IMG/VR virus record: IMGVR_UViG_3300031857_000829
Span: 1 to 32,344 of that record
DNA from: a virus
Strand: one strand, 5' to 3'
DNA: 32,344 bases
Shown piece by piece: positions 1 to 32,344 of the stretch (within the stretch, counting starts at the first letter, position 1; the number at the start of each line of letters is the position of its first letter). The position numbers and the translations under genes were made by a program. The notes beneath the pieces were generated by a model. The model saw only the letters and a list, made by a program, of their open reading frames with translations, made no database searches and was not told where the DNA came from.

Positions 1-1
1 T

Positions 2-199
2 TGTCACATCGTTGAATTAGGGGTGATTAATACATTGTTTGCCGTAGATATTTTATTTGATGGTGAACTAAACGATGATTTATTGATTTACGAGGTATTT
101 CCTCAACCTTGTGGAGTGCATACATTTTTAGGAATGGAAGATTTATACCAAGAACGATTTAACGATTTTAACCCGATTATTACCGATGAAACACTTTGA
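2..199 (+). CDS. Partial small conserved phage protein (C-terminal part; homologue of 31640-31897)
   Basis: The reading frame is open from base 2 to a TGA at 197-199, but its start lies outside the window. The translation matches the 85-aa protein at the right end of the window almost throughout: HIVELGVINTLFAVDILFDG, then LLIYEVFPQPCG and HTFLGMEDLY. It is therefore the same gene from a diverged copy. Its last 14 bases overlap the next gene, which is the arrangement also seen at the right end. No domain of known function is recognised. Its position just before holin-like genes suggests a place in the late fibre/lysis transcript. Confidence 0.75.
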   Translation, partial: CHIVELGVINTLFAVDILFDGELNDDLLIYEVFPQPCGVHTFLGMEDLYQERFNDFNPIITDETL

Positions 200-377
200 T
201 AACGACACCACCGCAACGATAGCAACCGCAGTAAGTGGGAGTGCTACGGTTATACATTTCTCTCAAACTTGGCAACCTGTAGCCGCATTCGTGTTGGCTA
301 TTGTTGGTATTGTTTCGGGGTTATTCGCCATAGTTTATTGGAGCAAAAAAATTAAGTCATTAGATGGCAAAAAATAG
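186..377 (+). CDS. Small membrane protein, holin-like (63 aa)
   Basis: The protein has a polar N-terminus and one clear hydrophobic segment at about residues 32-52 (AAFVLAIVGIVSGLFAIVYW), followed by a basic tail (KKIKSLDGKK). A weaker apolar stretch near 10-25 might be a second segment. Size, topology and charged tail fit small phage holin-like proteins that would permeabilise the inner membrane. It overlaps the preceding gene by 14 nt and the next small basic gene by 14 nt. The homologue at 31884-32072 keeps the AIVSGLxAxxY core but differs widely elsewhere. The holin role is inferred from topology and neighbourhood. Confidence 0.6.
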   Translation: MKHFDNDTTATIATAVSGSATVIHFSQTWQPVAAFVLAIVGIVSGLFAIVYWSKKIKSLDGKK

Positions 378-480
378 CGCAATAAATCTTTTTAAAAAGA
401 AGCCAAAGAGAAAACTTGGACGGCACACAAAACACATAAACAAACATAAATCGTGGAAACCAAATCGAGGTCAAGGGTGA
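364..480 (+). CDS. Very small highly basic protein (38 aa)
   Basis: ATG at 364 opens a 38-codon frame ending in TGA at 478-480. The protein is rich in Lys, Arg and His (KKKPKRKLGRHTKHINKHK) and ends in PNRGQG. The second copy at 32048-32167 keeps the last 26 residues unchanged while its N-terminus differs, so the frame is under protein-level constraint and is a real gene. It overlaps the upstream membrane protein by 14 nt and touches the next gene through a GTGA stop-start overlap. The function is unknown. The charge suggests nucleic-acid or membrane-surface binding, and short basic proteins ending in GQG recur in Bacteroidota phages. Confidence 0.7.
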   Translation: MAKNSAINLFKKKPKRKLGRHTKHINKHKSWKPNRGQG

Positions 481-656
481 AGTTCAAGCCCTATTTTTCG
501 CCAACACCTAAAAGAATTCGCATTTTTGGCGACTCATTAGCCGCTGCATCTATAATGGTTGCAGGATTTAATATGTCTGAACCCTCCGTAATGATAGGTT
601 GTGCAGTCGTTGGTGGATTAGGTAAATTCCTATCAAACTTTTTCACAATCGAATAA
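477..656 (+). CDS. Holin-like small membrane protein (59 aa from GTG)
   Basis: The protein begins KFKPYFSPTPKRIRIFGDSL and then has two apolar segments, SLAAASIMVAGFN and VMIGCAVVGGLGKFLSNFF, which could form a two-helix hairpin. Small proteins with a PTPKKxR-type start and a GKFLTNFF-type end are common near lysis genes of Bacteroidota phages and are usually read as holin-like. I prefer GTG at 477, which gives a GTGA overlap with the preceding gene. An in-frame GTG at 453 would add 8 residues and lie deeper inside it. The protein is identical in sequence to the copy at the right end of the window. Confidence 0.65.
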   Translation: MKFKPYFSPTPKRIRIFGDSLAAASIMVAGFNMSEPSVMIGCAVVGGLGKFLSNFFTIE

Positions 657-672
657 ATCCTATTTATAAGTG

Positions 673-2391
673 ATGTTTCATCGGATTAATTTTCACGACA
701 ACAAGTTACCTGCCTTTAAAGAAAACAAGGCTAAAGGGATTTATACATTTGGAGAGGACAACTTATATCCTGAGTTTCTTATTGAAATGTACAATAAAAG
801 CCCTAAGCACAATGCTATTGTAAGCGCAAAGGCATCGTATTTAGCAGGAGTAGGCACGTCCATCAAAGGACAAGATACCGCAATCATTGCAAAGGCTCAA
901 CAAAAAGTAGAGGCAATAAACGCTTACGAAAGTTTAGACGAACTCAAAGCAAAAATTGCCGATGACTTAGAGTTGTTTAATGGGTTTGCATTGGAGGTTA
1001 TATGGTCACGTGACAAACAGAAAATATCTGAGATTTATCACTTACCTTTCCAAAAAATCCGTAAAACATTAGACGATAAATTTGCGTTTTGCGAGGATTG
1101 GTCAGATAGAAAGTGTGAGATAATCGAATATACCCCATTTAACCCTATCACAAGAGAATCTAAGCAGTTGTACTATTGCCAACTATACAGAGCAGGACAA
1201 GGAATTTATCCTTTACCCGATTATGTAGGTGGATTAAAATACATTGAAATCGACACGGAGGTTTCTAATTGGCATTTAAATTCCATCAAAAACGGATTTT
1301 CTGCTCAGACCTTAATTCAAATGTTCAAGGGTTATCCAACACCTGAGGAGGCTCGTAAGACCGAAAGAGCATTAAAGAAAAACTACACGGGTACAGACAA
1401 TGCAGGAGGCTTGATTATTCAGTACAATGACCCTAACGAAAAGGAAAGCATAATCAACAACCTACAACCAAGCGATTTTGACAAGCAATTTGACATCTTA
1501 AATAAGACCGTACAACAAGAGATTTTTGTTTCGCACAAGGTAAACTCCCCAATGCTCTTTGGAGTGCGTGTAGAGGGTCAATTAGGCGGTAGAAGCGAAC
1601 TAATCGAAGCATATGAGATGTTTCAATCCGCATACGTTGAACCAAGACAAAAAAAGTTAGACGATGCGTTGACTTACTTGTTTGAATACATCGCACCTGT
1701 ACAACTACGAACCGAAAATAAACCACCATTAGGTATTAACTATCAAGAATTATTTACCGCAGGGATTATCGATAGAGATGAAGTTAGAAAAGAGTTAGGA
1801 TTCTCAACTCAAGTAAAATTGTCCTCACAAAATCCATTCGGTTGGGATGACGAAAGAGATTTGCAGGTATTCGCCAAGTACGGAGAATCTGCGGACTTAT
1901 ACGAAGAAGTAAAGTTTGAGTTTGGCGATGCGTTAAACAAAGCGTTGTTAAATATATTAGCAGAGAATCCAGGACTACAAACAGGTGATTTAGTGAACTT
2001 GACTAAACAACCTGCACAGAACGTAATGGATGCACTAACCGAGTTGATTAAATCCGATAGAATCGCTCCCGAAGTAAACGGCTACAAGGTTACCGCTAAA
2101 GGACGTGATTTGATAAAAGGCTTAGAAACTGAATTGGTTGTAAGATATCAGTACGAAAAAGCACCAGGTATTGAGGGTGGTTTATTACTGCCAACATCTC
2201 GTGATTTTTGCCGCAAAATCGTAGAATCTAACAAGGTATTTAGTAGAGAAGATATTGACACTATGTCTGCTGAATTAGGATATGACGTTTGGAAACGTAG
2301 AGGTGGTTGGTATCACAATCCAAATACAGATACTAACACTCCACAATGCAGACACATTTGGCAACAAAAGGTAATGATTAGAAAGAAATGA
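673..2391 (+). CDS. Phage portal protein
   Basis: This 572-aa protein would form the dodecameric ring at the capsid vertex through which DNA enters and leaves. The N-terminal half reads like portals of Bacteroidota siphoviruses: an ENKAKGIYTFGEDNLYPEFL segment, a loop-and-helix middle, and a conserved VNSPMLFGVRVEGQLGG region near residues 290-310. After about residue 415 there is a helical, winged-helix-like part (DLVNLTKQPAQNVMDALTEL). The C-terminus carries the DVWKRRGGWYHN and CRHIWQQKV motifs often found at the ends of portal or minor head proteins. ATG at 673 is chosen over the adjacent GTG at 670. It overlaps the next gene by 4 nt. Confidence 0.85.
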   Translation: MFHRINFHDNKLPAFKENKAKGIYTFGEDNLYPEFLIEMYNKSPKHNAIVSAKASYLAGVGTSIKGQDTAIIAKAQQKVEAINAYESLDELKAKIADDLELFNGFALEVIWSRDKQKISEIYHLPFQKIRKTLDDKFAFCEDWSDRKCEIIEYTPFNPITRESKQLYYCQLYRAGQGIYPLPDYVGGLKYIEIDTEVSNWHLNSIKNGFSAQTLIQMFKGYPTPEEARKTERALKKNYTGTDNAGGLIIQYNDPNEKESIINNLQPSDFDKQFDILNKTVQQEIFVSHKVNSPMLFGVRVEGQLGGRSELIEAYEMFQSAYVEPRQKKLDDALTYLFEYIAPVQLRTENKPPLGINYQELFTAGIIDRDEVRKELGFSTQVKLSSQNPFGWDDERDLQVFAKYGESADLYEEVKFEFGDALNKALLNILAENPGLQTGDLVNLTKQPAQNVMDALTELIKSDRIAPEVNGYKVTAKGRDLIKGLETELVVRYQYEKAPGIEGGLLLPTSRDFCRKIVESNKVFSREDIDTMSAELGYDVWKRRGGWYHNPNTDTNTPQCRHIWQQKVMIRKK

Positions 2392-2942
2392 GCAACTTCG
2401 TATATTTTATAAGCACATCCTATCTCAAGGATAATTCCGCAATCAACGAGAATGTTGACGATAAACTATTAAAAAGTGCGATTAAAGAGGCTCAAGAGAT
2501 TTATATCCGTGATATCATTGGTTCGGGGTTGTACGATGAATTACAAACCCAAGCCTTTGCAGGTACATTGACAAACGTAAATACTACGCTTTTAGATTCG
2601 TATATTGCACCTTGTTTGAAATACTACACAATTACTGAATCTATGCTGCCTATGACGTTTAAAATGATGAATAAGAGCGTAGCAGCAAGAGAGGCAGAAA
2701 ACGCAAGAGCGGTTAGTATTGACGAATTGACAATGATTGAGAAGAGATTCCGTGATAAAGCCGAATATTACGCTAATAGACTAAGAGATTATCTACGTGA
2801 AAACACAAATACTTATCCATTGTTCCTCAATCCTGGCAGCGGATTTGATACGATTAGACCTAAAAACACATCTTTTTATGGTGGGTTCTATCTTGGGGAT
2901 GATATGGATGATTGCTATTGGAACTATGACTATCCGCAATAA
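2388..2942 (+). CDS. Head-tail connector/adaptor protein (DUF6712-like)
   Basis: The 184-aa product resembles the small proteins that follow the portal in Bacteroidota phages and are annotated as DUF6712 or head-tail connectors. Visible hallmarks are IKEAQEIYIRDIIGSGLYDE near residues 31-50, a helical core, the EKRFRDKAEYYANRLRDYL helix, and FLNPGSGFDTIRPKNTSF near the C-terminus. It probably sits under the portal ring and closes the filled head. It starts through an ATGA overlap with the portal gene. The family name is from memory of the pattern; the connector role is inferred mostly from position. Confidence 0.7.
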   Translation: MSNFVYFISTSYLKDNSAINENVDDKLLKSAIKEAQEIYIRDIIGSGLYDELQTQAFAGTLTNVNTTLLDSYIAPCLKYYTITESMLPMTFKMMNKSVAAREAENARAVSIDELTMIEKRFRDKAEYYANRLRDYLRENTNTYPLFLNPGSGFDTIRPKNTSFYGGFYLGDDMDDCYWNYDYPQ

Positions 2943-2945
2943 TAA

Positions 2946-2990
2946 ATGGCAGAAAAACAACGAAGCCAAATTAATCAAGTTTTTAAATGA
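2946..2990 (+). CDS. Candidate 14-codon micro-ORF (coupling peptide)
   Basis: ATG at 2946, three bases after the previous stop, opens a 14-codon frame (MAEKQRSQINQVFK). It ends in a TGA that overlaps the next start as ATGA. It may only carry ribosomes from the connector gene to the neck gene by reinitiation. No independent support for a functional peptide is visible. Confidence 0.25.
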   Translation: MAEKQRSQINQVFK

Positions 2991-3424
2991 CGCTAAACCA
3001 AATAATCGCAAAAATTCAAACTCAAGCCGAAAGTCACAAGATGGTGGGCAAATTCGGAGTGGGTCAACAATCAAACCTAACGGTTGAGAATATAGAATAC
3101 TATCCGCTTGTTTGGCTTTACCCCGATGGATTTACTTTAGATTTAGCGAACAAGTTACAAACTTACAACTTTGCTCTGTTGGTTATGGATAGAGTATTTG
3201 AATCTGAATCTAACGTGATAGAGGTACTATCTGACACCGCTCAAATTATGGGCGATATTTTTGCATTGTTGGATTCTGAGTACCAAGACGAAGTTTGGCA
3301 ATTGGTAGTAAATCAGAACGCCTCCCCTTTTTACGATTCAAGAACGGACATTTTAGCAGGATATGCAATCAACTTCTCTATACAAGTTCCTTATTTGGCT
3401 AATACTTGCGTTGTGCCTGTATAA
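2987..3424 (+). CDS. Neck/tail-completion-like structural protein (145 aa)
   Basis: The protein starts TLNQIIAKIQTQAESHKMVGKFGVG and contains YYPLVWLYPDG near residue 40. It ends FSIQVPYLANTCVVPV. These features match a family of small proteins encoded between connector and tail genes in Bacteroidota siphoviruses, probably neck or tail-terminator subunits. Length and position after portal and connector agree with that. The start is fixed by an ATGA overlap with a 14-codon micro-ORF. Its last 62 nt are overlapped in another frame by the next gene. The assignment rests on synteny and a remembered pattern, not on a catalytic motif. Confidence 0.55.
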   Translation: MTLNQIIAKIQTQAESHKMVGKFGVGQQSNLTVENIEYYPLVWLYPDGFTLDLANKLQTYNFALLVMDRVFESESNVIEVLSDTAQIMGDIFALLDSEYQDEVWQLVVNQNASPFYDSRTDILAGYAINFSIQVPYLANTCVVPV

Positions 3425-3629
3425 TTGTTTTATTAAAAAAACGCATTATAAGCACACTACAGACACTCAAATAATAAAGTGGACTGATAGTATCACTAAG
3501 TGGAAGAAAGTCCGTCTAACGCTCTTAAAATATGACACGTTATATATTGATACTTTTACTCGTGATTCCATCGGTCTTAAACGGGCAATTAATTTGCATC
3601 GACACCTCGATAGTATCGAACGCCAATAA
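3363..3629 (+). CDS. Candidate membrane-anchored spanin-like protein overlapping the neck gene (88 aa)
   Basis: The frame opens at ATG 3363 inside the neck gene and overlaps it by 62 nt; it then overlaps the next gene by 98 nt. The N-terminus has a hydrophobic segment at residues 7-23 (YKFLIWLILALCLYNCF) that could be a transmembrane anchor or a poor lipoprotein signal (LYNC). The remainder is a polar, charged domain ending HLDSIERQ. The anchor depends on the overlapping start; later in-frame starts would lose it. A nested gene pair with membrane-targeting N-termini resembles two-component spanins, which link inner and outer membranes in lysis. No sequence family is recognised. Confidence 0.5.
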   Translation: MQSTSLYKFLIWLILALCLYNCFIKKTHYKHTTDTQIIKWTDSITKWKKVRLTLLKYDTLYIDTFTRDSIGLKRAINLHRHLDSIERQ

Positions 3630-3867
3630 GTACTTAGTAAAGGGTGCTAATGCTCGGAGGGATGTCATCCGATTAAACAAATTAGTTAAGGCTGATTCTA
3701 TCATAATTAACTACCAAGATTCAGTGATTGAACGTCTTGAGATTAAGACAGATTCTTTAGGTGTGGAAATTCAAAATAAAAATAATACTATTTCTATTCA
3801 GAAAGATGTCATAAAAGGAGTAGGAATGTGGGCGATATTGGTAACAATTATGGCAATATTTTTATGA
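3532..3867 (+). CDS. Signal peptide, coiled coil and C-terminal TM protein; unimolecular-spanin-like
   Basis: The N-terminus (TRYILILLLVIPSVLNGQ) is a likely export signal of about 19 residues. Residues ~40-92 form a heptad-like helical rod (RLNKLVKADSIIINYQDSVI and onward). The last 14 residues (GMWAILVTIMAIFL) are a hydrophobic anchor. This topology, exported N-terminus, periplasmic rod and C-terminal anchor, is that of a u-spanin, except that no canonical lipobox is present. The start is preceded by TTAAAA. It overlaps the preceding membrane gene by 98 nt and the phosphoesterase by 4 nt (ATGA). The lysis role is inferred from topology and location close to the endolysin. Confidence 0.55.
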   Translation: MTRYILILLLVIPSVLNGQLICIDTSIVSNANKYLVKGANARRDVIRLNKLVKADSIIINYQDSVIERLEIKTDSLGVEIQNKNNTISIQKDVIKGVGMWAILVTIMAIFL

Positions 3868-4850
3868 AAAATATAATCAAATCGTACTTGGAGAAGTACC
3901 CCGATGCACCTAACCGCACACTTGCAAAATTAATCTTAGAAGAAAACCCACAATTTGGTAGTATTGAAAATGTAAGGAATAAGATTCGGTATCAAAAAGG
4001 TGCAAATGGTGAAAAACTACTTGGGGATTTAGCAACTCACGAATTTGTCACTAAGAAATCTACCATTAAAGAGGGATTAGAAAAACTCAAAGTATTCTCC
4101 CAAAACAAAGAGATGGTTAATGTGCATCTAAAAGAGGGTAGATATTTAATCTTATCAGATATTCATATCCCATATCACGATATGGAGGCTTTATCTACAT
4201 CGTTAGAATGGGGATTAAATAACAATGTTGATTGCATTATTTTAAATGGGGATATTATGGATTGTTACCCAGTATCTTCATTTATTAAAGAGGTTGGGAT
4301 GCCGTCACTACGAGAGGAAATAGAGATGACTAAAACCTTTTTTGCGTATTTGCGTGAACTATTCCCAATTATACCTATTTACTACAAGTTAGGCAACCAC
4401 GAGGAGAGAGTAAGAAACTATTTACTACGCAACGCCAAAGAGTTTTCCGATGTTGATAATTTAAAGTTTGAAAACCTATTAGGACTAAGTGAGTTTAAAA
4501 TCAACTTAGTTAATCGTGAGATTATCAAATTAGGTAAATTAAACGTATTGCACGGTCACGAAATGGGCGAAAGTGTATTCTCACCGGTGAACCCTGCACG
4601 AGGTATGTTCCTCAAGGCTAAATCTTCTACTATCTTTGGACATAACCACCAAGTATCTCACCACTCAGAAAATAACATCAATGGTGAATCTACTGGTGTT
4701 TGGTCAATGGGTTGTCTTTGTACCCTATCTCCTGACTACAGACCTTATGCTTATACCAAATGGAGTCACGGATTTGCTTGTGTTGATGTTAACCAAGATT
4801 TGACATTCCACGTTAACAATATGAAGATTATTAACGGGAAAATAATATGA
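3864..4850 (+). CDS. Metallophosphoesterase (calcineurin-like), phage-encoded
   Basis: Counting from ATG 3864, the motifs of the binuclear metallophosphoesterase superfamily are all present: DIH at 99-101, GDIMD at 129-133, GNHE at 177-180, HGHE at ~230-233 and GHNH at ~259-262. It should hydrolyse phosphoesters, with nucleic acid or nucleotides as the likely substrate in a phage. The N-terminal ~70 residues look like a helical DNA-binding segment (LAKLILEENPQF, IENVRNKIRYQKG). ATG 3864 is chosen over an earlier in-frame start at 3828 because it forms an ATGA overlap with the spanin-like gene. It couples to the next gene by another ATGA. Confidence 0.85.
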   Translation: MKNIIKSYLEKYPDAPNRTLAKLILEENPQFGSIENVRNKIRYQKGANGEKLLGDLATHEFVTKKSTIKEGLEKLKVFSQNKEMVNVHLKEGRYLILSDIHIPYHDMEALSTSLEWGLNNNVDCIILNGDIMDCYPVSSFIKEVGMPSLREEIEMTKTFFAYLRELFPIIPIYYKLGNHEERVRNYLLRNAKEFSDVDNLKFENLLGLSEFKINLVNREIIKLGKLNVLHGHEMGESVFSPVNPARGMFLKAKSSTIFGHNHQVSHHSENNINGESTGVWSMGCLCTLSPDYRPYAYTKWSHGFACVDVNQDLTFHVNNMKIINGKII

Positions 4851-5077
4851 GAATCCTAAAGGTTGAAATCGTACACCAAGAACAACAAGATTCTATCTAC
4901 AAAGAGGTTGGATTAGGTGCTGATATTGTCGAAGTATTAGAGGATGGATATATCAATTTAGACGATGTTTCCGGAGCGATTGCCAACTATGATTACACTA
5001 ATGTACTTTTTAAGGGTGGTCAAATGCTACTTATTACGATGGATATTAATAGATTTGTAGCAGAATGGATATCGTAA
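4847..5077 (+). CDS. Hypothetical protein (76 aa)
   Basis: Begins RILKVEIVHQEQQDSIYKEV through an ATGA overlap with the phosphoesterase gene and overlaps the next gene by 13 nt. The composition suggests a small alpha/beta acidic protein (DIVEVLEDGYINLDDVSGAI) with no membrane segment. No family is recognised. The tight coupling on both sides supports expression. Confidence 0.6.
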   Translation: MRILKVEIVHQEQQDSIYKEVGLGADIVEVLEDGYINLDDVSGAIANYDYTNVLFKGGQMLLITMDINRFVAEWIS

Positions 5078-5310
5078 ACAAACCAAGCCACTACAACAAA
5101 GGCGAAATCGAGGCAATGGATGCAATCTTAACCGCAGTAAAAGGTCTACCACCAGAAGAAGCGTACACAATTGGGAATGTAATTAAGTACGTTTGGAGGT
5201 ACGATATGAAAGGCGGTAAAACAGATTTGTTAAAGGCATCTTACTATTTAAATAAAACAATGGAATTGTATGAAAAACGTGCAGCAGTTTCTAAACCAAC
5301 GGGGTTATAA
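5065..5310 (+). CDS. DUF3310-family protein
   Basis: The 81-aa product has the DUF3310 signature: KPSHYNKGEIEAMDAI at the N-terminus, then GNVIKYVWRYDMKGGKTDLLKA and a YYLNKTMELYEKR helix. The family is widespread in phages, often labelled nucleotide-kinase-like or SaV-like. Its biochemical role is not settled. It overlaps the preceding gene by 13 nt and the endolysin by 41 nt in another frame, so its last 14 codons are dual-coding. Confidence 0.85.
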   Translation: MDIVNKPSHYNKGEIEAMDAILTAVKGLPPEEAYTIGNVIKYVWRYDMKGGKTDLLKASYYLNKTMELYEKRAAVSKPTGL

Positions 5311-5890
5311 TCTAAAAGTAGACGGAGTTATCGGTCAAAAAACCTTAGACGCTGCAAATCAGTGGGTACAAAACTATTTTTCTGTTAAGCGTTGGATTTG
5401 GACACCGAAGAGTTTAGTTTTTGTCCGTACAGACGATAAACTCACAAACACATTTGATGACTTTTTATTGGTAATTGTCAACGAGCGTGTAGTATCAATC
5501 GTTCCGTGTTCAACTACTGCAGGTAAATTCTACGTACAAAACCCAATAACACACGGAGGAGTGACCGGAACGGCAATCGCAGTACCTGCCCAATACCTTT
5601 GGACACACCAATTTATTACTTCATCGAATTGGAAATCGCTTTGGTTGGGTATGCCATATTTCAAACAGATTAAAGCGATAGATATTTACAGAGACGGCAA
5701 CAAGGATGGTGTAATAGACAAGACCAAAACCCAAAACGGACTATTTGGGATTAACTTCCATAGAGCAGGTGCAGGAAGTTTAGTTGATAGGTGGAGTGCA
5801 GGTTGTCAAGTTGTACCCGATGGTTATTGGAAAGAGGTAATAAAATATTTTACAAGCGGTGAACTAATACACTTTAATCTCATTGGCTAA
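5270..5890 (+). CDS. Endolysin candidate: peptidoglycan-binding domain plus L,D-transpeptidase-like domain
   Basis: Residues 4-32 (VQQFLNQRGYNLKVDGVIGQ) form half of a PG_binding_1 repeat, which binds peptidoglycan. The C-terminal domain has H164 in GINFHRAG and S176/C179 in RWSAGCQV. This HxxG...SxGC arrangement is that of the YkuD/L,D-transpeptidase-like fold used as a cell-wall enzyme in many Bacteroidota phages. No signal peptide is visible, so release would need a holin. The start overlaps the DUF3310 gene by 41 nt because later starts would cut into the binding repeat. It sits downstream of spanin-like genes, which supports a lysis role. Confidence 0.75.
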   Translation: MKNVQQFLNQRGYNLKVDGVIGQKTLDAANQWVQNYFSVKRWIWTPKSLVFVRTDDKLTNTFDDFLLVIVNERVVSIVPCSTTAGKFYVQNPITHGGVTGTAIAVPAQYLWTHQFITSSNWKSLWLGMPYFKQIKAIDIYRDGNKDGVIDKTKTQNGLFGINFHRAGAGSLVDRWSAGCQVVPDGYWKEVIKYFTSGELIHFNLIG

Positions 5891-6422
5891 GACTATCAAC
5901 ATAGATGACCTTATTAATCGCATAGGAGAGGACAAAACACTCTTCACGGAAGAATCATCACTATTGCAACAGATAATCGCTGAGTGGTCAAATAAAGCGG
6001 TTAATTTAATGCGTAAAGAGTTGGACAATAAGAATGCCAACGCTTCATCATCATTAAAGCAGTCTATACAACCAGGTGAGATAACACAAACTCCTACTTC
6101 GTTATTGATTACGTTCTTAATGGAGGACTATTGGGAGCAAGTAGAGTTTGGTAGAAAGCCGACTAAAAGCGGTCACAAAGAGGGAACACCATATCTATGG
6201 CAATCTATCAAAGAGTGGATGTCGTTTAAAGGTATCAAACCAAACAAAGGTGTTTCCTACGATACATTAGCACGTGCAATCGCTCGTAAAATCCACAGAC
6301 GTGGGTACAAAGGCAAACACTTTATCGAGGATTCATTCACAGAATCACTTCAACAAGAACTTGCCAACGAATTAGCCACTAAGTTAGGCGATATTATTTT
6401 CTCGATAGATATTAAAAAATAA
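5883..6422 (+). CDS. HK97 gp10-like neck/tail completion protein (TTG start)
   Basis: The product of about 179 aa resembles HK97-gp10-like head-tail joining proteins: a helical N-terminus, LMEDYWEQVEFGRKPTKSG near residues 79-97, KEWMSFKGIKPN, then LARAIARKIHRRGYKGKHFI and a long C-terminal helix. Such proteins sit at the neck between connector and tail tube. The start is TTG at 5883, overlapping the endolysin stop by 8 nt; no ATG lies near the beginning of the conserved part, so translational coupling is likely. It is separated from the other head-tail genes by the inserted lysis group. A promoter begins two bases after its stop. Confidence 0.6.
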   Translation: MAKTINIDDLINRIGEDKTLFTEESSLLQQIIAEWSNKAVNLMRKELDNKNANASSSLKQSIQPGEITQTPTSLLITFLMEDYWEQVEFGRKPTKSGHKEGTPYLWQSIKEWMSFKGIKPNKGVSYDTLARAIARKIHRRGYKGKHFIEDSFTESLQQELANELATKLGDIIFSIDIKK

Positions 6423-6423
6423 A

Positions 6424-6455
6424 TTTGCATAATTGAAAGTTTTAGTTTACCTTTG
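6424..6455 (+). promoter_or_regulatory. Bacteroidota-type promoter upstream of the HTH gene
   Basis: TTTG at 6424-6427, a 20-nt spacer and TACCTTTG at 6448-6455 match the Bacteroidota consensus (TTTG or TTG, ~19-20 nt, TAnnTTTG). The ATG follows only 8 nt after the -7 element, so the 5' leader would be very short or absent. It probably starts the early recombination operon. Confidence 0.75.
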
Positions 6456-6463
6456 CTTTCACT

Positions 6464-6670
6464 ATGACAATAGAACAAATCAGAGAAGAAATCCTTAAAA
6501 AGCGTTATCACGGCATTTATAAGGACATTCAACACAGAACAGGGTTGAGTTTACCAACCATTAGAAGATATTTTCACGGAGATATCTATCAGAAGAACGC
6601 TAAAACAGTATTATCAACGGCTTACAAATTAATTAAGGAAAATGAAGTGGGTAGCAGTTTTGGAGAATGA
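6464..6670 (+). CDS. Small helix-turn-helix DNA-binding protein
   Basis: This 68-aa protein has an HTH centred on residues 19-40 (KDIQHRTGLSLPTIRRYFHG), in the style of small phage Cro/excisionase-like regulators. It is the first gene after an early promoter, with almost no leader, and may regulate that promoter or the divergence between early and late expression. Its end overlaps the next gene by 29 nt. It is too small to be a CI-type repressor and there is no integrase, so a lysogeny switch is not supported. Confidence 0.65.
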   Translation: MTIEQIREEILKKRYHGIYKDIQHRTGLSLPTIRRYFHGDIYQKNAKTVLSTAYKLIKENEVGSSFGE

Positions 6671-6920
6671 TGTAGTATTAGACTACCATTCCGTTCAGTA
6701 TTACTTTAGAAAATCCGATGTAGAGGCTTATCTCGTTTCATTGGATGATTCATTAGTTAATCAGTATTACAAATCTACGGCAGTACCTTTTGAGGATTGC
6801 ATTGACTTTGAAAACTGGTTTGACTTCGAGCAATTTCAAAAAGACCATCAAGACGCATTTATGTGTCACGTTTACTTAGGGTGGATTTCAGGCAAATTAA
6901 AACATTACAACTATGAATAA
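6642..6920 (+). CDS. Hypothetical acidic protein (92 aa)
   Basis: Starts KWVAVLENDVVLDYHSVQYY inside the end of the HTH gene and overlaps the ERF gene by 8 nt. It is acidic and aromatic-rich (FENWFDFEQFQKDHQ), with no membrane segment. No family is recognised. Its place between a regulator and the annealing protein suggests an early gene. Confidence 0.6.
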   Translation: MKWVAVLENDVVLDYHSVQYYFRKSDVEAYLVSLDDSLVNQYYKSTAVPFEDCIDFENWFDFEQFQKDHQDAFMCHVYLGWISGKLKHYNYE

Positions 6921-7461
6921 ATCAGACTCAATTGCGAATCTTGCAGCGGCTTTGTGCAAGTTCCAAGCCAACATCGGAAAAATTAAAAAGGAAGCAACCA
7001 ATCCATTTTTCAAATCTAAGTATGCGTCATTGGCGAACATTTTAGATGTCATTCAAAAACCATTAGCGGACGCAGGGTTGTCGTTCTGTCAATTACCCGA
7101 TGCAGACTGCTTAACAACCATTCTAATGCACGATAGCGGAGAGTGGATAGAAGCAACCTATTGTATGCCAGTGGTAAAAACTAACGATCCTCAAGCGATG
7201 GGTTCTGCTATCACCTACGCTCGTAGATATGCACTCGGTTCTATTCTTGGATTAAACATTGACGAAGACGATGACGGAGAAAAGGCAATGCAACGTAATA
7301 AGGTAGAAGCAAAACCACAAGAGAAACCATTCATAAATCCTGCAATGGTGCAATGGGAGAAAGCGGTTGAGCATATTAAAGGTGGTGGAGCGATTGATGA
7401 CATACTAAAGAAGTATCAACTCAAGCCCGAACACTTGACGATTTTAAAGGCGGTTAAATGA
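6913..7461 (+). CDS. erf: ERF-family single-strand annealing protein
   Basis: The N-terminal ~120 residues carry ERF-family hallmarks: IANLAAALCKFQANIGKIKK, then NPFFKSKYASLANILDVIQK, LMHDSGEWIE and AMGSAITYARRYALGSILGL. ERF proteins form rings on single-stranded DNA and anneal complementary strands in phage recombination. A charged linker follows (DEDDDGEKAMQRNKVEA), then a short C-terminal helical part. The next gene encodes a YqaJ exonuclease, the usual partner that makes the 3' overhangs. Both lie in the operon started at 6424. Confidence 0.88.
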   Translation: MNKSDSIANLAAALCKFQANIGKIKKEATNPFFKSKYASLANILDVIQKPLADAGLSFCQLPDADCLTTILMHDSGEWIEATYCMPVVKTNDPQAMGSAITYARRYALGSILGLNIDEDDDGEKAMQRNKVEAKPQEKPFINPAMVQWEKAVEHIKGGGAIDDILKKYQLKPEHLTILKAVK

Positions 7462-7478
7462 ATGATTGACGAAGGAAT

Positions 7479-8108
7479 ATGATATCTACAAACTTAACAG
7501 AAGAAGCGTGGTTGCAATTACGGCAGTCACGCTTTACAGGCAGCGAGATTTATAAACTGATGGGTAAGCCTCGTAATAAATCGGAGTATCTAAGTGAAAC
7601 GGCTAAATCCTACGTTTATGAAAAGGCAGGTGTTATTCTTACAGGCATCCAACCCGAAATATTTGGTAGAGCATTGGAATGGGGTAAAACTTACGAGCGT
7701 CAAGCCTTTGATACTTTCACATCTCAAGACTTCAAAGAGTACACATACTACGGAGGTGAAACATTCACGTTTATAGAGTTCAACGAAATAAGCGGATTTT
7801 CTCCCGATGGATTAGGTGAGGATTCTATAATAGAAATTAAATGCCCATTCAATTCTGCGGTTCACCTACGCAACGCCACAATTACAGATGCCGAATCTTT
7901 AAAGGATAACCACCCTGAATATTACTGGCAAATGCAATTTGGGATGCTATGTACACAAACCGAATACGGAATCTTTGTTTCTTACGACCCTCGTATGCCC
8001 GAATCTCATCAACTATTTACTTCGGTTATTGAGTTGGAAGATATCCGAGAGGAAGTAGAAGAGAAACTATACCACGCAGGATTGATGTTAAATAGTATCA
8101 TTCACTAA
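7479..8108 (+). CDS. YqaJ-like viral exonuclease (lambda Exo-type recombination nuclease)
   Basis: The 209-aa protein has YqaJ/PD-(D/E)XK motifs: LRQSRFTGSEIYKLMG near 14-29, GRALEWGKTYE near 63-73, the acidic pair FSPDG at 107-111 and EIKCP at 119-123, and YYWQMQFGML at 148-157. It should be a 5'-3' double-strand exonuclease that prepares single strands for the ERF protein encoded just upstream. It is shorter than many YqaJ proteins but has the full catalytic core. It ends the first early operon; a promoter lies directly downstream. Confidence 0.88.
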   Translation: MISTNLTEEAWLQLRQSRFTGSEIYKLMGKPRNKSEYLSETAKSYVYEKAGVILTGIQPEIFGRALEWGKTYERQAFDTFTSQDFKEYTYYGGETFTFIEFNEISGFSPDGLGEDSIIEIKCPFNSAVHLRNATITDAESLKDNHPEYYWQMQFGMLCTQTEYGIFVSYDPRMPESHQLFTSVIELEDIREEVEEKLYHAGLMLNSIIH

Positions 8109-8156
8109 GGAAATCGTTCGTTTACTAAAAAAAGTAAATAAAAGTGAAAATATTTC

Positions 8157-8186
8157 TTGCACTATTGAAAGTTAGTAGTATATTTG
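8157..8186 (+). promoter_or_regulatory. Bacteroidota-type promoter with almost no leader
   Basis: TTG at 8157-8159, a 19-nt spacer and TATATTTG at 8179-8186 match the consensus closely. The next start codon (ATG 8191) follows only 4 nt after the -7 element, so the transcript is probably leaderless. It would drive the accessory operon. Confidence 0.8.
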
Positions 8187-8190
8187 AATC

Positions 8191-8418
8191 ATGGAAACAA
8201 CACTTAAACTATTATGCACAGAGCAGGAAGCTCATGCGTTGTTGGAATTACTACCAACGGATGAATTTATTAAAATGGTAAAGAACGATCCTGAATGGGG
8301 GTTTGCTGGGTCGGGTGAATTGTATGTGGTGTATATAAATAACCAATACAACTATTATTCCGCATCCCTATTATTTAGGTTGGGTATTGATTTGGGTAAA
8401 AAGATTGCTAATAAGTAA
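8191..8418 (+). CDS. Hypothetical protein (75 aa), first gene of the accessory operon
   Basis: Starts ETTLKLLCTEQEAHALLELL. It has a helical N-terminus, an aromatic middle (YVVYINNQYNYYSASLLF) and a basic end (GKKIANK). No family is recognised. It lies at the predicted transcription start of the strong promoter at 8157-8186, so it should be abundantly expressed early, possibly from a leaderless message. Confidence 0.65.
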   Translation: METTLKLLCTEQEAHALLELLPTDEFIKMVKNDPEWGFAGSGELYVVYINNQYNYYSASLLFRLGIDLGKKIANK

Positions 8419-8428
8419 AATATTGATT

Positions 8429-8647
8429 ATGTTACCAATAGAATTTTTAATACTATATCCTATGAGCATCCCAGTAGCATTTTTATTGCACAAGTTGTGG
8501 GCGAAGTTGACAAGAAAAAGAGTGGTAGATATGCCCGAGGCGGAACCATACAAGTTTGAATATGACAAGCCCATTAAGAGTTTTAATCAAGTAACCAAAC
8601 ATTGGAAGCAAGAAACCAAACGCATGTACAGAGGGGGGCAGTTATGA
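8429..8647 (+). CDS. Small single-pass membrane protein (72 aa)
   Basis: From ATG 8429 the protein starts with a hydrophobic segment (LPIEFLILYPMSIPVAFLLH) followed by a positive cluster (KLWAKLTRKR), predicting one membrane span with a cytoplasmic C-terminal domain. That domain is polar and charged. An upstream in-frame TTG at 8387 would overlap the previous gene and add residues before the span; ATG 11 nt after the previous stop is more natural. A purine-rich AGAGGGGGG lies near its end, before the next start. Function is unknown. Confidence 0.6.
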   Translation: MLPIEFLILYPMSIPVAFLLHKLWAKLTRKRVVDMPEAEPYKFEYDKPIKSFNQVTKHWKQETKRMYRGGQL

Positions 8648-9084
8648 GCAAACAAGAAATAATTGATTGGTTAATGTCCGAATTTTCAAATCTTACTGAA
8701 TTTAAAAAATATGAATTATCATATTACCGATGTTGTATAGAGCAAAATAAAAATTTAAATGAATCTATAAATCTTGCATGGAAAGAGGCTGAAGAATATT
8801 TTTTAGACAAGATAAATCAAATATATAAACAAGAAGAAGAAAAAAAGGTTTGGCATAAATATGACGAAAATATTGAATGGAGTCAATTTGTTAATTTAGT
8901 AACTGAAAAATTACAATATCAATTTAAATCAAATTTAAGTGATTTTAGAATTAATGCAGAATGCGATAAACATACTTTTGAAGACACTTTGGAAATATAT
9001 AAACGGGAATTAAAATTATATATGGAAACGGGATTGACAACCATTTATAAAATTGATGAAAGAAAAATAAATTTAAACAAATGA
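8644..9084 (+). CDS. Hypothetical protein with unusually AT-rich codons (146 aa)
   Basis: Starts at ATG 8644 (SKQEIIDWLMSEFSNLTEFK) through an ATGA overlap, preceded by a G-rich GAGGGGGG. An earlier in-frame TTG at 8602 is rejected. The protein is mostly helical and highly charged (EEKKVWHKYDENIEWSQFVN), with no membrane segment. Its codons are dominated by AAA, ATA, TTA and AAT and its runs of A and T are visibly richer than in the neighbouring genes, suggesting recent acquisition. No family is recognised. Confidence 0.65.
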   Translation: MSKQEIIDWLMSEFSNLTEFKKYELSYYRCCIEQNKNLNESINLAWKEAEEYFLDKINQIYKQEEEKKVWHKYDENIEWSQFVNLVTEKLQYQFKSNLSDFRINAECDKHTFEDTLEIYKRELKLYMETGLTTIYKIDERKINLNK

Positions 9085-9599
9085 GCAACAATAAACAACA
9101 AACGGCAGTGGAGTGGTTCTCCAATAAAACATGGAGGCTTAAAGTTCAATTAGAAAATAAAGAAATTACCATAGGCGAATATGGGGTTACTTATGTTGAA
9201 TTATTTGAACAAGCCAAAGAAATGGAGAAAGAGCAGAACAAAATAACTGAAAACACTTCGGATGGTTATCACACTTTTAAAGAATTATATGATATTAGAA
9301 AAGCATATAACGTGGCGTTATTTAACGAGTGGGGTCGTAAAGGTTTAATACCAAATCCCAATGGTAGTTATCATCACAAGTACTATGTGCATAAATCTTG
9401 GAAGCACCACGATGGTGAGTTGTGTTTTGGTGGGGGATGGTTTATCGTAGTTGCCGTTTTGCCAACGGGTCAAATAAGCAATCATTACAAAGCAGAAGAT
9501 TGGGACTTATTCAAAATCCCCGAAACCGAAAAAGCCTTATTCCCATTTGATGGGCATAGTACCGAAGATGTTATTGAACGCCTATTATCAATAAAATAA
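9081..9599 (+). CDS. Conserved phage protein with N-terminal EWF domain and C-terminal GELCFGGGWF region
   Basis: The N-terminus (QQTAVEWFSNKTWRL, then ELFEQAKEMEKEQNK) resembles the small proteins at 15046 and 19918. It is fused to a ~100-residue domain with YHTFKELYDIRKAYNVALFN, HKSWKHHDGELCFGGGWFIV and a C-terminal FDGHSTEDVIERLL. This second part is a widely distributed phage protein of unknown function. It starts by ATGA overlap. The fusion suggests that the EWF domain acts as a docking or regulatory module for different partners. Confidence 0.7.
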   Translation: MSNNKQQTAVEWFSNKTWRLKVQLENKEITIGEYGVTYVELFEQAKEMEKEQNKITENTSDGYHTFKELYDIRKAYNVALFNEWGRKGLIPNPNGSYHHKYYVHKSWKHHDGELCFGGGWFIVVAVLPTGQISNHYKAEDWDLFKIPETEKALFPFDGHSTEDVIERLLSIK

Positions 9600-9603
9600 A
9601 GTT

Positions 9604-9993
9604 ATGCAAGCGAATCAATTAAGAATTGGGAATTGGGTTATGATTGACCCACATAATTTCCCTCAACAAGTATGCGATGTTATGTGCGATTGTGTTAACA
9701 CGGAGAATGTTCAAGGAGCGCATTATGGCTTAATGGATGCAATCCCACTTACCGAAGAATGGTTGTTGAAGTTTGGGTTTACAAGGCACCACGATGATTA
9801 TTATAATGACATTATATTTATAAAAAATGTTGTAAATAATTACGAATTTGAATGGGGCGTTTATCCAATCACACTAAATTCAGGTGTTCAAATAAATAAT
9901 AGAACGTTACTAAAACACGTCCACCAACTACAAAACCTGTACTTTGCATTAACGGGAGAGGAGTTAACATACGGAGGTAACAATGAGCAATAA
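9604..9993 (+). CDS. Conserved Bacteroidota phage protein (LRIGNWV...LQNLYFALTGEEL family)
   Basis: The N-terminus LRIGNWVMID, the central IPLTEEWLLKFGF and the C-terminal HVHQLQNLYFALTGEEL are hallmarks of a small protein very common in phages and prophages of Bacteroidota. No function is known to me. The N-terminal part looks like a small beta barrel. It follows the preceding gene after 4 nt and overlaps the next by 11 nt, with that gene's Shine-Dalgarno lying inside its last codons. Confidence 0.7.
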   Translation: MQANQLRIGNWVMIDPHNFPQQVCDVMCDCVNTENVQGAHYGLMDAIPLTEEWLLKFGFTRHHDDYYNDIIFIKNVVNNYEFEWGVYPITLNSGVQINNRTLLKHVHQLQNLYFALTGEELTYGGNNEQ

Positions 9994-10216
9994 TAAAAAA
10001 CAAAAACGAACTTTTGAAATTAAAATGATTGTAACGGTTTCGACAGAAAGGGCGATTGATGCAATGATAGAAATGAAGTATGACATTTTAAGTGGTAAGG
10101 CACAAAGAGAAATGTATCAAGAAGATGGATGTGATAAAGTAATAATGACTTTTACGGAGGTAACAAATGAAACTATATACAGAAGAACAAGTAAGAAAAG
10201 CCATAAAAATGGCTGA
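9983..10216 (+). CDS. Hypothetical protein (77 aa)
   Basis: A strong GGAGGT (9973-9978) precedes ATG 9983. The protein begins SNNKKQKRTFEIKMIVTVST and ends basic (RRTSKKSHKNG); the middle is helical (ERAIDAMIEMKYDILSGKA). No family is recognised. Its last 50 nt overlap the next gene, whose own Shine-Dalgarno site lies within it. First of the run of five SD-led genes. Confidence 0.6.
   Translation: MSNNKKQKRTFEIKMIVTVSTERAIDAMIEMKYDILSGKAQREMYQEDGCDKVIMTFTEVTNETIYRRTSKKSHKNG
10156..10194 (+). repeat. Direct repeat, copy 1, spanning SD and start codon
   Basis: A 39-nt segment containing GGAGGTAACAAATG and the first codons of the 86-aa gene; it recurs at 10413-10451 with one mismatch. It marks the tandem gene duplication. 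Confidence 0.85.
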
Positions 10217-10427
10217 CAAGTATCACTATCTTTTAGATTCTGAAGAATCTGAGATTGTAAACATTTTAGAATCTATCGAACTACCAAGTGATGAGGAGAT
10301 ATGGGAAGAAGGTAAATTGGTATTTAGTGAAAAAGGTAAAACTATTTATACTCATTACAATACAGTTCCAAGCTGGAGTGATGGAGCAAAATGGATGAGA
10401 GATAAAATACAAGGAGGTAACAAATGA
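10167..10427 (+). CDS. Hypothetical protein, tandem duplicate A (86 aa)
   Basis: Starts KLYTEEQVRKAIKMADKYHY, contains IELPSDEEIWEEG and ends GAKWMRDKIQGGNK. The same beginning, IELPSDE core and ending occur in the next gene, so the two are paralogues. Small proteins with a KLYTEEQV start and GAKWMRDKI end recur in Bacteroidota phages; the function is unknown. GGAGG lies 6 nt before the ATG. The middle parts differ in length and sequence, showing divergence after duplication. Confidence 0.7.
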   Translation: MKLYTEEQVRKAIKMADKYHYLLDSEESEIVNILESIELPSDEEIWEEGKLVFSEKGKTIYTHYNTVPSWSDGAKWMRDKIQGGNK

Positions 10428-10451
10428 AACTATACACAGAAGAACAAGTAA
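10413..10451 (+). repeat. Direct repeat, copy 2, spanning SD and start codon
   Basis: Second copy of the 39-nt segment found at 10156-10194, with one T-to-C difference. It covers the Shine-Dalgarno, the start and nine codons of the 70-aa duplicate. Confidence 0.85.
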
Positions 10452-10636
10452 AGGATATGTTAAATGGTTATGGTAACTTTGAGGATATCACCCCCATCGA
10501 ACTCCCAAGTGATGAAGATATATATAATGAAGCACAAAGCAAAAAAGACAACATAAAAAAACTACCATTCGATAGTGCTTCATTTCAATTTGGTGCAATG
10601 TGGTTAAAAGACAAAATACAAGGAGGTAACAAATGA
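10424..10636 (+). CDS. Hypothetical protein, tandem duplicate B (70 aa)
   Basis: Shares KLYTEEQV at the N-terminus, IELPSDEDI near residue 26 and GAMWLKDKIQGGNK at the C-terminus with the preceding gene, but is 16 residues shorter in the middle. It starts by ATGA overlap with its paralogue, with GGAGG (10413-10417) 6 nt upstream. Its final codons (QGGNK) again encode the Shine-Dalgarno of the next gene, so the duplicated unit carried its own translation signal. Confidence 0.7.
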   Translation: MKLYTEEQVKDMLNGYGNFEDITPIELPSDEDIYNEAQSKKDNIKKLPFDSASFQFGAMWLKDKIQGGNK

Positions 10637-10884
10637 TAATCTACCACCACAAATCAATTGTAAATGGAGTAGAAGTATTCCGAGTTTGGAAGAATGGGGA
10701 TTTAGTAGGCGAATTTAAAACAGAACACGAAGCGGAGGCATTGTATCACTACCTATTAGCAACACAAACAGAACACTTTAAACAGGCTATTTTGGAATCA
10801 TATACACAAGGTAGAATATCTATGTTGAAACAGAATAGTCTATTAGCAGAAGAATTTTGGAATAAAACATATGAAAACAGATAG
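10633..10884 (+). CDS. Hypothetical protein (83 aa)
   Basis: Starts IIYHHKSIVNGVEVFRVWKN after GGAGG at 10622-10626 and an ATGA overlap. It has a beta-rich N-terminus (VFRVWKNGDLVGEFKTEHEA) and a helical second half. No family is recognised. It overlaps the following HTH gene by 14 nt and ends in TAG. Confidence 0.6.
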   Translation: MIIYHHKSIVNGVEVFRVWKNGDLVGEFKTEHEAEALYHYLLATQTEHFKQAILESYTQGRISMLKQNSLLAEEFWNKTYENR

Positions 10885-11071
10885 TCAAAATAAAAAGTTA
10901 TTAGAACACTTGAAAGTGAATCTAACTATCAATCCAATGGAAGCCTGGAATCGCTATGGCATCTATCGTTTATCCGCACGAATACACGATTTAAGGCATA
11001 AGTATAATTGTATTATAACCACAGATGACAGAGAAGGTTATGCAGTTTATACTTTTGGAGGTCAACTATGA
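10871..11071 (+). CDS. Helix-turn-helix protein (HTH_39-like, 66 aa)
   Basis: The sequence KKLLEHLKVNLTINPMEAWN followed by YGIYRLSARIHDLRHKYN fits the phage HTH_39-like pattern: a first helix, a turn with a 'xxPxEAW' segment and a recognition helix beginning RLSARIHDLR. It ends with a small beta hairpin (GYAVYTFGG), making a minimal winged helix. It probably binds DNA, and could regulate the accessory or replication genes downstream. Unlike the other members of its block it lacks a strong SD of its own. Confidence 0.75.
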   Translation: MKTDSQNKKLLEHLKVNLTINPMEAWNRYGIYRLSARIHDLRHKYNCIITTDDREGYAVYTFGGQL

Positions 11072-11442
11072 GATGGAGTAAGCAAGATTTAGAAAAATTA
11101 AAGCAACTATACCCCGTAACGATAAACAAAGATTTAGTACCAGTGTTTAATAGAAATTTAACAGCAATACGGACTAAGGCTTACGAATTAGGCATACAGA
11201 AAACAAAGGAAACAATCAGCAACATTTGTAAACGTGCAAATACCGGTCAGTTCAAAAAGGGAGTACCATCTTGGAATAAAGGCACTAAAGGACTGATGGA
11301 TTTTAACACGCCTACACGCTTTAAAAAAGGAATGATACCACACAACAAGTTGCCTGATGATTTACGAGAGATTACCAAACAATTGTCACGATTAAAAAAG
11401 AACATTAAAGAAAGGGAGAAACGCTATGCAAATAACAAATGA
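11068..11442 (+). CDS. DNA-binding protein with Myb/SANT-like N-terminus and GQFKKGxxxWNKG repeats
   Basis: The N-terminus (RWSKQDLEKLKQLYPVTINK, NRNLTAIRTKAYELG) resembles a Myb/SANT-like homeodomain. It is followed by two short repeats, TGQFKKGVPSWNKG and TRFKKGMIPHNK, like the NUMOD-type DNA-contacting motifs beside homing endonucleases, and then a basic helix. No nuclease active site is seen, so it is probably a DNA-binding accessory or a nuclease remnant. GGAGG lies at 11057-11061. Its last 17 nt overlap a truncated DNA methyltransferase. Confidence 0.65.
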   Translation: MRWSKQDLEKLKQLYPVTINKDLVPVFNRNLTAIRTKAYELGIQKTKETISNICKRANTGQFKKGVPSWNKGTKGLMDFNTPTRFKKGMIPHNKLPDDLREITKQLSRLKKNIKEREKRYANNK

Positions 11443-11605
11443 AGATAATATGGAGTTAATGGCTCGTTATCCTGACAAGTATTTTGAATTGGCTATTGTT
11501 GACCCGCCTTATGGAATTGACGCAGATATCAAAAATAGTGGGGCAAATAGTGCGTCTCATTTGAAAAATAGCAAGGCAAAAATTAAAACATACAAAACAG
11601 GATGA
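11426..11605 (+). pseudogene. Truncated DNA methyltransferase (59 aa, keeps the DPPYGI motif)
   Basis: ATG 11426 opens a 59-codon frame starting QITNEDNMELMARYPDKYFE. Residues ~21-31 (ELAIVDPPYGI) are the catalytic DPPY motif of N6-adenine or N4-cytosine DNA methyltransferases, with the normal spacing from the N-terminus. After residue ~34 the sequence becomes a lysine-, asparagine- and serine-rich tail and stops at TGA 11603-11605. The rest of the catalytic domain and the SAM-binding motif expected downstream in this class are missing. It is best read as a deletion remnant; a catalytically active 59-aa protein is not credible. Confidence 0.8.
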
Positions 11606-11629
11606 TCAGAAACAATTAAAACTACTATA

Positions 11630-11839
11630 ATGCCACGCAACAAAATTGAGGATTTACGCAACCATCTATTTGAAACGATAGAGTTACTCAAGGAAAAAGA
11701 AATAGATGTAAACACCGCTAAGGCTATTAGCGAAGTTGCACAGGTCATTGTAAATACTGCAAAGGTTGAAATTCAGTTTATCAATCGTGCTAATAGCAAT
11801 GAAGAAATAGGATTTATTAAGTTGGAAAATAAGAAATAA
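11630..11839 (+). CDS. Conserved small phage protein (69 aa)
   Basis: A helical protein, PRNKIEDLRNHLFETIELLK followed by NTAKAISEVAQVIVNTAKVE. The pattern DLRNHLFxTIExL...AKAISEVAQVIVNTAKVE is recognisable from many Bacteroidota phages, usually just upstream of replication genes. Function is unknown. It starts after an A/T-rich stretch and its last codons contain the -33 element of the next promoter. Confidence 0.7.
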   Translation: MPRNKIEDLRNHLFETIELLKEKEIDVNTAKAISEVAQVIVNTAKVEIQFINRANSNEEIGFIKLENKK

Positions 11840-11852
11840 ATACCTATATTTG
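11822..11852 (+). promoter_or_regulatory. Bacteroidota-type promoter for the leader and replication genes
   Basis: TTG at 11822-11824, a 20-nt spacer and TATATTTG at 11845-11852 fit the consensus. The -33 element lies in the end of the preceding gene. Unlike the other promoters here, it has a leader of about 95 nt before the next gene. Confidence 0.75.
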
Positions 11853-11952
11853 AATCGTTAACTGGATTGTAAGAGAATCCTAAAGTTAAAAAGATATTTG
11901 CCCGTTGGGTTTGCGTGTACTCTTACTACCGCAAATCTGATGGGCTTTTTTT
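11853..11952 (+). ncRNA. Structured leader RNA ending in an intrinsic terminator (attenuator candidate)
   Basis: Between the promoter and ATG 11953 two hairpins can be drawn. The first pairs TTAACT (11858-11863) and GGATT (11864-11868) with AATCC (11876-11880) and AGTTAA (11884-11889), leaving a 3-nt bulge. The second is the terminator stem at 11900-11945. A transcript stopping there would be a discrete ~90-nt RNA; read-through would express the replication genes. I see no obvious antiterminator by eye, so the switch mechanism is open. It could be an attenuator, a small RNA, or a replication-associated RNA. Confidence 0.6.
11900..11952 (+). terminator. Intrinsic terminator abutting the DUF6291 gene start codon
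   Basis: Arms 11900-11915 and 11930-11945 can form 16 continuous pairs (four of them G-U) around a 14-nt loop, followed by seven Ts (11946-11952). The next base is the A of ATG 11953, so the hairpin also covers the region where a ribosome would bind. Confidence 0.85.
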
Positions 11953-12510
11953 ATGGCAGAAAATAAAAAATCATTTATACTTTACACAGACCAAAGTGGA
12001 GTATTTAACCAATTGCCAGATGAAATGGCAGGTAAATTAATTAAGCATATATTCGCTTATGTGAACGATGAGAATCCTATCACCGAGGATTTGATTATTA
12101 ATATTGCATTTGAACCAATCAAGCAATCTTTAAAAAGAGATTTGCAAAGGTGGAATGATTATATTGTAAAACAATCACTTAATGGTAAAAAAGGTGGTAG
12201 ACCATCAAAAGCCAACGAAACCCAAAAAACCCAAGCCTTTTTAGAAAAACCCAAAAAAGCTGATAGTGTAAGTGTAAGTGATAGTGTTAATGATAATGTA
12301 AAGAAGTTTATTAAGCCAACAGAAAACGACATTAGGGCTTACATGATAGAACAAGGTATGCAAGATGAATCAACTCGTTTCTACAACTACTACGAAGCCA
12401 ATGGATGGAAAGTAGGACGCAACCCAATGAAGAATTGGAAAGCAGCCGTTATAACTTGGAAGAAAAACCAACCACAACAACAACCAGTTTTAAACTATAA
12501 ACAATTTTAA
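11953..12510 (+). CDS. DUF6291-like replication-module protein
   Basis: The N-terminal ~90 residues (KSFILYTDQSGVFNQLPDEM, GKLIKHIFAYVNDENP, FEPIKQSLKRDLQRWNDY) match the DUF6291 pattern seen upstream of phage helicase genes. A linker follows that is encoded by a micro-repeat (SVSVSDSVNDNV). The C-terminal part (ENDIRAYMIEQG, FYNYYEANGWKVGRNPMKNW) is the short module also found at the ends of phage replisome-organiser-like proteins. It probably helps to load the DnaB helicase encoded next. Expression must pass an intrinsic terminator that touches its ATG. The role is inferred from position and domain pattern. Confidence 0.75.
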   Translation: MAENKKSFILYTDQSGVFNQLPDEMAGKLIKHIFAYVNDENPITEDLIINIAFEPIKQSLKRDLQRWNDYIVKQSLNGKKGGRPSKANETQKTQAFLEKPKKADSVSVSDSVNDNVKKFIKPTENDIRAYMIEQGMQDESTRFYNYYEANGWKVGRNPMKNWKAAVITWKKNQPQQQPVLNYKQF

Positions 12511-12511
12511 A

Positions 12512-13744
12512 ATGAATTTAGAATCGCACATAATATCTAATCTTTTATTTTGGGATAAGAACTTAGTTTATTTACCAAGATTAAAAGCCAATTGGTTTAC
12601 AGAAGTAGTACACCAAAAAGTTGTGATGGCAATGCAAGAATTGTACTTGTCAAATAGCAAATTTGGTTTATACGAAATCGTTAATCACATAGGAAAAGAA
12701 CATGCCTACGAAGTAAGCTTGTTAATGAATAAAGTAATGGGTAATGGAGAGATAGAACACAACATCAAAGAATTGCAATATAAGGCAATGAAAAAGGAGT
12801 TGATAGACAAACTATCCAATCTTGACTTACAACGCGATTTAAACGCTATTACAAACGATTTAGAGCGGTATGTAGAAGAAAGCAAAATAGTACATGCAAA
12901 AGAAAGTGTACAAATGCAGAAAGTTACTGGTCAAGTATTCGATCAAATAACCTACGCAATAGAACGAGGACAAAGTTTAAGCGGATTGCCTACCGGATGG
13001 CACAAGTTAGATTCAGTTATAGGTGGTTGGAATAAATCGGACATGGTAATTATAGCAGGACGCCCCGGTTCAGGTAAAACTGCAATCGCACTTTCATTTG
13101 TTCGGAACGCTGCTGAACTTGGAGCGAAGTGTTTGTTCTTGTCTTTGGAAATGAGCAAAGAGCAGATTGCTAAACGCTATATGTCATTACTTGCAGAGAT
13201 ACCACAATACAAACTTAGAAGCGGTAATTTAAATCAATCGGAAATTTCCTACCTTGCAAATAAGATTGTAACAGATGAAGTAATGTTTCATATAGACGAT
13301 GAGGCGATTGTTGATATTCAAACCATAAAATCTAAAGTTAAAATCCATAAGGCAAAGCACGGATTAAATATATTGGTTATCGACTATTTACAATTGATTA
13401 AAGGAAACAAGCAAAATAGAGAACAAGAGATAAGTGACATATCAAGAAACTTAAAAGTATTGGCGAAGGAATTAGAGATAACTGTTATCGCATTGGCTCA
13501 GTTATCTCGTAAATGCGAAGAGAGAGCAGATAAGCGACCATTGCTATCCGACATACGAGAGAGCGGAAGTATTGAACAAGACGCAGATATAATCTTATTT
13601 CCATTCCGTCCTAACTACTACGATAGAGCAGATATAGAAATTGAAGAGGCAGAACTTATAATTGCAAAGAATAGACACGGAGAAGTAGGCATGATTAAAA
13701 CAACATTTACACCAGCAAGAACATTATATCAAGAACAACGATAA
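12512..13744 (+). CDS. dnaB: Replicative DNA helicase, DnaB-type
   Basis: The 410-aa protein has a short DnaB N-terminal domain and a RecA-like C-terminal ATPase: GLPTGWHKLDSVIGGWNKSD, Walker A GRPGSGKT at residues 183-190, CLFLSLEMSKEQIAKRYMS, Walker B NILVIDYLQLI, AQLSRKCEERADKRP and SDIRESGSIEQDADIILF. It would unwind DNA ahead of the phage fork as a hexamer. It starts one base after the DUF6291-like gene and overlaps the DnaA-like gene by one base (TAATG). No primase gene is seen in the window, so host primase is probably recruited. Confidence 0.93.
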   Translation: MNLESHIISNLLFWDKNLVYLPRLKANWFTEVVHQKVVMAMQELYLSNSKFGLYEIVNHIGKEHAYEVSLLMNKVMGNGEIEHNIKELQYKAMKKELIDKLSNLDLQRDLNAITNDLERYVEESKIVHAKESVQMQKVTGQVFDQITYAIERGQSLSGLPTGWHKLDSVIGGWNKSDMVIIAGRPGSGKTAIALSFVRNAAELGAKCLFLSLEMSKEQIAKRYMSLLAEIPQYKLRSGNLNQSEISYLANKIVTDEVMFHIDDEAIVDIQTIKSKVKIHKAKHGLNILVIDYLQLIKGNKQNREQEISDISRNLKVLAKELEITVIALAQLSRKCEERADKRPLLSDIRESGSIEQDADIILFPFRPNYYDRADIEIEEAELIIAKNRHGEVGMIKTTFTPARTLYQEQR

Positions 13745-14244
13745 TGGAAACAATATACCAACAACACCACGACTTAAAAAAGCGTTATCAGTCATTGCTA
13801 TTGAAACACGAAACAATGCAACGCCAGTATGAGGAGAAACTGAGAGAACTCCGTCATGAATTATTAAATCCAAGAATCAAGTATGTTAAAAACTGCGAAG
13901 ATTGGGAATTGGTATTACGAGAGATATGCCAAGTGTATGAAACATCCCCATCAGAAGTATTGGGAACATCCCGGAAAGCAGATTTTACCATCCCACGACA
14001 TTTATTCTGCTACATCATGCGCTTTCATTACGGATATAAGACAACGCAGATAGGTAGAATACTGGTTAAAGACCATAGCACCGTACTTAATGCTTGTAAA
14101 CAAATCGAATACTATTTAGAATATGACAAAATCCTCCAAAGAAACTACGCCACCCTCCTTGAGGTATTGGGATTTAATAGTGACAAAGGGACTCTACACC
14201 TCGATAATCATTCTGTACAACGAGTCCGAAGTGGGATTTTATGA
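13744..14244 (+). CDS. DnaA domain IV-like DNA-binding protein with N-terminal coiled coil
   Basis: Residues ~52-125 resemble only the C-terminal DNA-binding domain of DnaA: CQVYETSPSEVLGTSRKADF, then HLFCYIMRFHYGYKTTQIGR and the DnaA signature DHSTVLNA at 110-117 followed by CKQIEYYL. Residues ~5-40 form a charged coiled coil. There is no AAA+ ATPase. It should bind DnaA-box-like sites, perhaps at the phage origin, or titrate or redirect host DnaA. It follows DnaB in the same operon, which fits a role in initiation. Confidence 0.8.
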   Translation: METIYQQHHDLKKRYQSLLLKHETMQRQYEEKLRELRHELLNPRIKYVKNCEDWELVLREICQVYETSPSEVLGTSRKADFTIPRHLFCYIMRFHYGYKTTQIGRILVKDHSTVLNACKQIEYYLEYDKILQRNYATLLEVLGFNSDKGTLHLDNHSVQRVRSGIL

Positions 14245-14271
14245 AAAAAAATATAAAAAGTTAGGATATAG

Positions 14272-14301
14272 TTGTAAAATTGAAAAAAAGTTTTAAATTT
14301 G
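14272..14301 (+). promoter_or_regulatory. Bacteroidota-type promoter at the sigma-like gene
   Basis: TTG at 14272-14274, a 19-nt spacer and TAAATTTG at 14294-14301 match the consensus. The last three bases of the -7 element are the TTG that is the only early canonical start of the next gene. Confidence 0.7.
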
Positions 14302-14805
14302 AATATCAAACGCAACGAGATTATACAATGGTTAACAACTGAGTCGTGGTTCTTGGAGGCGTGTTACAAGATAGCACCTAACAAGGACACGGCTGAGGAG
14401 TTGTATCAATATGCATTTCTTGCGATAATGGAAAAACCTAATAAACAAATAGAGGAAATTTATGCGGGTGGTTATATACGCTTCTATGTTGTACGGCTCT
14501 TGTACAACGCAATACACGGAAAATGCAGTCCGTTTGCAAAACATCGAATTCAAGAGAGCGATGAAGTGGAGGATAGATTTTCAGATGAAGAATCCATACC
14601 TTACAAAGAGGCTCAGGAGATTAAGTACAACGCCATTGAGCGAACCTTGCCGAAGTTACATTGGTATGAACGTAAAATCTTCGAAATATGGATGGAAGGA
14701 AATTCGGCTCGTGCCATTCACCGACAAACAAAAATCAGTATCAACGAAATACTACGAGTAATAAAAAAAGTAAAACAACAAATAAGAGATGAATACAATT
14801 CTTGA
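14299..14805 (+). CDS. Sigma-70/ECF-like transcription factor (late gene regulator candidate)
   Basis: The protein of about 168 aa has a sigma region-2-like part (AEELYQYAFLAIMEKP, GYIRFYVVRLLYNAIHGKCS) and a C-terminal region-4-like HTH (LPKLHWYERKIFEIWMEGNS followed by ARAIHRQTKISINEILRVIK). Small sigma-like proteins of this kind occur in Bacteroidota phages and are candidates for late transcription. The annotated start TTG 14299 lies inside the -7 element, and the first in-frame ATG would remove the conserved N-terminus. Either an upstream transcript supplies the TTG start or a non-standard start just downstream is used. Confidence 0.7.
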   Translation: MNIKRNEIIQWLTTESWFLEACYKIAPNKDTAEELYQYAFLAIMEKPNKQIEEIYAGGYIRFYVVRLLYNAIHGKCSPFAKHRIQESDEVEDRFSDEESIPYKEAQEIKYNAIERTLPKLHWYERKIFEIWMEGNSARAIHRQTKISINEILRVIKKVKQQIRDEYNS

Positions 14806-15049
14806 AATTATAGGGGTAGCGTGTTTTGCGATTATCCTTGTTAACTTCGGTAAACCTGCCGACTACTTAAAGCGGTTTATCTACGGAAACAATCCGTACC
14901 ATTGGCAATCTATGAAGCCTCTTGATTGTGCATTTTGTATGTCGTGGTGGATAGGCTTATCAGTTTTCCTATTTACCTACGGATGGGTAGGCATTTTATA
15001 CGCTTCTATATCCTCTGTAATTGTAGCAATAATAGACCCTAAGATATGA
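14789..15049 (+). CDS. Small membrane protein with CAFCMSWWIG motif (86 aa)
   Basis: Starts NTILEIIGVACFAIILVNFG, giving a first span, then a cytoplasmic loop, a cysteine pair in LDCAFCMSWWIGLSVFLF and a third apolar stretch (ILYASISSVIVAIIDP). The C-x-x-C followed by a WxxG-type span recurs in small phage membrane proteins reminiscent of DUF1360-type proteins. Function is unknown. It overlaps the sigma-like gene by 17 nt and the next gene by ATGA. Confidence 0.65.
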   Translation: MNTILEIIGVACFAIILVNFGKPADYLKRFIYGNNPYHWQSMKPLDCAFCMSWWIGLSVFLFTYGWVGILYASISSVIVAIIDPKI

Positions 15050-15255
15050 GTCAACAAAGTAGTATTGATTGGTTAGTAGAGAAATATACTATAGTTTGTG
15101 GATTAGGAAGTAAAGAACTAATGAAAGAGCATATTGACCGGGCTAAGAAAATGCACGAAATGGAAATCATAAAAACACATTTTAATGCTCAACCATTTAA
15201 TGCGACTATGTTACATAACGCTGAAAAATATTACAACGAAACATTTAACAAATGA
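15046..15255 (+). CDS. Small conserved protein of the SSIxWL...YYNETF family (copy 1)
   Basis: The 69-aa product begins QQSSIDWLVEKYTIV and ends NAEKYYNETFNK, with a helix HIDRAKKMHEMEIIKTHF between. This architecture is common in Bacteroidota phages and has a second copy at 19918-20136 and a fused version at 9081-9599. Function is unknown. It is coupled to both neighbours by ATGA overlaps. Confidence 0.7.
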   Translation: MSQQSSIDWLVEKYTIVCGLGSKELMKEHIDRAKKMHEMEIIKTHFNAQPFNATMLHNAEKYYNETFNK

Positions 15256-15578
15256 AAGAACAATTATTATTTATACGCTCATTAGCACCCAAGTACGATG
15301 ACTTTAAAAGGTCACAAGTATTGAATCTAACACCAGAGGAACAAGCAAAGTTAAACAACGCTTATAAAGAAATCTACGGGCGTAATTTGCCAAGTTGTAG
15401 TTCTTGTTTTGCTGATGCGTTTTTGTCGCTTTTAATATTTAGCCAACAACGATTAGACGAAATAGAAAAGGAAGAAAAAGCCGCTGCGATTGAATCAGAA
15501 ATACAAACTGCATTTAACGAAATAGAGTTAGCACAATTAGCGGATGATGAACATAAGCCAAAGAGAAAAAGAAAATGA
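15252..15578 (+). CDS. Conserved hypothetical protein with CSSC motif and acidic/basic tail
   Basis: Begins KEQLLFIRSLAPKYDDFKRS, contains YKEIYGRNLPSCSSCFADAF near residues 37-56, and ends in a helical acidic stretch followed by KPKRKRK. The pattern of a short helix followed by LPSCSSC and another helix occurs in small phage proteins of unknown function. The CxxC could bind metal with further ligands, but only two cysteines are close. The basic tail suggests nucleic-acid contact. Confidence 0.6.
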   Translation: MKEQLLFIRSLAPKYDDFKRSQVLNLTPEEQAKLNNAYKEIYGRNLPSCSSCFADAFLSLLIFSQQRLDEIEKEEKAAAIESEIQTAFNEIELAQLADDEHKPKRKRK

Positions 15579-16135
15579 ATAGTTTCGGTGGAACTTGGGA
15601 TGATGAAAAGTGTTTCAACAAAGAGTTTGAATGGAACATCCATTTAGACGATATCGGCTATTTAAACTTATTTAAGGCAACCGCTGACTATATAACCCCA
15701 ATATGTCACCCAGAACAATTTGTTGACTTAGGCGGTGGAATGGGTGGCTATTCGTTAGCAATGCGAGATAAAGGTATAAGCGTGAGATACTACGACCAAA
15801 ACAAATTCCACTACGAATACTACATTGACCGAGTATTGAACACGATAGCGTACAATTGTGATTTCACACAAGAAAAAATACAAGGTGATTTAGTAGCATC
15901 GATAGAAGTATTTGAACACATACCTGACACCAAGTTAGTACCATTTCTAAAGGACTTACAATGTAATTACTTTCATTTCAGTTCAACTCCATACGAAAGC
16001 GAATTAGATAAAGAATGGGGACATATAAACATAAAGAACAAGCACCAATGGATTGACCTTTTTCAAACCTGCGGATTTAGATTTGAGAGGGATTTGATAT
16101 TACCTACTCCCTGGGCAATGTTGTTTAGCAAATGA
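15575..16135 (+). CDS. SAM-dependent methyltransferase (class I fold)
   Basis: The SAM-binding loop FVDLGGGMGGYS lies at residues 49-60, followed by an acidic strand end (VRYYDQN) and a motif IV-like segment ASIEVFEHIPDT at ~108-119. No DNA-methylase DPPY motif is present, so the target is more likely a small molecule, sugar, lipid or protein. A glycosyltransferase lies 1.6 kb downstream in the same transcript, so joint modification of a glycan or virion protein is possible. It couples to both neighbours by ATGA overlaps. Confidence 0.75.
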   Translation: MNSFGGTWDDEKCFNKEFEWNIHLDDIGYLNLFKATADYITPICHPEQFVDLGGGMGGYSLAMRDKGISVRYYDQNKFHYEYYIDRVLNTIAYNCDFTQEKIQGDLVASIEVFEHIPDTKLVPFLKDLQCNYFHFSSTPYESELDKEWGHINIKNKHQWIDLFQTCGFRFERDLILPTPWAMLFSK

Positions 16136-16383
16136 AGAAATACACCCGAACCTACCTAAATTATTTTGGATACGATGAAACCGATTTTATACCTTGCGAA
16201 GTGTGCAACAAACAAGCGGTCGATATTCACCACATCCAAGCAAAGGGAATCGGAGGGAGTAAGACAAAGGACAACATCGAAAACATTATGGCACTATGTA
16301 GAGAATGTCATATTAAGTACGGAGATAAGAAACAATACAAGGAATTTTTAATAGACATACACGCAACTAAAATTCGGAAATAA
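16132..16383 (+). CDS. HNH endonuclease
   Basis: The 83-aa protein has the HNH fold residues: zinc pair C22/C25 (CEVCNK), the HH at 33-34 (DIHHIQAKGIGGSKTKDNIE), N in the ENIMALC strand, and C56/C59/H60 (CRECH). Small HNH proteins encoded next to terminase genes in HK97-like phages stimulate terminase nicking. Here it directly precedes the small-terminase candidate, which supports that role over homing. Confidence 0.88.
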   Translation: MKKYTRTYLNYFGYDETDFIPCEVCNKQAVDIHHIQAKGIGGSKTKDNIENIMALCRECHIKYGDKKQYKEFLIDIHATKIRK

Positions 16384-16392
16384 TTCGGAAAT

Positions 16393-16773
16393 ATGGCACG
16401 GCAAGAAAAACAACCACACGGAGGAAGTTTAACACGTCCTGAGAAAGGAGAGGTACTAAACCCTAACGGAAGACCAAAGAAGTTAGTTACTCAATTAAAA
16501 GAGATAGGATACCACAAATCACAGGTAGAGGATACCATCAACGCAATGCTTACGATGTCAAGGAAGGAGTTGGAGAAAATAGACAAGAGCGAAGAGTACA
16601 CAATTCTTGAAAGAATCATTGCCGGTACGCTATTGAAATCACACGATAAAAACTCACTATTCAATCTTGACTTATTGCTTAATCGCAGTCAAGGCAAACC
16701 AAAAGAAACAATCGACCAAAACATAACAGAAAAATCAATCAAAATAACTTTAAATTTAAATGGAGAACAGTAA
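16393..16773 (+). CDS. Terminase small subunit candidate (DUF5681-like start)
   Basis: Starts ARQEKQPHGGSLTRPEKGEV and continues LNPNGRPKKL, an N-terminal 'KGExxNPNGRPK' pattern seen in DUF5681-type and small-terminase proteins. A helical middle follows (LTMSRKELEKIDKSEEYTIL, ERIIAGTLLKSHDK). It lies right after the HNH gene and upstream of the large terminase, the usual place for a DNA-recognition subunit. However five small genes and a glycosyltransferase separate it from the large subunit, which is unusual. The assignment depends on context. Confidence 0.6.
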   Translation: MARQEKQPHGGSLTRPEKGEVLNPNGRPKKLVTQLKEIGYHKSQVEDTINAMLTMSRKELEKIDKSEEYTILERIIAGTLLKSHDKNSLFNLDLLLNRSQGKPKETIDQNITEKSIKITLNLNGEQ

Positions 16774-16993
16774 AACATTTGTCGGGACTGCGTGGGAAGA
16801 CCAGTACGGAATCACATTGTCGTTATCAATGAAGCAACTACAAGAGGCAATCGAGAATGGCAAAGCACAAGTTAACACTTACGGAGATGTAAGAATCAGA
16901 ATCGGTAAGTTGCGTGAACCAAATGCCAAGAGTAAGGCTACACACTATGTGAGAATTTATGAATACAAAAATGAGAGCGAGATTGGATTTTGA
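16760..16993 (+). CDS. Conserved hypothetical protein (77 aa)
   Basis: Begins ENSKTFVGTAWEDQYGITLS and contains SMKQLQEAIENGKAQVNTYG followed by DVRIRIGKLREPNAKSKATH. The predicted fold is a small beta-rich barrel with a helix, as in a recurring Bacteroidota phage protein of unknown function. It overlaps both neighbours in other frames. Confidence 0.65.
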   Translation: MENSKTFVGTAWEDQYGITLSLSMKQLQEAIENGKAQVNTYGDVRIRIGKLREPNAKSKATHYVRIYEYKNESEIGF

Positions 16994-17201
16994 TTTGCCC
17001 GAAGAACAGACAGAGTTTCAACTTGCGGTAAATGCCTCCAAGTTGCATTCAGTATTGTGGGAATTAGACTCATTCCTACGAGCAAAAGTAAAGTATGCTC
17101 AAGAAGAAGATAACGATATTGAGGTAGCCACCTATGACAAAGTACGGACGTGGTTACACAATGAACTAAGCGGACACAATTTAGACCTATACGAACTATG
17201 A
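16971..17201 (+). CDS. Conserved phage protein, LDFDLPEEQTEF...LHSVLWELD family (76 aa)
   Basis: From ATG 16971 the protein reads RARLDFDLPEEQTEFQLAVN, then ASKLHSVLWELDSFLRAKVK and VRTWLHNELSGHNLDL. This is one of the most widespread small phage protein families, of unknown function. An in-frame ATG at 16959 would add four residues, but homologues typically start directly before the LxFDLPEE strand. It overlaps the preceding gene by 23 nt. Confidence 0.75.
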   Translation: MRARLDFDLPEEQTEFQLAVNASKLHSVLWELDSFLRAKVKYAQEEDNDIEVATYDKVRTWLHNELSGHNLDLYEL

Positions 17202-17380
17202 AGAATAAAAAAGTACAAGAACTATTAGCACTAATTTTAGTGAATGTAATTGATGAGAATAATCAATCACAAGATAGTCAAGAGAATGAATTATGGAAAC
17301 TTGGATATCAAGAAGCCTGTGATATGGTTATAGATATGTTACAAGAATTATCCAAAAACTATGAAGAAGACGTGGCGTAG
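17198..17380 (+). CDS. Hypothetical helical protein (60 aa)
   Basis: Starts KNKKVQELLALILVNVIDEN by ATGA overlap and ends acidic (SKNYEEDVA). Two helices separated by a Gln/Asn/Ser-rich turn are likely; the first is apolar but short for a membrane span. No family is recognised. Confidence 0.55.
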   Translation: MKNKKVQELLALILVNVIDENNQSQDSQENELWKLGYQEACDMVIDMLQELSKNYEEDVA

Positions 17381-17546
17381 TACATTAGACCAAGTACCCA
17401 ATGACGATTTCCTTGTTTTGGTATCTCAAGACAACGGAGATAAAACACTTGCACGATACTATGAAGATATGTGGATATGTGAGTTTACTAATCGCGTTAT
17501 CTTCGTAGCGTATTGGATGCCCATACCTTTAACACCAACTGAATGA
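17361..17546 (+). CDS. DUF551-like small protein (61 aa)
   Basis: The order TWRSTLDQVPNDDFLVLVSQ, then ARYYEDMWICEF and a C-terminal VAYWMPIPLTPTE fits DUF551, whose members share a W-S-D-x-P start and a WMPLPxxP end. The family is common in phages and has no known function. It overlaps the preceding gene by 20 nt and the next by ATGA. Confidence 0.72.
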   Translation: MKKTWRSTLDQVPNDDFLVLVSQDNGDKTLARYYEDMWICEFTNRVIFVAYWMPIPLTPTE

Positions 17547-17743
17547 CACCAAGCGAAAAAGCCAACGAGTTAGTTGTAAAATATCTAAGAATAGAAAATA
17601 GCAACGAATGGTGGAGCAAAGTCCCTGCAAAAGAATGTGCATTAATTGCAGTTGATGAGATTATTTCAGTCATTGACCCCGAAACAAATTATAAGACGTG
17701 GGAATTTTACAAACACGTTAAACAAGAAATAGAAAAACTATGA
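17543..17743 (+). CDS. Conserved small phage protein (KANELV...KECALIAVDEII family)
   Basis: Begins TPSEKANELVVKYLRIENSN, contains AKECALIAVDEIISVID and ends YKHVKQEIEKL. This pattern is very common in Bacteroidota phages; the function is unknown. It is ATGA-coupled to both neighbours. Confidence 0.72.
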   Translation: MTPSEKANELVVKYLRIENSNEWWSKVPAKECALIAVDEIISVIDPETNYKTWEFYKHVKQEIEKL

Positions 17744-18744
17744 ACCTACTACTATTATGCGATGGAATGAATGGGGTTATTTACCATCGTATCGCAACAC
17801 CTCACCTCCGTATGCAATTAATGGGATTGGCAAATGTAGACGTTTGCCAAAACCCTGCGGAGTTCTTAGACATAGACTACAAAGCCTACGATTTAATTAT
17901 ATTCTCTCGGTGGTTAGGTGAGAAACACTATGACGTACTCAAGAAGATAGCACAGAGTGGAACTAAGTACGCGGTTGATGTGGACGATTACTGGGCATTA
18001 CCTCGTTACAATCCTGCATACCAAGCGTATCGGAAAGGAATCAAACAAGCGATTAAGGATGCGATGCACTATGCAGACGCAGTAATTGCCACAACACCAC
18101 ATCTACAATCGAAAGTATTTGAGTTTAACCGCAATTGCTACATAGTACCCAACGCATTAGACTACGAACACGAGCAGTGGTCACAAGACAAACCAAAGTC
18201 ATATAACCTACGAATCGGTTGGGTTGGAGGTGTAACACACTACGAGGATTTAAAACTTGTTAACGAGGCTATAAATAGGCTACAATTCGATTATGATTTT
18301 GAGTTCTATATTTGCGGATATACAGGAGGCGAAGAATGGGACAAGATTGTCAAGTTATTTAACAACCCAAAGATAGTTGGCGGTGTGAATACGTTTGAAT
18401 ATGGACACGCTTATAAGCACTTGGACTTCGTGATAGCACCTTTACTCAATGAATCTTTCAACAACCACAAATCAGAGTTGAAGATTCTCGAAGCCAGTGC
18501 CTACAATTTGCCGATAGTAGTTAGCAATTGTTACCCATACAAATACTGCGAAAATAACTTAGGGGTATTATTTGCAGCCAACGATAAATGGGAGGATAGA
18601 ATCGAAAAAATGATATTGATGTCTGATGAATCACGTCAAGGAATGGGACAACTTAATGCTGAGTATTGCCGTAAGCATTATAACTTGGAGCATTGGTGCA
18701 GAGAGAGAGAGTTAATCTACAAGAAGATTATAAATGGAGATTGA
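17740..18744 (+). CDS. Glycosyltransferase, GT-B fold (GT4-like)
   Basis: This 334-aa protein has a Rossmann-like N-terminal half with YDLIIFSRWLGEKH and YAVDVDDYWALPRYNP. The donor-binding C-terminal half contains IVPNALDYEHE, LRIGWVGGVTHYEDL, FYICGYTG and the characteristic KSELKILEASAYNLPIVVSN at residues 244-263. It should transfer a sugar from a nucleotide-sugar donor. In a phage the acceptor may be a virion protein, DNA or a host surface glycan; no DNA base hydroxymethylase is present to favour DNA. It overlaps the large terminase gene by 11 nt and the small gene before it by 4 nt. Confidence 0.82.
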   Translation: MNLLLLCDGMNGVIYHRIATPHLRMQLMGLANVDVCQNPAEFLDIDYKAYDLIIFSRWLGEKHYDVLKKIAQSGTKYAVDVDDYWALPRYNPAYQAYRKGIKQAIKDAMHYADAVIATTPHLQSKVFEFNRNCYIVPNALDYEHEQWSQDKPKSYNLRIGWVGGVTHYEDLKLVNEAINRLQFDYDFEFYICGYTGGEEWDKIVKLFNNPKIVGGVNTFEYGHAYKHLDFVIAPLLNESFNNHKSELKILEASAYNLPIVVSNCYPYKYCENNLGVLFAANDKWEDRIEKMILMSDESRQGMGQLNAEYCRKHYNLEHWCRERELIYKKIINGD

Positions 18745-19921
18745 GTATATTAGACCATATCTTACAACCTATCAACGGGAAATATTAGATGCTCCCGAAC
18801 GCTATACTATTACCGCAGCATCAACCAAAACAGGCAAGACTGCATCCCATATTATTTGGCTATTTGAACAAGCACTCACACTCAAGGACAATCAATCAGT
18901 TTGGTGGGTTGCACCGGTATACAAACAAGCGGAGATAGCCTACCGAAGAATGAAGGCTCAAGTATCACACAGAGATTTCTTCCAATCCAACGAATCTAAA
19001 TTGGTTCACATATTACCCAATGGCGCACGGATAGAATTTAAGTCCGCTGAAAACCCCGACAACCTATACGGAGAGGATGTATATGCAGCCGTATTCGATG
19101 AAGCGTCACGAGCAAGAGAAGAATCGTGGTTTGCTCTACGTTCTACTCTGACCGCTACACGAGGCAAGTGTAAACTAATCGGAAACGTCAAGGGAAAAAA
19201 GAATTGGTTCTACAAATTAGGTGAGAGAGCAAAACAAGGAGAACGAGATTATAAGTTCTTCAAAATAACCGCATACGATGCAGCGAGAGAGGGGATATTA
19301 TCACTCGATGAAATAGAACAGGCAAAGAGGGATTTGCCTAAGGCGGTATTCGATGAGTTGTACTTGGCTGAACCTGCAGACGATAAATCAAACCCTTTCG
19401 GATTGGACAATATAGAACGATGTCTTAGACCTGTTCAAAACTCCCAAGTGGTAGCCTATGGTGTTGACCTTGCAAAGTACACAGACTGGACTGTTATAAC
19501 GGGATTAAACGCTAATAACGAGGTAGCGTATGTCGATAGATTCCAAGCGGATTGGGCGATGACTATTGATAAAATTGCACGTGTTGTTGGAAATACACCT
19601 GCATACGTTGACGCAACAGGAAACGGAGACCCCATTGTGGAGCAATTACAAAGAACCAATCCAAGAATATTTGGGTTTAAATTTACATCTATAAGCAAAC
19701 AACAGATAATGGAAAACCTTGTAGCCCATTGTCATCAACAGAAGATATTCTTCCCATTAGACCCCATTGGGTATGAAATGCAAAACATAGAATACGAATA
19801 TACCCAATCGGGAGTAAAATATGGCGCACCATCAGGTCTTTTTGACGATTGCGTTATGAGTTTAGCAATGGCGTTGGAATGTAAATCAAAGAATAGAGCA
19901 GGAACATTTTATTACATATGA
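18734..19921 (+). CDS. terL: Terminase large subunit
   Basis: The packaging ATPase shows Walker A STKTGKT at residues 30-36, an adenine-binding YQREIL segment near 13, and Walker B AAVFDEAS at 119-126. The C-terminal nuclease has acidic positions in VDLAKYTDW (~D246), VDATGNGD (~D294) and GLFDDCVMSLAMA (~D372-373). It would drive DNA into the portal and cut the concatemer. At 395 aa it is compact but complete. The portal gene is not adjacent; it lies at the far side of the window, which is unusual. Confidence 0.93.
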   Translation: MEIEYIRPYLTTYQREILDAPERYTITAASTKTGKTASHIIWLFEQALTLKDNQSVWWVAPVYKQAEIAYRRMKAQVSHRDFFQSNESKLVHILPNGARIEFKSAENPDNLYGEDVYAAVFDEASRAREESWFALRSTLTATRGKCKLIGNVKGKKNWFYKLGERAKQGERDYKFFKITAYDAAREGILSLDEIEQAKRDLPKAVFDELYLAEPADDKSNPFGLDNIERCLRPVQNSQVVAYGVDLAKYTDWTVITGLNANNEVAYVDRFQADWAMTIDKIARVVGNTPAYVDATGNGDPIVEQLQRTNPRIFGFKFTSISKQQIMENLVAHCHQQKIFFPLDPIGYEMQNIEYEYTQSGVKYGAPSGLFDDCVMSLAMALECKSKNRAGTFYYI

Positions 19922-20136
19922 AACAGAGCAGTATTGAATGGTTTATAAATGAATTGGATAAAACAATTCCATATCAACATATTTCAACATCTCAAATATT
20001 TACAGACATAATCGAACAAGCCATAGAAATTCACAAGGAGGAGATAATTAATGCGTGGAAACAAGGAGATGGACAATATGATAAAGTAGCAGAAAAAATG
20101 AGTGTAGAATATTACAATGAAATATATAACAAATGA
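19918..20136 (+). CDS. Small conserved protein of the SSIEWF...YYNEIY family (copy 2)
   Basis: Starts KQSSIEWFINELDKTIPYQH, has a helix IIEQAIEIHKEEIINAWKQG and ends MSVEYYNEIYNK. It is a paralogue of the 69-aa gene at 15046-15255. It sits between the large terminase and the tail chaperone gene, joined to both by ATGA overlaps. Confidence 0.7.
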   Translation: MKQSSIEWFINELDKTIPYQHISTSQIFTDIIEQAIEIHKEEIINAWKQGDGQYDKVAEKMSVEYYNEIYNK

Positions 20137-20669
20137 AATACACAATCGGACAAATACAAGAAGTACACTCATTGGGTGACTTAGGAAACTTAGATAAGAA
20201 AATTGAAGCGTTGGCAATTCTAACTAATAGAACTATTGACCAAGTAGAAGAGATGTCAATGAATGCTATTTTGGAGGAGTTTAAGACACTTAATTTCATT
20301 CCAAGTAAGACAGAACCTAAATTTGTTTTTAAGCACTTAGGAAGGAAATATAAACTCCTTACCAACCCACTCGATTTAAAGGCTCACCAATGGATTGAAT
20401 TGCAAGAGATATACAATGGTGATATTATCGAATCGCTTAATAAGATTATGGCTCTGCTATCTGTTGAATCCAGTTTATTTAACAAAAAACGGGACATCGG
20501 TAAAAAGGAATTTGATAAACGATGCGAAGATTTTCTCTCGTTGGATTTTGCCATTGCATATAATTATGCGCTTTTTTTTTCGAAAGTCTATCCCGAATTA
20601 TTGAAGGCTACCCTGTCTTATTTGAAGCAGGAAGTGGAGAGTCTACAACAGGACTTAGACCTACATTGA
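20133..20669 (+). CDS. Tail assembly chaperone, G-type (zero-frame product)
   Basis: This 178-aa protein (FVFKHLGRKYKLLTNPLDLK, AHQWIELQEIYNGDIIESLN, FLSLDFAIAYNYALFFSKVY) fits helical tail assembly chaperones that coat the tape measure before tail polymerisation. Near codon 149 it contains a nine-T run (20572-20580); a -1 slip there joins the downstream frame to give a 245-aa G-T fusion, as in lambda. In the zero frame it continues for ~29 more residues and stops at 20669. It lies upstream of the tail genes, as expected. Confidence 0.72.
   Translation: MKYTIGQIQEVHSLGDLGNLDKKIEALAILTNRTIDQVEEMSMNAILEEFKTLNFIPSKTEPKFVFKHLGRKYKLLTNPLDLKAHQWIELQEIYNGDIIESLNKIMALLSVESSLFNKKRDIGKKEFDKRCEDFLSLDFAIAYNYALFFSKVYPELLKATLSYLKQEVESLQQDLDLH
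20572..20580 (+). promoter_or_regulatory. Programmed -1 frameshift site (T9)
   Basis: In frame zero the codons are CTT TTT TTT TCG, so T TTT TTT at 20573-20579 is a slippery heptamer. After a -1 slip the reading TTC GAA AGT continues without a stop through to 20869. The frame of the following gene is thereby fused to the first. Confidence 0.72.
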
Positions 20670-20869
20670 TTTGGTTGGAGTTGGTGGATAAACTATGTCG
20701 AGGGGATAGGACTAAATGGGATTACTTTTTACATATGGGGTTGATTGAGTTCTTAAACACGGTTGCATTTTATAAGTCAACCAAGAAGGAACAAGCCAAG
20801 CGATTAGAACAGGCTGCAAACAAAGGATATCAGACCTATATTGTGGCGGTGTTAAATGAGATGTTGTAA
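20666..20869 (+). CDS. Tail assembly chaperone, T-type part (expressed by -1 frameshift)
   Basis: On its own this frame begins only at a TTG overlapping the upstream stop, but the same frame is open from the T9 site at 20572-20580, giving ~97 residues after the slip. The C-terminal part (IWLELVDKLCRGDRTKWDYF, then HMGLIEFLNTVAFYKSTKKE) is helical. It is probably the T domain, which binds tail tube subunits while the G domain binds the tape measure. Independent TTG-initiated expression is less likely than frameshifting. Confidence 0.68.
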   Translation: MIWLELVDKLCRGDRTKWDYFLHMGLIEFLNTVAFYKSTKKEQAKRLEQAANKGYQTYIVAVLNEML

Positions 20870-21071
20870 TTCGGAAAATATCCGAGTTGTAACAAATAAT
20901 ACTACAAAATTGTTACGAGATAAAGTGTTATATAAGGCACAAATTGACGGATAATTGTGACATTAAACACCATTTATCACATTAAAGTGTGATTTATTGC
21001 ACATTAAAGTGGGATTCTTTATTGAGCAAAAATAGATTTAGGACGCATTTAAATCAAAACTATTTTATAAC
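20870..21071 (+). other. Largest non-coding region; hairpins and iteron-like repeats
   Basis: No credible gene lies in these ~200 nt. A small inverted repeat TCGGA/TCCGA (20871-20875, 20881-20885) is followed by GTAACAA/TTGTTAC (20889-20895, 20910-20916) with a 14-nt loop. Neither is followed by a T tract, so they are not clear terminators. Three repeats with an ACATTAAA core come next. No Bacteroidota consensus promoter is seen. It separates the chaperone operon from the tail genes and may hold a late promoter, an origin, or both. Confidence 0.6.
20959..21024 (+). repeat. Three iteron-like direct repeats with ACATTAAA core
   Basis: ACATTAAA occurs at 20960-20967, 20979-20986 and 21001-21008, spaced 19 and 22 nt apart, about two helical turns. 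The second and third units extend to CACATTAAAGTG with a GATT and TTTATTG tail. CAC and GTG form small palindromic ends. Such spacing suits a DNA-binding protein on one face of the helix. Confidence 0.7.
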
Positions 21072-22208
21072 GTGAGCGTTACAATTAACCAAAAACCTGA
21101 ATTAACAACACCTGCTTACAATGATATTAACTTTGTTGTAAGTGAATCGAGTGCAGCAATCTATGAAAAAGACAACTTTAAATGGATTGGAGAGGTTGTA
21201 GTAGATTCAACTACCATCGCAAAACTAAAAGTACCTATTGCTTACGGCAGCACAAACAAAGCCGTATTTAATATAGGTAGAATTATGGAATCTTATGTCA
21301 CACAAGATTTCAACTACAATGATACCCTTGCGAGTGGTTGCACCAATTCCACAAAGGAGTACAACTTTAAGGTAGGTTATGAGTATTCTACAAGTCCTAC
21401 CGGTAGTGTTACCGAATACTTAAACCAAGCATCCGCAAGTGGTAGCATTTGGAACGCTGCTTTAAATCCTTATGACTTTGTATCGTTTGATATCGACACT
21501 TACACCGATACTGCTCGTAAGTTCTTGACATCGGTTCGTAGTCAATCAATCCACAGAACGCAAAAGGTATGGTTATACGCTCTAAGAGGTGTAGCAACCA
21601 ATTTAAGAATAGTTTACTCAGATGCAACTACTTCAACTTATACACTTCCGAATGTCCGAATGGTTAGAATACCAGTTAATTTGGCAACTCCATCGGGAGC
21701 AACTTATTTCGATTGTTATCTTCGGGATGTAGATGGTGTACAGATTTCTGAGAGTTATCGGTTCTACATTAAAGACGAGTGTAGCAAGTACGAAAACTAC
21801 GATTTGTTTTGGTTGAACAGATTAGGTGGATTTGATTCATTCCGATTTAATCGAGTTAGTAAGACATCGCACGAAATAACCCGACAAACGTACAGACAAA
21901 ATCCGTACACGCTAAACAATAACGCAGTAAGTTGGACTTATGGCACTGATTCTTTTAGCAATACCCAATACTATGCGGAAAGCAAAGAGAAATTAACCTT
22001 ATTTAGTAATTGGATAACCGATAGTGAAAGCATTTGGTTAAGGGAATTGGTAGAATCTCCCGTTGTGTACATTTGGGATGGCTCAATATTGCGTAGTTGC
22101 AACATAACAAGCAACACCTACGAAGAGAAAAAGTGGATTAATGACAAGATGTTTAACCTACAATTAGACTTAGAATTTGCCTTTGTTGACAAAGTACAAC
22201 GCAGATGA
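21072..22208 (+). CDS. Tail structural protein (distal tail-like)
   Basis: The 378-aa product starts at GTG 21072 (SVTINQKPELTTPAYNDINF) and is beta-rich, with FVVSESSAAIYEKDNFKWIG near the start and a C-terminal part reading YDLFWLNRLGGFDSFRFNR. Proteins with this N-terminal 'P...YN..NFVVSE' pattern and 'FWLNRLGG' middle are encoded upstream of the large tail protein in Bacteroidota siphoviruses. A baseplate or distal tail role is inferred from position before the 913-aa tail protein, with which it overlaps by ATGA. Confidence 0.6.
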   Translation: MSVTINQKPELTTPAYNDINFVVSESSAAIYEKDNFKWIGEVVVDSTTIAKLKVPIAYGSTNKAVFNIGRIMESYVTQDFNYNDTLASGCTNSTKEYNFKVGYEYSTSPTGSVTEYLNQASASGSIWNAALNPYDFVSFDIDTYTDTARKFLTSVRSQSIHRTQKVWLYALRGVATNLRIVYSDATTSTYTLPNVRMVRIPVNLATPSGATYFDCYLRDVDGVQISESYRFYIKDECSKYENYDLFWLNRLGGFDSFRFNRVSKTSHEITRQTYRQNPYTLNNNAVSWTYGTDSFSNTQYYAESKEKLTLFSNWITDSESIWLRELVESPVVYIWDGSILRSCNITSNTYEEKKWINDKMFNLQLDLEFAFVDKVQRR

Positions 22209-24946
22209 TAGAAATATTAGTAAATAATCAGAGAGTAGATATCGGACAAGCATTCGATATCCTTATAAACAAGTCAATAGCAGACGTAAGAGAACCCGAA
22301 AAGCGGTCAAGTGATTGGACTAAGACTATCACTCTACCAGGAACGAAGAACAACAACAAGATATTCGGTCATATATTTGAGATTGAACACACGGTTTTAA
22401 GTGATACCCAATTCAACACCAATTTCAACCCAAACAAGAAAGCAAGTGCGGTTGTATTAGTTGATGGATTGGAGCAAATACAAGGCTTTATCCGTTTAAT
22501 CAAAATACAAGTAACTGACACGGCAAATGTATTTTATGAGTGTTCGATTCACGGACAGACTGCGGACTTGTTTTCTTCCATATCGGAAAAGAATCTGTAC
22601 GAGTTAGATTTCAGCGAATACAATCACGAGTTATCTATCGACAACGTCAAGAACTCTTGGGATACTTCGATAAAGGTTAACAACTCGACTGTTTCATTTC
22701 AATATGGTAACGGCTATGTGTACGCATTAATAGACAAAGACGATAGGAAGTTAACAACTCATTGGGTTTGGTCTTTGGAAGATACAACTCCGTGTTTATA
22801 TGCAAAGACGATTGTAGACAAGATTTTTAACGAAGAGGGTTACTCATATACTAACGATTCATTCTTCAACACAGAACGCTTTAAACGCTTAATTATACCC
22901 GCTCCATCAGGATTAGCGGTTAACACTACATCGGCAAACACTCGACTATTTAGAGCAGAGCGTACAACTGCACAAAATATCTCTAATTATAGTACGAATT
23001 GGTTATTTGATAACGACTCTACAAGTGGTAACTATGACAATGGCGGTAATTACAACAATACAACAGGCGTTTATACTGTACCCGTAGGAGGTAACTACAC
23101 GTTTTTTGTAGATTTACGAGGCAATATAGACACATCGAATTACGGATTTACCAACGACAAGGACATTTATTTGACTGTAGCACTAAAAGCAAACGGCAGT
23201 GTGAAAGCAACTTCGGTAGTATCTTGTGGAAGTGATGACGTTTATATTTTCAGCGGTGAAGTATTGATGTTCCCTAACGTGTATCTGTACTCAAACGACC
23301 AAGTATCAATAATTGTTTCTCGTGTTTATGACTTAGACAGACCAATAACACCAATGATTGGTGACTTTGTGGTGAACGTAGAAGATTCAGTTTTCTACAA
23401 CAATATGTCGGCGATTAATTTTGGTACTGGTAACGTGGTAGACTTTGGACAATTTTTTAATGCTGAGGGTAAGCAATCTGATTTCTTAGTGTCGTTGATT
23501 CGGATGTTCAATCTCTACGTTGAACCTGACAAGAATTTCCCTAAGAAGTTGCGTATTGTTCCACGAGATGAGTTTTACAATGAACCTACTATTGACCTAT
23601 CACGTAAATTAGACTATTCTCAGCCGTTGGAAATTATACCAATGGGAGAACTTAACGCCAATCCTTACTATTTCAGTTACAAGGATGGAGGAGATAAAGT
23701 GAACCAATCGTATCAATCGTATTACTCACAGACCTACGGAAGTAGAAAGTATTTTATAGATAACCAATTTGTAAAGGGTGAGAAAAAGATTGAGTTGATG
23801 TTCCAACCAACACAGATGAGGAGTTATGGAAGTGAAAAGAACTTTGTGTTATCGTATGCACCAGGTGATAAATTAGGGTATCGTATTCTATACTATTCGG
23901 GTTGTACTTCTAATTTAAATCTTTCTTTAGTAACAGATTATTTTAGTGTAAGTCAAATCGCAACAGGTCAACAAAACAAACTACCGATTACACTACACGT
24001 TGATTCAGTTAGTTCAATGACCTTTGATTTGTCGTTCGGTATGCCTCGTGAAGTGTTGTTAGGTGCAGGATATTCGTATTCTTCCAATAACCTATTCAAT
24101 CAGTATTGGTATCGGTTTATGTACGAGATTACTAACCGAAACTCAAAGATTGTAAGCGGATATTTTAGACTTTCACCTGCGGATTTTTACAACCTACGAT
24201 TTGCCAATAATTATTTCTTCGAGGGTCAGTATTGGAAACTTAATAAGGTAGAAGACTACAACCCAATGAGTGACGGAGTGTATAAGTGTGAGTTCTTATT
24301 AAGCCAATACATAGAACCATTTATACCAACGAATAAAATAATAGGAGCGGATACTGGTAGCGATACTATCACCAATGGTGAGACATATCCATACGGCTAC
24401 AAATACACAACGCCAACGCAATCGTATATCAACATCGGATTTAACAACGATGATACAAACCAAGCGATGGGTATTATCAATGCATCGGAAACGTCTGTAA
24501 GCCCATTAGCGTACAATACAACAATCTTAGGTGGAAGTGGTAACTATATACCGCCATTGATTAACAACTCAACCCTAATAGCGTGTGACGATTTTACACC
24601 TGACGAATCAGACACTCTATACTATGGTAATTACAAACTTTATCCAACGTGGGTAAGTGCAGGAAAGGTACAGACACTAACGGCTAATTACACGGCAACG
24701 GCTAACGATTGGTTGTTTTTGTGTGATACTTCAGCAGGTGCAATTACTATTACACTTCCCGACCCTGCAACAATAAGCGGTAAGCATTGGATTTTCAAAA
24801 AGATTGCATCAAACCACCAAGTAACGATTGACACTGCTGACGATAGCACCATAGACGGAGCAAATACATTCACGATGACCAACAACAACGATACACATTG
24901 GATTGTGACCGATGGCACTAATTACTATTTAATAGCAAGTAAGTAA
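22205..24946 (+). CDS. Large tail/baseplate protein (913 aa)
   Basis: The N-terminal ~180 residues (IEILVNNQRVDIGQAFDILI, REPEKRSSDWTKTITLPGTK, NNKIFGHIFEI) match the start of large tail-tip proteins in Bacteroidota siphoviruses. A long beta-rich middle follows. The C-terminal ~100 residues (AITITLPDPATISGKHWIFK, VTIDTADDSTIDGA) form a repeat-like module also seen at the ends of other phage tail and fibre proteins. It probably forms the tail tip or hub. No peptidase or lysozyme motif is visible. It overlaps the tape measure gene by one base. Confidence 0.68.
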   Translation: MIEILVNNQRVDIGQAFDILINKSIADVREPEKRSSDWTKTITLPGTKNNNKIFGHIFEIEHTVLSDTQFNTNFNPNKKASAVVLVDGLEQIQGFIRLIKIQVTDTANVFYECSIHGQTADLFSSISEKNLYELDFSEYNHELSIDNVKNSWDTSIKVNNSTVSFQYGNGYVYALIDKDDRKLTTHWVWSLEDTTPCLYAKTIVDKIFNEEGYSYTNDSFFNTERFKRLIIPAPSGLAVNTTSANTRLFRAERTTAQNISNYSTNWLFDNDSTSGNYDNGGNYNNTTGVYTVPVGGNYTFFVDLRGNIDTSNYGFTNDKDIYLTVALKANGSVKATSVVSCGSDDVYIFSGEVLMFPNVYLYSNDQVSIIVSRVYDLDRPITPMIGDFVVNVEDSVFYNNMSAINFGTGNVVDFGQFFNAEGKQSDFLVSLIRMFNLYVEPDKNFPKKLRIVPRDEFYNEPTIDLSRKLDYSQPLEIIPMGELNANPYYFSYKDGGDKVNQSYQSYYSQTYGSRKYFIDNQFVKGEKKIELMFQPTQMRSYGSEKNFVLSYAPGDKLGYRILYYSGCTSNLNLSLVTDYFSVSQIATGQQNKLPITLHVDSVSSMTFDLSFGMPREVLLGAGYSYSSNNLFNQYWYRFMYEITNRNSKIVSGYFRLSPADFYNLRFANNYFFEGQYWKLNKVEDYNPMSDGVYKCEFLLSQYIEPFIPTNKIIGADTGSDTITNGETYPYGYKYTTPTQSYINIGFNNDDTNQAMGIINASETSVSPLAYNTTILGGSGNYIPPLINNSTLIACDDFTPDESDTLYYGNYKLYPTWVSAGKVQTLTANYTATANDWLFLCDTSAGAITITLPDPATISGKHWIFKKIASNHQVTIDTADDSTIDGANTFTMTNNNDTHWIVTDGTNYYLIASK

Positions 24947-26532
24947 TGAGTACAATAAAAACCGCAATAGAACTCGAAGTTAAAGAGCCGAACCTCAAAG
25001 GATTTAGGCAACAACTTCGAGAGTTGACATTAGCCGCACAAGAAGCGGTTGTTAAATTTGGTGAGTTCTCACCAGAAGCGATTGAAGCAGAACGTCGTGT
25101 TGCTGAATTGCGGGATAGGATGGATGACTTTAATGACCGAGTTGCAGCGGTTAACCCTGACAAATTCGCACAAATTAACACGGTTGTAAGTGGTGTTGCT
25201 CGTGGATTCCAAGCGGCTCAAGGTGCTATGGCTTTATTTGGTAGCGAATCCGAAGATTTACAAAAGACTTTGGTGCGTTTACAAGGTGCTATGGCATTGG
25301 CTGAGGGATTAGAGGGATTAGGTAAAGTTCAACAACAATTTGGGGCTATTGCAGGAACGATAAAAGGTAGCGTAGTTAAGGCATTTTCGACTTTAAGAGG
25401 CGCAATTATAGCAACGGGAATTGGTGCTTTAGCGGTTGGACTTGCCTTAGTCGCTGCCAACTTTGATAAAGTAAAGACTGCTATTTTAAATATGTTCCCA
25501 TTCTTGGAAAAGTTTGGGAAATTTATGGGTAACTTGATTCAAAGATTTACCGATTTTGTAGGTATAACATCAGAAAGTAACAGACAATTAGAAGCATTTA
25601 ATAAAACTACTAATAATCGAATTTTATTACTTGATAGAGAGATTGAATTTTTAAGGGCACAAGGTAAAGAGTTAGAAGCCTTTGCAAAAGAACGTGAAAA
25701 ACTAAATCTACAATTAGCACAAGCGAGAGCAAACTACGGAAAGAATGCAGAAAAAGAATGGGGTAAAATTATCGGAGATACTAAGAACGCTTTACGAATT
25801 TTAGAAGTAACGGAGAAAAACTATTTAGCCGAACAGGCAAAAATGAGAGCGGAGGCAAGGGCAAAAGAACTTGAAAAAGAAAAGCAACATCGTAAAGACT
25901 TAGAATCTGCATTGTCTGACATACATCGTAAAGGCTTAGAACAACGTAGCGCATTAGATGCAGAAGTATTAAGAATCTCAAGAACAACACAAGCACAAAT
26001 AGTTGTTGAATCACAACAATTAGAAGCAAGTAATTTAGAGCGTATGCGTATGTTTTGGCGTGCGCATTATACCGAGATAGTAGATTTAACCAGTCAAGCA
26101 TTTGGCGCAATTACTTATTTAAATCAATCATTTGAAAAACAAGACGAAGCGTCAAGAAAAAGAGCGTTTGAGAATAACAAAAAGTTACAGATTGCAAATA
26201 CAATTATAGGTACACTTAATTCGATTGTTTCCATATTTGCAAACGCATCTAAGAATCCTGCATCTATTCCATTTCCTGCCTATCCTTATATTCAAGCATC
26301 ATTGGCAGGTGTTTATGGATTTGCCAACGTACAACGTATTAGAAACACTCAATACAACGGGGGAACGTCCGCTCCATCTGCTCCAACAATTGGAGGTGCA
26401 GCCCCTACAATGACAACAGGAAGTACATTAAACGAGAATGCTTCAGGGAATCAAGTTTATGTGTTAGAGGGTGATATAACACGCACTCAACAAAGAGTAG
26501 GAATGAACAGAGGTGTATCAGTTGTCGAATAA
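24946..26532 (+). CDS. Tape measure protein
   Basis: The 528-aa protein begins with long charged helices (LKGFRQQLRELTLAAQEAVV), has the conserved GFQAAQGAMALFGSESEDLQ at residues ~88-107 followed by a second AMALAEGLEGL, and a hydrophobic segment GAIIATGIGALAVGLALVAA at ~152-171. Extended coiled coil follows to about residue 330, then a glycine/alanine/proline-rich end. This fits short tape measures that set siphoviral tail length. Unusually it lies after the two tail-tip genes. Confidence 0.82.
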   Translation: MSTIKTAIELEVKEPNLKGFRQQLRELTLAAQEAVVKFGEFSPEAIEAERRVAELRDRMDDFNDRVAAVNPDKFAQINTVVSGVARGFQAAQGAMALFGSESEDLQKTLVRLQGAMALAEGLEGLGKVQQQFGAIAGTIKGSVVKAFSTLRGAIIATGIGALAVGLALVAANFDKVKTAILNMFPFLEKFGKFMGNLIQRFTDFVGITSESNRQLEAFNKTTNNRILLLDREIEFLRAQGKELEAFAKEREKLNLQLAQARANYGKNAEKEWGKIIGDTKNALRILEVTEKNYLAEQAKMRAEARAKELEKEKQHRKDLESALSDIHRKGLEQRSALDAEVLRISRTTQAQIVVESQQLEASNLERMRMFWRAHYTEIVDLTSQAFGAITYLNQSFEKQDEASRKRAFENNKKLQIANTIIGTLNSIVSIFANASKNPASIPFPAYPYIQASLAGVYGFANVQRIRNTQYNGGTSAPSAPTIGGAAPTMTTGSTLNENASGNQVYVLEGDITRTQQRVGMNRGVSVVE

Positions 26533-26547
26533 TAATATTTAATTACG

Positions 26548-27537
26548 ATGAAATTACCAGTTTATAAATTAGACATCAACGAATTTGATGAAGATAGCGG
26601 AATAGATTTTATCTCATTGGTCGAAGCACCTGCCATACAGAAGGACTTCGTAGCATTTAACCAAGCCTTTGTCGAACCCAAACCCAACGAATCAGAGGAA
26701 GAGTTTATATCTCGTTGCATACCGGTATTGATTGGTGAGGGTAAAGAACAAGCCCAAGCCGTAGCGATTTGTTACTCATACTTAGAGAAAAAATTTGAAT
26801 CCTATACCGACTATCCCGAAGCCGCTAAAGAGAACGCTAAACGTGGTATTCGATTGAACGAGGAACAAGGCAACAAATGTGCTACACAAGTAGGTAAAGT
26901 AAGAGCGCAACAATTAGCCAATAGTGAGCCTATATCAGACGAAACCGTGAAGCGTGTATATTCCTACCTATCACGTGCAAAAGAGTACTACAATCCATCA
27001 GACGACACCGCTTGTGGAACAATCTCATATCTACTATGGGGTGGTGAAGAAATGTTAAGATGGGCTGAATCTAAATTGAACTTTAATAAATTTAGCATAA
27101 CCAATGAAGAAAAAAGGATTGTATCGGGCGTTGCTATGGTTGCTGATTTACCAATTTATCGGAGGGATTCTATACGTGGCGAGTATTATGTAATGTTCGA
27201 TAGAGAGGCAATCTTCAAACTTGCTAAGAAATGGGCAAGAAATGGTAAATATTCAAGCGTTAACCAACACCACGAAAGCGAAGTTAAAGGCGTTCACTTG
27301 TTGGAATCTTACCTAATAGACCGAGAGAGAGGCGTTAACCCACCAAAAGGCTTTGAAAAGATTGCCGATGGTTCTTGGTTTGTGTCTTACTTAGTAGACA
27401 ATGACGAAGTATGGGCAAAAGTAAAAGACGGAGAGTTCAAAGGATTTTCAGTTGAGGGTATGTTTGACTTTGTAGACGAAGAAACCGAACTCTACAACAA
27501 AATAAAACGTGTTGTAAGTCAATGGGATGGCAACTAA
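26548..27537 (+). CDS. Prohead protease, XkdF-like, with inserted module
   Basis: The N-terminus (YKLDINEFDEDSGIDFISLV followed by EAPAIQKDF) is the XkdF-like start. Residues ~48-175 hold an inserted module with EEEFISRCIPVLIGEGKEQA, then YPEAAKENAKRGIRLNEEQG and GTISYLLWGGEEMLRWAESK, seen in many phage proteases. The protease-like core resumes with VSGVAMVADLPIYRRDSI, NQHHESEVKGVHLLESYLID and EFKGFSVEGMFD. It should trim scaffold and capsid. It sits directly before the scaffold and capsid genes. Confidence 0.8.
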   Translation: MKLPVYKLDINEFDEDSGIDFISLVEAPAIQKDFVAFNQAFVEPKPNESEEEFISRCIPVLIGEGKEQAQAVAICYSYLEKKFESYTDYPEAAKENAKRGIRLNEEQGNKCATQVGKVRAQQLANSEPISDETVKRVYSYLSRAKEYYNPSDDTACGTISYLLWGGEEMLRWAESKLNFNKFSITNEEKRIVSGVAMVADLPIYRRDSIRGEYYVMFDREAIFKLAKKWARNGKYSSVNQHHESEVKGVHLLESYLIDRERGVNPPKGFEKIADGSWFVSYLVDNDEVWAKVKDGEFKGFSVEGMFDFVDEETELYNKIKRVVSQWDGN

Positions 27538-27574
27538 AACTATAACAATTTTTACACTTTAATATTTTACACAA

Positions 27575-28111
27575 ATGAACTCTAAAGAAGTTTTAACCGA
27601 AATTAGGTCATTGCTTGGATTCTCAAGCGAAGAACCTAAAGAAGAAGTATCGTTCGAGTCAGCGATGTTGACCGATGGTACTACAATTAAATGGACGGGT
27701 GAATTAGCCGTTGGTACTGCTATTTTAGTAGAAACTGCCGAAGGTGATATTCCTGCTCCTGATGCAACTCACGAGGTAGAGGGTGGTATGTTGGTTACTA
27801 CTATGGATGGTATTGTAACTGAAATCGTTGAACCCGAAATCGAAGTAGAAGTAGAATTGAACGCTTTTGATTCTGCAATCGAATCTGTTAACCTAAGAGT
27901 TGACGAAAAAATCGCAGAATTAAACTCAAAGATTGACGCTTTAATCGCTGAGAAAGCATCTGTTAAAGAGGCAATGTCTAAAGTAGTTAGTTTGGTTGAG
28001 GCACTTGCTGAAATGCCAAGCGCTGAACCTACTAAAACCCCTATCGCTCCAAGTAAGAAAGAGCAACAATTTGAAAATCTTTTAAAATTCGCAAAATCAA
28101 TTAACAAATAA
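27575..28111 (+). CDS. Capsid scaffolding protein candidate
   Basis: The protein is acidic and helical: NSKEVLTEIRSLLGFSSEEP at the start, a small beta part (ELAVGTAILVETAEGDIPAP), then a coiled coil (VNLRVDEKIAELNSKIDALI) and a basic-ended tail (KKEQQFENLLKFAKSINK). Such proteins between protease and major capsid genes act as scaffolds and are cleaved by the protease. It precedes the capsid gene by 4 nt. Role inferred from position and composition. Confidence 0.7.
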   Translation: MNSKEVLTEIRSLLGFSSEEPKEEVSFESAMLTDGTTIKWTGELAVGTAILVETAEGDIPAPDATHEVEGGMLVTTMDGIVTEIVEPEIEVEVELNAFDSAIESVNLRVDEKIAELNSKIDALIAEKASVKEAMSKVVSLVEALAEMPSAEPTKTPIAPSKKEQQFENLLKFAKSINK

Positions 28112-28115
28112 AACA

Positions 28116-29045
28116 ATGGCATTTAACGTATCAGGATTAGTTAACTACACTAACGAGCAACAATCCGAATTATTAGTAAAAGCATTATTCGGTTCTAAAA
28201 CCGCTTCTGTAATGCAGTCTGCTGGTCAGGTTCAACCTGGCATCAAATCTTCTTCTAAGTTGGCATTGGTAGGTTCTACCGTGTTCTTCCAAGCCGATGG
28301 TTGTGGTTACAACCCAAGTGGAACAACTACTTTAACTCAACGTGCTATCACTGTAGGTGCGGTTAAGGTTGAAGAAACTCTTTGCCCTAAATCTTTGGAA
28401 GCAAAATGGATGCAAACTCAAATCGCTCCAGGTTCTGCAACTGCATTGCCTTTTGAAGAGCAGTTTGGTGCTGAAAAGGCTGCCGTTATTTCTGAGCAAA
28501 TCGAAATCGCTATGTGGCAAGGTGACACTGCAAGTGGTGACCCTAACATCAATCGTTTCGATGGATTCGTAAAAGTTATTAGCGGTGCTTCTCCTACATT
28601 AGGAAACTCTGCTCCTACTACTTTTACCTCTATCACTGTTTCTAACGTAGATGATATCTTAGACCAAATCTACGGAGTATTACCTGCTCGTGTTGCAACT
28701 AAGACTGACTTAGTTTGTTTCGTAGGTGTTGACGTATTTAAGTTGATGTTAGTTAACTTGAAAAACGCTAACTTGTTCCACTACACTCCTGAGGCTGCGG
28801 TAAATATGGAAATGGTTTATCCAGGAACTAATATGCGTATAATCGCAGTTGGTGGTTTGAATGGCACTAACAAGATTGTAGCAGGTTCTTTGAGCAACTT
28901 CTTCGTAGGAACTGACTTAGCAAACGAAGAGGAGCAGTACAAGTTTTGGTACTCTGAGGACAATGACGAGGTAAGATTCCGTGCATCTTTCAAATATGGT
29001 GTACAGGTTGCTTACCCTGCTGAAATCGTTTATTTCACCCTTTAA
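28116..29045 (+). CDS. Major capsid protein
   Basis: This 309-aa protein starts AFNVSGLVNYTNEQQSELLV and contains EQFGAEKAAVISEQIEIAMW followed by QGDTASGDPNINRFDGF. The C-terminal half has FVGVDVFKLMLVNLKNANLF, YPGTNMRIIAVGGLNGT and NDEVRFRASFKYGVQVAYP. The pattern and position after scaffold and protease indicate the HK97-fold shell protein. Its codons are visibly more regular (GCT, TCT, ACT, GTT) than those of neighbours, as expected for a highly expressed gene. Confidence 0.85.
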   Translation: MAFNVSGLVNYTNEQQSELLVKALFGSKTASVMQSAGQVQPGIKSSSKLALVGSTVFFQADGCGYNPSGTTTLTQRAITVGAVKVEETLCPKSLEAKWMQTQIAPGSATALPFEEQFGAEKAAVISEQIEIAMWQGDTASGDPNINRFDGFVKVISGASPTLGNSAPTTFTSITVSNVDDILDQIYGVLPARVATKTDLVCFVGVDVFKLMLVNLKNANLFHYTPEAAVNMEMVYPGTNMRIIAVGGLNGTNKIVAGSLSNFFVGTDLANEEEQYKFWYSEDNDEVRFRASFKYGVQVAYPAEIVYFTL

Positions 29046-29057
29046 TCAATTAACTAA

Positions 29058-29564
29058 ATGGCTTGTTTACTCACACAAGGATTTACCTTAGACTGCAAAG
29101 ATTCAGTCGGAGGTATTAAGAGCATCCACTTAATGAATTGGAGTGCTTCTAAATTTACTGTTGCCAGTGGTGAGGTAACTGCCACCACTTTTGCTTCGGG
29201 TGACGTATTCGATTACGAACTTCCAAAGGGTACAGGTTCTATGACTACCACTACTAACGTAAGTGTAGAAAATGGAACAGTATTCAACCAAGCGGATGTT
29301 GCGTTCAAATTGCGTAGATTGTCAACTGCTAAAAGAAACGAAATGAAATTATTGGCACAAGGTCGCTGCTATGCGATTGTAAAGACTAATAACGATGACG
29401 CTTTCTTAGTAGGTTACGAGTACGGATGTGACGTAACTTCTATGGTTGCTAATACAGGTACTGCAATGGGAGATTCTACAGGTTACGAGGTAACTCTATC
29501 TGCAATCGAATCTGAAGCCCCTTACAAAGTACAGAGCGGTGTATTGACCACATTAGGCATCTGA
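29058..29564 (+). CDS. Major tail tube protein
   Basis: The 168-aa product starts ACLLTQGFTLDCKDSVGGIK, contains SMTTTTNVSVENGTVFNQAD, AFKLRRLSTAKRNEMKLLAQ and a glycine-rich end. This start is very typical of tail tube subunits of Bacteroidota siphoviruses. It follows the capsid gene by 12 nt and precedes a terminator, so head and tube subunits share a transcript. Codon use is like the capsid gene, which suggests high expression. Confidence 0.75.
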   Translation: MACLLTQGFTLDCKDSVGGIKSIHLMNWSASKFTVASGEVTATTFASGDVFDYELPKGTGSMTTTTNVSVENGTVFNQADVAFKLRRLSTAKRNEMKLLAQGRCYAIVKTNNDDAFLVGYEYGCDVTSMVANTGTAMGDSTGYEVTLSAIESEAPYKVQSGVLTTLGI

Positions 29565-29583
29565 TTATAGGTTTTCATAGTTG

Positions 29584-29614
29584 AAAGGGGAGGACTTCGG
29601 TTCTCCCTTTTTTT
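29584..29614 (+). terminator. Intrinsic terminator with UUCG tetraloop after the tail tube gene
   Basis: AAAGGGGAGGAC (29584-29595) pairs with GTTCTCCCTTT across a TTCG loop closed by C-G, with one bulged G and one G-U pair. The right arm runs into a T tract to 29614. It ends the head transcript. Confidence 0.85.
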
Positions 29615-29646
29615 ATTACATTTTTTTTGTTTACTATTTAATATTG

Positions 29647-30012
29647 ATGTTGCTACTACAGAAAGGACAAACAAAGTATTGGTATTTAACGCTAACCGAA
29701 AAAGTTACGATAACAAATCCGTACTTTTTATTTTGGCTGAAAAATAGGACAACAAATACTTCAACATATAAGATATTGGCTGATGTATCTACGCACAAGG
29801 AGAGATACAACCAATTTCAAGTTATAGAGGGGACTACGTTTACATTAGATGCAGGTGAGTATGAATACCAAGTATATGCTCAAACTTCCAATAGTAATTT
29901 AAATCCTGCTTTATCCAATGAATTAGTAGAAGAGGGATTATTAAAAGTTACTTTAACAACAAGTTCAATAACAGAATATCAACCGAATTTAATAGAAAAA
30001 ATATATGAGTAG
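29647..30012 (+). CDS. Minor structural protein upstream of fibre genes (121 aa)
   Basis: From ATG 29647 the protein reads LLLQKGQTKYWYLTLTEKVT, then ITNPYFLFWLKNRTTN, and HKERYNQFQVIEGTTFTLDA near the centre, followed by GEYEYQVYAQTSN. This immunoglobulin-like 'KGQ...LTEK...KERYNQF...AGEYxYxVY' pattern is common just before fibre genes in Bacteroidota phages. An upstream in-frame TTG at 29581 lies inside the terminator and is rejected. It overlaps the next gene by 8 nt. Confidence 0.68.
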   Translation: MLLLQKGQTKYWYLTLTEKVTITNPYFLFWLKNRTTNTSTYKILADVSTHKERYNQFQVIEGTTFTLDAGEYEYQVYAQTSNSNLNPALSNELVEEGLLKVTLTTSSITEYQPNLIEKIYE

Positions 30013-30274
30013 TTCAACCGAATTTATGGCAGGGTTCACAGGTAGCCGTGTTGTATCAGGCACTTCAGCAGTCACAGGAAATTGGCGTGGATTTATTGTA
30101 AACGCTGATTGCGTAGTATCTGCAATATTAGACGAAGCAAACGCATCTTTATTGACATCATTAGGATTAAGTGGTGTTACATTAAGACAAGGTGCATTTA
30201 TTGTCGTTCCTGAAGAGAAGATAATTCGCTCTATCACTTTGACAAGTGGTAGCGTAGTAATGTATAATATATGA
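30005..30274 (+). CDS. Small fibre-associated protein (89 aa)
   Basis: Beta-rich and hydrophobic: SSSTEFMAGFTGSRVVSGTS, GNWRGFIVNADCVVSAILDE, LGLSGVTLRQGAFIVVPEEK and a final ITLTSGSVVMYNI. Similar short proteins ending in 'TLTSGSVxxY' lie directly before fibre genes in Bacteroidota phages. It probably connects fibre to tail or decorates it. It overlaps its neighbours by 8 and 4 nt. Confidence 0.62.
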   Translation: MSSSTEFMAGFTGSRVVSGTSAVTGNWRGFIVNADCVVSAILDEANASLLTSLGLSGVTLRQGAFIVVPEEKIIRSITLTSGSVVMYNI

Positions 30275-31635
30275 TTGGATTAGGCGTTGGCGTTAATCGT
30301 AGACGCTTTGCGGGTGGATTTGCAGGGTCTTATTCATCCCGTGTAATTGCCGATGGTGGAACGATTGAGGCACTTGATTGTGTTGCCGCTGCATCATCAT
30401 TATTACAATCTGCATCGTTATTATTAATCCCAAGCGGATATAAGGCAGGTGTTGCCTATGCTGAATTGCCATCCAATGGGAATGGCGATTTAACGTGGTC
30501 AAGAAATAGCGTAGCAAACAGAACGCAATCTAATGGTAATATCGGTAGTGTTGCGGCTAACTTCCCACGTTTATCCTATATGTACGGAAGTTGCCCCGCA
30601 TTATTGTTAGAACCACAGAGAACGAATAGTATCCGTAATTCTACAATGCAAGGTGCAAGTACAAGTCCGAGTACCTTGCCGACTAACTGGCTAAATCAAT
30701 CAACGGCTGGATTGACATTGGAGGTCAGCGGAACGGGTCAAGAAAATGGACTTGATTATGTGGACATTCGATATAGTGGAACAGCAACAAGTACGACTGC
30801 TCGTTTATTTTTCGAAGCATCAAACCAAATTGTTGCCGCTGATGGACAGATATGGACAGAAAGTATTTGGACTTCAATTTCGGGTTCAGCGTTACCGAGT
30901 AATTATAGATTGGGGGTTGCTACTAACACCTCAGCAGGATTTTCGGTAAGTTCTATTGTTGCTACCCCTAACATCACTCAATCAACTACATTAACTCGTT
31001 ATGATAGAGTAATGACATTACCAGGGGGGGCAACCGTTGCAAGGGCTAACCCTGGTATATACATTTCATTGGTTAACGGCAACACCTACGATTTCACCAT
31101 TCGCATCGCAGCACCACAATTTGAATTTGGGCAATTTGTAACTACATATATCAATACAACCAATGCCGCAGCAACACGATTGGTAGATACATTTACTCGA
31201 AATAACATTTACACCAATGGTTTAATTTCTGCAAGTGGTGGAACTTTATTTATTGAAATGCTCAACAACATTGCATATACAAGAGATGCCGCAGCACAAG
31301 GTATAGGAATTGGCGATTCAAGTTCAACAATTGCCAATGGATTTTTGATTGTGAATACTGGAACGGGTAGACAAGTAATTCAAAAAATAATTGCAAGTGC
31401 AACTACTAATTTATTCACTACAACAACCGACACTATTAAAATTGCTATCAAATGGAATGGAACGAGTGCTGATGTGTTTGTGAATGGAGTTAAACAAGTT
31501 AGTGCAACTGCATTTACAACTACAATAATGGAATTTTTAAACGGAACTGGGGCGGGAATACCAAGATGGATTAAAACAATGGCACTATACCCAACGCCTT
31601 TAAGTGATGCAGATTGCACAGCCTTAACAACATAA
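30271..31635 (+). CDS. Tail fibre / receptor-binding protein
   Basis: The N-terminal ~120 residues (SSRVIADGGTIEALDCVAAA, LIPSGYKAGVAYAELPSNGN, GDLTWSRNSVANRTQSNG, CPALLLEPQRTNSIRN) form the conserved attachment and linker region of phage fibres. The middle is beta-rich. The C-terminal ~140 residues (GTLFIEMLNNIAYT through IAIKWNGTSADVFVNGVKQV) look like a LamG/concanavalin-like jelly roll, which commonly binds carbohydrate. It is therefore the best candidate for host recognition. The 'WSRNS' and 'LLLEPQRTN' motifs are strongly characteristic. Confidence 0.75.
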   Translation: MIGLGVGVNRRRFAGGFAGSYSSRVIADGGTIEALDCVAAASSLLQSASLLLIPSGYKAGVAYAELPSNGNGDLTWSRNSVANRTQSNGNIGSVAANFPRLSYMYGSCPALLLEPQRTNSIRNSTMQGASTSPSTLPTNWLNQSTAGLTLEVSGTGQENGLDYVDIRYSGTATSTTARLFFEASNQIVAADGQIWTESIWTSISGSALPSNYRLGVATNTSAGFSVSSIVATPNITQSTTLTRYDRVMTLPGGATVARANPGIYISLVNGNTYDFTIRIAAPQFEFGQFVTTYINTTNAAATRLVDTFTRNNIYTNGLISASGGTLFIEMLNNIAYTRDAAAQGIGIGDSSSTIANGFLIVNTGTGRQVIQKIIASATTNLFTTTTDTIKIAIKWNGTSADVFVNGVKQVSATAFTTTIMEFLNGTGAGIPRWIKTMALYPTPLSDADCTALTT

Positions 31636-31639
31636 CAAT

Positions 31640-31897
31640 ATGATATTTGCAAAATTTGAATTACCGCAAGACAAGTGGGAAGAAATCAAACCCACATTAG
31701 AAAACTGTCATATTGTTGAATTAGGCGTGATTAATACATTATTTGCCGTTGATATTTTGTTTGATGGCGAACCCAACGAAGATTTATTGATTTACGAGGT
31801 ATTTCCTGAACCTTGTGGATTACATACATTTTTAGGAATGGAAGATTTATATTTAGAACGATTTAACGATTTTAACCCAACCGATGAACAAGTTTAA
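31640..31897 (+). CDS. Small conserved phage protein (85 aa), complete copy
   Basis: Starts IFAKFELPQDKWEEIKPTLE and continues NCHIVELGVINTLFAVDILF, with YEVFPEPCGLHTFLGMEDLY near the end. The pattern recurs in Bacteroidota phages after the fibre gene; the function is unknown. The partial frame at the left end of the window is a diverged copy. It follows the fibre gene by 4 nt and overlaps the holin-like gene by 14 nt. Confidence 0.7.
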   Translation: MIFAKFELPQDKWEEIKPTLENCHIVELGVINTLFAVDILFDGEPNEDLLIYEVFPEPCGLHTFLGMEDLYLERFNDFNPTDEQV

Positions 31898-32072
31898 CGA
31901 TTCCGCAGCCGATAGTTTAGCAGCCGTTAGTGGTGTTAGTGCAGTTGCTCATTTCGCTACAGAAATACAACCCATAATTTCCGCAAGTGCAGGAATAGTT
32001 GCAATTGTTTCGGGTTTACTTGCCTCAATTTATTATATAGTGAAGATATGGCAAAGGTTAAAACATCAATAA
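31884..32072 (+). CDS. Small membrane protein, holin-like (62 aa), right copy
   Basis: Polar N-terminus (NKFNDSAADSLAAVSGVSAV), hydrophobic segment PIISASAGIVAIVSGLLASI at ~30-49 and a basic end (KIWQRLKHQ). It is a clear but diverged homologue of the 63-aa protein at 186-377: the IVxIVSGLxAxxY core is kept, while the N-terminus and tail differ. It overlaps both neighbours, as in the left copy. Confidence 0.6.
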   Translation: MNKFNDSAADSLAAVSGVSAVAHFATEIQPIISASAGIVAIVSGLLASIYYIVKIWQRLKHQ

Positions 32073-32167
32073 CACTATTTCGTAAAAAGCCAAAACGCAA
32101 GTTAGGCAGACATACCAAACACATTAATAAACATAAATCGTGGAAACCAAATCGAGGTCAAGGGTGA
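32048..32167 (+). CDS. Very small basic protein (39 aa), right copy
   Basis: ATG 32048 opens a 39-codon frame (AKVKTSITLFRKKPKRKLGR at the start). Its last 26 residues equal those of the left copy at 364-480, whereas residues 3-13 differ. It ends in a TGA that overlaps the next GTG start. Conservation of the C-terminus across diverged copies supports a real gene. Confidence 0.7.
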   Translation: MAKVKTSITLFRKKPKRKLGRHTKHINKHKSWKPNRGQG

Positions 32168-32343
32168 AGTTCAAACCCTATTTTTCGCCAACACCTAAAA
32201 GAATTCGCATTTTTGGCGATAGTTTAGCCGCTGCATCTATAATGGTTGCAGGATTTAATATGTCTGAACCCTCCGTGATGATAGGTTGTGCAGTCGTTGG
32301 TGGATTAGGTAAATTCCTATCAAACTTTTTCACTATCGAATAA
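32164..32343 (+). CDS. Holin-like small membrane protein, right copy
   Basis: Same protein as 477-656, residue for residue, starting at GTG with a GTGA overlap (in-frame GTG 32140 possible). Two apolar segments and a PTPKRIRIF start are as in the left copy. All seven nucleotide differences from the left copy are synonymous. Confidence 0.65.
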   Translation: MKFKPYFSPTPKRIRIFGDSLAAASIMVAGFNMSEPSVMIGCAVVGGLGKFLSNFFTIE

Positions 32344-32344
32344 A

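Follow-up and report, generated by a model that had tools for sequence, protein, structure and literature searches.

A putative single-copy late promoter and a dyad shared with AbiE promoters at the structural operon junction of an uncultured phage

The longest gap in the genome and its setting

The window analysed here (the whole 32,344 nt of the IMG/VR virus record IMGVR_UViG_3300031857_000829) contains 202 nt of non-coding DNA between a stop codon at 20869 and a GTG at 21072, which raises the question of what function this DNA serves. A first-pass annotation had picked out the gap for its length, its repeats and two small inverted repeats, and proposed a replication origin, a late operator or both. 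The gap is indeed the longest in the window, which also contains lesser gaps of 113 nt (11840-11952) and 82 nt (8109-8190). It is an operon junction and the control point of the structural operon: upstream lies a 67-aa ORF (20666-20869, + strand), the final gene of the TerL-containing operon, and downstream a 378-aa gene (21072-22208, + strand) with a GTG start, the first of the structural operon. In 127 loci of relatives, tblastn placed a homolog of the 67-aa ORF ahead of the 378-aa gene.

The main genes of the window are all on the + strand, including portal (670), helicase (12512), a DnaA-C-domain protein (13744; PF08299, 3e-16), terminase (18734), head-maturation protease (26548) and a probable capsid gene (28116), the last named from its position and a phrog of unknown function. 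Because the record ends overlap (424-657 matches 32111-32344 at 95%), the genome was probably circularly assembled and is about 31.7 kb. No DNA relatives of the window were found among cultured phages and no relatives of the 378-aa protein in the species genomes; the window does have a distant match to the Nonlabens phages P12024S and P12024L. From this match, the promoter type and the gene families we infer that the hosts are Bacteroidota. The relatives compared are metagenomic contigs from IMG/VR which were recruited via the 378-aa protein (8 close ones at 74-94% identity, then > 200 more distant, the best 80 per scan being used), giving a comparison set of 131 related loci and, after dereplication (under 88% nucleotide identity), 18 representatives.

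A putative late promoter and its candidate sigma factor

The last 36 nt of the gap (21036-21071) form an element, A-TTTRRRACGMA-N11-RCTATTTT, which ends at the GTG of the first structural gene. It consists of an upstream box ATTTAGGACGCAT (family form ATTTGGAACGCAT; 21036-21048, −36 to −24 from the GTG, + strand) and a downstream box ACTATTTTA (family form GCTATTTTT; 21059-21067, −13 to −5, + strand). All 131 aligned loci have A-TTTGGAACGCAT-N10-GCTATTTTT-n3-Y directly 5' of the GTG in a fixed register. Among the 18 representatives, positions −34, −33, −29, −28, −27 and −12 to −6 are invariant, with CTATTTT unchanged in 18/18, and mean pairwise identity is 80% at −36 to −24 and 90% at −13 to −5, compared to 28% in the spacer, 31% in upstream DNA and 49% at third codon positions. 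The element is retained where gaps are only 30-34 nt, the upstream stop codon running into the −33 box, and in L010, where a promoter box lies within the end of another gene. All loci in which the start of the 378-aa gene is visible have GTG, and since the codon pattern of this gene is coding from codon 2 on, the GTG is the start codon.

A full unbiased scan of IMG/VR for TTTRRRACGMAT-N10-RCTATTTT returned 63 distinct sites, 61 of them at this gene: 60 precede a 378-aa homolog, all with GTG, and 1 is cut off just after the GTG, the remaining 2 being unrelated. The core ACG-N14-CTATTTT was matched exactly once per genome in 23/23 near-complete relatives (controls: 3 in all); the window alone has a second core match, on the minus strand within a coding region. 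The next-best match to the late-promoter profile in the window scores 14.5 bits (shuffles about 7) and lies inside a coding region at 11527-11562 on the minus strand.

Taken together, 21036-21071 is probably a single-copy late promoter driving the structural operon, as judged from its conservation and position. The earlier proposal of a late operator was therefore close in that the gap is the control point of this operon; its key element, the promoter in the last 36 nt, had gone unnoticed. In the mechanism we propose, structural genes would be switched on from this element, with late timing presumed, and the likely reader would be host RNA polymerase together with a phage-encoded sigma2-sigma4 protein. 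Since the spacing of the boxes equals that of the Bacteroidota −33/−7 promoter, transcription is predicted to start at the GTG at 21072 or no more than about 3 nt away, so that the structural operon mRNA would be leaderless or near-leaderless with a GTG start. Leaderless messages make up 5.5% of the mRNAs in F. psychrophilum (PMC9723704). The predicted phage message resembles them in having its start codon at the predicted 5' end and differs in that the form is conserved family-wide and always uses GTG.

The main alternative concerns what reads the promoter. The Bacteroidota primary sigma factor recognises TTTG at −33 and TAnnTTTG at −7 (PMC6847099, PMC9723704), and in F. johnsoniae the −7 box runs from −12 to −5 relative to the start site (PMC6847099). 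Host primary sigma could read the late promoter if aided by a phage activator that binds ACGCAT or the upstream repeats, in which case the sigma-like gene would serve another purpose. The geometry fits, as the boxes start at −35 and −11 from the GTG, within 1 nt of −33/−7, the positions relative to the predicted start agree and the −7 box is AT-rich and begins with TA; in addition, a G at −32 completes TTTG in 15/18 representatives, and clade B has forms which agree with the host consensus in carrying TTTG and TATTTTTG. However, the window lacks TTTG at both ends, reading TTTA around −33 and TATTTTAT at −7; G is found at −4 in only 4/18 representatives, so the TTTG which ends the host −7 box is not kept even though CTATTTT is invariant. 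Also unlike the host class, the late promoter has an invariant ACG at −29 to −27 and a C at −12, and occurs once per genome.

Host-type promoters elsewhere in the same phage do retain TTTG. One, TTTG-N20-TACCTTTG (6424-6455, + strand), precedes 6464 and is kept in relatives including L276 and L277-L283; at another site (8179-8190, + strand) the −7 box TATATTTG plus AATC stands directly before the ATG at 8191, at the start of the early region. Because the late promoter departs from the host consensus where these other promoters keep it, and because of the invariant ACG, the phage protein is the likelier reader and recognition by host sigma seems doubtful.

At 11846-11952 a further host-type −7 box, TATATTTG, was observed to precede about 100 nt of non-coding sequence, the end of which forms a very stable hairpin with a T run (fold z −5.6); this may be a small RNA or the attenuated leader of the ORF at 11953, and it had no Rfam match. 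Two other promoter candidates near the gap were discarded: a minus-strand sequence at 21058 which matches the host-type promoter perfectly is not kept in L003 or L006, and no standard E. coli sigma-70 promoter was found in 20600-21300.

The candidate reader is encoded at 14299-14805 (+ strand). Its model is of moderate quality (pLDDT 75, pTM 0.44; Foldseek best E-value 0.016) and combines sigma2 (residues 1-79) and sigma4 (107-168) folds in one short protein, an ECF-like layout. A structural search returned sigma factors as 50/50 of the matches listed, with residues 1-79 matching SigR sigma2 (Z 8.2, rmsd 3.0) and residues 107-168 matching SigA region 4 (Z 8.1, rmsd 1.8), Z values which helical folds inflate. 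The protein scored 16.9 bits against the curated Pfam Sigma70_r2 cut-off of 24, its alignment gave no matches against PDB profiles, and BLASTP found no similarity to the sigma gene of P12024S. The gene is present in every related record > 27 kb; this universality does not single it out, as the DnaA-like gene is equally universal. On balance, the modelled folds lead us to favour, by a small degree, a late sigma factor as the identity of this protein. A TAAATTTG box at the start of the gene is not a promoter, consisting of the stop codon and flank of an overlapping ORF (14123-14296). It was also observed that the gene is without an ATG start in L092, L093 and L094: clade B has GTG or TTG overlapping the upstream stop, and L093 and L094 (1501-1998) have an in-frame TGA directly before the ATC where homology begins.

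Phages are known to switch to late genes via an encoded sigma factor, as with T4 gp55 and SPO1 gp28/gp33-34. The arrangement described here is similar in having a divergent sigma-like gene in an earlier operon and a distinct promoter class before the structural genes. It differs in its single predicted leaderless promoter with a GTG start and its sigma2-sigma4 architecture, and recognition is here a prediction. A full-text literature search found no late promoter described for uncultured Bacteroidota phages of this kind. In the cultured Nonlabens phage P12024S, TTTC(C/A)CGTTAATAnnnnATG-like boxes were seen before three late genes (L179 4087, 5327, 6928) and a Sigma70_r2 gene lies upstream of them, so that a culturable test system has a comparable arrangement in which the letters differ.

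A conserved dyad shared with AbiE promoters

Both inverted repeats described in the first-pass annotation were recovered where it had placed them, at 20871-20885 (5-bp arms) and 20889-20916 (GTAACAA/TTGTTAC). This stretch folds better than shuffles (z −3.0), and no intrinsic terminator was found at the window's inverted repeats. The second of them is a 28-nt dyad, GTAACA-N16-TGTTAC, which was found in 23/31 dereplicated long-gap loci vs 0/595 control windows. It is single-copy in the phage genomes which carry it and absent from compact genomes. When scanned in its strict form, GTAACAAAT-N10-ATTTGTTAC, from which the window copy is one mismatch off and which undercounts variants, the dyad was present in at least 120 viral contigs; among the 80 matches listed, 41 were from this phage family and 39 from other phages. 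No DNA-binding gene common to all dyad-bearing phages was evident among the partial loci compared. Half-site GTAACAAAT is also contained in three exact copies of GGAGGTAACAAATG in the window (10156-10169, 10413-10426 and 10622-10635), which consist of a strong Shine-Dalgarno plus ATG, unusual for Bacteroidota.

Because the outer arms never vary, at fixed spacing, and none of 6 pairs has a compensatory change, the second inverted repeat is suggested to be a DNA site, and RNA structure was rejected for want of covariation. The competing view takes it as a terminator or 3' hairpin in the mRNA of the upstream operon, with no connection to AbiE. In its favour, most of the long-gap loci which bear the dyad have its first letters within the stop codon that ends the upstream operon. 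Besides the invariant arms and absent compensation, this view has to contend with the lack of a T tract after the dyad and with chromosomal copies which have the same spacer consensus and precede a start codon, and we consider it unlikely.

These chromosomal copies came from a genome collection (one genome each for 84,980 species) in which the strict dyad had only 19 matches. Of the 11 in Bacteroidota, 10 closely precede genes of the AbiE abortive-infection system (AbiEi/AbiEii): some 20-30 nt separate the dyad from the coding sequence of a DUF6088 protein (PADLOC: AbiEi), or from what is left of a decayed start, with AbiEii next after AbiEi in 5/6 cases with enough DNA. The eleventh (L395) is inside an apparently unrelated coding sequence. 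The 8 non-Bacteroidota matches are scattered, 3 of them near HTH-S24 repressors; in L389, L392 and L393 (Bacillota) the dyad was seen to overlap a TTGACA/TATATT-like promoter near the HTH-S24 repressor gene. In five of these host genomes, which were chosen for having the dyad, a relaxed form of it was matched at a single place, abiE. The chromosomal consensus is GTAACAAATAATAGTGTATATTTGTTACGA and that of the phages GTAACAAATAGTAGTGNAAATTTGTTACGA, and by sequence the phage dyad and the presumed AbiE operator are the same, agreeing even in spacer and flank letters.

AbiEi proteins are known to bind their own promoter at inverted repeats (PMC7319586), and the simplest reading of the chromosomal dyad is therefore an AbiEi operator. 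Compared to the promoter of the AbiE type IV toxin-antitoxin system (PMC7319586, PMC3985639), the likeness is that the Bacteroidota dyad before AbiEi equals the phage 28-nt element; the differences are that the phage copy is without a detected AbiEi or AbiEii gene and that the site bound by AbiEi in S. agalactiae consists of two 23-bp repeats with 3 bp between them (PMC7319586, PMC3985639). AbiEi (PDLC02226) was not found in 29 phage records in a search which was positive in 3/3 host genomes; AbiEi (PF19570) had no match in the phages, nor in the positive control.

We tentatively suggest that the late-operon gate of Bacteroidota phages bears a host AbiE operator without AbiE, such that the phage site titrates or reads AbiEi, or AbiE is wired to a phage operator as a tripwire. 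The shared letters are compatible with several forms of this: the dyad may be a decoy for host AbiEi, it may make phage transcription responsive to AbiEi (hijacked control), or the AbiE promoter may have adopted a phage operator which senses infection. It is also possible that a shared third protein lies behind both the phage and the chromosomal dyads.

The repeat array, the variable slot and the origin proposal

The remaining content of the gap is more local. As had been noted, ACATTAAA occurs three times, at 20960, 20979 and 21001 (spacing 19 and 22), and its extended form CACATTAAAGTG at 20978 and 21000 and nowhere else; the further claim that the copies lie on one helical face is doubtful, 19 nt being about 1.8 helical turns. 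The octamer by itself is not enriched in the window (6 found vs 4.8 expected). Its clustering is beyond chance, as three copies within 49 nt occurred in 0/300 dinucleotide simulations and any 8-mer three times within 49 nt in just 2% of simulations. The first copy (20960-20967, + strand) is kept in the clade A relatives L003-L009. The second (20978-20989, + strand) is replaced in L007 by its exact reverse complement CACTTTAATGTG, and the third (21000-21011, + strand) lies inside a 44-nt stretch which the window shares with L003 and L006 alone. These three sequences each have three ACATTAAA-type copies, whereas L004, L005, L008 and L009 have two and L007 has one forward plus one exactly inverted; this inversion suggests that the outer CAC-N6-GTG dyad of the repeats may be what matters. 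L010 and all more distant relatives are without them. The array is local content of the closest clade, and its copies are perhaps operators. The first inverted repeat, TCGGA-AAATA-TCCGA (20871-20885), is present only in the window and L007 as a small lineage-specific insertion with a GTTGTAA duplication on its flanks, and L003, L005, L006 and L009, which are without it, read GTTGTAACAAAT directly. The test of conservation in relatives set by the first-pass annotation therefore divides the gap, the repeats being confined to the closest clade and the second inverted repeat and promoter being widely conserved.

From the upstream stop codon up to the promoter, the DNA behaves as a variable cargo slot, the gap between the same two flanking genes ranging from 30 nt to > 1.1 kb across relatives. 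In L010 it holds what by eye is a dCMP-deaminase-like ORF (4607-5001), the 3' end of which extends into the late promoter's ACGCAT box, and in L073 (4261-5001) an ORF of roughly 100 aa which has a leaderless promoter of its own, TACTTTTG-AATC-ATG, and is followed by a terminator hairpin. Five loci carry an antisense tRNA-like element (L020 3575-3764, L030 3962-4165, L048 2898-3086, and also L044 and L047) with a tRNA-Leu-like D arm and T arm and an overlong middle, for which ARAGORN and Rfam returned nothing. Clade C relatives have a GAGAGAC...GTCTCTC-TTT hairpin immediately 5' of the promoter.

The proposal that the array serves as an iteron-type origin of replication to which the DnaA-like protein binds is very improbable and was rejected: the clustering and the encoded DnaA C-terminal domain speak for it, but most relatives are without the array, in at least 35/128 loci the same two genes are separated by 40 nt or less, which leaves no room for it, the DnaA-like gene is independent of it (present in 15/15 relatives searched, including the three compact ones G014, G023 and G024), cumulative GC skew, one of the checks named with the proposal, climbs steadily across the region with no inflection, near-matches to the DnaA box number 11 vs 10.9 expected with no cluster, and the replication genes sit 7-9 kb from the gap.

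For a group of uncultured Bacteroidota phages which is widespread, the locus offers a putative late promoter defined by its sequence, along with a candidate for a dedicated sigma factor; the structural message of these phages is predicted to be leaderless with a GTG start in hosts with about 5% leaderless transcripts. The dyad links a phage control site to an abortive-infection promoter, and it bears on how phages and AbiE may sense one another.
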